Of a DNA stretch of 64,000 bases, positions 1-64,000 are shown piece after piece. Location: assembly GCF_008831545.1 (NCBI RefSeq), contig NZ_CP044523.1, positions 1 through 64,000 on the forward strand, given 5' to 3'. This DNA is from Halorussus halophilus. GTDB taxonomy: Archaea; Halobacteriota; Halobacteria; Halobacteriales; Haladaptataceae. How positions within the stretch are numbered: the first letter of the stretch is position 1; the number at the start of each line of letters is the position of its first letter. The notes under the pieces are model-generated. The model saw nothing but the letters and a program-made list of their open reading frames with translations, did not search any database and was not told the DNA's origin. The position numbers and the translations under genes were made by a program.

Positions 1-1
1 G

Positions 2-766
2 TTCGCTGTTTCGGGTCCGCGGAACCGACTGGCGAACGTCACCGCGGTTCACAACCACGCCATCGGAATCAGATTGGGACGTGACGCCGAACTCCGCGAC
101 GCCACTGCCGTCGAAAACGATGGGGTCGGCGTCATCGTCAAGGAGGGTGGCGTCATCGAGACGGCACTCGTCAGGGACAACGCCAAGACTGGCATCAGCA
201 TCTGGGACGGCGACGCAGCGGTCACAAACAGCACCGTCGTCGGAAACGGCGGGCCGGGCATCGAGCGCGACGGCTACGGCAATCGCCTCCGGAACAATTC
301 GGTCGCGCACAACAACGACGAGTCCGAGCAGTGGGACGGCTGTCGGGAGTCCGACCGAGCAGACGCCGTCGTCACGCGCTGGTGCGACGCCACAGTCGTC
401 GAACTGACCGGCGGGTTCGGCAGGGTGACTGCCGATTACAGGGGTGTAACCTCGATTTCGGTCGCGGTCGGCGCGAACAGTACAGTCCCGCCGTCCGCCA
501 TCATGGTTCGGTCGAGAGACTTCACGGAATCCGAGCGGTCGGTGACAGACGTGGAGTCCCTGCGGTCGTTCGATGACCCCCGGTCGGGGCGACTGGAGTT
601 CCTCCTGTGGGTGGACGGCGACCACTACGGGTTGGTGGACCTGCGAGTGGTATTCCACACCCCCAATGGTGCTGTGGTCCGCCACGTCACACTGCCGGTC
701 CGGCGATTCCCGTACCTACCCCCGACTGGGTCGTGGGCGAACGTATCGGTCGAGGCAAGCGGGTAG
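2..766 (+). CDS. Right-handed beta-helix repeat protein, C-terminal part
   Basis: The frame is open from the first bases of the window, so the true start lies upstream; 254 residues are visible. The first ~100 residues show the repeating pattern of parallel beta-helix proteins (short strands with N-rich turns, such as VTNSTVVGNGGPGI and LRNNSVAHNN), as in NosD/pectate-lyase-like surface proteins. The remaining ~150 residues form a separate beta-rich region ending in ASG, with no sorting signal or membrane segment. An extracellular or envelope role is inferred from the fold; no catalytic residues can be assigned. Ten bases separate it from the convergent histidine kinase gene. Confidence 0.7.
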   Translation, partial: FAVSGPRNRLANVTAVHNHAIGIRLGRDAELRDATAVENDGVGVIVKEGGVIETALVRDNAKTGISIWDGDAAVTNSTVVGNGGPGIERDGYGNRLRNNSVAHNNDESEQWDGCRESDRADAVVTRWCDATVVELTGGFGRVTADYRGVTSISVAVGANSTVPPSAIMVRSRDFTESERSVTDVESLRSFDDPRSGRLEFLLWVDGDHYGLVDLRVVFHTPNGAVVRHVTLPVRRFPYLPPTGSWANVSVEASG

Positions 767-776
767 TCGGTCGCGG

Positions 777-3701
777 TCACTCTTCGACGACTTCCACGCC
801 AGTAAACTCGAAGCGCGCACCGCCCTCGTCGCTCGTAGTCACTTCGACCGTCCAACCGTGGGCTTCCGCGAGGTGGTTCACCACCGAGAGGCCGAACCCG
901 ATGCCGACGCTGCTGGTTGAGTAGCCCGGTTCGAACACGTCGTCGCGCTTGCCGTCTGGGATGCCCGGCCCGTCGTCGGCGACGAAAAAGCCGTCCGGGA
1001 GGTCACCGACGCGAACGGTGGGGTCCTCGCCAGCGTGTTCGTTCGCGTTCCGGAAGAGGTTCTTCAGCAGTTGCCGCAGTCGGTTCTCGTCGGCGAGTAT
1101 CTTGCGCTCGGTTTCTAGGACGAGCGTCCCGTCGTCGTCCCACCAGTTTCCGACTACGTCGTTCAAGTCGATTGGCTCTGGCTCTTCGATGGAGTCGCCG
1201 CGGCGCGTGACAACCAACAGCGCGTCTATCATCTCCTCGATGCGGTCCAGCGCGCTATCGACCTGTTCGAGCGCCGATTCGTCGCCGTCGAACGCCATGT
1301 TGAGATAGATTTGCGCGATTTCGAGCGGGTTGCGCAACTCGTGGGCGAGCATGCTGGCGAACGCGTCGAGTCGCTCGTTCTGCTCTCGAAGCTTCCGCTC
1401 GCGCTCTTTCCGGTCGGTGATGTCGCGGACGACCCCGACGCGACCCCGCCGACTGTCGGCGAAGTCGAAGTGTTTGAACCGATTCTCGACCGTAATCGTT
1501 TCGCCGTCGGCGGTGTAGATGTCTTCTTCGACGCTCGCGGTGTCGAGTTCGCCAGCGGCGAGTTTTCGGCTCATCTCCTCGTTGAGTTGGTCGAACTTCT
1601 CGCCGAACACCATCGAAGCGTGTGCCCCGAGCAGTTCCTCAGAGCAGTGTCTCGTCATCGAGACGAACGCCTCGTTGAACAGGACGAACTGCCCGTCCTC
1701 GTCGAGGATGTAGACGCCGTCCGTCACCGTCTCGACGACCCGCTCGTACTGCTCTAACTGCTGCTGGCGACTTTTTCGGTCCGTGACGTCGCGGACGACA
1801 CCGATGCGCTCGTAACCGTCGTCGGTCCGGTTGACCACGAACGTGCCTTCCGCGGGGAACGTCTCGCCGTCTTTCCGTTCGACCGTCGCTTCCACGGTGG
1901 CGGACGGCCGCTCGTCGGCGACCATCTCCGCTTCGAGGTCGGAGACTTCCGACGCGACGGCGCCATCCACCAAGTTCCCGGCGACGGACCCGACGAGTTC
2001 GTCCGTATCGTAGCCGGTCATCGCCGCGTAGGCGTTGTTCACCATCGTGAACTCGCCGTCCTCGTTCACCGTGTAGATGCCGTCGTCGATGGTCTCGACG
2101 ATGGTCTCGTAGCGTTCGAGTTCTCGTTCGCGTCGCTTACGGTCGGTGATGTCGCGGACGACGCCGATGCGCTCGTGACCGTCCTCGACTTCGCGGACGA
2201 CGAACGTCGCTTCGACGGGGAACGTCTCGCCGTCCTTGGTTCTCAATTGGGCTTCGACCGTCGCCGATTTGCGCTTTCCGTCGGCGATTTCCTCTTCTAA
2301 CGCGGGAATCTCGTCGTGAACGTCTTCGTCTTCTGCGACGATTTCGCTCGTCGGGAACCCGACGAGTTCGTCCGCGTCGTAGCCGGTCATCGCCGCGTAC
2401 GCGGAGTTCGTCATCGACAGCGTCTCGTCCGGCGAGACGGTGTAGATGCCGTCTTCGATGGTCTCGACGATGGTCTCGTAGCGTTCGAGTTCCCGTTCGC
2501 GCTCCTTGCGGTCGGTGATGTCTCCGAAGTACACCGATAGTCCCGTCTCGGAGGGGTACGCCCGCACTTCGAACCACACGTCCAACGGGTCGAAGACCCC
2601 CTCGAAGGAGACCGGTTGCTGGGTCTCCATCGCTCGTTCGTACTCTCGTTCGAAATTCGTGCCGAGTGCTTCGGGAAACTCCTCCCAGAGATTCTTGCCG
2701 ACGAGCGAATCGTCGCTCCGGGCGATCATCTCTCTGGCGGCGTCGTTGACGTAGGTGAACTCCCAGTCGGCGTTCAGCGCGAAGAAGCCGTCCGCGACTC
2801 GCTCGAACACCTCGGCGAGTTCGGTTTCGAGTTCCGCACGCTGGCGTTCGAGTTTCTGTTGGGCACGCTTCAGGTCGGTTATCTCCTCGCCAGCCGTGAC
2901 GACGTGACTAATCGTGTCGCCGTCGTAGACCGGCGTCGCGCTGAGCGAGAGCCAGATTTCTTCGCCGTCGGGGCGCTCGATGAGGACTTCCTCGTTGTGA
3001 ACCGGTTCACCCGTCTCGAACGCACGGAAGACGGGATACTCCTCCTCCGGGAGTGGTTCGCCGTCCGCGTCGAACACCGTGAACGGGTCGTCGTCGGGGT
3101 CCGTGTTCAGGCCCTCGTGGCCGACGCCGAGCAGTTCGACCGCTCGGTCGTTCGCTCGGATGTTCTCGTTGTCAGCGTCCCGAATCGAGAGCGCGACCGG
3201 ACTCGCTTCGAGCAAGTCGTCCACCAGTGGGTGTGACTCCTCGTTCGATTCTTCGGTGTCCTCCTGGCTCGAGTCCGTCGCGTCGAGGGCGGTCGGTTCG
3301 GCTTCGCCGCTCTGCTCGGCCTCTCGGACGAATCCTGTGACGTACTCGCCGTGTTCGAATACGGTCGCCGAGAGGGGGAGTTCGTCGCCGTCGGCGGCGA
3401 GACCAGTGAGCACGAGGTCTCCCGTCTCTGGGTCAGAGTCGTGCAATCCGTTCTGAAACCGTTCGCGGCGTCGTTCGGGAACGAGGTCGGTGAACGGACG
3501 ACCGTGCAGGTCGTTTGCGTCGTAGCCGAACAGCGACTCGGCGGCGGCGTTCGCGTAGACGACGCTCCCGTCGGCGGCGGTCGTCAGAACTGCCTCGCTC
3601 GCCGAGGTTATCAGCCCCTCGAAGAAGCCACCGCTGTCCGGAGCGGTCGGCGCCGTCTGTCCTGCCGACTCGTCTGCCGGTTGCTCGTCGTGACCTCTCA
3701 T
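777..3701 (-). CDS. Multi-PAS sensor histidine kinase
   Basis: 974-residue sensor kinase with no membrane segment, so probably a cytoplasmic sensor. About six PAS-type domains occur in tandem (roughly residues 25-140, 155-275, 285-405, 405-525, 530-650, 650-770). They are followed by a HisKA dimerisation/phosphoacceptor region with the H-box LAHELRNPL near residue 785, and by a HATPase_c domain with N-box NLFRNANEH, G1 box DDGPGIPDG and a GFGLSVV G2 region. PAS 4 and 5 are very alike (both start YETIVETI-DGIYTV), which indicates an internal duplication. No response regulator is adjacent, as is common for haloarchaeal kinases. The ligand cannot be predicted; PAS domains in this family often sense redox, light or small molecules. 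Confidence 0.93.
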   Translation of the reverse strand: MRGHDEQPADESAGQTAPTAPDSGGFFEGLITSASEAVLTTAADGSVVYANAAAESLFGYDANDLHGRPFTDLVPERRRERFQNGLHDSDPETGDLVLTGLAADGDELPLSATVFEHGEYVTGFVREAEQSGEAEPTALDATDSSQEDTEESNEESHPLVDDLLEASPVALSIRDADNENIRANDRAVELLGVGHEGLNTDPDDDPFTVFDADGEPLPEEEYPVFRAFETGEPVHNEEVLIERPDGEEIWLSLSATPVYDGDTISHVVTAGEEITDLKRAQQKLERQRAELETELAEVFERVADGFFALNADWEFTYVNDAAREMIARSDDSLVGKNLWEEFPEALGTNFEREYERAMETQQPVSFEGVFDPLDVWFEVRAYPSETGLSVYFGDITDRKERERELERYETIVETIEDGIYTVSPDETLSMTNSAYAAMTGYDADELVGFPTSEIVAEDEDVHDEIPALEEEIADGKRKSATVEAQLRTKDGETFPVEATFVVREVEDGHERIGVVRDITDRKRRERELERYETIVETIDDGIYTVNEDGEFTMVNNAYAAMTGYDTDELVGSVAGNLVDGAVASEVSDLEAEMVADERPSATVEATVERKDGETFPAEGTFVVNRTDDGYERIGVVRDVTDRKSRQQQLEQYERVVETVTDGVYILDEDGQFVLFNEAFVSMTRHCSEELLGAHASMVFGEKFDQLNEEMSRKLAAGELDTASVEEDIYTADGETITVENRFKHFDFADSRRGRVGVVRDITDRKERERKLREQNERLDAFASMLAHELRNPLEIAQIYLNMAFDGDESALEQVDSALDRIEEMIDALLVVTRRGDSIEEPEPIDLNDVVGNWWDDDGTLVLETERKILADENRLRQLLKNLFRNANEHAGEDPTVRVGDLPDGFFVADDGPGIPDGKRDDVFEPGYSTSSVGIGFGLSVVNHLAEAHGWTVEVTTSDEGGARFEFTGVEVVEE

Positions 3702-3873
3702 GTTGTTATGGTGTCCATGAACTCCATCCTTACCACTATTCCGGTCTACTCGTCGTGTTGATAATTTCGCGAGAACTGTCTCCGGATATTCGCTCTAACA
3801 GCTCGCTGTCGTTGTACATCAGACATCGAGAAGCTGTGTCAGATTCGACCACGACTGCCGGACGACGCCGTCC

Positions 3874-4356
3874 TCAGACCGAGGAGAGTCGCGCGATGTA
3901 CACCAAACTCAGCACGTGGTCGTCCATGTCGAGGTCCGCTGGGCCGGGCTTGTCGGGGTCGAAACTCTGGACTTCCGAGAACCCGCGCATGTAGTCTCGC
4001 AGGTCCTGCCGCGTCTGTTCGGTTATCCAGTCTACGTCCTCGTAGTACGACAGGGCGTTGCCGGTGTTCTCGAAGCCAGCCTTGTTGATGAGGAAGTCCA
4101 GCCACTCGAAGACGACGACTTCCGCGCCGTACTCGTCTGGGAGACCGTCGAGGTACGGCTTGTCCGGGAGCGCGCCAGACGCCGAAATTTGGGTCTGCAA
4201 TCGAAGCAGTTCGTCGCGCTGGCCGTGCCGGAGTACCTCTTCGGGCGCGGCCGGGAGCGTCTCGTCGCTCTCTTCGTACGCGATGGGCGTCTCGCGGTTC
4301 GGGTCGGCTATCTCTCGTAGTTCACGTAAGTCGTATCGTCCGGTCTGAGTCGGCAT
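3874..4356 (-). CDS. Stand-alone FlaD/E-domain (archaellum accessory-like) protein
   Basis: 160 residues. Residues ~65-135 match the FlaD/FlaE archaellum accessory domain: YLDGLPDEYGAEVVVFEWLDFL, then YYEDVDWIT and LRDYMRGF. In the archaellum, proteins with this domain sit at the motor base and link it to chemotaxis signals. No archaellin, FlaI/J or chemotaxis gene is in the window, so this is an orphan copy. The C-terminus (DMDDHVLSLVYIARLSS) is also typical of the family. It could be an archaellum/chemotaxis adaptor encoded away from the main cluster, or it could serve another type IV pilus-like machine. Confidence 0.75.
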   Translation of the reverse strand: MPTQTGRYDLRELREIADPNRETPIAYEESDETLPAAPEEVLRHGQRDELLRLQTQISASGALPDKPYLDGLPDEYGAEVVVFEWLDFLINKAGFENTGNALSYYEDVDWITEQTRQDLRDYMRGFSEVQSFDPDKPGPADLDMDDHVLSLVYIARLSSV

Positions 4357-4442
4357 GATAGTCGAGTATGTTCGGGTATCTCAGACCTCACATTTAAACC
4401 TTCGTACGGCTGGAAACGAGCGTGCGGAGAAAATCAGCGTCG

Positions 4443-4769
4443 CTACTTGCGGCGTTTTCGTGCTGCACCGACGCCGACCAGCGCGACGAGCAGGCCGAGC
4501 GCGCCGACGAGTTTACCTTTCCCGCCGCCCGACTCGGACTTCTCGAATTCGTCTTCGACGCCGACCGCTTCTTGCTCTTCGTCGCTTCCGCCGCGGAGTT
4601 TCAGCGCGAGCAGACTGACGCCCGCGACCAACACGAGGAGGCCGAGGAGTTTGCCCTTGCCGCCACCGCGCTTGCTCGTCTTCTGTTTTTTCTCCGTCTT
4701 CGACCCGCCGCTCCGCGTCTGTGATTCGAGGAGGGCCGGTTCTTCCAGATTGATCTCGATAAGTGCCAT
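4443..4769 (-). CDS. Small membrane protein with two GGGKGKL-helix units
   Basis: 108 residues when started at MALIEINLEEP; an in-frame ATG 42 bases upstream would add 14 residues of atypical composition. It has two tandem units, each a basic SGGGKGKL or RGGGKGKL turn followed by a hydrophobic helix (LGLLVLVAGVSLLAL and VGALGLLVALVGVGA). An acidic linker joins them and the tail is ARKRRK. It is probably an integral membrane protein of unknown function; the internal duplication is visible at the protein level. No family is recognised. Confidence 0.55.
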   Translation of the reverse strand: MALIEINLEEPALLESQTRSGGSKTEKKQKTSKRGGGKGKLLGLLVLVAGVSLLALKLRGGSDEEQEAVGVEDEFEKSESGGGKGKLVGALGLLVALVGVGAARKRRK

Positions 4770-4869
4770 CGCAGAACGTTCGACGCTAGAAAAGGTATAG
4801 ATTGCGGCCACAGATTCGAGGACCTTCTCGGAGACTACCTCTGAGTGCGCGTCAAGGTAGAGACGAACC

Positions 4870-5092
4870 TCAGGAAAGTAGCCCGCCTATCACCAGTAGA
4901 CACCCGAAAAGGAAGAAAAACGCTCCCATAAATCCGGCCCACTCCGCCTGCTCTTCTCCGGCGGCCTCGGGGTCCTCGCGCCACTGCTGTGGACTGACCC
5001 AGTTGCGAACCCAACCCCCCCTCGGGAAACAGCATCGAGTACGCGCCAAAAACCAGCAGGACGGTTCCCGCCCCGACGTACAGTGTGTTCAC
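4870..5092 (-). pseudogene. Frameshifted small two-helix membrane protein
   Basis: A GTG start at 5092 opens a frame beginning MNTLYVGAGTVLLVFGAY. It then enters a run of seven G (C on the plus strand, about 5013-5019) and becomes nonsense. Removing one G restores a sensible 73-residue protein: GGWVRNWVSPQQWRED, an acidic linker, then a second membrane helix (GAFFFLFGCLLVIGGLLS) and a TGA stop at 4870. Intact it would be a two-helix integral membrane protein of unknown function. The break is either a real inactivating indel or a homopolymer sequencing error. Confidence 0.6.
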
Positions 5093-5140
5093 AACAGATC
5101 TCCAACTGGACTGTACTTTTCTGTTCCGACGAATTCACCG

Positions 5141-6538
5141 CTATTCCAGTTCCGCCTTCGCCTCCCGAAACAGGCCGTCCAGAATCTCGGGCGTCGTCGG
5201 ATGATAGGCGCGGTCTGGCACTTCGCGAATATCTACCTCGTTTTCGACCAGCACCTGCATCGTCTTCGCCATCACGTCGGCGTGGTAGTGCAGGCCCTGA
5301 TACCCCAGCACCGTGCCGTCGTCCGCATCGACGACTAACTTCGCTAGCCCCTCCGGAACGGCCTTCGTCTTGAAGACGCCGTCGGTGCTGGCTTCTCGGG
5401 AGACGGCGACGTAGTCGCGGTCTGTCGCCCGAACTGCATCCTCCGAGACGCCGACGCGCGCGAACGGGTAGACGCCGAGACCCGAGAAGATGACGTGGTG
5501 GTGGATGTTCTGGTAGGGTTCCAACTCCTTCCCGGAACGATGAGCGAGAACGTTCTCCGCGGCTTTGAACCCCTGCTCTTTGGCGACGTGCAGAATCGGT
5601 TCGCGGCCGTTCACGTCGCCGACGACGAACACGCGCTCGTCGTCGCGGGCCTGCATGGTGTCAGTCACCCACCCCGACTCCGGTTCGAGCGGCGTGTTCT
5701 CCAGTCCGAGTCCGTCGATTGCTGGGCGGCGGCCGGTGAAGAGGAACAGTTGGTCGGCTTCGATTGCTTCTTCTGTATCGTCACGCTCGACGTGCAGGCG
5801 AACGCCGCCGTCGTTCGTCTGCTCGACCGACTGCTCGTCCGTGTTAGTCAGCACCTCGACGCCGAACTCCTCGCGGTAGAGGTCGAGCATCGTCTCGCTG
5901 AACTCCGCGTCGCCCTCGTCTAGCGGGTAGTCGTCGTGTTCGATTACGGTCACGTCCATCTCGGCGGCTTCGCTGAGGTACGGCACCAACTCCAAGCCGA
6001 CGTAGCCGAAGCCCATCACGACGCCCGAGTCGGGGAACTCCGTGGCATCGAGTACGTCTGCACTGGTCATGTATTCGACTTCCTCGATTCCTGGCAAGTC
6101 GGGCACGTTGACCGTCGAACCCGTGGCGACGACCACGTAGTCGGCCTCGATTTCTCGCTCACCGACTGCGACCGTGTGGTCGTCTACGAACCGTCCCGTC
6201 TGGTGGAGGAACTCGACGTTCTCGCGCTCCGCGAGGTCGTGAACGGCGGCGCGGCGATGCTTGGCGAAGTTCTGGACGTGCTCGTCTTTGGTCGCCACAA
6301 CCTCCTCCAAATTCACGTCCGGGACGCCTTCCACGCGGTGGTCGTGGCGCGCCTGAAATTTGTGTTCTCCTGCGGACAGCACCTCTTTCGAGGGCATGCA
6401 GCCGCGGAGGATGCAGAGACCACCGCCCGGTTGGCCGTCGTCTACCAGCGTCAGTTCCATGTCGTCCTCGTCGGCGAGGTCTTGGGCGACTGCGACTCCG
6501 GCGCTCCCGTAGGCCCCGATAATCACGACGTGAGTCAT
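5141..6538 (-). CDS. Pyridine nucleotide-disulfide oxidoreductase (dihydrolipoyl dehydrogenase-like)
   Basis: 465 residues with the full layout of class I FAD-dependent disulfide oxidoreductases. There is an N-terminal FAD site (VVIIGAYGSAGVAVA), the redox pair C42/C47 in LCILRGCMPSK, an NAD(P)-binding half (MGFGYVGLELVP), a second FAD contact (VFVVGDVNG) and a C-terminal dimer domain with the acid/base signature YHPTTPEIL. It should move electrons between NAD(P)H and a disulfide substrate through FAD. It is not beside 2-oxoacid dehydrogenase subunits, so the substrate could be lipoamide, a bis-thiol cofactor, a metal ion or another disulfide. The variant LCILRGC (usually TCxxxGC) suggests a subfamily other than the PDH E3. 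Confidence 0.88.
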   Translation of the reverse strand: MTHVVIIGAYGSAGVAVAQDLADEDDMELTLVDDGQPGGGLCILRGCMPSKEVLSAGEHKFQARHDHRVEGVPDVNLEEVVATKDEHVQNFAKHRRAAVHDLAERENVEFLHQTGRFVDDHTVAVGEREIEADYVVVATGSTVNVPDLPGIEEVEYMTSADVLDATEFPDSGVVMGFGYVGLELVPYLSEAAEMDVTVIEHDDYPLDEGDAEFSETMLDLYREEFGVEVLTNTDEQSVEQTNDGGVRLHVERDDTEEAIEADQLFLFTGRRPAIDGLGLENTPLEPESGWVTDTMQARDDERVFVVGDVNGREPILHVAKEQGFKAAENVLAHRSGKELEPYQNIHHHVIFSGLGVYPFARVGVSEDAVRATDRDYVAVSREASTDGVFKTKAVPEGLAKLVVDADDGTVLGYQGLHYHADVMAKTMQVLVENEVDIREVPDRAYHPTTPEILDGLFREAKAELE

Positions 6539-6621
6539 ACGTGAGATGACGACGAGCCACTAAGTTAGGTGTTCGGCCAACGGCACCCGCGACCGGAAAA
6601 CGGCGAACGAATAAGTAGCAG

Positions 6622-7848
6622 TCAGCGCAGTCGCGCGAGGAGCGCGGCCGCGAGGAGCGCGACGACTGCCGTAATCGGCGTGAAGCCGGGGATAGTGCCG
6701 CTACTGCCGTCGATTTCACCGGTAGTATCGCCGCCGGAATTCGTCGTGCCCGAGTCGTCGGCAGTTGTCTCGTCACCGCTCGTCGTCGTGTCGTCGGACG
6801 TCGTGGTGCCTTGCGCTGGACTCGCCGCCTGCATAGAGATGGTACGCTTCGAGAAGTGGTTCACCGCGACCAGTATCTCCGCGTTCGCATCGGCCTGAGC
6901 ATTCTCGCTTCCGGCGCTCTCGACCAGGTAGCGCGAGCGCTCGCTCCCGACGGCACTGCGCAGTTGAGTGTAGGTCGAAGCCCTCACAGCGGCCTTCGCC
7001 TCGCCGCTCACGCGCACTTCGAGGTCTTCGGAGGCGTTCATCACCTTTCGGGAGACGCTGGTGATGACGACGGTCCCTTCGTTGGCCGCCCGGTCAACCG
7101 TGACGTTCACTGCGCCCGCTCCGGTCTGCTTCGCTTCGACAGTGGTGTTCTGTCCGTAGCTCACCGTGTCTACGACGGTATTCTTGCCTTCGGTCATCAC
7201 GTAGGCTTCGGCTTTCGCCTTGCCGTCGGCGATGAGTTTCTCTTGCTTCTCGTCGCCGTCGTCCTTACCGTCGGGGTACGCTCGGAAGACGAGACGGCCG
7301 TCTTTTCCGAGTTTCGCGGCCACGTCACCATTCTTGTTGACCGTGACGTTGCCAGCACCGACGACGAGGAAGGTGCCTTTCGTGCCGTTCGCCGTCGTCA
7401 CCGAGACCTGCGAGTTACCCGCTGCGGAGGCGTTCGCGCCGTTCGAAAGATTGGCGAGAACGTACTGGGAACTGTTGCCCGGTTCGACCAGGAGGATACC
7501 GTGACCGTTGTCGTGGGCGGTCAACGTCGCGCCGTTTCTGGCCTCTACCGTCGCGCTCGCGTTGGTCCTCGCATCGAGACTGACGACTGAGGCGTTGAGA
7601 GTCGTTACAGCCGACAGCGAGGTGCCTGCGCCGAGCAGGCCGCCGCTCTTTGCACTACTTTGTGACTGTACCGTCACGGAACTGAACGTCTGTGCGCCAT
7701 CGACCGTGTAGTTGGTGACGGCGTTATCGGCGGTTTCGAACGAGACGTGCGTCCCATTGTAGGCACTTCTGGAGGTTTGTCCCATTGCTGGGGGAACCAC
7801 AGTTGCGCTGAGCAACAGCGCGGTCAGGACGATTGCGAGTCGTTTCAT
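6622..7848 (-). CDS. PGF-CTERM surface protein
   Basis: 408 residues from MKRLAIVLTALLLSATVV, a clear Sec signal peptide ending near AMGQ. The mature part is rich in beta-strand patterns and N-x-S/T sequons. It is followed by a Thr/Ser/Asp linker (TTTSGDETTADDSGTT) and a C-terminal PGFTPITAVVALLAAALLARLR tail. That tail is the PGF-CTERM tripartite signal recognised by archaeosortase A, which replaces it with a lipid anchor. The protein is therefore predicted to be an S-layer-associated, lipid-anchored exported protein, O-glycosylated in the Thr-rich linker. An upstream in-frame extension of 29 residues is rejected because it would bury the signal peptide. Confidence 0.82.
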   Translation of the reverse strand: MKRLAIVLTALLLSATVVPPAMGQTSRSAYNGTHVSFETADNAVTNYTVDGAQTFSSVTVQSQSSAKSGGLLGAGTSLSAVTTLNASVVSLDARTNASATVEARNGATLTAHDNGHGILLVEPGNSSQYVLANLSNGANASAAGNSQVSVTTANGTKGTFLVVGAGNVTVNKNGDVAAKLGKDGRLVFRAYPDGKDDGDEKQEKLIADGKAKAEAYVMTEGKNTVVDTVSYGQNTTVEAKQTGAGAVNVTVDRAANEGTVVITSVSRKVMNASEDLEVRVSGEAKAAVRASTYTQLRSAVGSERSRYLVESAGSENAQADANAEILVAVNHFSKRTISMQAASPAQGTTTSDDTTTSGDETTADDSGTTNSGGDTTGEIDGSSGTIPGFTPITAVVALLAAALLARLR

Positions 7849-7926
7849 CGTAATCAGGCGTGAATCGTATCTCGGTAATACACTTTTTGGCTTCGTGAGT
7901 CTCGACTGACTCGATAGGTGGCCGCC

Positions 7927-7946
7927 AATGCTCAATGATGAGCATT
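7927..7946. promoter_or_regulatory. Perfect 20-bp palindrome upstream of the PGF-CTERM gene
   Basis: AATGCTCA, ATGA, TGAGCATT: two perfect 8-base arms around a 4-base centre. It lies about 80-100 bases upstream of the PGF-CTERM start and upstream of its likely TATA element (AGTGTATTAC near 7885). The symmetry and position suit a dimeric regulator. The rest of the 7849-8040 gap shows no gene. Confidence 0.45.
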
Positions 7947-8040
7947 AGTAACCAAATAACTACACTACGTGCCTTTCACACAGCGGGTGCATTCCCGGTC
8001 TAAGCGTCCATTTCCGACTCGCTTCGTCGGCGCGCTCCCG

Positions 8041-8994
8041 TTATCGAGATATTTCGCCACCGGACTCGTCCAGCACTCGCTCGACCTCTTCTGGCGTGAC
8101 GACCGCCACGTCTCCCGGAATCGTCCGCTTGAGGGCGGCAGTCGCCGCACCGTAGGCGAGCGCGGCGGGAACGTCCTCACCCGCGAGTCTGCGTGAGAGG
8201 AACGCTCCGACGAAGGCGTCGCCGGTGCCGATGGGGTCGAACGTCTCGGTTTCGAAGGCGTCCTGTTCGTAGACTTCGCCGTCGTGGTGCGCGAGCGCGC
8301 CCGCCTCGCCGCGCGTGACGACGACCGTCTCGAAGTCGAACTCCTCGGCGAGCGACGACGCGATTTCGGCGGCATCGCCGTCCCGTGCAAGGACCTCGCG
8401 GGCGTCCCGCGCGGCGACGACCAGCACGTCCACGTCGGGGAACAACGCTTCGAGCGTCTCCCGTGCTTCGTTCGGTTCCCAGAGCTTCGAGCGATAGTTC
8501 ACGTCGAACGCAGTGGTCGTGCCCGCCTGCTGTGCGGTGGCGAGCAACTCTTTCGTCGTCGCCTCCAGCGTCTCGGAGAGTGCAGGCGTGATGCCGCAAG
8601 TGTAGAAGACTTCCGCGTCCCGAACCGTCTCGGCGGGTAGTTCGTCGAACTCCGCAGTCGTCACCGCGGCGTCCGACCGGTCGTAAATGACGTTCGTTCC
8701 GCGCGGCGCGCCGCCGTGTTCGAGGTAGTAGGTGCCCTGTCGGCCCTCTTCGCTCCAGACGACGTCCGTCTCGACGCCGTGCTGGCGGAGTCCGGCCGTG
8801 ACGCGTCGTCCGAGAGGTGAGTCCGGCAGTTTCGACACCCACGTCGCGTCCGCGCCGAGTCGCTGGGCGGCGACGGCGACGTTGCTCTCCGCGCCAGCGG
8901 CACGGAATTCGAGGCTGTCGGTCGTCTCCAGTCGTTCGTGGCCCGACGGCGAGAGTCGGAGCATCGTCTCGCCGAACGTGACGAGGTCGGTCAT
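8041..8994 (-). CDS. kdgK: 2-keto-3-deoxygluconate kinase (PfkB family)
   Basis: 317 residues from [16 protein letters not shown]; an ATG 27 bases upstream is possible but less like the family. It is a ribokinase/PfkB-fold sugar kinase. The N-terminal substrate region [14 protein letters not shown], the lid segment [19 protein letters not shown] and the C-terminal anion hole/catalytic base motif [13 protein letters not shown] are all present. Overall the sequence fits KDG kinase, which phosphorylates 2-keto-3-deoxygluconate in the semi-phosphorylated Entner-Doudoroff route of haloarchaea and may also accept KDGal. It is divergent from the lipoprotein stump at 9115. Confidence 0.88.
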
Positions 8995-9114
8995 AGCGAA
9001 ACCATCACGCGGGCGGTGCATAACGTACTCGGTCCCGGATACACTTCTCCGGGAACTAGTCAGGAATTTTGACTGTATTGTACGTTTATCAGTGTGGATA
9101 TATTCCGCTCACCT

Positions 9115-9269
9115 ATGGGAGACGGAAGACGCGAGTCTGGTTCGCGCCGTCGGTTCCTCCGCCGTTCGGGTGCCGTCGCTCTCTCGACGCTCGTCGCAGG
9201 CTGTACTGGAAGCAGAACGTCGAGGTCAGTACGTTCGCGGACCTCTGGGAGATGCGAATGTCGGTGTGA
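9115..9269 (+). pseudogene. Remnant of a Tat lipoprotein gene (N-terminal stump)
   Basis: The ATG at 9115 encodes MGDGRRESGSRRRFLRRSG, then AVALSTLVAGCTGS: a textbook haloarchaeal Tat signal (RRRFLRRSG) with a lipobox (LVAGC). Just after the lipobox the frame loses sense (Arg/Ser-rich). In the neighbouring frame a natural-looking stretch (QNVEVSTFADLWEMRMSV) runs to a stop at 9269, as if a base had been lost near 9213. No body of a lipoprotein follows before 9311. It is probably the decayed start of a solute-binding or other exported lipoprotein, possibly linked to the adjacent sugar kinase. Confidence 0.5.
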
Positions 9270-9310
9270 AGACGCGATAGTCGGTGTACCGATTCGAAAA
9301 GCAGTCTACC

Positions 9311-9613
9311 TTAGTCGTCACTTTTTCGCCGTGCCCACTGAATTGCCAGCACGATTGTCCCGACCAGTGCGGCAACTATCACCAGTGGGACCGCGATAGT
9401 CGCCACGAAGAGCCACTGCGGAAATGGGTCGTCCGCTTGCGTGGCGTCGTCGCCGGTCGGCGTCGGTGTTTTCGTCGTAGTCGTGCTAGTCGTCGTTTCG
9501 CTCGTCCCGGTCGTCGTTTCCGTAGTCTCAGTCGCGCCGATAGCGACCGTCGGCGCGAGGATGAGCATCGTCAGGACCGCGACGAATACCGCGACACGTC
9601 GCTGCCGTCTCAC
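9311..9613 (-). CDS. Small Thr-rich single-pass membrane protein, coupled to mutL
   Basis: 100 residues. The GTG start overlaps the mutL TGA as GTGA, so translation is probably coupled. It has an N-terminal basic plus hydrophobic segment (VAVFVAVLTMLILAPTVAIGA, signal peptide or helix) and a Thr-rich stretch (residues ~30-55, likely glycosylated). A transmembrane helix (LFVATIAVPLVIVAALVGTIVLA) and a basic tail QWARRKSDD follow. Topology: exported Thr-rich stalk, cytoplasmic C-terminus. The function is unknown, and no mechanistic link to mismatch repair is evident beyond co-transcription. Confidence 0.7.
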   Translation of the reverse strand: MRRQRRVAVFVAVLTMLILAPTVAIGATETTETTTGTSETTTSTTTTKTPTPTGDDATQADDPFPQWLFVATIAVPLVIVAALVGTIVLAIQWARRKSDD

Positions 9614-11904
9614 TCTTCGGCCCGCCGCCCGGCGTGACCCGGGTAGTCGCGCTCGAATCGGTCCTCGATTTCGCTCTCGGAGAACTCGATAATCACGGGG
9701 CGGCCGTGCGGGCAAGCGTAGGGGTTCTCGCAGTCGTCCAGCGCGGCGAGCAGTTCCACGACCGAGCCCTCTCGGAGCGAGGTGTTGCCTGTGATGGAGG
9801 GGTAGCAAGCGAGGTCAGCCAGCAGGTCGTCGGCGACGGCTTCGACCGTCTCGCCTCGGTCGCCGGCGTCCGTCGAGACGAACTCGCCGAGCGCGTCTCT
9901 GAGTAGTTCGGGGTCGAGCGTCGCGTCGAGGACGGTCGGGACGGTTCGCACTGCGACAGTCCTGTCGTCGGTTTTCTCGCCACGGAAGCCCAACGTCTCC
10001 AGCGCGTCGCGGTACTCCTCGAAGACGGCGGCCTCACCAGCCGTCAACTCCAACTCGACGGGTTCGGCGAGCATCTGGGTCGTCGTGTCGTCGGCGAACG
10101 CCTCGCAGAGTCGCTCGTAGTTGACGCGCTCGTCGGCGGCGTGCTGGTCCACCAGTACCAGCCCCTCGGGCGTCTCGGCGACGACGTAGGTGTCGTGGAG
10201 TTGTCCGAGAATTTGCATTCGTGGGAGCGTCTCGAACTCGGGGTCGTCGGTCGTTTCGCCGGAGAGGGTAGTGGCGTCCGTGGGAGCGTCGAATTTCCGG
10301 GGAGTGGCGTCTCCACGTCCGGCCGAAGTCGCGGAAGTCGTCTCAGTGGTCGCGGACGCGGTTGCGGTGCTGTCAGTGGTTTCGGCAGTTGTGGTCCCCG
10401 TTTGGTCTTCCACTTCAGAATCTGCTGTCTCGTTCCGGCCCGATTCGCTCGCGGCTTCGCCGCTCGCAGCTTCGAGACCCTCGTTCGCTTCGCTCACTAC
10501 GCTAGCGTTCGTCGGTCCCGGCTCCGACCGATTCGCTCCCGAACTGCTCGTGGTCGAACTGTTCGCTGTCGTCTCGTCTGACTCGCTGACGTGCGTCGTC
10601 TCACCCGACTTCGCAGTGCGCGACTTTGCGCGCGCCGTGCCGTCGTCCAGTGTCGATTGTTCGGACTCCCTCGACTCGATACCGGATTCGAGTTCGGACT
10701 GCTCGCTCACACTCGCGTCCTCACGTTTCGTGTCCCCTCCGCGTTCGCCTTCCCCCTCGCGTTCGGGTTCGACCTGCGCCTCTGCGGGCGCAGATCGCCC
10801 GCGCGGCGCAGACGAGCGAACGAGACCGTCGTCGAGTAGTGCATCCTTCACCGCCGATTCGACGGCCGAGGTGACCGCCGATTCGTCGCCGAATCTGACT
10901 TCCATTTTTCTTGGATGGACGTTTACGTCAACCGAGTCGCCCGGCACCTCTAGAAACAGCACTGCGAAGGGGTATCGTTCGGTCGAGAGTTGCCCGCCGT
11001 AGGCGTCGAGGATAGCTTCTCGAATCGCAGACGAGCGGACGTACCGACCGTTGACGTACGTCGAGACGTACTCGCGGGTACTCCGGGTCGTCTCGGGATT
11101 GCTGACGTAGCCCGAGAGTTCGATGCTGGCTTTGTTTTCGCCTGCTCGCGGCGTGGCCGCTCGCTTTTCCGAGGCCCGCTCGACTGTCGCCTCGCGCGCC
11201 TCGCTTTCCACTCGAATCATCGAAGTCGCCACTTCGCGGCCGTACACCGCGAGTAGCGTCGATTGCAGGTCGCCCCGACCGTCGGTGGCGAACACCTCGC
11301 GGTCGTCGTGGGTCAGCGAGACCGCAACGTCGGGATTCGCCAGCGCGTACTGCGTGACGACCGTGTTGACGTGCGAGAACTCTGTGGCCGTGGTCTTGAG
11401 GTACTTCCGCCGTGCGGGTGTGTTGTAGAAGAGGTCGGTCACTTCGACTGTCGTGCCAGCGGGCCGACCCGCAGGACCGACCGATTCGACCTCGCCGCCT
11501 TCGAGTCGGAGTTCGGTTGCGCGGGTCTCTCCTCCCGCTTCCTCACCGCTCTCTCGGGGCTTCGTCGTGATGGTCGTCTTCGACACCGCGCCGATGGTGT
11601 GGAGTGCTTCCCCCCGAAACCCCAGCGTCGTCACGCCCGATTCGAGGTCGTCGATGTCGCCGATTTTGCTCGTGGTGTGTTCCTCCACCGCGGTTCGAAC
11701 GGCGTCCTCGCTCATGCCGACGCCGTCGTCGGCGACGACGATGCGCTCGGTGCCGCCTGCCTCGACGGTCACGTCGAGACGGTTCGCGTCGGCGTCTACG
11801 CTGTTCTCGACCAGTTCTTTGACGACCGAGGCGGGGCGTTCGACCACCTCACCCGCCGCGATTTTCCGTATCGTCGCGTCGTCCAGTTTCGTGATTTCGC
11901 TCAT
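9610..11904 (-). CDS. mutL: DNA mismatch repair protein MutL
   Basis: 764 residues from MSEITKLDDATIRKIAAGEVVERP. The N-terminal GHKL ATPase half has E-x-x-x-NS-DA, DDGVGM and GFRGEAL. A long acidic Ser/Thr/Glu-rich linker (about residues 370-565) leads to the C-terminal dimerisation domain. The latter carries DQHAADERVNYE, an exact DQHA(X)2E(X)4E endonuclease motif, plus CPHGRP near the end. This is therefore a nicking-type MutL rather than the E. coli type. It acts after MutS mismatch recognition. mutS lies 2 kb away on the same strand, with tfb and a SHOCT gene between. It is preceded by a 15-codon ORF overlapping its ATG. Confidence 0.96.
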   Translation of the reverse strand: MSEITKLDDATIRKIAAGEVVERPASVVKELVENSVDADANRLDVTVEAGGTERIVVADDGVGMSEDAVRTAVEEHTTSKIGDIDDLESGVTTLGFRGEALHTIGAVSKTTITTKPRESGEEAGGETRATELRLEGGEVESVGPAGRPAGTTVEVTDLFYNTPARRKYLKTTATEFSHVNTVVTQYALANPDVAVSLTHDDREVFATDGRGDLQSTLLAVYGREVATSMIRVESEAREATVERASEKRAATPRAGENKASIELSGYVSNPETTRSTREYVSTYVNGRYVRSSAIREAILDAYGGQLSTERYPFAVLFLEVPGDSVDVNVHPRKMEVRFGDESAVTSAVESAVKDALLDDGLVRSSAPRGRSAPAEAQVEPEREGEGERGGDTKREDASVSEQSELESGIESRESEQSTLDDGTARAKSRTAKSGETTHVSESDETTANSSTTSSSGANRSEPGPTNASVVSEANEGLEAASGEAASESGRNETADSEVEDQTGTTTAETTDSTATASATTETTSATSAGRGDATPRKFDAPTDATTLSGETTDDPEFETLPRMQILGQLHDTYVVAETPEGLVLVDQHAADERVNYERLCEAFADDTTTQMLAEPVELELTAGEAAVFEEYRDALETLGFRGEKTDDRTVAVRTVPTVLDATLDPELLRDALGEFVSTDAGDRGETVEAVADDLLADLACYPSITGNTSLREGSVVELLAALDDCENPYACPHGRPVIIEFSESEIEDRFERDYPGHAGRRAEE

Positions 11905-11948
11905 CGTCGGCCTCCGAGTCGGTCGCGCAGACGAGTGCCAGCAGTCAT
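11901..11948 (-). CDS. 15-codon ORF overlapping the mutL start
   Basis: ATG ACT GCT GGC, encoding MTAGTRLRDRLGGRR, ends in a TGA that overlaps the mutL ATG as ATGA. It has no recognisable homology. If translated, it would deliver ribosomes to the mutL start by termination-reinitiation. It could also be chance. Confidence 0.3.
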   Translation of the reverse strand: MTAGTRLRDRLGGRR

Positions 11949-12258
11949 GTTCCAAGCGAGGGAACAGACCCCTATCAATCCAGTGTTGGCCGTCGGGGCC
12001 GAGCAGAAGTCCCTGTAACTCACTGTCGGTATTTTCACTCTCTCGCGCGCAGGAATCGGGGGAGTTTTGAACGGCTTCGACTCTACCCTCTTAGCCATTC
12101 GGAAGTCGTTCCGGCTCCGTCGCCACCCGCGGAGTACCAGAAATACGCCGTAACCCTCGATATCGAGCATATTAGAACTTCTGTCGGCAGTTTTACGATT
12201 CCTTTCGAGCAAAAACACATACAAAAGTGTTACCCGTGTCGCTCTCACACGTGTAACC
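11949..12258. other. Divergent mutL/tfb intergenic region
   Basis: No credible gene. It holds the divergent promoters: for tfb an A-rich TATA-like stretch (ACATACAAAAG, about 12217-12227) roughly 30-40 bases before the ATG, and an inverted repeat described separately. AT-rich patches near 12165-12200 may serve mutL. Confidence 0.4.
12230..12256. promoter_or_regulatory. Imperfect inverted repeat at the tfb start
   Basis: TTACCCGTGT (12230-12239), a 7-base spacer, and ACACGTGTAA (12247-12256) form arms matching at 9 of 10 positions. They lie between the TATA-like element and the tfb ATG at 12259, where a repressor or autoregulator would block initiation. Confidence 0.4.
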
Positions 12259-13224
12259 ATGGAGAGAACTCGTCGGCTGACCGAACAAGACGAAGAAACA
12301 ACCGAGCAAGAAGAGCAGAAAGGTGGCCGACAACAGTGCCCCGAATGTGACTCTGCAGACCTGGTCAAGAGCGCGGACGGAAGCGAACTCGTCTGTGGCG
12401 ACTGCGGCCTCGTCATCGAGGAGACGAACGTGGACCGCGGGCCGGAGTGGCGAGCGTTCAACCACCAAGAACGCCAATCGAAGTCCCGTGTGGGCGCGCC
12501 GACGACGAACACGATGCACGACAAGGGCCTGACCACCACCATCGACTGGAAGGACAAGGACGCCTACGGTCGGTCGCTCTCTTCGAAGAAGCGCAGTCAG
12601 ATGCACCGACTGCGCAAGTGGCAGGAGCGTATCCGAACCAAGGACGCGGGCGAGCGCAATCTCCAGTTCGCCCTTTCAGAGACCGACCGCATGGCGAGCG
12701 CACTCGGTGTGCCGCGCTCGGTACGCGAGGTCGCCAGCGTCATCTACCGTAAGGCGCTCAACGAGGACCTGATTCGCGGCCGTTCCATCGAGGGTGTGGC
12801 TACCTCGGCACTGTACGCGGCCTGCCGCAAAGAGGGAATCCCGCGCAGTCTCGAAGAAGTATCCGGCGTCTCGCGTGTAGACCGCAAGGAAATCGGCCGC
12901 ACCTACCGCTACGTCTCCCAAGAACTCGGCTTGGAGATGAAACCGGTAGACCCCAAGAAGTACGTCCCCCGATTCTGCTCGGAACTCGAACTCGGCGAGG
13001 AAGTACAGGCGAAGGCCAACGAAATCATCGAGACCACCGCCGAGAAAGGACTGCTCTCTGGCAAGTCCCCGACCGGCTACGCCGCCGCCGCGATTTACGC
13101 CTCCTCGCTGCTCTGCAACGCGAAGAAGACTCAGCGAGAGGTCGCGGAAGTCGCGCAGGTGACGGAAGTCACCATCCGGAACCGGTATCAAGAACAGATC
13201 GAAGCGATGGGCATCCACGAGTAG
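12259..13224 (+). CDS. tfb: Transcription initiation factor TFB
   Basis: 321-residue archaeal TFIIB homologue. Zinc ribbon cysteines are C27/C30 (CPEC) and C46/C49 (CGDC). A B-finger/reader region follows ([27 protein letters not shown]), then two cyclin-like core repeats (about 120-205 and 215-300), with the second-repeat helix-turn-helix ending [19 protein letters not shown] bridges TBP at the TATA box and BRE to RNA polymerase. Haloarchaea carry several TFB paralogues with partly different promoter sets, so the exact member cannot be named. The short acidic N-terminus before the zinc ribbon is halophile-typical. Confidence 0.97.
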
Positions 13225-13279
13225 TCGCAGTTCGACGTTTCGAGGTCTTTTCTGCAATCGGCGCACTCCGACAGGCTTC

Positions 13280-13645
13280 TCACCGTTCGTCGCGCTGAAG
13301 GCGCTCTCGGCGTTCTTCGAACTCCTCGTCGGAGATGTCGCCGCGCGCGTACGCCGTTCGGAGTTCTTCTATCGCCGGGTCGTTGCCACTGATGTCACTT
13401 CGAACCCCCTTGAACAGGAGGTAGCCACCGCCAACGAGGACGAGGAGGAACAACAGCGGTCCGAGGAATCCCATGATGAGCATCCACGTCGGGACGTTCC
13501 CGCCGTAGCCCCACATTCCGGGCCCCATCATTCCACCCCAACCCATCATGCCGAATCCCATCGTCAGGGCTGGCAGGAGGACGAGGAGCGCGATTGCGAG
13601 GAGGACGAGCGTTCCTAAACTTGGTGTGTTGTCTGTAGTACTCAT
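13280..13645 (-). CDS. SHOCT-domain membrane protein
   Basis: 121 residues. Two membrane segments (LVLLAIALLVLLPALTMGF and WMLIMGFLGPLLFLLVLVGG) are separated by a Met/Gly-rich loop (GMMGWGGMMGPGMWGYGG). The C-terminal ~30 residues, DPAIEELRTAYARGDISDEEFEERRERL, are a SHOCT domain, a short helical hairpin found at the C-terminus of many oligomerising or membrane proteins. The Met-rich loop could bind metal (Cu(I)), which would fit the metal/redox genes at 16.7-18.2 kb, but this is inference. Confidence 0.8.
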   Translation of the reverse strand: MSTTDNTPSLGTLVLLAIALLVLLPALTMGFGMMGWGGMMGPGMWGYGGNVPTWMLIMGFLGPLLFLLVLVGGGYLLFKGVRSDISGNDPAIEELRTAYARGDISDEEFEERRERLQRDER

Positions 13646-13833
13646 GTCGTGGTCACCCTATATTGCAAGGCTGTCCCACTAGCGTACGTTCTCCCTCTTT
13701 ATCCTGTTTGCTCCTAACGAATTTGGGATCGAAAGCTGGCGGAGTGACGAAAAGTAAGGTGTCGAGAGCATCTCTGTACTCGCCTCCGATCGTCCGAGAA
13801 CGCACTCCTCTAAAAATCTCCTCTGTCAGCGAC

Positions 13834-16512
13834 TCACTCCTCCAACTCGTCCTGCCACTGCTTGACCTGATTCATCAGTTCGACGGGCGAGGTTCCGGTC
13901 AGGTCGGTTCCACGTAACTCCTCCAGCACGGACTCGGTGGCGGGATCGAGTGCTTCCTGCTCTTGCTCCGTCTCGCGTGCTTGCTCCATCTTCTCATCAC
14001 CTGTCGCTCCGCTCGCCGACCCCTGAAACTGCCCGGCCCCCAAATCGAAGACGACCTGCTTCGTCTCGCCGTCACTCGCTTCCTCGCTTCCGCGCACGTC
14101 GATTGCCTCGTCCTCGCGCAACTTCGCCAGCACGTCGCGCGACCGTTCCACGACCGGATTCGGCACGCCAGCCAAGTTGGCGACGTGAATCCCGTACGAG
14201 CGGTTCGTTGGGCCGTCTTCGACGGTGCGGAGGAAGGTCACGTCGTCGCCCTGCTCGTCCGCCGCGACGTGGACGTTCTCGACTCTGTCGAGGCTCTCGG
14301 CGAGCGTCGTCAGTTCGTGGTAGTGGGTGGCGAACAGCGTCTTGGCACCGATTTCGTTGTGCAGGTACTCCGTGGCGCTCCACGCGATGGAGATGCCGTC
14401 GTACGTCGCGGTTCCTCTGCCCACCTCGTCCAGAATCACCAGCGACTCGTCGGTGGCTGAGTGCAGGATATTGCTCAGCTCCTGCATTTCGACCATGAAA
14501 GTGGAGCGACCCTGCGCGAGTTCGTCCAGCGCGCCGACGCGGGTGAAGATGCCGTCCACGAGTCCCACGTCGGCCGCCTCGGCGGGCACGAAACTCCCGA
14601 CCTGCGCGAGCAAAGTTATCAGCGCGACCTGCCGCATGTACGTCGATTTGCCGGACATGTTCGGCCCCGTGACGATGAGGAATCGGCGGTCGTCGGTCAT
14701 CCGCACGTCGTTCGGCACGAACTCGGTGGTCTGTTCCACGACGGGGTGGCGACCCGCCCGAATCGTCAGGCCTTGCGACTCACTCAGTTCGGGGCGCGTC
14801 CAGTCGTTCTCGACGGCGTGGACCGCTAAGGAGGCGAGTGCGTCTATCTCCGCTAAGGCGCGGCCGACCGCTTGCAGGAGGTCTGCCTGCTCGGCCACTC
14901 GCTCTCGTAGCTCGGCAAATAGTTCGTACTCCAAGTCGCCTCTGCGCTCTTCGAGGCGGAAGATTTCGCGCTCGCGCTCGTCCAACTCGTCGATGGTGTA
15001 TCGCTCGGAGTTCTTCAGCGACTTCACGCGGTCGTAGCTCTCTGGAACCTTCTCCGTCTCGGACTTGCCGACCTGAATGTAGTAGCCGTCGGTCTTGTTG
15101 CGGTCCACCTGTAAGTGGGTGATGCCGTGTTCGCGCTTCTCGCGGTCGTCTAAGGTGGCTAGCCACTCCTTGGCTTCTTCGTGCTGGTCGATGAGTTCGT
15201 CCAGTTCGGCGTCGTAGCCGTGTCGGAACAGACCGCCTTCCGTGACGGTTCCCGGCGGGTCGTCTACGAGGGCGTCCTGCAACTCTTCGCGGAGACTCGC
15301 GGCCGCCTCTCTGTTCGGTCGCGCGACGATTTCCGAAAGCGGGGAACTCGTTAATTCGGGGTCGTTGGCAATCGTGTCAGCGACGTCCGGCAGGAGCGCG
15401 AGCGTCTCGCGCACCCGAAGCAGGTCACTTGCATCCGCACTGCCGTGGGCGGCCTTGCTCGCAAGTCGTTCGAGGTCGTAGCCGCCGGAGAGAGCGTCTC
15501 GGAGTCCTTCACGGGCGAGCGCACTCCCCGCAAGTGCGGCCACCGACTCCTGACGCTCGCCGAGCGTCTGGCGGTCTCGACGCGGCCGCTGGAGCCATTC
15601 TTTCAACAGTCGCTTGCCCGGACTCGTCGTCGTGTGGTCGAGCGTCGCGAAGAGTGACCCCTGTCGGTCACCCTGCATCGTCTCGGTGAGTTCGAGGTTG
15701 CGCTGAGTCGTCGCGTCCAGTTCGACGTGGTCGTCGCCCTGATACGTCTGGAGGCGCGTCATCGACGCTTTGACGCCCGTACCAGTCTCCTCGACGTAGG
15801 AGAGGAGTGCGCCCGCCGCGCGAACCTCCGGCTTGTCGTCGCCGTCGAGGCCCAGATTCGAAAGCGTCTCGTCGCCGAACTGCTGCTTCGTGACGTGGGT
15901 CGCTCGCCCCGGCGCGAAGGCGTCGGCGCGGTGGACCGACAGCACGGCGTCGGTGCGCTCGCGGACTCGGTCCAAGAACTGGTCGTCGTTGCGAACGTCG
16001 GGACCTGGAAGCACTTCTGCGGGGTCGAAGCGGTAGAGTTCGGTGAATACTTTGGAGTCTGCGTCCGGACCAGACACTTCAGTCACGAGGAAGCGCCCGG
16101 TCGTCACGTCGGCGAACGCGAGACCGTACTGGTCGTCGGCGACCCGCACGACGCCCGCCAGATAGCGCGCGTCGGCGTCCGTCGTTTCCAGCAAGGTGCC
16201 TGGCGTCACGACGCGCGTTATCTCGCGCTCGTGGCCGTCGGCCGTCTCGTACTGGTCGGCGACGGCGACACGGTAGCCGCGTTCGACCAGTCCCTTCAGG
16301 TGCGGCGTGAGTTTGTCCACGGGCACACCAGCCATCGGGTACTTCGAGCCGTGATTGGACTTCTGAGAGACTTTCAAATCCAGCAGATCTGCGACCTCTT
16401 CTGCGTCGTCGCCGAAGAACTCGTAGAAGTCTCCGACCTGCATCACGAGATAGTCGGCGTCGGTCTCGGCCTTCAGCGACATGAACTCTCCGACGATGCC
16501 GCCGTCAGCCAT
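13834..16512 (-). CDS. mutS: DNA mismatch recognition protein MutS
   Basis: 892 residues from MADGGIVGEFMSLKAE; an ATG 30 bases further upstream would add an atypical decapeptide. The N-terminal mismatch-binding domain has the intercalating F-x-E motif (GDFYEFFGDDA). Connector, lever and clamp domains follow, then the ATPase with Walker A GPNMSGKST near residue 605, Walker B ILDEVGRGT and FATHYHEL. It belongs to the MutS1 lineage that recognises mispairs in replication repair. An acidic Gln/Glu-rich linker precedes the C-terminal helical dimer motif (LRGTDLTGTSPVELMNQV). It works with MutL; both genes point the same way but are not contiguous. Confidence 0.97.
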   Translation of the reverse strand: MADGGIVGEFMSLKAETDADYLVMQVGDFYEFFGDDAEEVADLLDLKVSQKSNHGSKYPMAGVPVDKLTPHLKGLVERGYRVAVADQYETADGHEREITRVVTPGTLLETTDADARYLAGVVRVADDQYGLAFADVTTGRFLVTEVSGPDADSKVFTELYRFDPAEVLPGPDVRNDDQFLDRVRERTDAVLSVHRADAFAPGRATHVTKQQFGDETLSNLGLDGDDKPEVRAAGALLSYVEETGTGVKASMTRLQTYQGDDHVELDATTQRNLELTETMQGDRQGSLFATLDHTTTSPGKRLLKEWLQRPRRDRQTLGERQESVAALAGSALAREGLRDALSGGYDLERLASKAAHGSADASDLLRVRETLALLPDVADTIANDPELTSSPLSEIVARPNREAAASLREELQDALVDDPPGTVTEGGLFRHGYDAELDELIDQHEEAKEWLATLDDREKREHGITHLQVDRNKTDGYYIQVGKSETEKVPESYDRVKSLKNSERYTIDELDEREREIFRLEERRGDLEYELFAELRERVAEQADLLQAVGRALAEIDALASLAVHAVENDWTRPELSESQGLTIRAGRHPVVEQTTEFVPNDVRMTDDRRFLIVTGPNMSGKSTYMRQVALITLLAQVGSFVPAEAADVGLVDGIFTRVGALDELAQGRSTFMVEMQELSNILHSATDESLVILDEVGRGTATYDGISIAWSATEYLHNEIGAKTLFATHYHELTTLAESLDRVENVHVAADEQGDDVTFLRTVEDGPTNRSYGIHVANLAGVPNPVVERSRDVLAKLREDEAIDVRGSEEASDGETKQVVFDLGAGQFQGSASGATGDEKMEQARETEQEQEALDPATESVLEELRGTDLTGTSPVELMNQVKQWQDELEE

Positions 16513-16639
16513 CGAAATCACGCCCCAAACTTTGAGAGACACTACGCGAGACGGGAGACGAAGTCATATTCGGGAGGAGGGGCGACCGAGACTAAAACCG
16601 TGCGGGTTCGAGCGGTCTATCTAACCGAAACGACGACCG

Positions 16640-16652
16640 AAGTAATTAACCA
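16640..16652 (+). promoter_or_regulatory. TATA-like element for the DUF4396 gene
   Basis: AAGTAATTAACCA lies 36-48 bases before the ATG at 16688, in the divergent region between mutS and the DUF4396 gene. It is the most AT-rich stretch there and fits a haloarchaeal TATA box with a short leader. Confidence 0.4.
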
Positions 16653-16687
16653 CAACCCCGGTAAGTGCCCACGCCCACCTAGCAACT

Positions 16688-17365
16688 ATGGGATTGCAAC
16701 AGACGCTCCAGAACGTCCTGACGAATCCGACGTTCCTCGCCGCGTGGGGAGCGGTCGTTGCGGCGTCGCTGGCAGTCCTCGTCTGGGACCTGCGGACGAA
16801 CAACTCCGAACTGAAGAGTCTGATGCAGTTCGTCTGGGGATTCACCGTGTTGTACTCCGGCCCGTTCGGACTGGCGGGCTACTGGTATTCGGGACGCACG
16901 CAGATAGACCACGACTCGCTGTGGCGCAAGGGGTTCCGCTCGGTCAGCCACTGCTACTCTGGCTGTGGTACCGGCGAGGTGCTGGGCATCTCGATGGCGA
17001 TAGGCCTGTTCGCGTTCAAGACCACCGGGACAGTAATTCTCACGTTCTCGCTGGCGTACTTCTTCGGCTACGCAATGACGGTCGGGCCGCTGATGCAGGA
17101 AGGCGTCGGCCTTCGCGAAGCACTCTGGGACGCCTTCTACTCCGAGACGGCGAGCATCACCGTCATGGAAATCGTCGCAATCGGCACCGACATCTGGCTC
17201 GCGGGCGAGGCGGGGATGGGCGACGTGCTGTTCTGGACCGGTCTCGTGTTCTCGCTGACGATGGGCCTGCTCGCGGCGTACCCGGTCAACGTCGCGCTCA
17301 TCCGACTCGGAGTCAAGGAGGGCATGATGAACCCCGCGAAGATGGGCACGGAGATGGGAAGTTGA
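16688..17365 (+). CDS. DUF4396-type integral membrane protein
   Basis: 225 residues with five or six hydrophobic segments, starting with FLAAWGAVVAASLAVLVWDL. It has the conserved SVSHCYSGCGTGEVLG motif (H and two Cys) in a membrane-proximal position, the hallmark of DUF4396 proteins. The His/Cys pattern suggests metal or redox chemistry in the membrane, and family members are often found beside copper-handling genes. Here DUF302 and Csp-like proteins follow on the same strand. A role in metal or redox handling is inferred; the reaction is unknown. Confidence 0.72.
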   Translation: MGLQQTLQNVLTNPTFLAAWGAVVAASLAVLVWDLRTNNSELKSLMQFVWGFTVLYSGPFGLAGYWYSGRTQIDHDSLWRKGFRSVSHCYSGCGTGEVLGISMAIGLFAFKTTGTVILTFSLAYFFGYAMTVGPLMQEGVGLREALWDAFYSETASITVMEIVAIGTDIWLAGEAGMGDVLFWTGLVFSLTMGLLAAYPVNVALIRLGVKEGMMNPAKMGTEMGS

Positions 17366-17416
17366 CTCCCTTCCGGCCGCAACCACTACGCAATTCGGCA
17401 TCGTACTGCGTGCGGC

Positions 17417-17830
17417 ATGGCGTACACGCTCACTCGACGCACGGACAAAGACTTCGACGAGGCTGTCGCAACGGTAGTCGAGGCACTCGAAGACGAGGGG
17501 TTCGGCGTCCTCTGCGACATCGACGTGCAGGCGACGCTAAAACAGAAACTCGACCTTTCTGACTATCGTCGCTATCGCATCCTCGGCGCGTGCAATCCGG
17601 CGCTAGCACGCGACGGACTTGACGTCGATTCGGACCTCGGCGCGTTGCTCCCCTGCAACGTGGTCGTCTACGAGGCAGACGAGGATAGCGACGAGAACGG
17701 CGAAATCGTCGTCAGTGCCGTAGACCCCGAGGCACTGCTGTCGGTCGCCGAGGATTCAGCACTCGACCACATCGGGGCCGACGTTCACGACCGATTCGAG
17801 CGCGTTCTCGATGCGGTCGTGGAGTCCTAG
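17417..17830 (+). CDS. DUF302 family protein
   Basis: 137 residues matching the DUF302 fold. The N-terminal half is DFDEAVATVVEALEDEGFGVLCDIDVQATL. The conserved centre RILGACNPALARDGL and LGALLPCNVVVYE carry two cysteines, and acidic residues follow. DUF302 proteins are small, soluble and widespread near sulfur, copper and redox-stress genes; the biochemical function is not established. It lies 51 bases after DUF4396 and 59 bases before the Cys-rich helical protein, so the three may form one transcription unit. Confidence 0.85.
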   Translation: MAYTLTRRTDKDFDEAVATVVEALEDEGFGVLCDIDVQATLKQKLDLSDYRRYRILGACNPALARDGLDVDSDLGALLPCNVVVYEADEDSDENGEIVVSAVDPEALLSVAEDSALDHIGADVHDRFERVLDAVVES

Positions 17831-17889
17831 AAGGTGCCTGACTCGGCAGGCACAACTCGTTTTCCCGTGGCTGGCGTCTATCCGTCGCT

Positions 17890-18231
17890 ATGGCACTCTC
17901 AGAACTCGACGTGAGCGACCAGATGGACGAGTGTATCGACAACTGCTGGGAAGCGGCCCAAGCCTGCGAGTGGTGCGCCGACGCGTGTCTCGACGAGGAG
18001 ATGGACATGTCGCGCTGCATCCGACTCTGCCGAGACGTGGCGGACCTCGCTAGCATGCACGCCCGGTTCATGGCGCGCAACTCCAACTACAGCGAGCAAC
18101 TCGCCGAGGACGTTGCAGGCGCGGCCGAGGAGTGCGCCGAAGAGTGTTCGCGCCACGACCACGAGCACTGTCAGGTCTGTGCGGACGTGCTGGAAGACTG
18201 CGTGGAGTCGTGTCGCGCGATGATGGCCTAA
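17890..18231 (+). CDS. Cys-rich four-helix copper-storage (Csp)-like protein
   Basis: 113 residues with 13 cysteines spaced along predicted helices (C15, C19, C26, C29, C33, C43, C47, then six more between about 80 and 110). This is the DUF326/Csp pattern. Csp proteins are four-helix bundles whose inward-facing Cys line the core and store many Cu(I) ions. No signal peptide is present, which fits a cytosolic Csp3-like form. The context (DUF302, DUF4396, Met-rich SHOCT protein) supports metal homeostasis. Its TAA overlaps the stop of the convergent gene at 18228. Confidence 0.85.
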   Translation: MALSELDVSDQMDECIDNCWEAAQACEWCADACLDEEMDMSRCIRLCRDVADLASMHARFMARNSNYSEQLAEDVAGAAEECAEECSRHDHEHCQVCADVLEDCVESCRAMMA

Positions 18232-18509
18232 AGCTCCGATTCGATTGCTTCGACCAGTTCGCGGGCGGCCACGATGTGGTCGTCCGCTTCGCTGTCGCCC
18301 GTTTCTTCGACGTTCGAGAGCAACATCGACGCCTGTTCGACTCGCTTTGCGACGACCGACTCGGGAACCTCCGGCCCGACTGCGTCCTCGGCAATCGCCT
18401 CTGCCTCGCCGAGATACTGACTCGCGCGCGTCTCGACCGGCAACTCGGCCGTGGCTTCGAGGTGGGCGTGCAGGTCTGCGACGAGCGACTGGAGGGACGA
18501 ATCGGCCAT
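18228..18509 (-). CDS. Small acidic helical protein, unknown function
   Basis: 93 residues from MADSSLQSLVADLHAHLEA; an ATG 33 bases upstream gives an Arg-rich extension and is rejected. The sequence is almost all amphipathic helix (VVAKRVEQASMLLSNVEETG, HIVAARELVEAIESEL), soluble, with no Cys and no known motif. It looks like a conserved haloarchaeal small protein. Its stop overlaps that of the Csp-like gene head to head. Confidence 0.7.
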   Translation of the reverse strand: MADSSLQSLVADLHAHLEATAELPVETRASQYLGEAEAIAEDAVGPEVPESVVAKRVEQASMLLSNVEETGDSEADDHIVAARELVEAIESEL

Positions 18510-18567
18510 ACGCACCCTTCGATACCGTCTCGTAACAGTCATGTGGTCGAAGCAAGCGCGTGAACGT

Positions 18568-19092
18568 ATGAGCGACGGGACCGAGGAGCGTAACGAGGTG
18601 GACGGGCGCGACGAAGTGGACGACAGCGACGAGCCAGACGCCGATGGGGACGGTGCAGACGACCACGACCACGCGCTCCCGCTCGAAGACCTCCAGTATC
18701 CGGAGTACGTCTTCGACGAGGGTGAAATCGGCGAGTACGGCGGCTTCGACCTCTCGGCGGACCTCGACCGAGAGGAGATTCGGACGTGGCTCGAAGACCT
18801 TGCGGGCGGTCTCGCCAGCCACGACGTCGCGGTCGAATCGCCGGATGGTTACGTCACGCTCGGTGTGGCTCCGGAGGGTGTCGAGATGCGCTTCGACCCG
18901 GACGACGACTGCGTCGGCGAGTTCGAGTTCTCGGTGCAGATGCGCGCGAAGGCGATGTTCGTCGCCGACGACCCCGACGGAGAGAAGGTCGGTGCGCGCG
19001 GCGGAAAGGGCTTCATCCCTATCGAGGCGCTGACCACCGACGACGAGAAGTTCCGGTGTTACAACTGGGTCGAAGACCCGACCGACCCCTGA
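18568..19092 (+). CDS. Amphi-Trp domain protein
   Basis: 174 residues from MSDGTEERNEV. A very acidic N-terminus (about 45 residues) is followed by one amphi-Trp-type domain: LDREEIRTWLEDLAGGLASHDVAV, a VTLGVAPEGVEMRFD strand, and a long FEFSVQMRAKAMF strand. The last part, GKGFIPIEALTTDDEKFRCYNWVEDP, is an added region. The domain is a small alpha/beta unit of unknown function, common in archaea and proteobacteria, often in several paralogues. It is convergent with the Nudix-eIF2B gene 9 bases away. Confidence 0.7.
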   Translation: MSDGTEERNEVDGRDEVDDSDEPDADGDGADDHDHALPLEDLQYPEYVFDEGEIGEYGGFDLSADLDREEIRTWLEDLAGGLASHDVAVESPDGYVTLGVAPEGVEMRFDPDDDCVGEFEFSVQMRAKAMFVADDPDGEKVGARGGKGFIPIEALTTDDEKFRCYNWVEDPTDP

Positions 19093-19101
19093 GTTACTCG
19101 A

Positions 19102-20355
19102 TTATTCTTCTCGGCACGCCGCGAGTCCTCGTAATTCGTCCGCGATAGTCTCGATTTCGCCCGAACCGAGCGTCCCGCGTTCCGTGACGATGCCCGATAC
19201 GCAGTCGGCGGGCGTCACGTCGAACGTCGGGTTCAGGACCGCTACGTCTGCCTCTCCATCATAGAGTTTTTCGTCTTCTTCGGCCTCCAGATGCACCGTC
19301 TCGTCCGTGCGAACCTTGTCGCTGGCGGCGACGGCGTACAGCGGAACGCCCTCGCGCGCTGCGGCGAGGGCCGCCCCGCGCGTGCCAGTTTTATTCACGA
19401 CGCGCCCGTCGGGGAGAATCGAATCTGCGCCGACGAGAACGGCATCTACGTCCTCGGTCGCTAGTACGTGCGCCACTGCGGCGTCGATGTGGAGCGTCAC
19501 GTCGCAGTCGTCGGCCAGTTCCTCGGCGACGCCGACGCCCTCGCAGGCAGGGCGCGATTCGGCGACGAAGACGCGGTCGGCGGCGTCGAGCGCCGACAGG
19601 ACGGTCCCGGAGCGTGAGAGGGTGAGGACGCTCTCGCCGCGAATTTTCTTGGCGGCGTTCCCTGCGGTCTGCTCGTCGGCGGAAAGTGCGCGCTCGATAC
19701 CCGCTCGTGCGGCCGTTTCCACGGAGTTCGCGGTCTTCTCGTCGCTCGCGTCGGCCATCGCGCGGTTCACGCGATTGCCGAGCGCGGCCATGCTCGGTCT
19801 GGCTTCGAGCAGTTCTTCGGCGAGTCGCGCGAGTTCGGACCAGTCCGCACTCTGCCCGGCCCTATCTCGAAGCACCTCCAGCGCCCGCACGGAGATGTAC
19901 GCAGAGCCGTGTTCGGCGTCGGTGGCGACGCTCTCGACTGTCGGAGCCACGCGCTCGTAGGAAGTCCACAATCGTGGGACGGTCTCGCGGTGAAGGATTT
20001 CGGCCGGAGCGACCCACTCGAACTCGGCCGTCTCCCAATCAGTCTCGACTGCTCGTTCCTCGCAGTCGAACAGATACGGGTGGACGACCCAGTGTTTTCC
20101 CTCGTCTGCGTCCGCTCCTCTAACGTCGCTGTCCTCGAACTCGAACGGTTCGCCGGTGCGAACGAGCGAACAGGCCGAAAGCAGGCCGGTCTCCTCCTCG
20201 ATTTCTTCGTGGGCGGCTTCGTCGGGGTCACCTTCTGCGTGACCAGCGACCCCGCCCCACTTGCCGCGGTAGGTGCTGACCTCCTCCGAGCGTCTGAGCA
20301 GGAGGACTTCGCCGCGGTTGCGGAGAAAACAGGTGACGACGTGCGTCGGTTCCAT
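19102..20355 (-). CDS. Nudix - eIF2B-like fusion protein
   Basis: 417 residues. Residues 1-~135 are a Nudix domain: LRNRGEVLLLRRSE, then a Nudix-box-like GHAEGDPDEAAHEEIEEETGL with the usual Arg replaced. Residues ~150-417 are an eIF2B alpha/beta/delta-type Rossmann domain: IRGESVLTLSRSGTVLSAL, ESRPACEGVGVAEEL, VGADSILPDGRVVNKTGT and NPTFDVTPADCVSGIVTERG. That family includes ribose-1,5-bisphosphate isomerase and methylthioribose-1-phosphate isomerase besides translation factors. The pairing suggests a nucleotide or sugar-phosphate clean-up enzyme; the substrate is not predictable. Confidence 0.85.
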   Translation of the reverse strand: MEPTHVVTCFLRNRGEVLLLRRSEEVSTYRGKWGGVAGHAEGDPDEAAHEEIEEETGLLSACSLVRTGEPFEFEDSDVRGADADEGKHWVVHPYLFDCEERAVETDWETAEFEWVAPAEILHRETVPRLWTSYERVAPTVESVATDAEHGSAYISVRALEVLRDRAGQSADWSELARLAEELLEARPSMAALGNRVNRAMADASDEKTANSVETAARAGIERALSADEQTAGNAAKKIRGESVLTLSRSGTVLSALDAADRVFVAESRPACEGVGVAEELADDCDVTLHIDAAVAHVLATEDVDAVLVGADSILPDGRVVNKTGTRGAALAAAREGVPLYAVAASDKVRTDETVHLEAEEDEKLYDGEADVAVLNPTFDVTPADCVSGIVTERGTLGSGEIETIADELRGLAACREE

Positions 20356-20520
20356 AGGCAGGTGTTCGACGGCGAGCGGCTTTGATGTGGTGGGAATTCG
20401 TCCTTCGGCTTCTTTCCGCGCCGCGTAGACTATCTATCGAGTCTATCGTTGAGGTTACCTACCACGAACCGCGTTTGCCCTGCCTTCACGCTTTTCTCGC
20501 TCGCCGTCGAATCGTCTGCC

Positions 20521-21045
20521 ATGACCGACCTCGAAATCGCCGTCGTCAGCGACACCCACGTTCCCTCCCGCGCCGACGAGATTCCCGACTGGGTCGCGGA
20601 GCGAATCCGGGACGCAGACCATACCATCCACGCGGGCGATTTCGATAGCGAGGACGCCTACCAGACTGTCGAGGACCTCGCGGACGGGAACCTCACCGCA
20701 GTGGCTGGCAACACCGACCCGCCGTCGCTCGGTCTCCCCGCGGTCACGACGCTCGACATCACCGAGACGCCGTTCGTCGTCACGCACGGCACCGGCCCGA
20801 AGGAGGGCTACCGCCAGCGAGTCGCCGACATCGTCCGCCGCGAGGCCGACGACCACGCGGTCGGCGTCTCGGGCCACACTCACGAGGTGCTGAACGAGGA
20901 CTTCGACGGCGTCCACCTGCTCAATCCGGGAAGCGCGACCGGTGCGCGCCCAGCGGGGCAGGCGACGATGATGACGGTGCGAAGCGAAGGCGGGCAGTTG
21001 CGGGTCGAAGTGCACGAAGAGGGGGAATCGGGGGAAGAGAAGTAG
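20521..21045 (+). CDS. YfcE/MJ0936-type metallophosphoesterase
   Basis: 174 residues from MTDLEIAVVSDTHVPSR. It shows the five calcineurin-like metal-binding motifs: SDTHVP, HAGDFDS, AGNTDPP, VTHGTGPKEG and GHTHEVLNEDFDGVHLLNPGS. The size and final LNPGS are typical of the small YfcE/MJ0936 phosphodiesterase group, which uses two Mn/Ni/Fe ions and hydrolyses phosphodiesters such as bis-pNPP and some cyclic nucleotides in vitro. The natural substrate is unknown. It stands alone, 77 bases before cofE. Confidence 0.88.
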   Translation: MTDLEIAVVSDTHVPSRADEIPDWVAERIRDADHTIHAGDFDSEDAYQTVEDLADGNLTAVAGNTDPPSLGLPAVTTLDITETPFVVTHGTGPKEGYRQRVADIVRREADDHAVGVSGHTHEVLNEDFDGVHLLNPGSATGARPAGQATMMTVRSEGGQLRVEVHEEGESGEEK

Positions 21046-21122
21046 GAGCGGCAGGCGAAGTAGGAGCGTAGCCTTCGCCGCTTTCGGGCGGGTTTTTGTG
21101 CGCGACGGCCGAACGCTCGGCT

Positions 21123-21890
21123 ATGGAACTGTTCGCGGTGCCGAGACTCCCCGAGGTCAGGCCGGGCGACGACCTCGCGGGACAAATCGAGGAGCGCGTG
21201 GACCTCCGGGACGACGACGTTGTGTGTGTCGCCAGCACGGTCGTCTCGAAGGCCGAGGGCCGACTGGCCGACCTCGCCGACTTCCCGGCGGGACCGAGAG
21301 CCGAGGAGATAGCCGACCGACTCGAATCCATTTCGGGCGACGAGAAGGACCCCCGATTCGCGCAAGCGGTCTTGGAGGAGAGTACGGAGATTATCATGGA
21401 AGCCCCGTTTCTGCTCACCGAGTCGAAGTTCGGCCACGTCGGCGTCAACGCGGGCATCGACCGGTCGAACGTCGGAGACGGCGGGAAGGACCTCCTCCTG
21501 CTCCCCGAGCGACCGAACGAGAGCGCGACCAGAATCCGAGACAACCTGCGAGCGGACGCCGCCGTCGTCGTCACCGACACCTGCGGGCGACCGTTCCGCC
21601 ACGGCCAGCGCGGGGTCGCTATCGGGTGGGACGGAATTCCGGCCTCGCGGGATTGGCGCGGCGAGACCGACCGCGACGGTCACGAATTGGAAGTCACCGT
21701 CGAATCCGTCGTGGACGAACTCGCGGCGGCCGCGAACCTCGTCACCGGCGAGGGCGACGACGGCCTCCCCGTGGCGGTCGTCCGCGACTGGGAGTTCGGC
21801 GACCACGACGGCTCCGAGAACCTCTACCGAGACGTAGAGAGCGACTTCGTCCGGCAGGCGCTCCGGGGGTGGGAGTTTGCGCGGGATTGA
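21123..21890 (+). CDS. cofE: Coenzyme F420:L-glutamate ligase CofE
   Basis: 255 residues from MELFAVPRLPEVRPGDDLAG. CofE adds L-glutamate residues to F420-0 using GTP, giving F420-1/F420-2. Conserved features are VASTVVSKAEGR near the N-terminus, the RFAQAVLEES segment, NAGIDRSNV, and VTDTCGRPFRHGQRGVAIGWDG in the C-terminal half. Its 3' end overlaps mer by 14 bases, so the F420 biosynthesis step is coupled to an F420-type enzyme. Haloarchaea make F420 although they are not methanogens. Confidence 0.95.
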   Translation: MELFAVPRLPEVRPGDDLAGQIEERVDLRDDDVVCVASTVVSKAEGRLADLADFPAGPRAEEIADRLESISGDEKDPRFAQAVLEESTEIIMEAPFLLTESKFGHVGVNAGIDRSNVGDGGKDLLLLPERPNESATRIRDNLRADAAVVVTDTCGRPFRHGQRGVAIGWDGIPASRDWRGETDRDGHELEVTVESVVDELAAAANLVTGEGDDGLPVAVVRDWEFGDHDGSENLYRDVESDFVRQALRGWEFARD

Positions 21891-22848
21891 GTTGACTCCG
21901 GAACACCCCGTCTCGGAGTTGGTGGAAATCGGCGAGACGGCCGAGGAAGAGGGCTTCGACACCCTCTTCGCCAGTTGTCACTACAACAACCGCGACCCGT
22001 TCGTGGTGCTGGACAGAGTCGCGGCCGCGACCGAAGAGATTCGGGTTGGACCGGGCGTCGCGAACCCGTACGAATCGCACCCTGTCTCGCTGGCCTCCCG
22101 CGTAGCGACCCTGCAGGAAGCGAGCGACGGCCGCGCGGTCTGCGGCCTCGGCGCAGGCGACCGCTCGACGCTTTCGAACCTCGGCATCGACCGGGACCGC
22201 CCGCTCCGGCGCGTGCTGGAGACGATGAAAGTCAGCCAGAAGCTGTGGGCGGGCGAGCGAGTGGACCACGACGGAACGTTTCAGGCGACCGACGCGGGCC
22301 TGAACTACGAAATCGACCCTGCACCGGTCTACGTCGGGGCGCAGGGACCCCACATGATTCGGATGGCGGCGAAACACGCAGACGGCGTGCTGGTCAACGC
22401 CTCGCATCCGAAGGACTTCGCGTGGGCCGACGAGCAGGTAGAGAAGGGACTAGAAGAGCGGCCTTCTGAGAGAGGTAACTTCGACTTCGCGGCCTACGCC
22501 AGTGTTAGCGTCGCCGAAGACGAGGTGGCCGCCCGCGAAGCGGCACGGCCACCGGTCGCCTTTATTGCTGGTGGTGCGGCACCGCCGGTGTTGGAGCGTC
22601 ACGACATCGACCGCGAGTTGGCGGAGACAATCGGGGAGCGTATCGAATCGGGTACCTTCTCGGACGCGTTCGAAGCCGTGACGCCCGCGATGATAGACGC
22701 CTTCTGCATCGCCGGAACGCCCGAAACGGTGTCGGAGAAGATTTCGAGTGTGCTCGCGTACGCCGATAGCTTCGTCGCCGGGTCGCCGCTCGGCCCGGAC
22801 CCGAAGGAAGCAGTCAGCCTTGTTGGGGCGGCTTGCCGCCAGCACTGA
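21877..22848 (+). CDS. mer: F420-dependent methylenetetrahydromethanopterin reductase-like (Mer, LLM family)
   Basis: 323 residues. The start is TTG within the cofE 3' end; the next residues RGIELTPEHPVSELVE are the normal family N-terminus, and no ATG or GTG is in frame there. It is a luciferase-like TIM barrel: PGVANPYESHPVSLASRVATLQE (F420-binding side), GLGAGDRSTLSNLGI, VYVGAQGPHMIRMAAKHADGVL, and the C-terminal AGTPETVSEKISSV. In methanogens Mer reduces methylene-H4MPT with F420H2. Haloarchaeal homologues probably handle folate C1 units (MTHFR role). The 14-base overlap with cofE implies co-translation. Confidence 0.9.
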   Translation: MRGIELTPEHPVSELVEIGETAEEEGFDTLFASCHYNNRDPFVVLDRVAAATEEIRVGPGVANPYESHPVSLASRVATLQEASDGRAVCGLGAGDRSTLSNLGIDRDRPLRRVLETMKVSQKLWAGERVDHDGTFQATDAGLNYEIDPAPVYVGAQGPHMIRMAAKHADGVLVNASHPKDFAWADEQVEKGLEERPSERGNFDFAAYASVSVAEDEVAAREAARPPVAFIAGGAAPPVLERHDIDRELAETIGERIESGTFSDAFEAVTPAMIDAFCIAGTPETVSEKISSVLAYADSFVAGSPLGPDPKEAVSLVGAACRQH

Positions 22849-23023
22849 TGTCCGGAACGACGGCGTCGAGGGCCGCGCCGAGGGTGAGATAGCCCATGAC
22901 GGCCGACGAGGCCGCGACGAAGAAGGCCCCGAGCGCGAGCAGGACCGCAGAAATCGGGTCAGAGAGCGCCACGTCGGTGAAGTAGCCAACCATGTCGAGG
23001 ACGTTCTGGATGATAGTTGCCAT
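22814..23023 (-). CDS. Small two-helix membrane protein
   Basis: 69 residues, MATIIQNVLDMVGYFTDVAL, with two hydrophobic stretches (ISAVLLALGAFFVAASSAVMG and YLTLGAALDAVV) and a Pro/Gln tail. Its 3' end overlaps the end of mer by 35 bases in the opposite orientation. Codon use and hydropathy look genuine; the function is unknown. Confidence 0.6.
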   Translation of the reverse strand: MATIIQNVLDMVGYFTDVALSDPISAVLLALGAFFVAASSAVMGYLTLGAALDAVVPDISAGGKPPQQG

Positions 23024-23140
23024 ACTCGAACGTGAGTGGTCGGGGTACTTGTTTGCTCCGCCATCTTCGAGCGACGAGGGGCTTCAGCCTGCTCGTCGCG
23101 CTCCGCTACGCTTACCACGGGTGCTTGCGTAGTGTCGCGC

Positions 23141-23389
23141 GTGTCAGAAGACGCGTCGCTCGATTCGTTCGCCCCCGGCGAGTCCGACAGCGAAGAGACA
23201 GATACGCCCGCGGAGTCCGACGACCACGAGGCGGACGAACTGTCGTCGGACTCGCAGGTCGTCGAGCCTGCCACTTCGACCTACGAGTGGTCGCCAGCGG
23301 GACAGGAGTGCGACCACTGCGGCGACACCGTGGCGCGGCGGTGGCGCGACGACGACGTGCTTGTCTGTCAGGACTGCAAGAGTTGGTAG
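23141..23389 (+). CDS. Small acidic zinc-ribbon-like protein
   Basis: 82 residues from a GTG at 23141 (another GTG at 23132 adds three residues). The N-terminus SEDASLDSFAPGESDSEE resembles haloarchaeal small proteins annotated as DUF7573. The C-terminus holds a zinc-ribbon pattern, CDHCGDTVARRWRDDDVLVCQDCKSW (C-x2-C ... C-x2-C). It probably binds zinc; whether it contacts nucleic acid or protein is unknown. Confidence 0.65.
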   Translation: MSEDASLDSFAPGESDSEETDTPAESDDHEADELSSDSQVVEPATSTYEWSPAGQECDHCGDTVARRWRDDDVLVCQDCKSW

Positions 23390-23624
23390 TTCGGAACTCG
23401 ACGTGTTCGAAATTCACCAATAGCGCCTCTTTTCCGTGTCGCGGTAACTCAAAGAATCGTTTCAGTTGCGACAAAAGTTACAAAGGAGGGACGTTTAGAT
23501 AGCAGTAACAGGCGCAGCCTCGATATCTTCGTGTTCCCCCGAGGACACGCGAGAAGACCGACGACGAGGGTATCTGTCCCCTTCATCGTGGGTCGTCGCC
23601 CTCCCCGCGCCGAGAACGCTACTC

Positions 23625-24605
23625 ATGACGGAAGCCAACTCGAAACCCAAGCCGCGCCGTACCGAGTCGCCTGAACCGCTGTCGGTAGAAGAAGCGGGGT
23701 CGCTCGCTTCCCGCGTCGTCGAGAACGTCGAGGAGGTCATCGTCGGCCACCACGAGGTGACCGAACACATCGTCACCGCCATCCTCGCACGTGGCCACCT
23801 CCTGTTAGAAGACGTGCCCGGCGTCGGAAAGACGATGCTCGCCCGCTCGCTGGCCAAGTCGGTCGATTGTGAGTTCACGCGCGTCCAGTTCACGCCCGAC
23901 TTGATGCCCACGGACGTGACCGGCGTCAACGTCTTCAACGAGCAGACCCGCGAGTTCGAGTTCCAACCCGGCCCCGTCTTCGGCAACGTCGTGTTGGCCG
24001 ACGAAATCAATCGGGCACCCCCCAAGACCCAGTCGGCGCTGCTGGAAGCGATGGAGGAAGCCCAAGTCACCGTCGATGGGGTCACCCACGACTTGGACCA
24101 GCCGTTCACAGTCATCGCCACGCAGAACGACGTGGAAGCCGACCGGACCTACGAACTGCCGATTGCGGAGGTAGACCGCTTCATGAAACAGCTCTCGATG
24201 GGCTATCCGAACCCCGAAGACGAGTCGGAGGTCCTCCGTCGGGTCGTCGGCAGTCATCCAATCGAGGAGTTGGAACCGGTCGCCACCGCAGAAGACCTCC
24301 GGCGCGCCCGCGAGACTGTCTCGCAGGTGACCGCCGAGGCCGCCGTTCGAGAGTACGTCACCCGCATCGCCAACTTCACGCGCGACCGGGCGGAACTCGG
24401 TGTGAGTCCGCGCGGTTCCATCTCGTTGCTTCGGGCCGCACAGGCCCGCGCCATCCTCGACGGCCGCGACTACGTCGTCCCGGACGACGTACAGCAAGAG
24501 ACGACCCCCGTCCTCGCGCACCGAGTCAGAACCGGGGCGGAGACCGGTGGTCAGTCCGGGCGGGCACTCATCGACGACGCGCTGGAATCAGTTCCGGTGG
24601 AATGA
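23625..24605 (+). CDS. MoxR-family AAA+ ATPase
   Basis: 326 residues. The MoxR core follows an N-terminal ~40-residue lead: Walker A EDVPGVGKTMLARSLA, Walker B VVLADEINRAPPKTQSALLEAMEE, sensor 1 VIATQND, and the C-terminal lid with SPRGSISLLRAAQARA. MoxR ATPases act as chaperone-like remodelers with partner proteins. The next two genes, DUF58 and a transglutaminase-like membrane protein, are the standard MoxR partners. The stop is 1 base before the DUF58 ATG. In the 235-base region upstream, GTTTAGATA near 23490 may be the promoter; nothing else is seen there. Confidence 0.95.
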   Translation: MTEANSKPKPRRTESPEPLSVEEAGSLASRVVENVEEVIVGHHEVTEHIVTAILARGHLLLEDVPGVGKTMLARSLAKSVDCEFTRVQFTPDLMPTDVTGVNVFNEQTREFEFQPGPVFGNVVLADEINRAPPKTQSALLEAMEEAQVTVDGVTHDLDQPFTVIATQNDVEADRTYELPIAEVDRFMKQLSMGYPNPEDESEVLRRVVGSHPIEELEPVATAEDLRRARETVSQVTAEAAVREYVTRIANFTRDRAELGVSPRGSISLLRAAQARAILDGRDYVVPDDVQQETTPVLAHRVRTGAETGGQSGRALIDDALESVPVE

Positions 24606-24606
24606 G

Positions 24607-25689
24607 ATGTTGACGCGACGCGGATGGGCCCTCCTCGCCGCTGTCGCCGCAGCAGTGGCGATGGCCGCCCTGTTCAGTCCACGAGCGCTCAACGCTATCG
24701 TCGGTCCGGCAGTCGTCGCGCTGCTCGCGGCCGCGATTCAACTGAAGCGCGCCGACCAGCCGGAACTCCAGACGACGGCCCCCGACTACGGGTTCGCTGG
24801 GGAGACCGCGACGGTCGAACTCGACTTCACCGCGGCGACGCCGCTGACGGCAACGGTGCGCCTCCGCGCCCAAGACGGCTTGGTCGTCGCAGACGAGGAC
24901 GTAGAGACGACCGTCACCGACGACACCCTCGCCTTCGACGTGGAACTCGACGCACGCGGCGTTCGCAACGTCGGTCCCATCGAAATCGTCGCCGAGGACG
25001 TGTTCGGTCTCTGGGAGCGGTCGTTCCGATACCCAGTCCGGCGCGAAATCGTCGTGTTCCCGCGAATCCGCGAACTCAGAGGCGCGAGCGACCTCGCCGC
25101 GCTCCATCAGGACTTCGGCCTGAGCGGTCGGGACCGATTCGACCAACTCCGGGAGTACGAGCGCGGCGACCCGATGCGCGACATCCACTGGAAGTCCAGC
25201 GCCAAGCGACCCGGCAACGACCTCGTGGTGATGGAGTTCGAGGACAGCGAGGAACGCCAGCAGGTCGAACTCCTCGCGGAAGCCGAGGCTGGCCGGGCCG
25301 ACGACGTGGCCGAGGCAGCCGCGAGCGTCGCCACGTACCTGCTGGAGTTGGAGTTCGCGGTCGGCTTGACCGTCCCCGGTGGCCGCGTCGAACCGGGGAC
25401 GGGTACGGAGCATCGCAACGAGATACTGACCTTGCTGGCGCGCATCTCGGCGGGAAAGGTGCGAGACAATCGCCGCGAGAACGCCGACGTAACCGTCAGC
25501 GGTGCCGCCGACGTGCGGGCGGTCCACGTCACTATCGGCGAGCGCACCGTGACGTTCGGGCAACTCTCGGGCGACGGGTCGTCGATGGGTTCGACCGGGA
25601 ACGTCGGCACTCGGACGGCCGTCGCAGACGGTAGCGGCGGTCGGGTTTCAGACGGGACGGACGGCTGGTCGGGAGGTGAGACGTCGTGA
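24607..25689 (+). CDS. DUF58 membrane protein (MoxR partner)
   Basis: 360 residues from MLTRRGWALLAAV. Two N-terminal membrane helices (to about residue 50) are followed by a beta-sandwich region and then the DUF58 signature GRDRFDQLREYERGDPMRDIHWKSSAKRPGNDLVVMEFED. Such proteins carry a VWA-like fold at the cytoplasmic face and act with MoxR and TgpA-type transglutaminases. The last ~40 residues are Gly/Ser-rich. The stop TGA overlaps a GTG that opens a 21-codon ORF (25686-25751), so translation may be chained to the next gene. Confidence 0.92.
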   Translation: MLTRRGWALLAAVAAAVAMAALFSPRALNAIVGPAVVALLAAAIQLKRADQPELQTTAPDYGFAGETATVELDFTAATPLTATVRLRAQDGLVVADEDVETTVTDDTLAFDVELDARGVRNVGPIEIVAEDVFGLWERSFRYPVRREIVVFPRIRELRGASDLAALHQDFGLSGRDRFDQLREYERGDPMRDIHWKSSAKRPGNDLVVMEFEDSEERQQVELLAEAEAGRADDVAEAAASVATYLLELEFAVGLTVPGGRVEPGTGTEHRNEILTLLARISAGKVRDNRRENADVTVSGAADVRAVHVTIGERTVTFGQLSGDGSSMGSTGNVGTRTAVADGSGGRVSDGTDGWSGGETS

Positions 25690-25755
25690 GTACAGAAAGA
25701 CAAACCGCGTCTTTCAACCTCACAAGTCTCTCCGGAGGTGAGACGTTGTGAGTAC
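25672..25755 (+). repeat. 62-bp-spaced direct repeat carrying a Shine-Dalgarno and start
   Basis: GGAGGTGAGACG-YGTGAGTAC occurs at 25672-25693 and again at 25734-25755; 21 of 22 bases are identical. Each copy contains a GGAGGTGA ribosome-binding site and the GTG AGT AC start of a downstream frame. The spacing of 62 bases is not a multiple of three. It reads as a local duplication of the translation start region of the transglutaminase gene. Confidence 0.75.
25686..25751 (+). CDS. 21-codon ORF bridging DUF58 and the transglutaminase gene
   Basis: GTG AGT ACA GAA ... encodes MSTERQTASFNLTSLSGGET plus Leu. Its GTG overlaps the DUF58 TGA (GTGA), and its own TGA overlaps the GTG of the next gene (GTGA). 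The first residues, MST-, mirror the start of the transglutaminase protein. It is either a translated coupling peptide or a relic of the duplicated start site. Confidence 0.4.
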   Translation: MSTERQTASFNLTSLSGGETL

Positions 25756-28009
25756 GCAATCGAAGTCCGACACCGTCCGCGACAAACTGAATCTTGGCGA
25801 CGTGTCGATTTCGTACCACAAGCTCGCCGTCGCCTCGACGCTCGTCCTCGTCGCCACCTCGATGCAGGTCCTCTTCCACGTGACCAACATCGTGGGCGGG
25901 ACGGGGACGTTGCTGTTGATAGTCGCGGCGACGCTCGGAATCGGCGTCGTCGTCGCTCGGAAATTACGGCCGTATCAGGCCAGTCTGCTCGCCGCGCTGT
26001 TGCTGGCGCTCGGCCTGGTCAGCTACTATCTGGCGGTGCCGAGCGCCTACCTCGTCGCGCTGTCGTTCGGCAAGTTGCTCAACGACAACCTCGCGCTACT
26101 GACGGGGCTGTCGGTCCTGCGGATGACTTCCGTCGGCACGTGGGCGCTTGGCGTCGCACCAGCGATGGTGTTCGCGCCGTGGTACTTGGTTCTGCGGCGA
26201 CGGTACGCGCTGGCAGTCGCCGCGGGCGGCGCGGCGCTCGGTTTCTTCGTCCTGACTGGCGACGCCGGGAACGTCCTGACGCTCGTCGGTACGCTCGCGG
26301 CCGGTGCCACGCTCGGCTTCGGGACGCTCGCGCGCCACGGCGGCACCTCCGCACAGGTCGATACGCTGGCGGTCGTTCTCGTGGCGATGTTAGTGCTTGC
26401 CTCGTCGGTGAGTCTCGTCCCCGGCGGGTCGGCGAGTCCGTTGCTCCCCGGTAGCGGCGCGACGACGCCGACGGTCGAGGGAAGTCTGGTCAGTAACAGC
26501 GAGCGCGTCGGCATCGTCGGTTCTATCCGACTCTCGCCGAAGGTTCGCTTTACCGTCGAGTCCGACGAGAAGGCCTACTGGCGGGTCGGCGCGTACGACC
26601 GCTACAGCGGCGACGGGTGGGTCAGAACTGGCGACGCCAGCGAGTACTACGTCCAGCCACCGCCGCCCGGTTCGTCCGAGCGCGTCCAGCAGACCTACAC
26701 CGTCGAAGCCCAACGAGTCAACGCCATGCCCGCCGCGTGGAAACCGACGCGACTGACCAGCGGCGACGTGGACAACACGCGTATCACGTCGCTGCGTGGA
26801 CTCGCGCCCGTCGGCGCGCTCCGCGAGGGCGAACAGTACACGATAGTTAGTCAAGTCCCCAACCCGGGTCCACAGCAACTCCGGAACGCTGGGAGCGACT
26901 ACCCCGCCGCAGTAGAGGAGCGCTACCTTCAGCTACCTCAGAGTTCCGAGGACCGTATTCGCCAGAAGACGAACCAAATCACCGCCGACGAGGACAACGC
27001 CTACGCGAAGGCGAAAGCCATCGAGAGCTGGTTAGAGTCGAACAAGCGCTACGACTTAGACGTGAAACGCCCAGAGGGGACCATCGCCGAGAGCTTCATC
27101 TTCGACATGAAGAGAGGCTACTGCACCTACTACGCGACCTCAATGGTGACGATGCTCCGTTCGCAGGGCATCCCCGCGCGGTTCGTCGTCGGCTACACGC
27201 CCGGCCAACGCGTCTCCGAGGACGAGTACGTCGTCCGCGGTCTCGACTCCCACGCGTGGGTCGAGGTCTACTTCCCCGACGTCGGGTGGGTGCGGTTCGA
27301 CCCGACTCCGGCCGGACCACGCCAGCAGGCCGAGGGGTCCCAGATAGAGCAGGCCCGACAGAGCAACGTCTCGGACGTGGACACGGGCGGTAGCGCGGAC
27401 GGCACGTGGACCCCGACCACGACGGAGACGACGACCACCGACTCGAACGAGACCTCCGAGACAGACACGAACAGCACGTCGAACGCCACAGCCAGCAATC
27501 AGACCGTGGACCGCGGGCGACTCGACCCCGGCGGCGGATTCGGTGGCACGGTCGGGACGAGTACGGAGACGAACACGAGTACCGGCGTCGGCGAGGGCGA
27601 CGAGGGTGGCGGGATACCCATCGGCCCGCCGTCGAAAGAGCAAGCCGCGTTCGGTCTCGTCGTCCTCGTCGGTCTGCTGGCGGCCGCTCGTCGGACCGGC
27701 GTCGCCAGTCGCATCCATCGGGCGGTCTGGCTCCGACACCAGCCACGACGGGACCCCGAGACCGACGTGAAGCGGGCGTTCGACCGCTTGGAGTATCTGC
27801 TCGCCGACCGGTACCGCGAGCGCCGAACTGGCGAGACGCCCCGCGAGTATCTCGCCGACATCGGCGACGTAGACGAACGAGTCGCTCGCGTCGGCGACTG
27901 CTACGAGCGCGTTCGCTACGCCGGACAGGTCGAGGAAGACACTGCCGACGAAGCAGTGTCGCTCGTGGACGAACTGGTCGGCGAGTGGCGAAGGCCCCTC
28001 GGGCGGTGA
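25748..28009 (+). CDS. TgpA-like membrane transglutaminase
   Basis: 753 residues. Seven or eight membrane helices occupy about residues 25-220. An extracellular beta region (FTVESDEKAYWRVGAYDRYSGDGW) comes next. The transglutaminase/protease-like core follows, with catalytic Cys in FDMKRGYCTYYATSMVTMLRSQGIPARFVVGY, His in GLDSHAWVEVYFP and Asp in WVRFDPTPAG. A Thr/Asn-rich linker, a last membrane helix (QAAFGLVVLVGLLAAA) and a cytoplasmic DUF4129-like region (EYLLADRYRERRTGETPREYLADIG) complete it. It forms the MoxR-DUF58-TgpA module. The biochemical role in haloarchaea is not established; surface protein processing is plausible. Confidence 0.9.
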   Translation: MSTQSKSDTVRDKLNLGDVSISYHKLAVASTLVLVATSMQVLFHVTNIVGGTGTLLLIVAATLGIGVVVARKLRPYQASLLAALLLALGLVSYYLAVPSAYLVALSFGKLLNDNLALLTGLSVLRMTSVGTWALGVAPAMVFAPWYLVLRRRYALAVAAGGAALGFFVLTGDAGNVLTLVGTLAAGATLGFGTLARHGGTSAQVDTLAVVLVAMLVLASSVSLVPGGSASPLLPGSGATTPTVEGSLVSNSERVGIVGSIRLSPKVRFTVESDEKAYWRVGAYDRYSGDGWVRTGDASEYYVQPPPPGSSERVQQTYTVEAQRVNAMPAAWKPTRLTSGDVDNTRITSLRGLAPVGALREGEQYTIVSQVPNPGPQQLRNAGSDYPAAVEERYLQLPQSSEDRIRQKTNQITADEDNAYAKAKAIESWLESNKRYDLDVKRPEGTIAESFIFDMKRGYCTYYATSMVTMLRSQGIPARFVVGYTPGQRVSEDEYVVRGLDSHAWVEVYFPDVGWVRFDPTPAGPRQQAEGSQIEQARQSNVSDVDTGGSADGTWTPTTTETTTTDSNETSETDTNSTSNATASNQTVDRGRLDPGGGFGGTVGTSTETNTSTGVGEGDEGGGIPIGPPSKEQAAFGLVVLVGLLAAARRTGVASRIHRAVWLRHQPRRDPETDVKRAFDRLEYLLADRYRERRTGETPREYLADIGDVDERVARVGDCYERVRYAGQVEEDTADEAVSLVDELVGEWRRPLGR

Positions 28010-28050
28010 GACGGCCGTTTCCCGACACAGTTTTGTACCCCTGTAACTAA

Positions 28051-28356
<306 letters not shown>

Positions 28357-28457
28357 CTCGACCCTTTCTGTCTCTCACAGAGTGCGGTGAGTGGTGACGC
28401 TATCGTTGACGAGTGACGACTGTACGAATGCTACGAGCGACTGTACGAAGTGACGTC

Positions 28458-28832
28458 TCAGAACGGCGACGTCGGCCCTTCTTCTGACTCTCGCTCGGTC
28501 GATTCGAACCCGTACTCCCACTCGTCGAGTCCGCCTGCCATGCTCTCGACGGTGGCGTCGTCCGGGACGCCCTCGTAAGAAGCAATCAGTCGCGCGGCCT
28601 GCACGCTCGACTTGCCGTGGGGACAGACCGTCACGACGCGTTCGGCACCGTCGAGGCTGTCGATTCGGTCGGCCAGCGCGTGGAACGGGATGTTTTCACT
28701 GTCGGGAATGTGGCCCCGGTCGAACTGCCGACTCGGACGGATGTCTACGACGCGAACGTCCTCGTCGGCGTCCAGCAGTTCCTTGACCTCCGTCGGGGAG
28801 ATTTCGGCGTCCATCGGCTCGTGGTTGGCCAC
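28458..28832 (-). CDS. Rhodanese-like sulfurtransferase
   Basis: 124 residues, a single rhodanese domain. The CH2A-like entry is VRVVDIRPSRQFDRGHIPDSENIPF. The active-site loop VVTVCPHGKSSVQAA holds the persulfide-forming Cys, and a C-terminal SMAGGLDEWE is present. It probably transfers sulfur or works in thiol chemistry. M7 (MDAEISPTEVKELL) is a plausible alternative start. No sulfur-transfer partner is next to it. Confidence 0.9.
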   Translation of the reverse strand: MANHEPMDAEISPTEVKELLDADEDVRVVDIRPSRQFDRGHIPDSENIPFHALADRIDSLDGAERVVTVCPHGKSSVQAARLIASYEGVPDDATVESMAGGLDEWEYGFESTERESEEGPTSPF

Positions 28833-28953
28833 CGACCCGGATAAGCCCCGCGGTGCGCTGGAAGTAACCCGCCATTACTTTCGTCGCCCTCGACCTCGAA
28901 TCTACCTACTCGCTGAGCAAAAAGCCAAGTAACCCCGGACCCTCTCTTCTCCT

Positions 28954-29253
28954 ATGTGGGGTTCCCGGAGACGCCGGGGAAACGACTCGGTCGATTGCAT
29001 CGCCTGTGGCGACACTATCCGTCGCACTGACGCCCGTGAGTACGATAAGGAGGGCGACCGCTGGGACCGCAAAGACAAGGAGTTCGAACACCTCTGCAAG
29101 GCTTGTCACAACGACCTCTGCCATCAGCCACGCGCGGAGTTAGAGGACCTGCTCGTAGACATCGACGCTGGCGCGCTCTCGGAGACGGAGTTTCTGGCAC
29201 GCTACTCCCAAGCCGTCGAAGAGCGATACGGTTCGGTGGACTCCGAACAGTAA
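28954..29253 (+). CDS. Small haloarchaeal CxxC zinc-binding protein
   Basis: 99 residues. After a basic start (MWGSRRRRGND) come CIACGDTIRRTDAREYDKEGDRW and HLCKACHNDLCHQ: two C-x2-C knuckles about 35 residues apart, with an extra Cys and His. It is therefore probably a zinc-ribbon protein. The C-terminal half is acidic helix. It resembles proteins annotated DUF7562 in haloarchaea; the function is unknown. It lies 98 bases before the RNB nuclease on the same strand. Confidence 0.75.
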   Translation: MWGSRRRRGNDSVDCIACGDTIRRTDAREYDKEGDRWDRKDKEFEHLCKACHNDLCHQPRAELEDLLVDIDAGALSETEFLARYSQAVEERYGSVDSEQ

Positions 29254-29351
29254 TCACGGACTAACAGTTCGACGCTTTTTATGAGCCGTTCAGATTCTGC
29301 GCTTCGACGCTTCCCGATACTCCTAACTACTCGACTACACTACGAAGTGGT

Positions 29352-30632
29352 ATGACTAGCGACGCACAGGCCGAGGCCGGAACTGCCGAAGGGCAGGGAC
29401 CGGTCGAAATCTCTCCCGAGACGGCCGAGAAGTTGGAGAACAAACGCGAAGACCTCTTCGAGAAGTTCGAAATCCGCGACGAGTTCCCCGACGCGGTGAT
29501 GACGGAAGCCGAAAAGCGCACGGAGGACATCCAGCAGGAGATTCAGGACGAGGTCGAGGAGCGCAAAGACCTGCGGGACATGACGACGTGGACGACCGAC
29601 CCCATCGACGCTCAGGACTTCGACGACGCCATCTCTATCGAGGAAAAAGAAGACGAGTACGTCCTCTGGGTTCACATCGCCGACGTGACCCACTACGTCA
29701 CGCCAGAAACGAACATGTGGGAGGAGGCCGTCGAGCGGTCGAACACCGTCTATCTGCCCGCTTACACCATCCACATGCTCCCGCCGATGCTGGCCGAGAC
29801 GGTCTGTTCGCTCGTCCCGAACGAGGACCGACTGGCCCACACCGTCGAGATGCACCTCGACAAGGAGACGCTGGGCTACGAGGACATCGAGATTTACAAA
29901 TCCGTCATCCAGAGTGACGAGCGACTCACTTACTCACAGGCAGAGAGTCGCATCGACGACGAGGACGCCGACCTCCACGAGGAGAACAAACTCGCGTACG
30001 AACTCGCCGACCAGATGCACGAACAGCGCAAGGAAGAGGGGAGCCTCGTCCTGAACCCGACGCGAGACCGCGCACACACCATCATCGAGGAGTGCATGCT
30101 GAAGGCGAACAAGGCAGTCACGCACACGCTGATGTGGGACCGCGGCGTCGAGGCGATGTACCGCGTTCACCCGCAACCCTCGCCCGACGAGTGGGGCGAG
30201 GCACTACAGGAGATTCAGGACTTGGACGGCGTCTCGATTCCGGGTGATACGTGGGACGAGCCACGAAAAGCAGTGAACGCGACGCTCGAAGAGGCACCGG
30301 GTCGCCAACTCGACAAGATTCAGTGGGCCGTGATGAAGGTGATGCCCCGCGCGAAGTACATGAACGACCCCTTCGGCGGCCACCACGCGCTCAACTTCGA
30401 GATTTACGGCCACTTCACCAGTCCGATTCGCCGCCTCTCGGACCTCATCAACCACTGGATCGTCTACACGAACGACGTGCCGGAGGACTTGGTGGCGCTC
30501 TGTGACCGCGCCAGCGACAAGCAGGCCGACGCGGAGGCCTGCGAACGGGAGTACAAGCAATATCTGCAAGAAGTGGGGCTTGACCCGTCTGCGGTGAACA
30601 ATCGCGGCATCGAAGTCGTGGAAGAAGAGTAA
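29352..30632 (+). CDS. rnr: RNB-domain exoribonuclease (RNase R-like)
   Basis: 426 residues, essentially one RNB catalytic domain. TDPIDAQDFDDAISIE carries the acidic Mg2+-binding residues, then WVHIADVTHYV, the long helix region DQMHEQRKEEGSL, and HFTSPIRRLSDLINHW with the conserved RR-D. The usual cold-shock and S1 RNA-binding domains of bacterial RNase R are absent, as known for haloarchaeal RNase R. It degrades RNA 3' to 5'. Haloarchaea use it where other archaea have an exosome or other nucleases. It abuts the convergent acetyltransferase with no gap. Confidence 0.92.
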   Translation: MTSDAQAEAGTAEGQGPVEISPETAEKLENKREDLFEKFEIRDEFPDAVMTEAEKRTEDIQQEIQDEVEERKDLRDMTTWTTDPIDAQDFDDAISIEEKEDEYVLWVHIADVTHYVTPETNMWEEAVERSNTVYLPAYTIHMLPPMLAETVCSLVPNEDRLAHTVEMHLDKETLGYEDIEIYKSVIQSDERLTYSQAESRIDDEDADLHEENKLAYELADQMHEQRKEEGSLVLNPTRDRAHTIIEECMLKANKAVTHTLMWDRGVEAMYRVHPQPSPDEWGEALQEIQDLDGVSIPGDTWDEPRKAVNATLEEAPGRQLDKIQWAVMKVMPRAKYMNDPFGGHHALNFEIYGHFTSPIRRLSDLINHWIVYTNDVPEDLVALCDRASDKQADAEACEREYKQYLQEVGLDPSAVNNRGIEVVEEE

Positions 30633-31133
30633 CTACAACTCCGCTTCTCTTACGTACTCCACGACCGACTCGCCTTCTAACTCTTCCTCGCGCTCCGCCA
30701 CTACGCGGTAGCCGTGCTTCTCGTAGAACCCATTCCCTACCTCGTTGTAGGCCAGCACGACCAATCGAAGTCGTCCGGCCCCGCACTCCTCGGCCCACGT
30801 TTCCACGCCGCCGAGCAGTTCCGTCCCCACACCTTCGCCCCAGTGGTCCGACTGCACGTAGATACGCGGCAGGTGCGCGGCGTCGTCTTCCTCGCCCAAG
30901 ACGCCCTGCGCGAACCCGACAATCATGCCATCCTGCTCGGCGACCAGAAACTGCCCGTCTTCGCGCTCGATTGACTGCTCTAATCCTTCTCTGGCGTACC
31001 AGCCATCGACCACCTGCTCGACCGAATCGGCACCGAGGATGTCGTCGTACGTGGCGTGCCACGACTCGCGCGCGACGTTCTGGATGCCGGACACGTCTTT
31101 GGTGGTGGCTACTCTGACTTCGAACTCGCTCAT
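30633..31133 (-). CDS. GNAT N-acetyltransferase
   Basis: 166 residues from MSEFEVRVATTKDVSGIQ; a longer frame upstream lacks normal composition and is rejected. The GNAT fold is clear: FLVAEQDGMIVGFAQG (motif C/D strands), AHLPRIYVQSDHWGEGVGTELL (acetyl-CoA pyrophosphate loop, Q/R-x-x-G-x-G type), and VLAYNEVGNGFYEKHGYRVV. It transfers acetyl from acetyl-CoA to an amine; the substrate could be a protein N-terminus, a polyamine or a small molecule. Confidence 0.9.
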   Translation of the reverse strand: MSEFEVRVATTKDVSGIQNVARESWHATYDDILGADSVEQVVDGWYAREGLEQSIEREDGQFLVAEQDGMIVGFAQGVLGEEDDAAHLPRIYVQSDHWGEGVGTELLGGVETWAEECGAGRLRLVVLAYNEVGNGFYEKHGYRVVAEREEELEGESVVEYVREAEL

Positions 31134-31206
31134 GGCCTCGTGTTGATTTTGGGATGGGAAATATATTGTCGGAGCGTGCCAACCGGGGCCGTCACCCCCA
31201 CTCGAC

Positions 31207-31749
31207 TCAGAACTCCGGTAATCTCTCGACGAACGCCTGCTTGCGCTCCGGCGTCGTGAGGTACAGTCGTTCGAACAGGAGCAGCGTTCCCAAGAGCCCG
31301 ACCGCCCCGACGATTCCAAGCCAGAAGTTGTCGGCGTACCACAGACCGTAGTTTCCCATGCCGAAGTCGGCACCGTAGGCGGTGAAGACCCGTTCGGGAA
31401 CGGGACCCTGAAACAGCACGTACGCCGAAGACGGTAGGAACATGGGGAGAAATATCGGGACCATGAGGTTGAGCATCGGCCACCCGTACGCGAACCCGGT
31501 CGCCAGCGCGAAGTAGACGCTCACCACGAACGTTGAGACGATTCTCGCTCGTCGTCGGACGAAAATCGCATCCAATCCGGGGGACGCGGCCACGTCAATC
31601 CCGCCGAGTAGTACGATGGTAGCCGTGTAGGAACCCAACAGGACGGCGAGACCTACGACAGGGACGAGTGCGTTCTGCCAGAACGGGCGCACGAAGGGGA
31701 TGAGTATCGTTCGGGCCTTCGGCGTCCTATCGTCCTCGGTAGTCTCCAT
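31207..31749 (-). CDS. Polytopic membrane protein, unknown
   Basis: 180 residues with about four membrane helices (NALVPVVGLAVLLGSYTATIVLL; IVSTFVVSVYFALATGFAYGW; LMVPIFLPMFLPSSAYVLF; FWLGIVGAVGLLGTLLLF) and a short charged N-terminus. No conserved catalytic motif is visible. Cannot be assigned to a family from reading alone. Confidence 0.7.
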   Translation of the reverse strand: METTEDDRTPKARTILIPFVRPFWQNALVPVVGLAVLLGSYTATIVLLGGIDVAASPGLDAIFVRRRARIVSTFVVSVYFALATGFAYGWPMLNLMVPIFLPMFLPSSAYVLFQGPVPERVFTAYGADFGMGNYGLWYADNFWLGIVGAVGLLGTLLLFERLYLTTPERKQAFVERLPEF

Positions 31750-31846
31750 CTCGGACGAGATTTCGCCAAGCGAATAATAACGTTTCCGGTGGCTGGCACT
31801 TCGGGACGAGCGTGAGATTCACGACACCTGCCTCCAAAGCCAACTT

Positions 31847-32476
31847 ATGGTCGAGTTCCCCGACCCCAAGTCCCGAAATGTCCTCGAACCGGGGTGTGCC
31901 CGCTGTCCTCACCTCGTGGAGTCCCGCGAGTGCATCTCGTGGGGAAACGGGTCGTTAGACGCCGAGGTAGTCGTGGTCGGGGAAGCCCCAGCGTACGGAA
32001 ATCCCGACGCAGAGCAGTGGCGAGGCGGCAACTGGACCGGTCTCGCGTACACCTCTCGGCACTCCGGGCAGAAGATTCGGGACCTCTTCGCGGATGCCGG
32101 ATTCGATTCTGGGGACCTCTATTTTACCAATGCCGTCAAGTGCTTCCCGGCAGACTCGGACGACCCCGAGTCCAATCGGGAACCCACCGCCGAAGAGCGT
32201 GCGAACTGCCGGGACCACCTCGCGGCCGAAATCGAGCAGATTTCTCCCGCGGTCGTCGCGCCAACTGGTAAGCACGCCACGCTCTCCGTGCTGGGCGAGA
32301 ACTCCCTCGACGGGTTTCTCGATTCGGTTCTCACTCCCGTCGAGAGCGAGGCATTCGACGCGACGGTCCTGCCGTTGCTCCATCCCTCCTATCAGAACGT
32401 CTGGCTCCCGCGCATCGGCTACGACCGCGAGGCGTACGTCGCCGCGATTCGCGAGCGCGTCGAGAGCGGTCGTTAA
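31847..32476 (+). CDS. Iron-sulfur uracil-DNA glycosylase family protein
   Basis: 209 residues. The family 4/5-type layout is complete. The [4Fe-4S] ligands are C17, C20, C99 (KCFP) and C121 (NCRDHL). Motif 1 is VVVGEAPAYGNPD at 42-54 and motif 2 is LLHPSYQN at 177-184. It removes uracil formed by cytosine deamination, relevant to a GC-rich genome exposed to light and salt. The sequence around GNWTGLAY replaces the usual GRPFVG region, so it is a divergent haloarchaeal branch. Confidence 0.88.
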   Translation: MVEFPDPKSRNVLEPGCARCPHLVESRECISWGNGSLDAEVVVVGEAPAYGNPDAEQWRGGNWTGLAYTSRHSGQKIRDLFADAGFDSGDLYFTNAVKCFPADSDDPESNREPTAEERANCRDHLAAEIEQISPAVVAPTGKHATLSVLGENSLDGFLDSVLTPVESEAFDATVLPLLHPSYQNVWLPRIGYDREAYVAAIRERVESGR

Positions 32477-32529
32477 TATCCCAACTACCGGCAGTTCGAT
32501 TTTTGTGAGTGGAATCCGTACAGGTGTTA

Positions 32530-33177
32530 ATGAGTATCATCGCGGAGTTCAGCACGCAGTCGAAGGACTTCGCACTCGGGGGCGCGCTCGCGGCCCATCC
32601 GGAGGTGCGGGTCGAACTGGAGAAAGTCGTCCCCACCCGCAGGGACGTGTTCCCGTTCTTCTGGGCGTGGGGCGAGGAGCTAGAAGCCTTCGCCGAGACG
32701 CTCCGCGAGCAACCGAGCGTGAGCACGCTGGACGTGGTCGATAGCGTGGACGACGGTGTCCTCTACCGCGTCGAGTGGGCGAACGTGATGACCGACCTCG
32801 GGTGGGTCATCCAGCAGGCGGAGGCGACCGTTCTCGACGCCAGCGGGCAGGCCGACATCTGGGAGTTCGAACTCCGCTTTCCGACCCACGACGGAGTCCA
32901 GTCGTTTCAGGAAGACTGCGGTGACCGGGACATCTCGCTGGAGTTGAAGCGACTCCACTCGCTGAACGAGGTGAGCGTCGATGGGCAGTACGACCTGACG
33001 ACCGAACAGCGAGACACGCTTCTTGCCGCGCTCGAACACGGCTACTTCAACGAACCGCGTGACGTGACTCTCGAACAACTCGCCGACATCCTCGACCTGT
33101 CGCCGACGGCCGTCTCGGGCCGGATGCGCCGGGCCGAGGCGACGCTCATCTCCCGGACGCTGCTCACCGACTCTTAA
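32530..33177 (+). CDS. HTH-10 (Bat-like) transcriptional regulator
   Basis: 215 residues from MSIIAEFSTQSKDFALGG. The N-terminal bacterioopsin-activator-type sensor half (about 1-150) resembles the GAF/HTH-associated domain of this family. The C-terminal HTH-10 domain is LTTEQRDTLLAALEHGYFNEPRDVTLEQLADILDLSPTAVSGRMRRAEATLISRTL. Such proteins are haloarchaeal one-component regulators. The target is unknown. It is followed on the same strand by a HalOD1 gene 108 bases on, preceded by a TTAAAT-rich promoter-like patch. Confidence 0.92.
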   Translation: MSIIAEFSTQSKDFALGGALAAHPEVRVELEKVVPTRRDVFPFFWAWGEELEAFAETLREQPSVSTLDVVDSVDDGVLYRVEWANVMTDLGWVIQQAEATVLDASGQADIWEFELRFPTHDGVQSFQEDCGDRDISLELKRLHSLNEVSVDGQYDLTTEQRDTLLAALEHGYFNEPRDVTLEQLADILDLSPTAVSGRMRRAEATLISRTLLTDS

Positions 33178-33284
33178 ATGTCTTAAATACTGCACCCCAA
33201 TGCACAACAGGTGGCCGTCCTTACGGACCGTTGACGGTCGTCGCCGTACGCCTTTCTACCGGGGCGACGACGAAGGAGGACACG

Positions 33285-33596
33285 ATGAACGTGACAACCA
33301 ACGATACACCGACCGAGCCGACGACCCAGAAACGAACACCGAAGGTCTCTCGCTCGTTCGACGGCGACGACCGCCTCAGCACGGTCGTCATCGAAGCCGT
33401 CGCCGACGCAATAGACTGTGACCCCCACGAGGTGACGCCACCGCTCCACCGGAGCGTAGACCTCGACGCGCTCGACTCGCTGTTCGGCACGCAACACGAC
33501 GGCACCCCCCGAACCGGCGGCCATGTCGCCTTCGACCACGGCGACTGTCGCGTCCTCGTTGACGGTTCCCGTGTCTCGGTCTACTCAGACGCCTAA
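33285..33596 (+). CDS. HalOD1 output-domain protein
   Basis: 103 residues from MNVTTNDTPTEPTT. After a ~28-residue lead the HalOD1 domain is clear: LSTVVIEAVADAIDCDPHEVTPPLHRSVDLDALDSLF, then HVAFDHGDCRVLVDGSRVSV. HalOD1 is found alone or as the output domain of haloarchaeal receiver proteins and is thought to act in signalling. The upstream sequence CTTAAATGTCTTAAATAC (about 33173-33190) is a probable promoter patch. Confidence 0.9.
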   Translation: MNVTTNDTPTEPTTQKRTPKVSRSFDGDDRLSTVVIEAVADAIDCDPHEVTPPLHRSVDLDALDSLFGTQHDGTPRTGGHVAFDHGDCRVLVDGSRVSVYSDA

Positions 33597-33633
33597 ACGC
33601 CTACTTCTCTTCGTAGCTGCTTCTCTTCTCGAC

Positions 33634-34218
33634 TCAGAGCAGTCCTGCCTCGCGCGCGAGCAACAGCGCCTCGATGGTCGCGTCGTTCGCCGGGTCCTCG
33701 CGGGCCGCGGCCAGTGCGTCTTCGACGGGTATCGTTCGAACGGAGAGGAACTCGTTGTCGTCCAGATTCCGCTCGACGGGAGCGAGACCTTCGGCGAAGA
33801 CGATGCCGCGCTCGTGACGCAGGACGCCCGTCGAGCAGTAGAACTCTTCGAGTAGAGTCACCTCGCTGGCGTCGAATCCCGTCTCTTCGCGGAGTTCACG
33901 CGCCCCAGCGACTTCGTAGCTCTCGCCGTCCTCTACGATTCCCGCGGGACACTCCAGACAGTGCTTCTCGATGACCGGTCGGTACTGCTCGACGAACACG
34001 ACCTGCCCGTCTTCGACCGCGAGAATCACGACTGCCGGGGGCAGTTCGGCCCAGTAGTACTTCTTCGTAGAGCCGTCCGGCTGTTCCACGAGGTCGTAGC
34101 CGCCGGTGTACCACCCCGTTTCGTACTCCGCGACGGATTCGATGACGCGCCAGTCGTCTCGGTTCCGGTCGTCTTCGTGCCGGTCGTCTTCGTTCCAGTC
34201 GTCCTCGTCCATACCCAC
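33634..34218 (-). CDS. Nudix hydrolase (ADP-ribose pyrophosphatase-like)
   Basis: 194 residues (M3 at 34212 also possible). A perfect Nudix box, GIVEDGESYEVAGARELREETGF, matches GX5EX7REUXEEXGU. Surrounding features VVFVEQYRPVIEKHCLECPAG are typical of ADP-ribose pyrophosphatases. It should hydrolyse a nucleoside diphosphate linked to another group. The N-terminus is an acidic five-residue repeat (DEDDW, NEDDR, HEDDR, NRDDW) encoded by a 15-bp tandem repeat. Confidence 0.9.
   Translation of the reverse strand: MGMDEDDWNEDDRHEDDRNRDDWRVIESVAEYETGWYTGGYDLVEQPDGSTKKYYWAELPPAVVILAVEDGQVVFVEQYRPVIEKHCLECPAGIVEDGESYEVAGARELREETGFDASEVTLLEEFYCSTGVLRHERGIVFAEGLAPVERNLDDNEFLSVRTIPVEDALAAAREDPANDATIEALLLAREAGLL
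34154..34213 (-). repeat. 15-bp tandem repeat, about four copies
   Basis: Four units based on TCGTCTTCGTTCCGG run in phase with the reading frame of the Nudix gene and give the acidic pentapeptide repeat at its N-terminus. Copies differ at 1-4 bases. Copy number may vary between strains. Confidence 0.7.
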
Positions 34219-34253
34219 TGTGGGGCCGGAAAGAGAGTAAAACGTGTGGTCCG

Positions 34254-35489
34254 CTATTCGGTGCCACGCAGGTACGCGGTGACGTTTCCGTCTGGCGTGC
34301 CCACGAACAATCGGTCGTCAGTGACCGGCGTCTGGTCCACGACTGGCCCGTCGGTATCGATAGTCCGGACGACGTTCCCGGTTGAGGGGTCCACTCGGTA
34401 CGCCTTCGAGTCACTACTTGCGACGTAGCACGTCTTGCTATCCTGGCTGGTGTACAGAACAGGGGTCGTGAGTGCGCCGTCGCCGTCGTCCACGTCGGTT
34501 CGCCACCGAACTGTGCCCTCGTTCTGGGCCGAGAGCGAGAAGAGTTTCTGGTCGGTGGGGGCGTCGGCCCCGCCTCTGTACGCGACACCGTAGAGGTCGC
34601 CATCGACCTCCGTCAAGTGATCGACGGTCATCTCGTATTCGGGATATTCGCCGACGGTGTCCTGCGACCAGCGTACCGTCCCGTCGTCGCCGTCGAGGGC
34701 GACGACCGTTTCGTCGGCTTCGGCGAAGAGGCCGACGTAGAGCGTTTCCGTTCCCTCGTCCGTTGCCATCGAGAAGACGGGATACCCCGTCTTCGACCAC
34801 TTGCGTTCGGCGCTCGACGAGTCGAGTGCGTACAGCGTCGCGTTCTCGGAATCTGGGGTGTTGCTACCGAAGTACACGTCGCCGTCGGCGAGTGGCGTCG
34901 TCAGCGTGGCGTACGAGTCACCACAGGTGCCGGTGGACTTCCACACCACGTGCCCGTCGTCGGTGTCGAGACAGTACATCGCGCCGTTTCCATCGGCGTC
35001 GTGGCTCCCGACGAACATATGCCCCGAATGCGGCGCGACACCGGTAGTGCCGTGTTCCCAGTCGAGTTGGGCTTTCCACTTCTGAGTGCCCTCTATTCGG
35101 TCGAACGCGTAGACCACGCCGTCTGCGGCAGCGATGATAGCAGACTGCTGTCCGACCTCGACGTTCACTGCGACGTCGTGGAACGACACGTCCTCGCTCA
35201 CTTGCGTCTCCCACTCTACGTCGCCCGACTCGATGTTCAGTCGGGAGACAGTGTCGCCGCTTGCGGCGAAGATTCGTTGGTCGTACACCCGTGTCGTGTA
35301 CGGATAGCCCTCTCCCGGCGGATCGGTTCGCCAGTCGTAGGACTGCTTTTGGCTCGCGTCGCTCGTCGTTCCGTCAGTGGTCGCGCCATCGCTCGTAGAG
35401 TCGTCGCTCGTTGCAGAGACGCCGACGCCGAGACTCGCAGTCGCGGCGGTAGCGCCCAACGCCTTCAGGATGCTTCGTCTGTCTGTCAT
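34254..35489 (-). CDS. Tat-exported PQQ-like beta-propeller protein
   Basis: 411 residues. Tat signal DRRSILKALGATAATASLGVGV, then a Ser/Thr/Asp linker to residue ~50. A propeller of PQQ/WD-like blades follows, with repeated strands such as VSRLNIESGDVEWETQV, VYAFDRIEGTQKWKAQL, MYCLDTDDGHVVWKST and TVVALDGDDGTVRWSQD. No quinone ligand set or enzyme motif is obvious, so it may be a binding or assembly platform outside the cell (BamB-like fold). No lipobox is seen. Confidence 0.85.
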   Translation of the reverse strand: MTDRRSILKALGATAATASLGVGVSATSDDSTSDGATTDGTTSDASQKQSYDWRTDPPGEGYPYTTRVYDQRIFAASGDTVSRLNIESGDVEWETQVSEDVSFHDVAVNVEVGQQSAIIAAADGVVYAFDRIEGTQKWKAQLDWEHGTTGVAPHSGHMFVGSHDADGNGAMYCLDTDDGHVVWKSTGTCGDSYATLTTPLADGDVYFGSNTPDSENATLYALDSSSAERKWSKTGYPVFSMATDEGTETLYVGLFAEADETVVALDGDDGTVRWSQDTVGEYPEYEMTVDHLTEVDGDLYGVAYRGGADAPTDQKLFSLSAQNEGTVRWRTDVDDGDGALTTPVLYTSQDSKTCYVASSDSKAYRVDPSTGNVVRTIDTDGPVVDQTPVTDDRLFVGTPDGNVTAYLRGTE

Positions 35490-35758
35490 CTATGACTCCG
35501 ATTAGACTATTGATGCTACCGGATTTTACTATCCGGCAGGTAACAGATTTCTACACGCTCCCCAACAAGTTCTACAGTCATCCCAATCTGTTCTGTCGGG
35601 ACCCTAACGCTAACTATCGGCCGCCCAATCTGGACTTCACTCGGCATTCGTTGGCTACGCACCCGCTAAACGCCCAGAGAAGCGCGATACGCTCCGAATA
35701 AATCCAGTGGTCCTCGGCAGGAAAATCCTTAACTCTCCGCGCCACAACCTCACACGTA
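35490..35758. other. Intergenic region before the dtxR-type gene
   Basis: No convincing gene. It is more AT-rich than its neighbours and contains the inverted repeat CCGGAT-TTTACT-ATCCGG (35519-35536). A possible dtxR promoter is AAAATCCTTAACTC near 35725. Both flanking genes read away from it, so it must hold two promoters. Confidence 0.4.
35519..35536. promoter_or_regulatory. CCGGAT-N6-ATCCGG inverted repeat
   Basis: Perfect 6-base arms separated by TTTACT, 30 bases upstream of the Tat propeller start (35489), i.e. where its TATA box would lie. It may be an operator. Confidence 0.35.
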
Positions 35759-36226
35759 ATGAGCGAGGTCTCCGACAGCGTCGGCCGGTACTTGAGTACC
35801 ATCCACCTGCTCACTGCCGGGAGCGACCGCCGCGCCAAGACTGGCCAACTCGCAGACGCACTCGACGTGAGTGCCGCCAGCGTCACTGAGATGCTGACCA
35901 CGCTGGAAGAGCGGGACCTCGCGACCTACGAGAAGTACAAGGGCGTCGAACTCACCGACGAGGGCGAGACGACCGCCCGCGAACTGATGTGGCGTCACTG
36001 CGTCGCCGAGAACTTCCTCGAAGACGACCTCGGCGTCGATTTGGACGCCATCGCGGACGGCGAGGGCGACCCGCAGGCCATCGGCAACGCCCTCTCCGAA
36101 GACGCGATTCAGCAGTTGAAGACGCTCATCGACCACCCCTGCGACGGCGAGTGTTCCGCGCCACAGAGTGAGTACGACTCCTGCCGCGACGACGTTCGGG
36201 GCGAGGATAGGGTTTCTGAGACGTAG
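35759..36226 (+). CDS. DtxR/IdeR-type metal-dependent regulator
   Basis: 155 residues. The N-terminal winged HTH is SVGRYLSTIHLLTAGSDRRAKTGQLADALDVSAASVTEMLTTLEERDLATYEKYKGVELTDEGE. The dimerisation/metal-binding part is RHCVAENFLEDDLGVDLD. It ends with a Cys-containing tail, DGECSAPQSEYDSC, instead of an SH3-like domain. It represses iron or manganese genes when metal is bound. It is probably autoregulated through sites in its upstream region. Confidence 0.92.
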   Translation: MSEVSDSVGRYLSTIHLLTAGSDRRAKTGQLADALDVSAASVTEMLTTLEERDLATYEKYKGVELTDEGETTARELMWRHCVAENFLEDDLGVDLDAIADGEGDPQAIGNALSEDAIQQLKTLIDHPCDGECSAPQSEYDSCRDDVRGEDRVSET

Positions 36227-36764
36227 ACACGTGGTCGAGTCGGTGAGTGAGTGACTGGTTTCTGTAACACGGTAGTTATTGCACTGAACGGTACTCTCTG
36301 CCTCATTTTCGGTGAGTCACGGCTGTGAGAACAGCACTCCTGTAATCGTTCGATTATCGCGTTCACGTTGGTTCGATAGCCCAAACGGCGAGAACAGCAC
36401 TATCGCCGAAACCTATGAGAACCGCCCCGCACAGCACCGAACCAGCCACACACCTCCCCAACCGACTGCGCGACTCGTTTCCGGAAAACGCGGCGTACCG
36501 CGTATTCCGAGCGAGTTGCTCATCCCTCGCGCGGACTGGTCGGACCACGAGGGTCCGACCGCGCGCGCCGGGAGTCAGTTGGGGGTATGTGGTCGTCGCA
36601 GTGCTGTGTGGGGCGATGCGGTATTCTCGGTTTCGGGAGTAGCTAGCACTCTCGATTTCTTCCTCACCCTCGCTGTGTCTCTATCGGTAGTGAGTATCCC
36701 CACACTCGCATTTGGCGTTTCACCCCCCAAATCCACAACGTTCGATTACGTTCCAGACGAGAAC
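36227..36764. other. 538-base gene-free region with a foldback element
   Basis: No credible gene lies here. Short frames on both strands (for example 36415-36642) are produced by the inverted-repeat structure. The sequence GAGAACAGCACT occurs directly repeated at 36328-36339 and 36390-36401. The 36390-36653 foldback is described separately. Confidence 0.6.
36390..36653. repeat. Large imperfect inverted-repeat (foldback) element with inner hairpins
   Basis: Outer arms about 36390-36467 and 36573-36653 are reverse complements with scattered mismatches (core arm CCCGCACAGCACCG ... CCCCAACCGACT). Between them lie two further hairpins. The first has ACTCG/CGAGT ends around GGAAAACGCGGCGTACCGCGTATTCC-like symmetry (36472-36515). 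The second is a perfect GGTCGGACC-ACGAG-GGTCCGACC (36538-36560). Together these would fold into a branched three-arm structure. It could be a MITE-like element or a structured RNA gene. Confidence 0.6.
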
Positions 36765-37175
36765 TCAGAACAGTTCTCGATACACCTTTCCGAACGCTTG
36801 CCGTCGAAGCGTCGCCACTGCTGCCTCTTCTTTACTCTCGAACGTCGCCGAAACCACACGCTCCCCGAGCGCGTCGTGCCACGCGACGTTCGTGACGTTC
36901 TCGTTGCCGTGTTCCAGTACCTCTCGGTTCCGGTCCTCCAACCACTCTTCGTACTCCTCGCGCGTGCCCGTCCGAACTTCGAGCAAGGAAGCGAACAGCG
37001 CGTCCCGAGCGGTCTCGACCACGTCGCTCGTGACGCGCTCGCCGTACTCTTCGCGGTCGAACTCCATCGCCTTCGCCGTCTCTTTGACGACTGTCTGGGC
37101 CGCGGGGCCGACTGCCTCGTAGCGGTCGCGCGCCGCCGCCTCGTCGTCGGGTGCGAGAAAGCCGTGTGTCTCCAT
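36765..37175 (-). CDS. DUF5809 family protein
   Basis: 136 residues, soluble, helix-rich and acidic. The N-terminus is METHGFLAPDDEAAARDRYEAVGPAAQTVVKETAKAM and the C-terminus DEAAVATLRRQAFGKVYRELF-like. It matches the haloarchaeal DUF5809 type, which is usually found beside DUF5810 as here (23 bases away, same strand). No enzymatic motif. Function unknown, probably core haloarchaeal. Confidence 0.8.
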   Translation of the reverse strand: METHGFLAPDDEAAARDRYEAVGPAAQTVVKETAKAMEFDREEYGERVTSDVVETARDALFASLLEVRTGTREEYEEWLEDRNREVLEHGNENVTNVAWHDALGERVVSATFESKEEAAVATLRRQAFGKVYRELF

Positions 37176-37198
37176 GTTCGACGATTAGGTCGAGGAAA

Positions 37199-37678
37199 CT
37201 ACTCAGTTTCGTCCTCGGTCGCGTCTTCGTCGTTCGTTTCGCTCCCTTCTTCCTCCATCATCTCCTCAGTCATCGATTGGGCTTCCTGTAGAATCTGCTG
37301 GGCTTCGGCGTCGAGTTGTCCTGCGCCAGCGCCGCCTGTACCGCCGACGCCACCCGAACCGCTTCCGCCAGCACGCCGGGCGGCCTGCTCGAACTGCGAC
37401 TCCTCGTCGAAGAGGTCGCCACCGCGAACTTCGTCGTCGTGCCGATGGTCGTGATTGGGCGTCGTGTCGTCGAACACCTGCGGATACTCGACTTCCTTGG
37501 TGTGTTCGCCAACGCGCTCTGCGAGTTCTCGCTCACCCGCTTGCTCCCACTCGGGGAAGTGTTCGGCCAACCAGTCCTCGTGGTCCTCGTCGCCGAGCAG
37601 CGCCGTGAACGCGAGGTGGTTGGCGAGGTGTTCGGTGTCGGGATGTGGCGTCTCGCAGACTGGACAGGCGTATCCCAT
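37199..37678 (-). CDS. DUF5810 zinc-finger-like protein
   Basis: 159 residues from MGYACPVCETPHPDTEHLANHLAFTALLGDEDHEDWLAEHFPEW. The start CPVC-x11-H-x3-H is a C2H2-like zinc motif. A Gly-rich linker (about residues 95-115) and an acidic helical tail follow. DUF5810 proteins are restricted to haloarchaea and paired with DUF5809; a nucleic-acid or protein contact through the zinc motif is possible. A longer upstream frame is Arg-rich and antisense-like, so it is not used. Confidence 0.82.
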   Translation of the reverse strand: MGYACPVCETPHPDTEHLANHLAFTALLGDEDHEDWLAEHFPEWEQAGERELAERVGEHTKEVEYPQVFDDTTPNHDHRHDDEVRGGDLFDEESQFEQAARRAGGSGSGGVGGTGGAGAGQLDAEAQQILQEAQSMTEEMMEEEGSETNDEDATEDETE

Positions 37679-37746
37679 ACGCACCGGGTAGGCACTGCGT
37701 GCCGAAAAACGCCACGCCCCACGTTCGACTACTCGCCCCCTGCGTC

Positions 37747-38226
37747 TTACTGTTGGTCGATGTCTAACACAAGAATGAGTGCGTCCTCGCCGTCGTCGTA
37801 GTACCGCGGAATCGTCCGCAGGTACTCGAAGCCGTAGCTCTTGTACAGCGAGATGGCTTTGTCGTTGCTCGCGCGCACTTCCAACTTCACGCTGGCCGCT
37901 CCGTTCGATTCGAGGACGCCGAGCGCGCGCCGGAGAACCATCGACCCCAAGCCCTCGCCTCGTCGGTCGGGATGCACCGCGATGTCCTTGATGTGTCCCA
38001 GTGGCTGGCCGTGGTTCGGGATGAGGTCGGCGACGACGTAGCCGACCACGCTGTCGCCGTCCGTGGCGACCAGAAAGCCCTGCTCGCCGAGATAGCGCTC
38101 GAACGCCGAGAACGGCCACGGTTGACTGAACGAGGCACGCTCGATGCGCAACACCGCCAGCAAGTCGGCTTGGACGGCTTGGCGGACGCGAACTCTGTGT
38201 TCCTCGCCCGCGCCAGTCGTTGTCAC
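37747..38226 (-). CDS. rimI: Ribosomal S18-alanine N-acetyltransferase RimI-like
   Basis: 159 residues from a GTG (TTTGAGEEHRVRVRQAVQADLLAVLRIERASFSQPWP). An in-frame ATG at 38262 would add 12 residues and fits the TATA-like patch at about 38304-38316, so the start is not certain. The GNAT core is IKDIAVHPDRRGEGLGSMVLRRAL (acetyl-CoA loop), LEVRASNDKAISLYKSYGF and YYDDGEDALILVLDI. Archaeal RimI/Ard1 proteins acetylate protein N-termini co-translationally. Confidence 0.88.
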   Translation of the reverse strand: MTTTGAGEEHRVRVRQAVQADLLAVLRIERASFSQPWPFSAFERYLGEQGFLVATDGDSVVGYVVADLIPNHGQPLGHIKDIAVHPDRRGEGLGSMVLRRALGVLESNGAASVKLEVRASNDKAISLYKSYGFEYLRTIPRYYDDGEDALILVLDIDQQ

Positions 38227-38401
38227 GGTCTGTGGTTGTTTCCCGACCCTTATGAGTGTCATGCCCAAAACGATTTCACGGCAGGTGCGATACGACCGAA
38301 TCCCGTAATATTTTAGTCTTGGTGTGACGTAGAAGAAACTGCACACTCCGGCCGGAGGTGCAAGCTCCCGAAAACTCTCCCCCCAACCTTTTGCGGAGAC
38401 C

Positions 38402-38944
38402 TCAGTCGTCCACGAACAGTCGAGCGTCCGCTTCGGCGGGTCCACCGTCGTTGCCTGCCACTTCTGGGAACGACTCGACCCACTCGGCGCGCCAGTCACA
38501 ACCGTCGGTCGCGCCATCGGGATTCGCGACGGGCGATGCTTCGAAGACGACTTCGTAGCTGGTCGCGTGCGGGTCGTTGTCGCCTTCGGTTACATGCTCG
38601 ACTTTCCGCACTCGTCTCGGGCCGTCGAGTTCGATGGGTAACTCGAACAGGTGTTCGGTTCGTTCTTTGCCGACGGCCGCCCAGTCGTCGCCAGATTCGA
38701 CGTTGCCACCGGGCGGTGTTGCGAACTCCCGTTCGTCGTCTACGATGAGGAGGAGTTTTCCCTCGTCGTCGGTGACGCCGACGACTGCCTTTCCTTCGAT
38801 ATCGACCGAGCAGTGGTCCTCGTCGTCGTGAACTCTCGTCGCTTCGGTGAACTCCACGTCTTCACGTCCGCGAAGGGTTTCGGGGTCGAAGAGTGGGTCG
38901 TGCGTCGGTTCGTCGTCGGCGTTTCGCGTAGATGTGTCTGTCAT
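38402..38944 (-). CDS. Degenerate Nudix-fold protein
   Basis: 180 residues from MTDTSTRNADDEPTHDP. The centre reads VVGVTDDEGKLLLIVDDEREFATPPGGNVESGDDWAAVGKERTEHLFEL, which aligns with the Nudix core (GG-x-E-x-GE-W ... RE-x-x-E), but the catalytic RExxEE is reduced to KERTEH. It may be inactive or use a different mechanism. It is an acidic haloarchaeal protein often annotated as Nudix. Substrate unknown. Confidence 0.65.
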   Translation of the reverse strand: MTDTSTRNADDEPTHDPLFDPETLRGREDVEFTEATRVHDDEDHCSVDIEGKAVVGVTDDEGKLLLIVDDEREFATPPGGNVESGDDWAAVGKERTEHLFELPIELDGPRRVRKVEHVTEGDNDPHATSYEVVFEASPVANPDGATDGCDWRAEWVESFPEVAGNDGGPAEADARLFVDD

Positions 38945-39342
38945 GGTGAGTCGTGCAATCGAGCGTCTGAGTGGCGATACGTTGCCGTGGGTTCTCACCA
39001 GCGCGCGTGCTGGCGATGGTCGGCGCAACTGCTGGTCGGTCGTTTTCAACCGGCTCGACAGCGTCCGAACGGTCCGTTTTCGAACGCCGGAGAAGAATCT
39101 ACGCGGAACTGTTAGAAAAAGCCACCGATTTAATTCCGCGGGGTTTCTACAGGTAATAATTCGCTCGCTGGGGTAATAAAGGTTTGGGCTGAGGTGGTAA
39201 AACACGCGTTTCAGGTGCTCACAAACCATTATTCTATTCGGGTTTCTCGAGCGACCGGCGTCCGTGAGCGGACGCCGGTCGCTGGACTATGGGTGTAGCC
39301 ACCGCTACGTAGTCCGCGAAAAGTGAAAGAAGATAGATTCAG
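38945..39342. other. 398-base intergenic region between a Nudix-like gene and acn
   Basis: Holds AT-rich sequence with several TATA-like patches (TTTAATTCC near 39130, GGTAATAATTC near 39155, GGTAATAAAGG near 39173) that could serve the Nudix-like gene. It ends in a strong hairpin at 39251-39282. No gene seen. Confidence 0.4.
39251..39282. terminator. Perfect 14-bp hairpin downstream of acn
   Basis: GCGACCGGCGTCCG, loop TGAG, CGGACGCCGGTCGC. It sits about 60 bases after the acn stop on the minus strand. No U-run follows on either strand, so it may be an RNA 3'-end protector or a transcription-pausing structure rather than a classic archaeal terminator. Confidence 0.45.
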
Positions 39343-41319
39343 TTAGTCGTCTGCCGGGGTCGCGCCTGCGCCGCCTTCTTCGGCTTGCTTCTTCGTGTGC
39401 GACAGCTTGCCACCGTCGGCGACGATACGGCGTTCGCGCTCGGAGGCGTCGAGGTTGGCGGTGAGTTCCCAGTCGTCGTTCACGCGGACGGTGAACTCTT
39501 CCTGGCCCTCGCGGACGCCTTCCGCGACGTCGTCTACGATTTCGATGTTGTCGCCCTGCTCGATCTTCTGGTAGTCCTCGTCGCTGATGGTCAGCGGGAG
39601 GAGACCGAAGTTGAAGAGGTTCGCCTTGTGGATGCGGGCGAAGCTCTGTGCGAGGACGCCTTCGACGCCGAGGTACATCGGACAGAGCGCCGCGTGCTCG
39701 CGCGAGCTACCCTGACCGTAGTTCTCCGCGGCGACGAGGAAGCCACCGTCGGCGGCCTCGGCGCGCTCGGGGAAGCTCTCGTCAACTCGGGTCAGCGTGA
39801 ACTTCGCGTACTCCGGGATGTTCGAACGGAACTTCAGCGCGTCCGCGTTGGCGGGCGTGATGTGGTCCGTCGTGATGTTGTCGCCCATCTTCAGGAGTGC
39901 CTCGCCCTCGATGTCGGACCCGAGGTCGTCTTTCAGCGGCACTTCGCTGATGTTCGGGCCTTTGATGAGTTCGTCGTCGATTGCTTCCTCGGGGCTGATG
40001 AGGTCGGTCTTGGAGGCGTCGTACTTGTCGGGCATCTCCAGACCGGGCGCTTCGAGGTCGCCGAGTTCGTCGGCGAGGTTGCGCGGGTCGATGATTTCGC
40101 CTTTGATGGCCGCCGCCGTGGCGACTTCGGGCGAACAGAGGTAGACCGAGTCGTCTTCGATACCGGAGCGACCCTCGAAGTTGCGGTTGAAGGTACGCAG
40201 CGAGACGGAGTCGCTGGCCGGAACGTGGCCGATGCCGATACAGGCACCACACGTCGCCTCCGAGAAGTTGACGCCAGCGGCCATCATCTCTGCGACGTAG
40301 CCGTCTTCGGCGAGCAGTTGGGAGGCCTGCTTGCTACCGGGCGCGACGATCATCTCGGTATGCATGGCGACCTCGCGGCCCTCCAGCATCTTCGCCGACG
40401 GGAGGATGTCCGCGTAGGCACCGTTCGTACAGGAACCGACCATGACCTGCTCGACCTTCGTGCCCTCGACTTCCGTGACGGGGACGACGTTGTCGGGCAT
40501 GGACGGCTGTGCGATGAGCGGTTCGAGGTCCGAGAGGTCCACGACGATTTCGTCGTCGTAGTCGGCGTCCTCGTCGGGACCGATTTCGACGTACTCGTCT
40601 GCGCGGTCCTGTCGCGCGAGGTAGTCCTCGGTCTTCTCGTCGGTCGGGAAGATGGACGTGGTCGCACCGAGTTCGGTGCCCATGTTGGTGATGGTCGTTC
40701 GCTCGGGGACCGTGAGCGTCTCGACGCCCGGACCCGTGTATTCGAGCACCTTGCCGACGCCGCCCTTCACACTGAGGCGTCGGAGCAGTTCGAGGATGAC
40801 GTCCTTGGCGGTCGCCCAGTCGGGCAGTTCGCCTTCGAGTCGGACGTTGACGACTTCCGGCATCTCGATGTAGTACGGGCCGCCGCCCATGGCGACTGCC
40901 ACGTCGAGGCCACCGGAACCGATTGCGAGTTCGCCCAGTCCGCCGGGGGTCGGCGTGTGGGAGTCCGACCCGAGCATCGTCTTGCCGGGTGCGGCGAAGT
41001 TCTCCTTGTGGACGTTGTGACAGATACCGTTGCCGGGGCGCGAGAAGTGCGCACCGTAGGTGCCTGCCGCCGAGCGGAGGAAGCGGTGGTCGTCCGTGTT
41101 CTTGAAGTCGAACTGGTAGGTCTGGTGGTCGCAGTACTGCGCGGCCAGTTCGGTCTGGACTTCGTCCATCTCCAGCGCTTCGAACTGGAGCCAGACGAGC
41201 GTCCCTGTGGTGTCCTGTGCGAGAACCTGGTCGATCTCGATACCGATTTCCTCACCGGTTTCGAGGTCCCCCTCAACGAGGTGGTCTGCAAGAATTTTCT
41301 CCGTAAGCGTCTGTCCCAT
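39343..41319 (-). CDS. acn: Aconitate hydratase
   Basis: 658 residues from MGQTLTEKILADHLVEG (an ATG three codons upstream is also in frame). Aconitase of the archaeal/mitochondrial-like type: GSDSHTPTPGGLGELAIG, the [4Fe-4S] ligands in GSCTNG and ATCGACIGIG, GDNITTDHITPA, and the swivel-domain active-site loop GQGSSREHAAL. It isomerises citrate to isocitrate in the TCA cycle. TTATAAAT about 30 bases before the ATG predicts a leaderless transcript. Confidence 0.96.
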   Translation of the reverse strand: MGQTLTEKILADHLVEGDLETGEEIGIEIDQVLAQDTTGTLVWLQFEALEMDEVQTELAAQYCDHQTYQFDFKNTDDHRFLRSAAGTYGAHFSRPGNGICHNVHKENFAAPGKTMLGSDSHTPTPGGLGELAIGSGGLDVAVAMGGGPYYIEMPEVVNVRLEGELPDWATAKDVILELLRRLSVKGGVGKVLEYTGPGVETLTVPERTTITNMGTELGATTSIFPTDEKTEDYLARQDRADEYVEIGPDEDADYDDEIVVDLSDLEPLIAQPSMPDNVVPVTEVEGTKVEQVMVGSCTNGAYADILPSAKMLEGREVAMHTEMIVAPGSKQASQLLAEDGYVAEMMAAGVNFSEATCGACIGIGHVPASDSVSLRTFNRNFEGRSGIEDDSVYLCSPEVATAAAIKGEIIDPRNLADELGDLEAPGLEMPDKYDASKTDLISPEEAIDDELIKGPNISEVPLKDDLGSDIEGEALLKMGDNITTDHITPANADALKFRSNIPEYAKFTLTRVDESFPERAEAADGGFLVAAENYGQGSSREHAALCPMYLGVEGVLAQSFARIHKANLFNFGLLPLTISDEDYQKIEQGDNIEIVDDVAEGVREGQEEFTVRVNDDWELTANLDASERERRIVADGGKLSHTKKQAEEGGAGATPADD

Positions 41320-41345
41320 AACGACCAAATATCGACCCTCCTAAG

Positions 41346-41353
41346 TTATAAAT
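41346..41353 (-). promoter_or_regulatory. TATA box for acn
   Basis: TTATAAAT on the plus strand (ATTTATAA on the minus), centred 30 bases upstream of the acn ATG and flanked by GC-rich sequence. This is the spacing of a leaderless haloarchaeal promoter. Confidence 0.6.
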
Positions 41354-41485
41354 CCCGCGCGTTTCGGTTCTTCCGATTCCAAGTAAATAGTGGCCGCGTC
41401 CGGTAAAAATTGGGCGATTTGGTGTGTACTAGCACAGCAATCTAACTCCAACAACGCTTTCACCGTTCACTCGAACCGACTCCAC

Positions 41486-41968
41486 ATGTTCCAGAGCGGC
41501 ACGTTCGTCGCAGAACACCTCGGCGAAACGTCGGAAGAGCAGGTCCAACCGAACGGCGTGGACCTCACCCTCGAAGCGGTGTACGAACAGCGAGAACCCG
41601 GCCGCATCGGCCGAGGCGGCAAGGAAGTCGGCGACCGCCAAGAACTCGAGACCGAGCAGGTCGCAGACGACGCTCCCGAAACGTACTACCTGACGCCCGG
41701 TGGCTACGTCGTCCAGTACGCCGAAACGGTTCGGATTCCGGAGGGCCACGTCGGCTACATCTACCCGCGCTCGTCGCTGCTTCGCAACTCCTGCATGCTC
41801 AACACGGCAGTCTGGGACGCTGGCTACGAGGGCAAAGGCGAGGGACTGCTACAGGTTCACCACGACATCGAACTGGAGAAGGGTGCCCGCATCGGCCAAC
41901 TCGTCCTCGCGGAAGCAGACCACGACGAGACCTACGACGGCGACTATCAGGGCGAGAACGTCGAGTAG
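41486..41968 (+). CDS. dut: dUTPase/dCTP deaminase-family nucleotide hydrolase
   Basis: 160 residues from MFQSGTFVAEHLGETSEEQVQPNGVDLTLE, a start within the normal family boundary. The trimeric dUTPase/Dcd fold shows NGVDLTLE, PGGYVVQYAETVRIPEGHVGYIYPRSSLLRNSCMLNTAVWDAGYEG and IGQLVLAEAD. This motif set is shared by dUTP diphosphatase and dCTP deaminase; haloarchaeal members of this length are annotated as dUTP diphosphatase. It keeps dUTP low and supplies dUMP. Whether it also deaminates dCTP cannot be decided here. Confidence 0.85.
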   Translation: MFQSGTFVAEHLGETSEEQVQPNGVDLTLEAVYEQREPGRIGRGGKEVGDRQELETEQVADDAPETYYLTPGGYVVQYAETVRIPEGHVGYIYPRSSLLRNSCMLNTAVWDAGYEGKGEGLLQVHHDIELEKGARIGQLVLAEADHDETYDGDYQGENVE

Positions 41969-42056
41969 CGGCGTTTCCGGACGCATTTCTGATTCCTACT
42001 ACGTTCTATACTTCAAGATACATATGTACGGATTATCGCCTCGTAAATAAATGAAA

Positions 42057-42102
42057 TTTTAGTTTAACTTGATTGAATGGGGGAGCTTGGATACACTTTA
42101 GT
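42057..42102 (+). promoter_or_regulatory. Promoter of subtilase S8-1 with upstream element
   Basis: TTTTAGTTTAACTT (42057-42070) and a TATA-like CTTTAGT (42096-42102). CTTTA begins exactly 32 bases before the ATG. Both elements have close counterparts before S8-2 (45383 and 45416), the second at the same distance. Confidence 0.5.
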
Positions 42103-42127
42103 CACTCCGTCGGCAAGGCTGTGTCAC

Positions 42128-43921
42128 ATGTTCACACCAGACCAGTTCGACCGCCGTGACTTCCTCAAAGCGACCGGGGCGGCCGGAGTGGCGACGACCG
42201 TACCGTTTTCCGGCAGTGCGGCGGCGTCTACGGGGAACGCTATCGACGACAGTTTCGACTTGGGTTCGTCGGGAGTGAAGGAGGCGCTGGTCGTCTTCGA
42301 CAGCAACGAGCAGGTAGACCGACTGCGTCACCTCGATTTGGAGAACGGCTACCACAAGTTCGACGTGTTGCCAATCGCCTACACGGAACTGTACAGCGAC
42401 CAGATACAGACCATCGCCGACTGGGCGGAGGTGCGCTTCGTCCAGAAGAACGTAGAACTGGACTATCACAACAACGACGCTCGCTCGACGACGGACGCCA
42501 ACGCAGTCCACACCGACCTCGGGTACACCGGGTCGAGCGCTCACTCCGTCGTCATCGACACGGGCGTAGACGGTGACCATCCTGACCTCGAAGACGACCT
42601 CGTCGCCAACTGGCGGTACGTCAATCCGCTCTCTAGTACCGACGACACGACGTGGAAAGAAGTCGGCTCGGTGGACTCCGACGACAATGGCCACGGTACC
42701 CACTGTTCTGGGTCCATCACTGGGTCGGGCAAGAAGAGCGACGGCAAGTACAAAGGGATGGCACCGGATGCCGACCTCACCGTCTACTCGGCGGGCCTGA
42801 CACTGCTCCTCGTCAAGGCCGTCGCGGCCTACGACCACCTGCTCTCTCGGGTCCGAGCGGGTGACATCGACGTGCAAGTAGTCAGCAACTCGTGGGGCGG
42901 CGGCAACGGTACCGACTTCAACCCCGACGACGCGGCCAACGTCGCTACGTGGCACGCGTTCCAAGAAGGTATCCTCCCAGTGTTCTCGGCGGGCAACAGC
43001 GGACCCGGGTCGAACACGCTGAACCAGTACTCGACCGCGCCGCACGTCCTCAGCGTGGCCGCGACCGACGACGAGCGGAGCGTTACTGACTTCTCCTCGC
43101 GGGGTCGCACGCCGAATTACGACGGGCCGACGAACTACAAACGCAAGAGGGCCCTCGACAACTTAGAAGAGTACCACGCCGCAGACAAGACCGAGACAGA
43201 AGTCGATTCGGGCAGTTACGCAGGTACCGTGGACGCCTCCAGTAGTGCGTATCACCGCTGGGACGCCCCGAAGAAGGCAGGTTACGTCGAAGCGACGCTG
43301 TCGTGGACGCCGAGCGAGGAGGACATCGACTTCTACCTCCACGTCGGGAGCAAGGACGGTCGCGTCGTCGCCAGTAGTGCGTCGCTGAACGAACCAGAGG
43401 ACCTCGCGGGAAGCATCGAGGGTGGCAAGACGTACTACTTCGAGGTCAGGCCGTTCGCAAGCGTGGCGGCGGACTACAGCATCGACTTCACCGCTTACGA
43501 AGGCGTCACCCGGGACGTAACCCCGGTCGGTATCTACCGAAACGGCGTCGGTGCCCCCGGAAAGATGGTGATGAGTACGCTCGCGCCGAGTGACCCACTC
43601 CAGTCGTACGGCGCGACTAGCGGGGACACCGAGAACGTCGATACCGAGGACTACTACGGTCGTATCAGCGGAACTAGCATGTCTTGTCCCGTGACCTCGG
43701 GGGCCGCGACGCTGGTCGTGGACGCCTACTACCAGAACCACGGGAGTTACCCCGACCCCATCGACGTGCTGAATACGCTCGAAGCGACGGCCAAGGACTA
43801 TCAGGCGAGCTACAACCCGTGGAACATCGGTGCCGGCTTCGTTGACGCCTACGACGCGGTCCAACGGGCGGCGTCGGGAGACTTGGCTACCTTCGGCGAG
43901 GTGAACCTCACAGATTACTGA
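42128..43921 (+). CDS. Tat-exported subtilisin-like protease S8-1, PPC-type insert
   Basis: 597 residues from MFTPDQFDRRDFLKATGAAG, a Tat signal. An I9-like propeptide region (about 45-115) leads to the S8 catalytic domain: Asp144 (VVIDTGVDGDHPD), His189 (NGHGTHCSG), oxyanion Asn in FSAGNSGPG, and Ser517 (GTSMSCPV). Between the Asn and Ser blocks a ~95-residue beta domain is inserted (SYAGTVDAS ... DYSIDFTAYEG), of the type seen in pre-peptidase C-terminal (PPC) domains. It lacks the C-terminal module of the minus-strand proteins and any PGF-CTERM tail. It is predicted to be secreted, self-processing and halophilic. Followed by LVIVD-1 70 bases on. Confidence 0.93.
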   Translation: MFTPDQFDRRDFLKATGAAGVATTVPFSGSAAASTGNAIDDSFDLGSSGVKEALVVFDSNEQVDRLRHLDLENGYHKFDVLPIAYTELYSDQIQTIADWAEVRFVQKNVELDYHNNDARSTTDANAVHTDLGYTGSSAHSVVIDTGVDGDHPDLEDDLVANWRYVNPLSSTDDTTWKEVGSVDSDDNGHGTHCSGSITGSGKKSDGKYKGMAPDADLTVYSAGLTLLLVKAVAAYDHLLSRVRAGDIDVQVVSNSWGGGNGTDFNPDDAANVATWHAFQEGILPVFSAGNSGPGSNTLNQYSTAPHVLSVAATDDERSVTDFSSRGRTPNYDGPTNYKRKRALDNLEEYHAADKTETEVDSGSYAGTVDASSSAYHRWDAPKKAGYVEATLSWTPSEEDIDFYLHVGSKDGRVVASSASLNEPEDLAGSIEGGKTYYFEVRPFASVAADYSIDFTAYEGVTRDVTPVGIYRNGVGAPGKMVMSTLAPSDPLQSYGATSGDTENVDTEDYYGRISGTSMSCPVTSGAATLVVDAYYQNHGSYPDPIDVLNTLEATAKDYQASYNPWNIGAGFVDAYDAVQRAASGDLATFGEVNLTDY

Positions 43922-43991
43922 CTAGACATCACCAGTAAACTGCTCGACTACACCATCGACTGACAGCGACCCCAAAATTCGAACGATACCT

Positions 43992-45296
43992 ATGACATTC
44001 GACCGACGTGACTTCCTCAAGACGACCGGCGTAGCGCTCGCAGGAACCACCCTCTCCGGTGCAGCGACGGCAGAGTCCACCTGGAATTACGAACTCATCG
44101 GCGAGGCGCTCGACCCCGGAACGCAGGAGGTTGACGTGCAAGGCGACTACGCCTACACCGCCCAACCGGCTAGCATCGCCACGGTGGACCTCAGCGACCC
44201 ATCGCAACCGTTACTCGCGGGGACTGCGGTCGGCGAGGGCACCGACAACCTCGACGTGAAAGTCGATGGCGACCTCGCCGGACTGGCGAACGACGGCGAC
44301 CCACCCGGCGTCACGTTCTTCGACGTGAGCGACCCCACGACGCCGACGAAACTCTCGTTCTACGAGGCCGCGAGCGGCGTCCACAACTGCTTCATCGACG
44401 GCGACTACGCGTACCTCTGCATCAACGACGACTTCGCCCACTCCCGGATGGTCGTCGTGGACGTTTCGGACCCGGCTAATCCGGTCAGTCTGGAGGGCGA
44501 CGAACGCGGTTCTGGTGGGGCGTGGATGCTCGGGAACCACCACCCCGACATGGCTGCGACGGGCATCAACCCCATCCACGACCTCTGGGTGCAGGACGAC
44601 CTTGCGTACATGTGTTTCTGGGACGCGGGCGTCGTCGTCGCCGACGTTTCGGACCCGACGGTCCCGACGGCGGTCGCTCACTTCGGCGCGGCGGACGACG
44701 CGGCGGTGCAACCCGCCGACACCGTCGAATCCAACAAGCGCTACCTCGGCGGGCACAAGACTAACGCCCACTACGTCCAACCGACTCCCTCGGGCGATTA
44801 CACGTTCGTCGGTGCCGAGACGTTCCCCGGTCCGTTCGAGGACACTGCCGTGCCGGGCGACCACGGTGGTATCCGGGTGTTCGACACGAGCGACGTTTCG
44901 ACGGACTCGACGCCGTCGAACCCCTACGAGGAACACGTCGCCTACATCCCGGCACCGGAACCGCTCGACGACGCGCTCCAGACGAGTCACAACTTCGATG
45001 TCACCGACTCGAAACTGTTCACGAGTTGGTACCAAGGCGGCGTTCGGGCGTACGACATCGACGACCCGACGAGTCCGACGGAACTCGCCGCCTTCGCACC
45101 CGAGGGAACCGCCTATTGGGGCGCTCGGGTCCTCCCGACGGATGGGCCGAAACACTACACGGTCGGTAGCGACATCGGCAAGGGACTGACGGTACTCGAA
45201 CTGAACCACGAGACACCGGGCGAACAGAACTGGCAGACCGACGAGGAACTTGGACCGTACGACGTCTTCGGAAACACGATGCAACGACCGCTGTAG
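43992..45296 (+). CDS. Tat-exported LVIVD-repeat beta-propeller 1
   Basis: 434 residues. Tat signal FDRRDFLKTTGVALAGTTLSGAATA. About six LVIVD-type blades follow, each ending in a V-x-V-D-V-S-DP-x-x-P motif (IATVDLSDPSQP, VTFFDVSDPTTPT, MVVVDVSDPANP, VVVADVSDPTVPT, VRAYDIDDPTSPT). The central blades hold many His/Asn/Asp (GNHHPDMAATGINPIHDLW). LVIVD propellers are extracellular, presumably binding proteins or carbohydrate; no enzymatic function is known. Sandwiched between two subtilase genes on the same strand, so probably co-expressed with S8-1. Confidence 0.88.
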   Translation: MTFDRRDFLKTTGVALAGTTLSGAATAESTWNYELIGEALDPGTQEVDVQGDYAYTAQPASIATVDLSDPSQPLLAGTAVGEGTDNLDVKVDGDLAGLANDGDPPGVTFFDVSDPTTPTKLSFYEAASGVHNCFIDGDYAYLCINDDFAHSRMVVVDVSDPANPVSLEGDERGSGGAWMLGNHHPDMAATGINPIHDLWVQDDLAYMCFWDAGVVVADVSDPTVPTAVAHFGAADDAAVQPADTVESNKRYLGGHKTNAHYVQPTPSGDYTFVGAETFPGPFEDTAVPGDHGGIRVFDTSDVSTDSTPSNPYEEHVAYIPAPEPLDDALQTSHNFDVTDSKLFTSWYQGGVRAYDIDDPTSPTELAAFAPEGTAYWGARVLPTDGPKHYTVGSDIGKGLTVLELNHETPGEQNWQTDEELGPYDVFGNTMQRPL

Positions 45297-45382
45297 CGTT
45301 CGAGTTCGCGTCGTCGCTCCGTCTCCGAACTGTTACGCTCAATCGACTTCTCGAATCTGCCTACATACTACTCTACTGCAGT

Positions 45383-45422
45383 TTTTAATTAACTTATTTA
45401 CATCTGGCAAGTAGACTTTAAT
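45383..45422 (+). promoter_or_regulatory. Promoter of subtilase S8-2 with upstream element
   Basis: TTTTAATTAACTT (45383-45395) and TATA-like CTTTAAT (45416-45422), the latter starting 32 bases before the ATG. The pattern matches that of S8-1, suggesting a shared activator site and leaderless transcription. Confidence 0.5.
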
Positions 45423-45447
45423 TCCTCGACTTGCTATCGTCACACGC

Positions 45448-46896
45448 ATGGCAGACGTTCCTAACTTCGACCGTCGTAGCTTCCTGAAAGCAACCGGTGC
45501 TGCTGGCGTCGCTTCCACTGTTGGATTCTCTGGAACTGCCGCCGCAGGCGACACCATCCTCGACGACGCGTTCGACCTGTCACTCACACGACTCCACGAG
45601 GCGCTCGTGGTCTTCGATTCCCGCGACGACGTGGACGAACTCGACACACTGAATCTGGAAAACGGCTACTACAAGTTCGACGTGTTGCCCATCGGCTACA
45701 CGGAACTGTACAGCGACCAACTTCAGGCCCTCGCCGACTGGGACTCGGTTCGGTTCGTTCGCAAGAACGAAGAACTCGACTACTACAACGACGACGGTCG
45801 TGAAGTCACGGGGGTAAATCAAGTGCAGTCGGACCTCGGCTACAAGGGCGACGGCGTCCACACTGCTGTCATCGACTCGGGCGTGGACGGCGACCACCCC
45901 GACCTCCAGAACCAACTCGTCAACAACTGGCAGTGGTTGGGCAACCCGCTGGGTAGTCCGACACTCTGGGAAGACGTCGGCATCACAGACACCGACGGCG
46001 GCGGCCACGGCACGCACTGTTCGGGCACCATCGCAGGCGACGGCAGCGCGAGCGACGGCCAGTTCGCCGGGATGGCCGAGAACGCCGACCTCGACGTGTA
46101 CGCTGGCGGTGCCGTGCTAGTCGTGCTGAAGACCGCCGCCGCGTACGACCACATCCTCAAGCGCATCCGCGACGGCGTCAGCGACGTAAAAATTGTCAGC
46201 AACTCCTACGGTTCCTCGAACGGCGAGAGTTTCCAACCCGACAACGCGCTCAACACCGCGACGTGGGAAGCCTACAAAGAAGGTTTGCTCTCTGTGTTCG
46301 CCGCGGGCAACAGCGGCCCGAGTCCGAACACGCTCAACCAGTACGCCAAGGCACCGCAGGTGCTTGGCGTCGCCGCGACGAAAGACGACAAGACGGTCAC
46401 GGACTTCTCCTCGCGCGGTCGCACGCACCAGAGCGGCGGCGTGGACCCCGACAACTGGGACCGCCAGACCGCTCTGAACAACTTGCAGGACTACTACGAC
46501 ACCGGCAGTGCCTCTGGACCAATCGGCGTCTACCGACCGGGCATCGGCGCACCGGGCAACGCCATCGTGAGTACGATGTCGCCCGCCGACGCGCTCCAGA
46601 GTCAGAGCCCCGACGACGGCCGCCTCTGGTACGCGACGATTAGCGGCACCTCGATGGCCTGCCCGATGACCGCTGGCGTCGCTACGCTCGTCGTGGACGC
46701 CTACCGGCAGAACAACAGTGACGACATCGGCCCGATGGAACTACTGAACACGCTCACCGCGGAGGCCGAGGACGTTCACAGCGGCTACACGCCGTACAAC
46801 ATCGGTAGTGGCTTCGTAGACGCCTACGACGCCGTGAGTCGCGCGGAGAACGGCAACGTCGGGACGTTCAGCGACACGACGCTCGTCTCGAACTGA
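45448..46896 (+). CDS. Tat-exported subtilisin-like protease S8-2 (no insert)
   Basis: 482 residues, MADVPNFDRRSFLKATGAAG being the Tat signal. The propeptide (about 45-115) and S8 domain are closely related to S8-1: Asp143 (AVIDSGVDGDHPD), His187 (GGHGTHCSG), AAGNSGPS, and Ser402 (GTSMACPM). Where S8-1 has the PPC-like insert, this protein reads straight from NLQDYYDTGSASG into PIGVYRPGIGAPGN. It therefore shows the ancestral, uninterrupted domain. No C-terminal extension. A secreted protease, probably a recent duplicate of S8-1. Confidence 0.94.
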   Translation: MADVPNFDRRSFLKATGAAGVASTVGFSGTAAAGDTILDDAFDLSLTRLHEALVVFDSRDDVDELDTLNLENGYYKFDVLPIGYTELYSDQLQALADWDSVRFVRKNEELDYYNDDGREVTGVNQVQSDLGYKGDGVHTAVIDSGVDGDHPDLQNQLVNNWQWLGNPLGSPTLWEDVGITDTDGGGHGTHCSGTIAGDGSASDGQFAGMAENADLDVYAGGAVLVVLKTAAAYDHILKRIRDGVSDVKIVSNSYGSSNGESFQPDNALNTATWEAYKEGLLSVFAAGNSGPSPNTLNQYAKAPQVLGVAATKDDKTVTDFSSRGRTHQSGGVDPDNWDRQTALNNLQDYYDTGSASGPIGVYRPGIGAPGNAIVSTMSPADALQSQSPDDGRLWYATISGTSMACPMTAGVATLVVDAYRQNNSDDIGPMELLNTLTAEAEDVHSGYTPYNIGSGFVDAYDAVSRAENGNVGTFSDTTLVSN

Positions 46897-46974
46897 GCCG
46901 AGTCGCCCGGTTCGACTTTCCTCTCTATTTGCACTGCGACACGCCTTTCAGACGTTGCTCCGTAGTCGGAGAGA

Positions 46975-48411
46975 ATGACCGACGACGACCGGCCCATGAC
47001 GGATGGCAACCGGCCGCTGGAACTCTCGCGCGAGGAGATGGCCGCGATGATGGAGGCGGCGACAGAGCGCGTCATAGACCACGTCGAAACGCTCCCGGAC
47101 CAGCCAGCGGCGGACCTCGACGGCGCGGAGGAACGAGCGGAACAGTTGCGCGAACCGCTCCCGACGGAACCGACGAACTTCGACGACCTGCTCGACCTTC
47201 TGTTCGACGGTGCTATCCCGAAGTCGCTGAACAATCCGCATCCAGGCTTCATGGCGTACATTCCCGGCGGCGGTCTCTTCCACTCCGCCGTGGCCGACGC
47301 GACCAACCGCTACGTCGGCACGTGGTTCGCCGCGCCCGCGCTCACCAGAATCGAGGCGAACGTCGTCGAGTGGTTCTGCGAGATGGTCGGCTATCCGGAC
47401 GACGCGTTCGGCCTGCTGACGACCGGTGGGTCGATGGCGAACCTGATTGCGACCACGACCGCTCGCCGCGAGCGACTTCCCCAGAACTTCCTCGACGGAA
47501 TCATCTACACCAGCGACCAGTCGCACCACTCGGTCGCCAAGGCCGCCGTGCTGGCCGGGTTCCCGCCGGAGAACGTCCGCTCGATTTCGACCGACGACGA
47601 GTTCAGGATTCGAGTAGACGAACTCGAACGGGCAATCGAAGAGGACAGTGAAGCAGACGGTAGAGAGCCGTTCATGGTCGTTGCGACTGCCGGTAGCACC
47701 AACACCGGCGCGGTGGACGACCTCGACGCAGTCGCCGACAGCTGCCAGCGCGAAGACCTGTGGCTCCACGCGGACGCCGCCTACGGTGGCTTCTTCGCTA
47801 TGACCGACGAGGGGAGCGACCGACTCGCTGGCTTGGACCGCGCCGACTCCATCACGGTGGACCCGCACAAAGGACTCTTCCTGCCCTACGGAACCGGCGC
47901 GTTACTGGTGCGGGACGGCCAAGCCTTGGCACGCGCACACGCCGTCGAAGCCGACTACATCCCCGACTGGGACCCCGACTCGGGCCTACCGGACTTCAGT
48001 CAACTCGGGCCGGAACTCTCCAGAGACTTCCGGGGCCTGCGGGTCTGGTTGCCGCTGAAGATGCACGGTGTCGAGCCGTTCCGCACCGAACTTCGAGAGA
48101 AACTCGAACTCGCCGAGTGGGCGAACGAGCGACTTCGGGAACTCGACCACGTTCGCGTCGTCGCTGAACCACAACTCTCGACGCTGGCGTTCCGCGCCGA
48201 CCTCCCGGACGTAGCGGGCGAGGAACTTGACGAACTCAATCAGGAACTGCTCGCGGCCATCAACCGACGAAACCGGGTCCACCTCTCGGGGACGACGTTG
48301 AACGACCGGTTCGCGCTCCGAATCAGCATTCTGTCTTTCCGCACGCACCGCGAACACGTCGAACAGTGTCTCGAAGACGTGGCGGCCGCGAAAGAAGAGC
48401 TACTCGATTAG
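46975..48411 (+). CDS. PLP-dependent group II amino-acid decarboxylase
   Basis: 478 residues. Fold-type I decarboxylase of the aromatic-L-amino-acid/glutamate decarboxylase family: NNPHPGFMAYIPGGGLFHSAVADATNRYVG, LLTTGGSMANLIA, the His stacking on PLP in YTSDQSHHSVAKAA, ATAGSTNTGAVDDL, HADAAYGG, and the Schiff-base Lys in SITVDPHKGLFLPYGTG. No signal peptide, so cytosolic. It converts an amino acid to its amine, probably aromatic judging from overall resemblance; the substrate is not certain. It lies directly downstream of S8-2 (78 bases), so it may use amino acids released by the proteases. Confidence 0.9.
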   Translation: MTDDDRPMTDGNRPLELSREEMAAMMEAATERVIDHVETLPDQPAADLDGAEERAEQLREPLPTEPTNFDDLLDLLFDGAIPKSLNNPHPGFMAYIPGGGLFHSAVADATNRYVGTWFAAPALTRIEANVVEWFCEMVGYPDDAFGLLTTGGSMANLIATTTARRERLPQNFLDGIIYTSDQSHHSVAKAAVLAGFPPENVRSISTDDEFRIRVDELERAIEEDSEADGREPFMVVATAGSTNTGAVDDLDAVADSCQREDLWLHADAAYGGFFAMTDEGSDRLAGLDRADSITVDPHKGLFLPYGTGALLVRDGQALARAHAVEADYIPDWDPDSGLPDFSQLGPELSRDFRGLRVWLPLKMHGVEPFRTELREKLELAEWANERLRELDHVRVVAEPQLSTLAFRADLPDVAGEELDELNQELLAAINRRNRVHLSGTTLNDRFALRISILSFRTHREHVEQCLEDVAAAKEELLD

Positions 48412-48422
48412 CTGACTGTCGC

Positions 48423-51400
48423 TCAGACGTTCGAGTCCGCGCCGAGGACGTTGTTCCGGTCGGTCGTCTTCGGAATCTGGACCCAGTTCTCGCCACCGTC
48501 GAGGCTGTACTCGACTGGGCCGAACTCGTAGCTCTGAGTCTCGGTCAGCGACCCGGGTGCTTCCGCGAAGTACGTTCGCGTGCCGTCTTCGACGCTGGTG
48601 TCGAATTCGACGTAGCGGGTGTCGTCGTCGGTGTAGACGGAGTGCGAATCCCCGCCTTCGACGGTCCACTCGCTGGGGAACTGGTCCCGAATTAGCACGT
48701 CGGCGTTCCCGGCGACGCTGATGTCCACCTGATTCGTCTGGCCACCCGTAAACAGGTCGCCGTCGTCGCTTCGCGTGGCAGTCACCGACGGGTCCACGCT
48801 GAAAGACCCCACGTCGCCGAACTCCGAGACCTTGCTCCCGTTGACGTAGCGGTTCTGCTTGTAGCCGAGCGCGTTCGTCAGGATAGTGTGGCCGAAGAAC
48901 GCGACGGTGTAGTCGAGCAGGCCGAACGGGTGGAGGTTCGACTGGGAGGCCGGCGGCAGTAGACTGCCGAGGACGTGGATTCCGGTCCCAGTACTTCTGT
49001 CCGGCGTCAGCGACCCGACGCTGACCTTGCCTGCCGTCTCTCCCGCGACGGTGCCGCCTGCGGCGTCGAACGCCTCGCCGTCGAGCAGATGCATCGGGGC
49101 CTGATTGCTCGTGGAGTAACCCATCGGCGCTATCTTCCACAGTTCGCGCTGGATGGGCCGGGTGTCCTCCAGCAACTCGTGGCCGGGGTACTTCTGTTCG
49201 ACGTTGGCGATGTAGAACGTCTCCTCGGTCACGTGGTCGTGGTCGATGTCCGCCGCGAACTCGTTGGCCATCGGCGCGAGCAGGCGCAGGCCCGAGTCGG
49301 TCAGCACGAGGTTGCCGTCGTCGGCGACGAACTGGTCCAAGGCATCGACGTACGTCGAGTCGCTGATGGCGTCGTCGTGGATGACGACCAGATTGTCGTA
49401 GTCGTGGTGCGCGCCGTCTTTCACGTCCGAAATCGTGAGCGCGTCTACCGGCGCGTCGGCGTACCCGGCGTAGTCTTCGAAGAACGCGAACGGCGACACC
49501 TCGTAGGAGCGTTGCTCGTAGCCCAGCGCGTCCACCGGGTCGGGGTTCTGCTCGTTGCTCTGGAGCGTGCCGAACCTGACTCCGACCTCGCCGTCTTTGC
49601 TCTCCATGAGATTCGTCGCTTCGACAGTCCATTCGCCTGTGGCGGGGTCGTCAACTGTCCACTCGGGCATGCCGACGAAGCCGTCCGCGCCGCCTTCGCC
49701 GTCTGTGGGGTCGAAGCTTCGAACGACTTCTCCACTCGGGGTTCTCAACGTCGCGGCGTGGTGGCTCCCCGGTTGGGAGTTGACCGACACCGAGAGGGTA
49801 TCGACTTCCTCGCGGACGCTCCGGTAGAGTTCGGTCGTCTGGTTCGGTCCGACCATCGCCGACTGCTCGTCGGTCTCCCGGGAAGTCTCCTTCTGGCCGT
49901 AGTCGAAATACGTACCGTCGATGGTGTAGTCGGCGGCGACGTTCGCGTACGTCTCCACGACGAAGGTGTAGGATTTTCCAGCCTCGACCGAGGCTGTGAT
50001 GGTCTCGGGGTTGCTGGCGGTCGCCGCCGTGGCGATGCGGTCGCCAGACGAATCTTCGAGGTAGAATTCGAGGTCTTCGCCCGGCGGCGTCCACGAGAGG
50101 TCTGCTTCGATGCGGTCGGCGTCCGCCACGGCAGTGAACTCGTGGCGCTTGGTCGCTTCCGCTCCCGTCGCGCCCGGTCCGATAGTTCCGGAGAACTGCT
50201 CGCCAGCGTCCATTTCCACGAAGCCAGTGTCGGGGTTCTGGACGAACGAGAGGTCTTCGGAGGAGCGGGTTAGCGAGTCGGTGGTGACGTACGCCGTCGA
50301 TGCGCCGCCGGTCTCGATGTCGGCGGTGGTCTGCTCAGTGACGTACCGCGTGATGGTCTTGATGGCGGTGTCGTAGCCGACGACCTGCATGTTCACGAGT
50401 TCGGGGTCGTAGGCGTTCGCCCCGACCATGTGTGAGTAAGCCATCTCGAAGTCCATCGTCGTCATGCCGAGACCACCGAGTTCCTCCGGTTGGGCCATCC
50501 AGTCGAGCCAGCCGCCCGAGACGGTGTAGCCGATTGTGTCCCAGATGCCCGCGTAGTCGAACGCCTCCTCCGGTAGCGTCTCGAAGCCGATTACCTCGGG
50601 ATTGAACTCGCCGGTCAGCGTCTGCTGGGCGTCCGCGAGAGTCGTCCACTCCGTCAGCGCGTCCTCTAAGGTCTCGTCGATATTCCGGTTGAACTCGTAC
50701 AGTTCGTGGAGTTGGCCGTGGTCGAACTGGTCCTGACTGATGAGTCCGAGGACGAACTTCGAGGAGGTGAGCGCACCGTGGAGGTCCGCACCGTAGTTCA
50801 GATTCTCGTAGTCGCGGAAGTGCTCCGCGACGGCGAGCAGGTCGGGGACGCGCTCGCTGGCGTAGTCGGGCACGTCGCTGTCGATGCCCGGTTCGTCGTC
50901 GGTGAGGTTCGCGCCAAGTGGGTCGCCGGGGTAGTGGCCGGGGTCTATCCACCCGACCGAGGGGGCCTGCCGGTTCGTGTCGAAGACGCCGTCGTTGCCC
51001 CGCTCGTAGAACGGTGCGACTGGCGCGCCGCCGTCCGGGCCGAGCAGTTGCCAGCCAGACTCGTACTGGGGATGCTTGGCGACCCAGCCGTCGGCGTTGG
51101 CGTAGACGAAGACGACCACGATGTCGTCGAGCAGGTCGGCAACATCCGAATCTTCGCCGGTCAACACGTCCTCGATGAACCGCGACCCGGCCTCCGCTCC
51201 GGCGCGTTCGAGCCCGTGGAGCGAGAGGCTGAACATCACCTTCTCCTTGTCTTCGAAGGCGGCGTCGTCGTTGACGTTGTTCGTCAACTCGGCGACGTAG
51301 ATGTCCTTCGGGTCGTCCTCGCCGGTCACGTAGTTGTAGTGGCCGGGGCTCTCGCCGATGCTGTAGAATTTGAGCCGGTCTGGATGCTGGGATTCGAGGT

Positions 51401-51896
51401 GGTTCAGGCCATCGACCATCTGCTCGTAGTCGATGAAGTCTGTACTCTGTCTCGGTTCGGGGAAGACGCCGTTCGGGTACTGGCCGAGTCGCCAGAACGG
51501 GTTCGACCCCGGCGAGTGACTGAGGCGTTCGGCCACACTCAGGTCGAGTACGTCGCCGACTTCGCCCGTCGCCAGTTGGGCATGAGCGTGGGGATTGCCC
51601 GACGCCGTCGTACTCCTGTAGTCGATGCCGAGGGCGTCGAGTTCTGCGAATCCGGCCTCGCTCGTCAACTCGATAAGCGTCCCCACTGCGAAGTCGTCGG
51701 CGGTGTGGTTGACGACGAACTCGTAGCGTTTCGTCATCTTGCCCGAAGTGAGCGTCGCCGCACTCGCCTCCGAACTCGCCGCACCGGGGAGCGTCAGCGC
51801 GCCAGCAGTCGCCGCCGAGAGGCGAGCGAAGTCGCGTCTCGTCAGGTCGAACTCGTCGCTCGTCTCGTCGCCCCCGTTCGTTCTTCGTTCCGTCAT
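48423..51896 (-). CDS. Tat-exported M14 zinc carboxypeptidase with shared C-terminal module
   Basis: 1157 residues. Tat signal LTRRDFARLSAATAGALTLPG. The M14 catalytic domain (about 150-510) has zinc ligands H227/E230 in LHGLERAG and H373 in ADLHGAL, plus an N-x-DG motif (YANADGW) and FDTNRQ. A PPC-like beta domain (about 570-670) precedes a second beta domain and a flavodoxin/GATase-like region near 790-1010. The C-terminal ~118 residues are the FTGGQTNQ module. Its ATG overlaps the stop of LVIVD-2 (ATGA), so the two proteins are translated together. Predicted secreted exopeptidase, perhaps finishing the peptides made by the subtilases. Confidence 0.88.
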   Translation of the reverse strand: MTERRTNGGDETSDEFDLTRRDFARLSAATAGALTLPGAASSEASAATLTSGKMTKRYEFVVNHTADDFAVGTLIELTSEAGFAELDALGIDYRSTTASGNPHAHAQLATGEVGDVLDLSVAERLSHSPGSNPFWRLGQYPNGVFPEPRQSTDFIDYEQMVDGLNHLESQHPDRLKFYSIGESPGHYNYVTGEDDPKDIYVAELTNNVNDDAAFEDKEKVMFSLSLHGLERAGAEAGSRFIEDVLTGEDSDVADLLDDIVVVFVYANADGWVAKHPQYESGWQLLGPDGGAPVAPFYERGNDGVFDTNRQAPSVGWIDPGHYPGDPLGANLTDDEPGIDSDVPDYASERVPDLLAVAEHFRDYENLNYGADLHGALTSSKFVLGLISQDQFDHGQLHELYEFNRNIDETLEDALTEWTTLADAQQTLTGEFNPEVIGFETLPEEAFDYAGIWDTIGYTVSGGWLDWMAQPEELGGLGMTTMDFEMAYSHMVGANAYDPELVNMQVVGYDTAIKTITRYVTEQTTADIETGGASTAYVTTDSLTRSSEDLSFVQNPDTGFVEMDAGEQFSGTIGPGATGAEATKRHEFTAVADADRIEADLSWTPPGEDLEFYLEDSSGDRIATAATASNPETITASVEAGKSYTFVVETYANVAADYTIDGTYFDYGQKETSRETDEQSAMVGPNQTTELYRSVREEVDTLSVSVNSQPGSHHAATLRTPSGEVVRSFDPTDGEGGADGFVGMPEWTVDDPATGEWTVEATNLMESKDGEVGVRFGTLQSNEQNPDPVDALGYEQRSYEVSPFAFFEDYAGYADAPVDALTISDVKDGAHHDYDNLVVIHDDAISDSTYVDALDQFVADDGNLVLTDSGLRLLAPMANEFAADIDHDHVTEETFYIANVEQKYPGHELLEDTRPIQRELWKIAPMGYSTSNQAPMHLLDGEAFDAAGGTVAGETAGKVSVGSLTPDRSTGTGIHVLGSLLPPASQSNLHPFGLLDYTVAFFGHTILTNALGYKQNRYVNGSKVSEFGDVGSFSVDPSVTATRSDDGDLFTGGQTNQVDISVAGNADVLIRDQFPSEWTVEGGDSHSVYTDDDTRYVEFDTSVEDGTRTYFAEAPGSLTETQSYEFGPVEYSLDGGENWVQIPKTTDRNNVLGADSNV
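48426..48779 (-). other. C-terminal FTGGQTNQ module, copy 1 (M14)
   Basis: 118 residues: ATRSDDGDLFTGGQTNQVDISV start, then RDQFPSEWTV, TRTYFAEAPGSLTETQSYEFGPVEYS, DGGENWVQIP, ending NNVLGADSNV. The same block ends S8-3 and S8-4 and lies near the end of LVIVD-2. Confidence 0.85.
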
Positions 51897-53902
51897 TGGT
51901 CGTCACCTCCCGTCGTTTCTTCGTCGTCTCCAACTGTCTCGCCGACACCCTCCACGAACTCTCGAATCCCGTCGCGGAAGTGGTAGGCCGCCGTGCCGAA
52001 CACTGTACTCGCGCCAGCGAACCCGACCGTCGAAGTCGAGGTGCCGAGGACGGTGTTCGTCTCGGTCGTTCCTGCTACCTCGGTCCACGTCTCGCCGCCA
52101 TCTGCGCTGTACTCGACGGGGCCGAAGGTGTAGTCGCCAGTCTGCTCGACGCCGCTCGGTGCCTCTGCGAAGTACGTCCGTTCACCCGCTTCGACCGGCA
52201 TCTCGAAGGTCACGTAGGTTCGGCCCCCGGCCGTGTGCGTGCTGTGGGCGTCGCCCTCCACGACCTCCCACTCTTCGGGAATCTCGTCTCGGACGAGCAC
52301 CGACTCGTCAGCACCGACTGCGAGGTCTACTCTGTTCGTCTGACCACCGGTGAACGCAGAGCCGTCGTCCTGTCGTTCGACGCTGACGTGCGCACCAGCA
52401 CCGGGGTCGTCACCGAACGGGACGTACTCGTTGTGGACGGCGTAGACGCCGGTGTTGATGTCAGAGGCGAACGTCACCCCGTTCTGCTCGACGGCGGTCC
52501 ACGTGAACGGCACCGCCGAGTTCAGCCCCTCCATCTTCGAGTCTTCCGGTACGTCCTTGTGGGGTTTGTAGTAGCCGCGCTCGTCGAGCGACCAATCAGC
52601 CGTCTCGACTCGCAGGAAGCGAACACCGCCGTGGTAGTGGCCGAGATGGACCCACCCGTCTTCAGTCACGTCGAAGTTGTGCGGACTGAGCGTGAAGTTG
52701 CTGAACGAGACGTTCGGTTGCCACTCCCACACGTCGAGTTCGTCGAGGTCGGGCGTCTCTGTAGTCGTCCCGTCCTCCTCGTAGATGGGGTCGGCGTCCA
52801 CGAGGTGAATCGTGCCGGTCGAACCGTCGGTCTGACTCGGCGTCTCTTGGCCGGTGACGAGGACGCGCTTGCCGTCGATGAGTTGGGGCGCGGGTTCGGC
52901 GTAGTGGCCGCGGTTCATCTCGAAGTGCCCCACGGCGGAGATGTCGAGCGGGTCCGAGAGGTCCAGCGCGTAGACGCCCTCGTTCCAGTAGGAGAGGTAG
53001 CCCGTCGGCGTCCCCGTCTTCGGGTCGTCTTGTACGGTGATGTCGTGGATGTAGGTCGTCCCCGAGGTAGCACCGCCGTTGGTCCACTGGTTGACCACCG
53101 CGAACTGCCCGGTCGTCCGGTCGAATTCGAGGACGTAGAGTCCGGCAGTCCCATCACCGGTATCGTGGATGGCGAACAGGTATTCGGTGCCGTCGATCCG
53201 GTGGTAGTAGGCGTTGTGCGACCCGGTCGTCCAGCCTTCGTACGCGCCGACGACTTCGGGGTTGCCGGGGTCCGAGACGTCCACCGCGACGACGGAACCG
53301 GCCGACACGTCTCCCGACTCGCCGTCAGTGCTCGGCTTCGGGTCCACATCGTCGTACAGCGCGGTGTAGGGCTGTTTGCTCAGGAAGACGTAGTCGCCGT
53401 CGTCACTGACTTTCAGGTCCATCACGGCCGCCCCCGAGTTCAGGTTGCGCACGAACGAGAGGACGGACAACTCCGCGTCTCGCAACTCCTCGTACGTCTC
53501 TGCGTCGTTGAAGTCGTGGATGTCGAGGATGGCCATCCCCCGGTCGTTCGTCGGCGACTTCGAGGAGAAGAAGCCGACGTAGGCGTAGTCGCCGTGGACT
53601 CGCAGTTCCGTGGCGGCCCCGTAGTGGGGTTCGTCGGGGTCGCCCGCGTTGCTGGACGGCCCGACGCCGCCGAGACTGTGATAGTCGAGCAGTTCGGTGT
53701 TCTGCGAGTCGGTGTGCTGACTCGGGTCGGTGTGGTCGTGGCCCTCCGAGGAGGACGAGGACCCCGAACTGTCCGAACCGAACTCGTGTGCGCTCGCGGA
53801 ACCGGTGGCCGCGAGGCCGCTGGCGGTCACTCCGAGCGCCTGCAGGACTGTTCGTCGGTCGATGCTGGTACCGATGTCGTCGCTGGGGGAATCGTCTGTC
53901 AT
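51893..53902 (-). CDS. Tat-exported LVIVD-repeat beta-propeller 2 with shared C-terminal module
   Basis: 669 residues. Tat signal IDRRTVLQALGVTASGLAATGSASA. After a Ser/His/Asp-rich linker (to about 70) come LVIVD blades (HGDYAYVGFFSSK, VVAVDVSDPGNPEVVGAYEG, VYALDLSDPLDISAVGHFEMNRG), spread over about 450 residues. The FTGGQTNQ module occupies about residues 508-624. A ~45-residue tail follows, with a possible helix (AAYHFRDGIREFVEGVGETV). It is the first gene of the unit with the M14 peptidase (ATGA overlap). Functions as an extracellular binding scaffold by analogy; no activity is known. Confidence 0.87.
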   Translation of the reverse strand: MTDDSPSDDIGTSIDRRTVLQALGVTASGLAATGSASAHEFGSDSSGSSSSSEGHDHTDPSQHTDSQNTELLDYHSLGGVGPSSNAGDPDEPHYGAATELRVHGDYAYVGFFSSKSPTNDRGMAILDIHDFNDAETYEELRDAELSVLSFVRNLNSGAAVMDLKVSDDGDYVFLSKQPYTALYDDVDPKPSTDGESGDVSAGSVVAVDVSDPGNPEVVGAYEGWTTGSHNAYYHRIDGTEYLFAIHDTGDGTAGLYVLEFDRTTGQFAVVNQWTNGGATSGTTYIHDITVQDDPKTGTPTGYLSYWNEGVYALDLSDPLDISAVGHFEMNRGHYAEPAPQLIDGKRVLVTGQETPSQTDGSTGTIHLVDADPIYEEDGTTTETPDLDELDVWEWQPNVSFSNFTLSPHNFDVTEDGWVHLGHYHGGVRFLRVETADWSLDERGYYKPHKDVPEDSKMEGLNSAVPFTWTAVEQNGVTFASDINTGVYAVHNEYVPFGDDPGAGAHVSVERQDDGSAFTGGQTNRVDLAVGADESVLVRDEIPEEWEVVEGDAHSTHTAGGRTYVTFEMPVEAGERTYFAEAPSGVEQTGDYTFGPVEYSADGGETWTEVAGTTETNTVLGTSTSTVGFAGASTVFGTAAYHFRDGIREFVEGVGETVGDDEETTGGDDQ
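52031..52381 (-). other. C-terminal FTGGQTNQ module, copy 2 (LVIVD-2)
   Basis: 117 residues: RQDDGSAFTGGQTNRVDLAV, RDEIPEEWEVVEG, ERTYFAEAPSGVEQTGDYTFGPVEYSADGGETW, TETNTVLGT. Unlike the other copies it is followed by 45 further residues. Confidence 0.85.
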
Positions 53903-54017
53903 GGTCGTGAATTCACGTGTAAGCTCTCACTGTGGACCGTTTCGACCGTTCTGGACCGGGCCGTCGTCTCGACGTCGCCGCTCGACGCCGGTCGTAACCG
54001 TGTTTCGTGTTCTGAGT

Positions 54018-54031
54018 TAACACGGGTGTTA
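54018..54031. promoter_or_regulatory. TAACAC-GG-GTGTTA palindrome in the LVIVD-2/M14 promoter
   Basis: Perfect 6-base arms, about 6 bases downstream (gene side) of a TATA-like TATAAT (54038-54043 on the plus strand). That position, between TATA and the expected transcription start, is typical of a repressor operator. It lies 116-129 bases before the LVIVD-2 ATG. Confidence 0.5.
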
Positions 54032-54093
54032 CGAAGGTATAATCTTGTTGGGCGTTTAGATGAGTTTATTCTGGCCTTAGCGTATCTAACGTC

Positions 54094-56316
54094 TCACGTA
54101 TTCGTGCTCTCGGCGACGACTGTGTTCGTGTCCGTGCCGCCGAAGGCGACCCAGTCGTCGTCTGTCTTCGCCGAATTCGCCTCGGCCGGGCCGAACGCGT
54201 AGTCGCCCGTCTCGCTGGTCGAACTCGGTGCTTCCGCGAAGTACGTGCGAGTCGCGCTCGTCTCGTCTGGCGCGACGTTGCCGAGATAGACGTGTTTCAC
54301 GTCTCCCGCTCGCTCGACGCGCTCTACGTCGCCAGCATCCGAGACTGTCCATTCGCTCGGAATCGTGTCTCGAATCTCTGCGCCGTGCGAGAGCGCCGAG
54401 ACGGTCACGTCAACCTGATTCGTTTGACCGCCGGTGAAAGCGTCACCGTCGTCGCTTCTAGTGCCCGATACCGACAGACTCGTCGGCGTGTCGGGGTCGG
54501 CCAGCGATACGTCTCTGAAGTTGGCGAGGTTGCCGGAGTCGGCCCGCTTCACTGCGGCCGCGGCGTCGGCGAACCCTGCGCCGATATTCCACGGCGTGTG
54601 CGAGACGTGCGAGTCAGTCGCCGTCGCCTCGACGGTGTTGATGACCTCGATTGGGTGCGGGTCGTAGTCGTTCGCTCTGGCGGCGTCGATGACGAGCGTA
54701 CAGATGCCAGCGGCGACCGGACAGGCCATCGACGTGCCGCTCATCGGCGTGTAGTACGCCCGCTCGTCCGGGGCCAACGCGTCCAGGGGGTCGGTCGGGC
54801 CGACGGTACTCACGACGGCGTTGCCCGGCGTTCCGATGGCGGGCCGATAGATGCCGACGGGCCGGTACCGAGTCGGTTCGCCGAGTTGCTCGTGAGACTC
54901 GTAGTCGATGGTGTACTCGACTGCGACCGACACCATCGGTTCGACTTCGACGTAGTAGGTCGTCCCGCCCTCCACGTCGGTTTCCAGCGTCCGGTGCTGA
55001 TACACTGGCTCTTCCCCCATCTGGGCGACGACCGTGCCGTCCTCGCTCCCGCGCCGAACCGACACCCGGACCTGCTGGCCGTCGGGCGAGATGTCGAGGG
55101 TGAGTTCGAGCGTGTCGGCGTTGTTCGGCGCGACCCACTCGTAGAAGTCACTCTCCGTGGAAGCGTCGGTGCCCGCCGTCGAACTGTCGGCCGCGGGGCC
55201 GACGGTGCCCTCCCACGTTCCGGTGTCTACGACGTACTGACCGCGATTCGACGCGGCGTGGAAGCGCGACAGATTCCACAGCGCGTCCTTGCGGTCGTAG
55301 TTCGTCTCTCGGTCCTCGTCGGGGGTGCGTCCGCGCGAGGAGAAGTCCGTCACGTGCTCGTCGTCGCGGGTCGCCGCCACACAGAGGACGTGCGGCGCCT
55401 TGCCGAACCGCGAGAGGGTGTCCGCGTCCGGCCCGGAGTTTCCGGCCGCGAAGACGGGGAGAATTCCGCGACCGAACGCCTCCCACGTGGCGACGTTCAG
55501 CGGGTCGTTCGGGTTGTAGCGCACGTCTCGCGCCACGCCGTAGGAGTTCGACACCACGTCGGGGTCGAAGTCGTCGTCGGGGTCGGCGGCCCGCCCGAGC
55601 AGGTGGTCCCACGCGCCGATGGCGTACGGCAGATAGACCGTCTCGTTGGTCGAGTACACCGAGATGCGCGCGCCGGGGGCCATGCCTTTGAACTGACCGT
55701 CGCTCGCGCTCCCGTCGCCTGCGATGCTCCCCGCGCAGTGAGTACCATGGCCGAGGTCGTCGGTGTCGGCGTTCGCGCCGAGATTCGTCCAGTCGGCGTC
55801 TCGCGTGCCGAGCGGGTTGTCCACCCACTGCCAGTTCGATTCGAGTCGGCCGTCGAAGTCGGGATGCGGTCCCGAAAACCCGGAGTCGATGACTACGACA
55901 TCGACGCTCGACCCGTCGTAGCCCAGTTCGTTCTGCACTACGTCTGCGCCGGTTGCCTCTCTGGCGTCGTCGTTGAAGTACGTCAGTTGCTCGGCCTTCT
56001 TCACTCGGCGAACCGAGTCGTCCTCGGCAATCGTCCGAATCTGGTCACCCGACAGCGCTGTGTAGCTGATGGGCAGGTTCTCGTAGTCGTGTTTGCCGTC
56101 GAGGTCGAAACTGTCGAGCAGGCTCATCGACTCCTGCGTGTCGAACACGACCAGCACTTCCTGCGGCCCGGCGGCCGACAGGTCCAGTTGGTCGTCTATC
56201 GTCGTCTTGTCGGCGGTTTCGCTGGCCGCCCCGACGCCCGCGAACGGGAGCAACGAGGCCGCGCCGACCGACTTGAGTGCGGTGCGCCGCGTGAACCGAA
56301 AGCTGTGGTCTGTCAT
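54094..56316 (-). CDS. Tat-exported subtilisin-like protease S8-3 with PPC insert and shared module
   Basis: 740 residues. Tat signal FTRRTALKSVGAASLLPFAGVG. Propeptide about 45-115. The S8 domain has Asp144 (VVIDSGFSGPHPD), His190 (LGHGTHCAG), FAAGNSGPD, and Ser529 (GTSMACPVAAG). A PPC-like domain (TWEGTVGP ... VEYTIDYESHEQ) is inserted at the same place as in S8-1. After the S8 domain a short linker leads to the FTGGQTNQ module (last ~123 residues, DGDAFTGGQTNQVDVTV to TNTVVAESTNT). Secreted protease. It is 87 bases downstream of S8-4 with no promoter-like sequence, so probably one operon. Confidence 0.93.
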   Translation of the reverse strand: MTDHSFRFTRRTALKSVGAASLLPFAGVGAASETADKTTIDDQLDLSAAGPQEVLVVFDTQESMSLLDSFDLDGKHDYENLPISYTALSGDQIRTIAEDDSVRRVKKAEQLTYFNDDAREATGADVVQNELGYDGSSVDVVVIDSGFSGPHPDFDGRLESNWQWVDNPLGTRDADWTNLGANADTDDLGHGTHCAGSIAGDGSASDGQFKGMAPGARISVYSTNETVYLPYAIGAWDHLLGRAADPDDDFDPDVVSNSYGVARDVRYNPNDPLNVATWEAFGRGILPVFAAGNSGPDADTLSRFGKAPHVLCVAATRDDEHVTDFSSRGRTPDEDRETNYDRKDALWNLSRFHAASNRGQYVVDTGTWEGTVGPAADSSTAGTDASTESDFYEWVAPNNADTLELTLDISPDGQQVRVSVRRGSEDGTVVAQMGEEPVYQHRTLETDVEGGTTYYVEVEPMVSVAVEYTIDYESHEQLGEPTRYRPVGIYRPAIGTPGNAVVSTVGPTDPLDALAPDERAYYTPMSGTSMACPVAAGICTLVIDAARANDYDPHPIEVINTVEATATDSHVSHTPWNIGAGFADAAAAVKRADSGNLANFRDVSLADPDTPTSLSVSGTRSDDGDAFTGGQTNQVDVTVSALSHGAEIRDTIPSEWTVSDAGDVERVERAGDVKHVYLGNVAPDETSATRTYFAEAPSSTSETGDYAFGPAEANSAKTDDDWVAFGGTDTNTVVAESTNT
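54097..54465 (-). other. C-terminal FTGGQTNQ module, copy 3 (S8-3)
   Basis: About 123 residues at the extreme C-terminus: TRSDDGDAFTGGQTNQVDVTV, RDTIPSEWTV, TRTYFAEAPSSTSETGDYAFGPAEAN, TDTNTVVAES. It is the most divergent in the segment after FGP. Confidence 0.85.
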
Positions 56317-56403
56317 GGTCAGTGTACTGAAATCGGAGGTTGGTGATGTCGGAAAACGGGGTGGTAGGGGGAGCTGGGTTGGATTGGACTGGACAGGGAC
56401 TGT

Positions 56404-59226
56404 TCAGAGGTCGCTGTCGGTTCCGGCGACGACGTTCGTGTCGCTCGTGCCCGAAAGCTGGACCCACGTCTCGCCGCCGTCCGGAGAGACCTGCACGGGG
56501 CCGAAGCTATAGGCGTTCGACTGCGTCTCTTCTGCGGGTGCCTCCACGAAGTACGTCGCCGAGAGGTCGCTCCCCTCGCCGAGGTAGACGAACTGCCGGT
56601 CGCCGTTGCTCTCGACGCGCGTCACGTCGTCGCTGTAGTCTTCCAGCACATCCCACTCGGGCGGTACCACGTCTCGCACCTTCACCGACTCGCTCGCGGA
56701 GACGGAGATGTCGATTTGGTTGGTCTGACCACCAGTAAAGGCGTCACCGTCGTCGCTTCGGGTGCCGGAGGCGGTGAACCCTTGCACCGTACTCGTCGAG
56801 AGGTCGAAGTGCGCCTGCACGTCGTCGCCGTTCAGCACGCCCGGAATCTGGACGAGTTTGGCGACGACGTAGTAGGTGCCGCCCTCCGTCGTGAACGTCA
56901 CCGAGGGACTGCCCTGCAGGCCCTGCGCTCGCGCCACGACGTTCGGTTCGCCGTTCGTCGCGGGCGTTTCGGCGTCGTAGACGAAGAGGTCGATATGGGG
57001 GCTTCCGGTCGCGGACCCCTTGTCGCCGCCCGAGAGGTGGCTGAACGAGACGGATGCCTCGTAGGTACCAGGGCCGACTTCGAGGTAGCCTGCGGCTGCG
57101 CGCTCGTCGTCGGGCACGTTCAGGCCGACTTCCGCGCTGATACTGCCCGAAGCCGACAGTTCGCGAGTCACGGCGTCGATTGCCGGACCGGGATTCACGC
57201 GGCCGAACCCTTCGAAGGGGTCTCGGCCACCGAAGTCGTAGGTCGGAGCCTTCGCACGGTGGTACGGCGCGGCCGTGAGTGCAGTCTCCGTCGCCGTCGC
57301 CAGCAACACCTGCTTCAGGCGCATCACGTCGTCGAACTCCGTATCGGTCGGCGCGGGGAGCGAGATGCTCGACGGCGCGTCTTCCTCCATCGCTTGGGCG
57401 AGGAGTCCGGAGACGCCGGTCGTGTAGGGACTCGCCATCGAGGTACCCGCGAGTCCGGTGTAGTCTCGAATCGCTGGCTGGTTGCTCTCGGGCGTGTCGG
57501 CCGCTCCGGCCAGCACTGCGTTTGCGAGGTCGGTCAGTGTGCCGCCCGGTGCGGTCACGTCCGGTTTCATGTACGCGCCGCCTTCGTCTTCGTCTATCGC
57601 GCCGATGCCGCCGGAGGAGTAGCCCGAGATGCCGTCGAGCGGTCCAGTTGCGACGACCGAAATCGCCTCGTCTGCGACCGCGGGCGACCCGTTACCGTTG
57701 GCGGGCGTCGCGGCGTTGCCAGCCGCGGCACAAGTCAGGATGCCGCCCTCGGCGATTTCTTTAATCGAACCGGGAATCCGGTCGAGCGTGCCCGCGGCCG
57801 CACCGAGCGGCAGGCCGCCCACGTAGCCCCACGACATGTTCACCGTCCGCATGTTGAAGATGTCGGCGAACTGGCTCGCGTGACGGCTCAGGTCCTCTGT
57901 CGGGGCCGACAGCCCTTGCAGGCACATGATGCTCTGGTCGGGTGCGAGTCCGGTGTGGAGTCCAGCGTCGCCGTCGGCCGAGCGGTCGCCGACCGTACTC
58001 TGTGGGTCGAGGAACGGTCCGACGGCCACCGTCTCGGCGTAGGCCGCCGTCGCCTTCTGGCCTTCCTGGGTCTCGACGTAGACAGTGTACGTGCCGGTCT
58101 GCTCGGCGGGCGCTTCGACCACGTTGTTGTCCCACTCGCTGGCGTCGTTCGTCGCCGTCGAGGTGTCGAGGGTCTGGCCGTCCGGTCCCTCGATTCGCAT
58201 TTGGAGGAGTTTGCCGTACGCCGACCCGAAGACGCCGGTTCCGGCCTCGGCCTCGACTTCGTAGGCGAGAACGCCGTCAGTCACGGCCGAGAGGACGGTC
58301 TGCGGCGCGTGTTCCTCGGCCGCCGATTCGTCTATCGCGCTGCCGCGGCCGCTCCCCGCCATGATGGACGAGCAGTGACTGCCGTGGCCGTCTGGGTCGC
58401 GAGGCTTCTTCCGCAGGCCGTAGCGCGAACTGGCGTCGTACCAGCCAACGGCTTTCGGCGTGTCCGGTGCGGGCGCGCCGCCAGTCCCCTCGAAGACGAC
58501 GCTCGAATCGTAGGTCTGCACCGTCCCCTCGATTTCGTAGTAGGTGCCCGAAATCTCGTAGGTCGTCGTCGTGTTGACGTATGCCTCGACGACGAAGCGG
58601 TACTTCGTCCCAGCGTCCACTGGCACGGTAATCTTCTCGGGCATGCTCGCCGTCGCCGCGCGGGCACTGGTCTCCCACTGGCCATCGACGTACTCGTCGA
58701 TGCGGAACTCCAAGTCGTTGCTCGCGTCGGCGTTCGGCGACCACGAGAGTTCCGCGTCGAGTTCATCGACGCCGCTCGGTGCGGTGAACTCGTGATACTT
58801 CTCCTCGCCCGTGGCGAAGGTTCCCGGTCCCATCGTCCCCGAGAACGACTCGCTGTCGCCGGTCTTCACGCGACTCACGTCGTTCTCCTCGGGCTTGGTC
58901 AGTTTCACTTGGCCGTCTTCGATGAACGCTTGGACGCCGTTCCACGGCCCGAGGTCGGGGTGGCGCACCTCTTGGCCGCTGTCGGTCAGCGCGAGCGTTC
59001 GGTCCGAACGGCCGCGATAGCCCCGGTCCCACGCGTGTTGGGCCTCGCGGGCACGCCAGTTGCGATACGTGCCGTCGAAGCCATCTGCCGCGGCGGCCGT
59101 CCCGGAAACGCCCAGCAACCCGACCGCGGCAGTTGCTCCCGACGCTTGCAGGAAAGTCCGCCGACTCAAGTCAGAATTAGCACTATCTCCGCTCCCGTCG
59201 AAACGTGTGTCGTCTTCCCCTGTCAT
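56404..59226 (-). CDS. Tat-exported subtilisin-like protease S8-4, two inserts and shared module
   Basis: 940 residues from MTGEDDTRFDGSGD; a 48-residue upstream extension is unlikely. Tat signal SRRTFLQASGATAAVGLLGV. S8 catalytic Asp82 (LALTDSGQEVRHPD), His281 (DGHGSHCSS), Asn in CAAAGNAA and Ser in GLAGTSMASPY. Between Asp and His lies a PPC-like domain (about 127-235); between His and Asn another beta domain (about 305-440). It belongs to a different S8 branch from S8-1/2/3. The tail is a PPC-like beta domain (about 725-815), then the FTGGQTNQ module (last 120 residues). First gene of the minus-strand protease unit; divergent from the winged-helix membrane protein. Confidence 0.92.
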   Translation of the reverse strand: MTGEDDTRFDGSGDSANSDLSRRTFLQASGATAAVGLLGVSGTAAAADGFDGTYRNWRAREAQHAWDRGYRGRSDRTLALTDSGQEVRHPDLGPWNGVQAFIEDGQVKLTKPEENDVSRVKTGDSESFSGTMGPGTFATGEEKYHEFTAPSGVDELDAELSWSPNADASNDLEFRIDEYVDGQWETSARAATASMPEKITVPVDAGTKYRFVVEAYVNTTTTYEISGTYYEIEGTVQTYDSSVVFEGTGGAPAPDTPKAVGWYDASSRYGLRKKPRDPDGHGSHCSSIMAGSGRGSAIDESAAEEHAPQTVLSAVTDGVLAYEVEAEAGTGVFGSAYGKLLQMRIEGPDGQTLDTSTATNDASEWDNNVVEAPAEQTGTYTVYVETQEGQKATAAYAETVAVGPFLDPQSTVGDRSADGDAGLHTGLAPDQSIMCLQGLSAPTEDLSRHASQFADIFNMRTVNMSWGYVGGLPLGAAAGTLDRIPGSIKEIAEGGILTCAAAGNAATPANGNGSPAVADEAISVVATGPLDGISGYSSGGIGAIDEDEGGAYMKPDVTAPGGTLTDLANAVLAGAADTPESNQPAIRDYTGLAGTSMASPYTTGVSGLLAQAMEEDAPSSISLPAPTDTEFDDVMRLKQVLLATATETALTAAPYHRAKAPTYDFGGRDPFEGFGRVNPGPAIDAVTRELSASGSISAEVGLNVPDDERAAAGYLEVGPGTYEASVSFSHLSGGDKGSATGSPHIDLFVYDAETPATNGEPNVVARAQGLQGSPSVTFTTEGGTYYVVAKLVQIPGVLNGDDVQAHFDLSTSTVQGFTASGTRSDDGDAFTGGQTNQIDISVSASESVKVRDVVPPEWDVLEDYSDDVTRVESNGDRQFVYLGEGSDLSATYFVEAPAEETQSNAYSFGPVQVSPDGGETWVQLSGTSDTNVVAGTDSDL
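56407..56766 (-). other. C-terminal FTGGQTNQ module, copy 4 (S8-4)
   Basis: 120 residues: TRSDDGDAFTGGQTNQIDISVSASESVKVRDVVPPEWDV, SATYFVEAPAEETQSNAYSFGPVQVSPDGGETWVQL, TNVVAGTDSDL. The invariant points across all four copies are DDG, FTGGQTNxxD, RDxxPxEW, TYFxEAP, FGP and a TN/NN-V ending. Confidence 0.85.
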
Positions 59227-59255
59227 CTGTGAGTGTTTGACACCGTACCCCATTG

Positions 59256-59267
59256 GAGTAAATACTC
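59256..59267. promoter_or_regulatory. GAGTA-AA-TACTC palindrome over the S8-4 TATA region
   Basis: Perfect 12-base palindrome, 30-41 bases before the S8-4 ATG. On the minus strand it reads GAGTATTTACTC and includes a TATTTA TATA-like core, so a bound regulator would occlude the basal promoter. On the other side of the intergenic region, TTTTAT (59370-59375) lies 20-25 bases before the ATG of the winged-helix gene. Confidence 0.45.
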
Positions 59268-59394
59268 GAAAAAAGGGTTTCTGGCAAAACCGTCCAAACG
59301 TCTTGGTCCAACGTTTCAACCGGCCAACTACCAATCTGTAAGCCGTCGTATTTTTACGGTAGAAACCCATTTTATCCGATACCTCTAGAGCGGC

Positions 59395-60918
59395 ATGTTC
59401 AGTCGTACCACGCGTTTCGCCGTCGCGTTTCTCCTCGCGGTCTCGCTCAGCGGAGCGGTGGTACTCGTGTCCGCCGGACCGGCCGCGAACGAAGTCGATG
59501 CGCCGCTAACTACGACGGTCGATTCGTCAGTGACGACGACAGTCGATGGCAACGCGAGCGGTGACGCTGGCGGGTCGGCGGTGACTGCTACCGAGGCGTC
59601 CACCATCCCCACTACGACGACGCTCTCCGATTCTCCGACGGTCACTACGACAGACCCGACGAACGCCACGGTCACGGACTCACCAGACACGACCACGCTC
59701 GATTCGGCCGTCACGACAGTTGAGGAGTCGGTCACCACGACGGTCGATTCTCCCGTGAACGACACCACCGCGGTCGAAGTGACGACGGATGTGCCCGACT
59801 CGACGGCCGGAACGGCCCCGAGCGCGAACGATACCCTCGATGATTCGACAGACGGGGCGACCACCGTCGCAGGGTCGGTCGGAGACGCAACCGACTCGCT
59901 GCAAAACACGACTGTACTGGACGACGTTTCGAGTACCCAGAACGCGAATCTCACGGTCTCAGGGTCGCTCGGCGGGGGGTCGGCGACCGGAAGTGGAGAA
60001 GACGGCGGCGAGTCCGGCAGTTCGGACGCTGGTAGCTCCGACTCCGACGGAGACCAGCAGTCCGAAGCAGATTCGGAGATGGCCGGAGCGAGCGACGCTG
60101 GTGACGCCGACGGAAACACCGACGACTCCACGGACGACGCGACTGTCGGCGCGTCCGACTCCGACCGTCTCCTTTCAGTCGGGACCGATGGTTCGGCCCC
60201 GATTCCAGTCAATCGAACGACCGCGGCGGTCGGTCTCGGCGCGCTGACGGCGGCGGCACTGGTCCACCAGTTCTCCGATGGCATCACCTTGGTCGGCAAC
60301 TCCGGCGTGGCGTCCTCGTCGGCCGCGACGGTCTCCGCTGGAGCGTCCAGTGCGAAAGCCGCAGTCAGGAGTCGCTTCGAAGACCTCTGGCGACTCGTCG
60401 CGCCGTTCCGCTACAGTAGCTACGACGATTCGGACCCCCTGAATCACCGGACGCGGGCGACGCTCCACGAGCGCATCGAGCGCTCGCCGGGGACGTACCT
60501 CTCGGAACTCACCGACCGCGTAGACGTGCCGGTCTCCACGGCGAAGCACCACCTCGACGTGCTGGAGAAGGAAGGGCTGATAATGGCGGCCAAAGTTCGA
60601 GGGAAGCGTCGCTTCTATCCGGCGCACGCGGAGGACGTGGAACTCACCGCCGCGATCGAAGACTCGGCGACTGCCGCCGTGTTGCACGCACTCGCGCGCC
60701 TCGGCGACGCCAGTGGCGGCGACGTCGCAGACGAGTTGGGTCGGGACGCCAGTACTGTCTCGCACCACCTCTCGCGCCTCGAAGACGCAGGGCTAATCGA
60801 GCGCGAACGGGAGGGCCGAGCGGTCGTCAACCGACTGGTGCCCGAGGTGCGAGCGACCTTGGAGGGACGGCCAGAAGTCGATGCGGATACTGGCGCTCGA
60901 AGCGGGACGGCAGACTGA
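59395..60918 (+). CDS. Membrane-anchored double winged-helix regulator with Thr-rich exported stalk
   Basis: 507 residues. N-terminal signal-like segment TTRFAVAFLLAVSLSGAVVLVSAGPA. About 230 residues of Thr/Ser/Asp-rich low-complexity stalk (many TTTVDS-type repeats and N-x-T sequons) follow. A weak membrane helix TTAAVGLGALTAAALVHQF near 285 comes next. The C-terminal third carries two consecutive winged HTH domains: LHERIERSPGTYLSELTDRVDVPVSTAKHHLDVLEKEGLI and LARLGDASGGDVADELGRDASTVSHHLSRLEDAGLIERE (ArsR/MarR-like). This places DNA-binding domains inside and a stalk outside. It is divergent from the S8-4/S8-3 unit, so a likely regulator of the protease island; the signal is unknown. Confidence 0.85.
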   Translation: MFSRTTRFAVAFLLAVSLSGAVVLVSAGPAANEVDAPLTTTVDSSVTTTVDGNASGDAGGSAVTATEASTIPTTTTLSDSPTVTTTDPTNATVTDSPDTTTLDSAVTTVEESVTTTVDSPVNDTTAVEVTTDVPDSTAGTAPSANDTLDDSTDGATTVAGSVGDATDSLQNTTVLDDVSSTQNANLTVSGSLGGGSATGSGEDGGESGSSDAGSSDSDGDQQSEADSEMAGASDAGDADGNTDDSTDDATVGASDSDRLLSVGTDGSAPIPVNRTTAAVGLGALTAAALVHQFSDGITLVGNSGVASSSAATVSAGASSAKAAVRSRFEDLWRLVAPFRYSSYDDSDPLNHRTRATLHERIERSPGTYLSELTDRVDVPVSTAKHHLDVLEKEGLIMAAKVRGKRRFYPAHAEDVELTAAIEDSATAAVLHALARLGDASGGDVADELGRDASTVSHHLSRLEDAGLIEREREGRAVVNRLVPEVRATLEGRPEVDADTGARSGTAD

Positions 60919-62079
<1,161 letters not shown>

Positions 62080-62222
62080 GGTGCAATGGTGTCGTCTGCT
62101 GTGTATAAATGTGTATCGAACGCCAGAACTGTATCGTGGGTGCGTAGCGGCTCTCGAAGGAATTCGAGACTGCTCGATATTTGATTCTTGATTGAAATCC
62201 AGGAATTTACAACTGGCGTTTT

Positions 62223-62984
62223 CTACGTTTTCCCACCGAGATACGCTTCGACGACGCGCTCGTCACCTAACACTTCCTCGGGGTCGCCGTCGGCCAGCAC
62301 CGCGCCCTGATTCAGCACGACCAGTCTATCGACCAGCGCGGCTAGCGTCTCGATTTCGTGTTCCACGACGAGTAGCGTCGTCCCGTCGTCGTTCAGTCGC
62401 TCGACGTAGCCTCCGATTTTTCGTCCTAACGTCGGATTGACGCCCGCCAGCGGTTCGTCCAGCAGAAGCATCTCGGGGTCGAGCATCAGCGCGCGAGCGA
62501 ACTCCAGCAGTTTGCGCTGGCCGCCCGAAAGGTGGCCCGCGTACTCGTTGGCGAGTTCCCCGAGGTCGAAGAAGTCGATGAGTTCGGTCGCTCGCGCTCG
62601 GACCTCCGCCTCGCGGTCGGCCGCCCGCTGGGTGCCGACTAGCGCGTCTCTTGCACGCTCGCCCGGATGGTCGCTCGCAGGAAGCCGCACGTTGTCGGCG
62701 ACGGTTAGCGTCTCCAACTCGCGGGTCTGCTGGAAGGTGCGGACCATCCCGGCCCGCGCTCGCTGGTAGGTCGGCAGGTCCGTCACGTCCTCACCGTCGA
62801 ATTGTACTGTCCCTGAATCCGGCGAAAGCACACCCGACAGACAGTCGAACAGCGTCGTCTTGCCCGCGCCGTTCGGGCCGATGAGGCCGACGAGTTCGCC
62901 GCGCTCGATTTCGAAGGTCGCGCCGTCGAGCGCCTGCACGCCGTCGAAGGACTTTTCGAGGTTTTGGGCTTCGAGTAGGGTCAT
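62223..62984 (-). CDS. livG: Branched-chain amino-acid ABC transporter ATPase LivG-like
   Basis: 253 residues. ABC ATPase with Walker A LIGPNGAGKTTLF, Q-loop TFQQTRELETLTV, signature HLSGGQRKLLEFARALM, Walker B LLLDEPLAGVNP and H-loop VVEHEIETL. The sequence around VGTQRAADREAEVRARATELIDFFDL is typical of LivG. It energises uptake of branched-chain or related amino acids with LivM/LivH membrane subunits. The start overlaps a 10-codon ORF (ATGA) that links it to livM. Confidence 0.92.
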   Translation of the reverse strand: MTLLEAQNLEKSFDGVQALDGATFEIERGELVGLIGPNGAGKTTLFDCLSGVLSPDSGTVQFDGEDVTDLPTYQRARAGMVRTFQQTRELETLTVADNVRLPASDHPGERARDALVGTQRAADREAEVRARATELIDFFDLGELANEYAGHLSGGQRKLLEFARALMLDPEMLLLDEPLAGVNPTLGRKIGGYVERLNDDGTTLLVVEHEIETLAALVDRLVVLNQGAVLADGDPEEVLGDERVVEAYLGGKT

Positions 62985-63013
62985 TTTCGTTCGACCTCCG
63001 ATTTTTGCGTCAT
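62981..63013 (-). CDS. 10-codon ORF linking livM and livG
   Basis: ATG ACG CAA AAA TCG GAG GTC GAA CGA AAA TGA (MTQKSEVERK). Its ATG overlaps the livM TGA and its TGA overlaps the livG ATG, both as ATGA. The last codons, GTC GAA CGA AAA TGA, echo the end of livM (GTC GAG CGA AGA TGA), so it looks like a small tandem duplication of the junction that includes a GGAGGTCG ribosome-binding site. Confidence 0.4.
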   Translation of the reverse strand: MTQKSEVERK

Positions 63014-64000
63014 CTTCGCTCGACCCCCAACTCCTCCGGATTGCCCCAGATGCCTGCCGGACGATACCGGATAATGAGAATCAGTGCGAGACCGACCAGC
63101 ACCAGTCGCATCGACGCGAACTGGTCCTGCGTGACGAACGGGAAACTCTCGTTGAGGAATCGCGTGAGCAGGCGCAGACCCAGCACGATTGCGAGTCCGG
63201 CCAGCACGCCGCGGTGGTTGCCCGCGCCGCCGATGAGCATGCCAATCCAGACCAGCACGGTGACGTTCAGGCCGAAGAACCCGGGTGCGACCGCGCCGTT
63301 GTAGAACGCGAAGAGCGCGCCAGCGAGTCCGGCGAGTACCGCGCCGAAGACGAAGGCTTGTAACTTGTAGCTGAAAACGTGCTTGCCGAGCGCGCCAGTC
63401 ACTCTGTCGTCTGCTCGAATCGCCCGCAGAACGCGACCGTAGGGAGCGTTCGTCAGTCGGGAGACGCCGGCGTACGCGAGTAAGAGGACACCAGCGAGCA
63501 GTAACACCGTCGCGGCCAGCGTCGTGTCCGAGTCGCCAGCGAGACTCGCGACCGGTTGCGGGACCCCCAAGATACCGATGTCCGCGCCCGTGATGCCCTC
63601 GAAGCTTCCCAACAAGTCGTGGACGATTTCGGCGACGGCGAGCGTGACGATTGCCAGAAAGTCGTCGCGCAGTCGCAGGGTCGCCACGCCGATGAGTGCG
63701 CCGAGCAGTCCGGCGGCGACGAGGCCCGCCAGTAGGCCGACCGGCCACAGATATCCGAGACCGATGCCCGCGAAGGGATCGTTCGCCGTCGCCATCGCGG
63801 CCGCATACGCGCCGACCGCGAAGAAGGCGACATGGCCGAAGTTGACCAGTCCGGTACTACCGAACTGGAGGTCCAGTCCCAGAACGAGCAGACCGTAGAG
63901 CAGGAAGGTGACGCTCACCTCCAAGAAGACGAGCGCCCAGTTCGGGAGGGGGACGGCGAACGGTACGCCGAGCAGTAGCAGGGTCAGACCGAGTAGGAGT
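63010..64000 (-). CDS. livM: Branched-chain amino-acid ABC permease LivM-like, N-terminus beyond window
   Basis: At least 329 residues; the frame remains open to the end of the window (upstream residues LLGLTLLLLGVPFAVPLPNWALVF continue a membrane helix), so the start is missing. Polytopic, about eight helices. The LivM hallmark FGSTGLVNFGHVAFFAVGAYAAA follows the first helix, and the EAA-like coupling region is GVSRLTNAPYGRVLRAIRADDRVTGALG. C-terminus NPEELGVERR. Membrane subunit of the amino-acid importer with LivG 25 bases downstream. Confidence 0.9.
   Translation of the reverse strand, partial: LLLGLTLLLLGVPFAVPLPNWALVFLEVSVTFLLYGLLVLGLDLQFGSTGLVNFGHVAFFAVGAYAAAMATANDPFAGIGLGYLWPVGLLAGLVAAGLLGALIGVATLRLRDDFLAIVTLAVAEIVHDLLGSFEGITGADIGILGVPQPVASLAGDSDTTLAATVLLLAGVLLLAYAGVSRLTNAPYGRVLRAIRADDRVTGALGKHVFSYKLQAFVFGAVLAGLAGALFAFYNGAVAPGFFGLNVTVLVWIGMLIGGAGNHRGVLAGLAIVLGLRLLTRFLNESFPFVTQDQFASMRLVLVGLALILIIRYRPAGIWGNPEELGVERR

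Follow-up and report, generated by a model that had tools for sequence, protein, structure and literature searches.

A predicted Ig-like C-terminal domain appended to secreted hydrolases of haloarchaea, with a possible role in surface retention

Four neighboring genes on the minus strand of the window analyzed here (the first 64,000 nucleotides of contig NZ_CP044523.1 of Halorussus halophilus) encode two subtilases, an M14 carboxypeptidase and an LVIVD propeller that have a C-terminal block of about 125 residues in common, which raises the question of what the same terminal module might do on such different proteins. The M14 zinc carboxypeptidase (48423..51896; 1157 aa; PF00246, E-value 6e-9; HxxE...H and E motifs) carries the module in its last 128 residues (48426..48809). 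The LVIVD protein (51893..53902; 669 aa), identified by Pfam, an AlphaFold2 model and a fold search, consists of a propeller (residues ~66-495), the module (~500-622; 52028..52411) and a tail of 44-48 residues in which the model places a helix (631-654). Subtilase S8a (54094..56316; 740 aa; PF00082, E-value 3e-32) and subtilase S8b (56404..59226; 940 aa from an inner ATG, the start being either 59226 or 59370; PF00082, E-value 7e-25) both end with the module (54097..54495 and 56407..56796, respectively). The catalytic motifs are intact in the carboxypeptidase and in both subtilases, including the D/H/S triads of the latter. Each of the four proteins shows a twin-arginine signal, and the Tat export that had been proposed for them is likely, with S8b alone passing the Pfam TAT cut-off.

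The open reading frames and coordinates of the four blocks were confirmed, and the blocks align without large gaps, with pairwise identities of 44-52% and BLASTP E-values of 1e-21 to 1e-33. The sequence-only reading of this locus had placed the block at or near the C-terminus and listed its invariant points; both observations hold, the LVIVD copy being the one that is followed by additional residues, and the motifs RxDDG, FTGGQTN, RDxxPxEW, TYFxEAP, FGP and N-V are invariant in the four. A profile built from these copies retrieves them from the complete 4.45 Mb genome with E-values of 2e-57 to 6e-64, along with a fifth copy (936562-936933, E-value 2e-30) located at the end of a purple acid phosphatase that also has a twin-arginine signal. 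The similarity is thus far beyond chance, the fifth copy providing the independent case.

As that reading had also surmised, the block does not belong to a recognized named family: no Pfam or NCBIfam model covers it. Searches of both libraries with the four window proteins matched the host domains and nothing above cut-off within the block, and 129 copies scanned singly gave no more than scattered weak matches to families of the Ig-like type, DUF11, NPCBM_assoc and bMG10 among them. Eight of these 129 match DUF11 at E-value ≤1 (the best at 0.0042), below the Pfam cut-off, and whole host proteins with a hint of DUF11 score 17 bits against a cut-off of 24.6. The match of 19 of the 129 copies to a single SxDGGxTW motif, again below cut-off, was read as a hairpin motif only, and BNR/Asp-box identity was rejected. 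A sequence search of the PDB with the module profile yielded chance matches only. The block is not an ordinary linker either, given its confidently predicted fold and its conservation. The best-kept positions over the 129 copies are R13, D16, T21, G23, Q24, D42, P45, W48, D54, V67, P85, G97, P98 and V121, and the module is essentially devoid of cysteine.

The AlphaFold2 model of the LVIVD copy, computed with the 129 aligned copies, is an all-beta domain, a beta-sandwich, with a mean pLDDT of 92.9. Its best match among solved structures is 9IFR, a CLIPPER (formerly DUF11) domain (Foldseek E-value 2e-6, TM 0.62-0.64); the Ig-like domains of integrin, cohesin and reeler follow, and the fold is therefore a common one. 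Profile comparison against haloarchaeal DUF11 copies gives a probability of 94, with the xxDxxP motif in register, and against methanogen-type repeats a probability of 98. Pfam assigns several of the latter repeats to DUF11 or bMG10 above its cut-off. These repeats (L159-L164), the closest sequence relatives outside the class Halobacteria (E-values to 1e-12), share with the module an early Arg, PxGW, TYTYxVxVP and GxYxF, but are N-terminal, occur one to four in a row and belong to proteins without a matched enzyme domain. Together, the structural match and the profile comparison bear out the DUF11-like character noticed earlier in the block.

The cross-link in 9IFR runs through Lys715, Asp748 and Asn806 and confers stability and protease resistance on the domain studied; some DUF11 domains lack this isopeptide bond (PMC12617251). 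In the module, Asp42 (96%) aligns with the DUF11 Asp and Arg13 (97% Arg, never Lys) with the DUF11 Lys, a correspondence taken from the alignment rather than from model coordinates, with the position of the CLIPPER Asn lying outside the aligned stretch. From its position, we infer that Arg13 replaces the isopeptide lysine, in which case the bond cannot form. Judging from the model and the alignments, the module is a divergent, apparently non-cross-linked, Ig-like distant relative of DUF11/CLIPPER (PF01345), with the same E-set, CnaA-like beta-sandwich predicted for it. It differs from DUF11 in that all copies scanned fall below the Pfam cut-off, in that Arg aligns with the Lys of the Lys-Asp-Asn triad (itself not universal in DUF11), and in that it is single, terminal and attached to enzymes, whereas DUF11 usually, if not obligatorily, forms tandem internal stalks.

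Profile searches recovered about 150 distinct copies of the module. Among the 391 Halobacteria genomes sampled, 40, representing 22 of 86 genera, contain matches, from at least one to at least ten per genome, the copy numbers being lower bounds because the best ten candidates of each genome were scored. Two of the 40 are marginal, G217 and G345, the latter resembling ordinary DUF11. In the genus of the window, two of eight genomes match, so presence is sporadic. A pattern-based scan of genome contigs found 14 loci, all haloarchaeal, and the sample of the phylum outside the class gave weak matches only, mostly tandem repeats. Plasmid matches are confined to Haladaptatus and Halocatena. In 11 genomes there is one clear copy, which is always on S8b and never on LVIVD; S8b is therefore the most constant host. 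The nearest relative of 98 of the 129 copies lies in the same host class of another genome, and this, together with the moderate identity of the four window copies, led us to reject recent duplication or wholesale exchange of modules in the window. One nearest pair crosses host classes inside a genome (G287, S8b and M14, 61% identity). The S8b and M14 modules of Halegenticoccus soli (L012:2915-3304 and L012:8085-8474) share a stretch that is almost the same in both, EWTVLTEHSDDV.RVEDAGDVQYVYF, as local gene conversion would produce.

The position of the module is nearly fixed. Among 153 distinct unbroken copies, 131 end no more than 4 residues from the C-terminus, six end 5-16 residues from it and 16 are followed by a tail of at least 25 residues, 14 of these on LVIVD proteins; none is internal or tandem, and no protein has two copies. 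The hosts, assigned to classes by clustering and Pfam, are S8b subtilases (48), LVIVD propellers (30), S8a subtilases (24), M14 carboxypeptidases (19), S15/CocE hydrolases (18), purple acid phosphatases (6) and a few unassigned proteins. These counts tie the module to hydrolases, mostly peptidases, rather than to random exported proteins, the distribution that the sequence-only reading would have taken as evidence against itself. A Tat-like signal, recognized by a regular expression rather than a trained predictor, is present in 137 of 155 hosts, and most of the exceptions look cut or wrongly extended; in none of the 137 is the signal followed by a lipobox Cys. The LVIVD hosts show a weak match, below cut-off, to the NCBI choice-of-anchor B family, the name of which implies interchangeable anchors.

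The module is an add-on to finished hydrolases, since module-less M14 and subtilase homologs stop cleanly at the junction. Within the window, the upstream module-less subtilases match S8a right up to the start of its module, and one of them (42077..43921, plus strand) is 48% identical to S8a until that point. This gene begins a second, module-free array on the opposite strand (42077-46896) with the order subtilase-LVIVD-subtilase, continued by an LVIVD protein that also lacks the tail (43992..45296) and another subtilase (45448..46896). Of 194 genomes, 33 contain homologs of the M14 protein at E-value ≤1e-60; in the loci read, the module occurs on them in only three genomes besides that of the window (G045, G047 and G175). 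Most of the others terminate with the junction sequence (NALGFxQRRY...GxxR, followed directly by the stop), one has a PGF-CTERM-type tail at the junction, and nearly all module-less homologs end without any anchor. Close homologs of S8b (10 genomes) and of the LVIVD protein (6 genomes) were found only in module-carrying genomes, and a purple acid phosphatase homolog at E-value ≤1e-50 only in the window genome among those sampled.

A second, PPC-like domain is common to the M14 protein and three subtilases, with varying placement relative to the catalytic residues. In the M14 protein it follows the catalytic domain (residues 542-665; 49902..50273, minus strand) and is 46% identical to S8b residues 109-231 (E-value 5e-21). 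Sequence comparison places it between the triad residues Asp and His in S8b (58534..58902, minus strand) and between His and Ser in both S8a (54904..55215, minus strand) and the upstream paralog of S8a (43205-43501, plus strand). The subtilase at 45448 lacks it.

Module genes are strongly clustered, with 61 of 131 copies within 10 kb of another copy against 2.8 expected under random placement, and S8b-S8a-M14-LVIVD combinations recur. In the same-genus genome G383 (L139), a region aligns to the M14 and S8b genes of the window with the module on both, and no S8a or LVIVD copy of the module lies between them. Recurrent neighbors are HTH_10/BAT regulators, winged-helix regulators and an M48 protease. 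The HTH_10/BAT-type sensory regulators are found near module genes in L012, L015, L019, L056, L063, L066 and L069 as well as in L076, L078, L091, L123, L124 and L152. M48 (HtpX-like) protease genes lie close to clusters of module genes, chiefly within a single family of genomes (L057, L060, L061, L071, L080, L090, L096 and others). The winged-helix type is represented in the window by the divergently transcribed gene 59395..60918 (plus strand), which encodes an N-terminal T/S-rich part, a hydrophobic segment and two winged-helix domains. Sequences related to its HTH part are found repeatedly next to module genes, and the outer part of the 59395..60918 product could be a protease target. Beyond such regulators, the M48 protease and general genes, no dedicated receptor or sortase was found beside the module genes.

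What, then, might the module do? We tentatively favor, at a somewhat less than even chance, a retention or targeting tag that binds a common cell-surface component and keeps hydrolases near the cell. The domain has been added to finished Tat-type hydrolases, most constantly the S8b subtilase; the hydrolase would leave the cell by Tat, and the folded domain would then bind a common surface component (for example the S-layer, a glycan or a surface protein), which would keep the bound hydrolases close to the cell. A terminal position that is strictly kept, one copy per protein, hosts that are unrelated to each other and clean junctions, together with the 137 Tat-like signals, are more reminiscent of a tag than of a catalytic accessory, and the inclusion of a phosphatase and a non-enzymatic propeller among the hosts means that the function does not depend on any single catalytic chemistry. 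The genomes with a single copy further imply that the domain has to work in the absence of another module-bearing protein. Counting against a tag, most module-less M14 relatives lack an anchor, so that retention is dispensable for the M14 family, and neither a dedicated sorting enzyme nor a receptor was found beside the module genes. The C-terminal extension of a halolysin is known to contribute to stability and to the binding of substrate (PMC3158780). Of the sorting or anchoring role proposed earlier, sorting or retention is possible.

A tag of this kind invites comparison with the PGF-CTERM/archaeosortase A system, likewise a C-terminal add-on to secreted haloarchaeal proteins and represented on one M14 homolog. 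The module, however, is a folded domain of 125 residues, not a tail of motif, transmembrane segment and Arg residues. None of the module proteins ends with a PGF motif, hydrophobic segment and Arg cluster, as had been stated at the outset; their tails lack PGF and are weakly hydrophobic. The further suggestion that the module replaces archaeosortase anchoring finds no support: the window genome has both systems, encoding archaeosortase A (E-value 1e-95) and at least 10 PGF-CTERM proteins, and module-less M14 proteins are nearly all anchorless. A more specific form of retention, in which a folded, non-cross-linked CLIPPER-type C-terminal domain attaches Tat-exported hydrolases to one particular receptor in the envelope, independently of lipid anchoring by archaeosortase, we consider rather unlikely.

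A close rival to surface retention, between which and the tag sequence alone does not decide, is a substrate-binding and stabilizing extension, a possible although somewhat doubtful reading. Here, the module would keep peptides or proteins in contact with the catalytic domains and would protect the enzymes in high salt, like the C-terminal extension of halolysin SptA, a modeled beta-jelly-roll that provides stability, aids protein hydrolysis and binds collagen (PMC3158780). The two are alike, by description, as C-terminal beta-structures on secreted haloarchaeal subtilases; the SptA extension contains a disulfide, and the nearly cysteine-free module is set apart by this difference. About 110 of the approximately 150 hosts belong to the peptidase families S8, M14 and S15, the PPC-like domain is a second non-catalytic domain common to these peptidases, and the studied CLIPPER domain is more stable and protease-resistant through its bond (PMC12617251). 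Substrate binding fits less well with the purple acid phosphatases and non-enzymatic propellers among the hosts, with an M14 family that lacks the module in most genomes, and with a module that is never tandem or internal, unlike many binding domains.

Assembly of the enzymes into one complex, either by modules binding each other or by a tailed LVIVD propeller acting as a membrane-held hub, would account for the clustering, the recurrent combinations and the concentration of tails on LVIVD proteins, in which AlphaFold2 draws a C-terminal helix. We nevertheless consider it quite unlikely, and the earlier proposal of such a complex is disfavored, because 11 genomes hold a single copy, none of them on LVIVD, and in G383 both S8b and M14 bear the module, but no LVIVD or S8a protein does. 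The tail of the window protein (51896..52027, minus strand), a G/A-rich stretch followed by basic residues, is weakly hydrophobic and its helix is of low confidence; hydrophobicity values of the tails lie mostly at 0.6-1.3, compared with 2.2-2.4 in two PGF-CTERM segments, and a membrane anchor was rejected. Similar tails, also with low-confidence helices, follow 13 other LVIVD copies.

To our knowledge, haloarchaea have no outer membrane to cross, and a role of the module as a signal to dedicated machinery for secretion or sorting is very improbable, there being no candidate machine beside the module genes and no match to NCBIfam sorting-domain models (thresholds: E-value ≤1 for the four proteins of the window and 0.01 for seven other hosts), even though the type IX C-terminal domains, which come from another domain of life and show no sequence match, are likewise Ig-like, located at the extreme C-terminus and borne by diverse secreted proteins including proteases (PMC4804311).

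The module defines a domain family missed by current libraries and joins several secreted haloarchaeal enzymes of unknown fate in one testable class; the test is made easy by natural pairs with and without the module, namely the S8a paralogs in the window and the M14 proteins of different genomes. The apparent Lys-to-Arg change would make it an example of a CLIPPER-type fold in which no isopeptide bond is expected. If the module does retain enzymes at the surface, it would represent a protein-based alternative to archaeosortase lipid anchoring.
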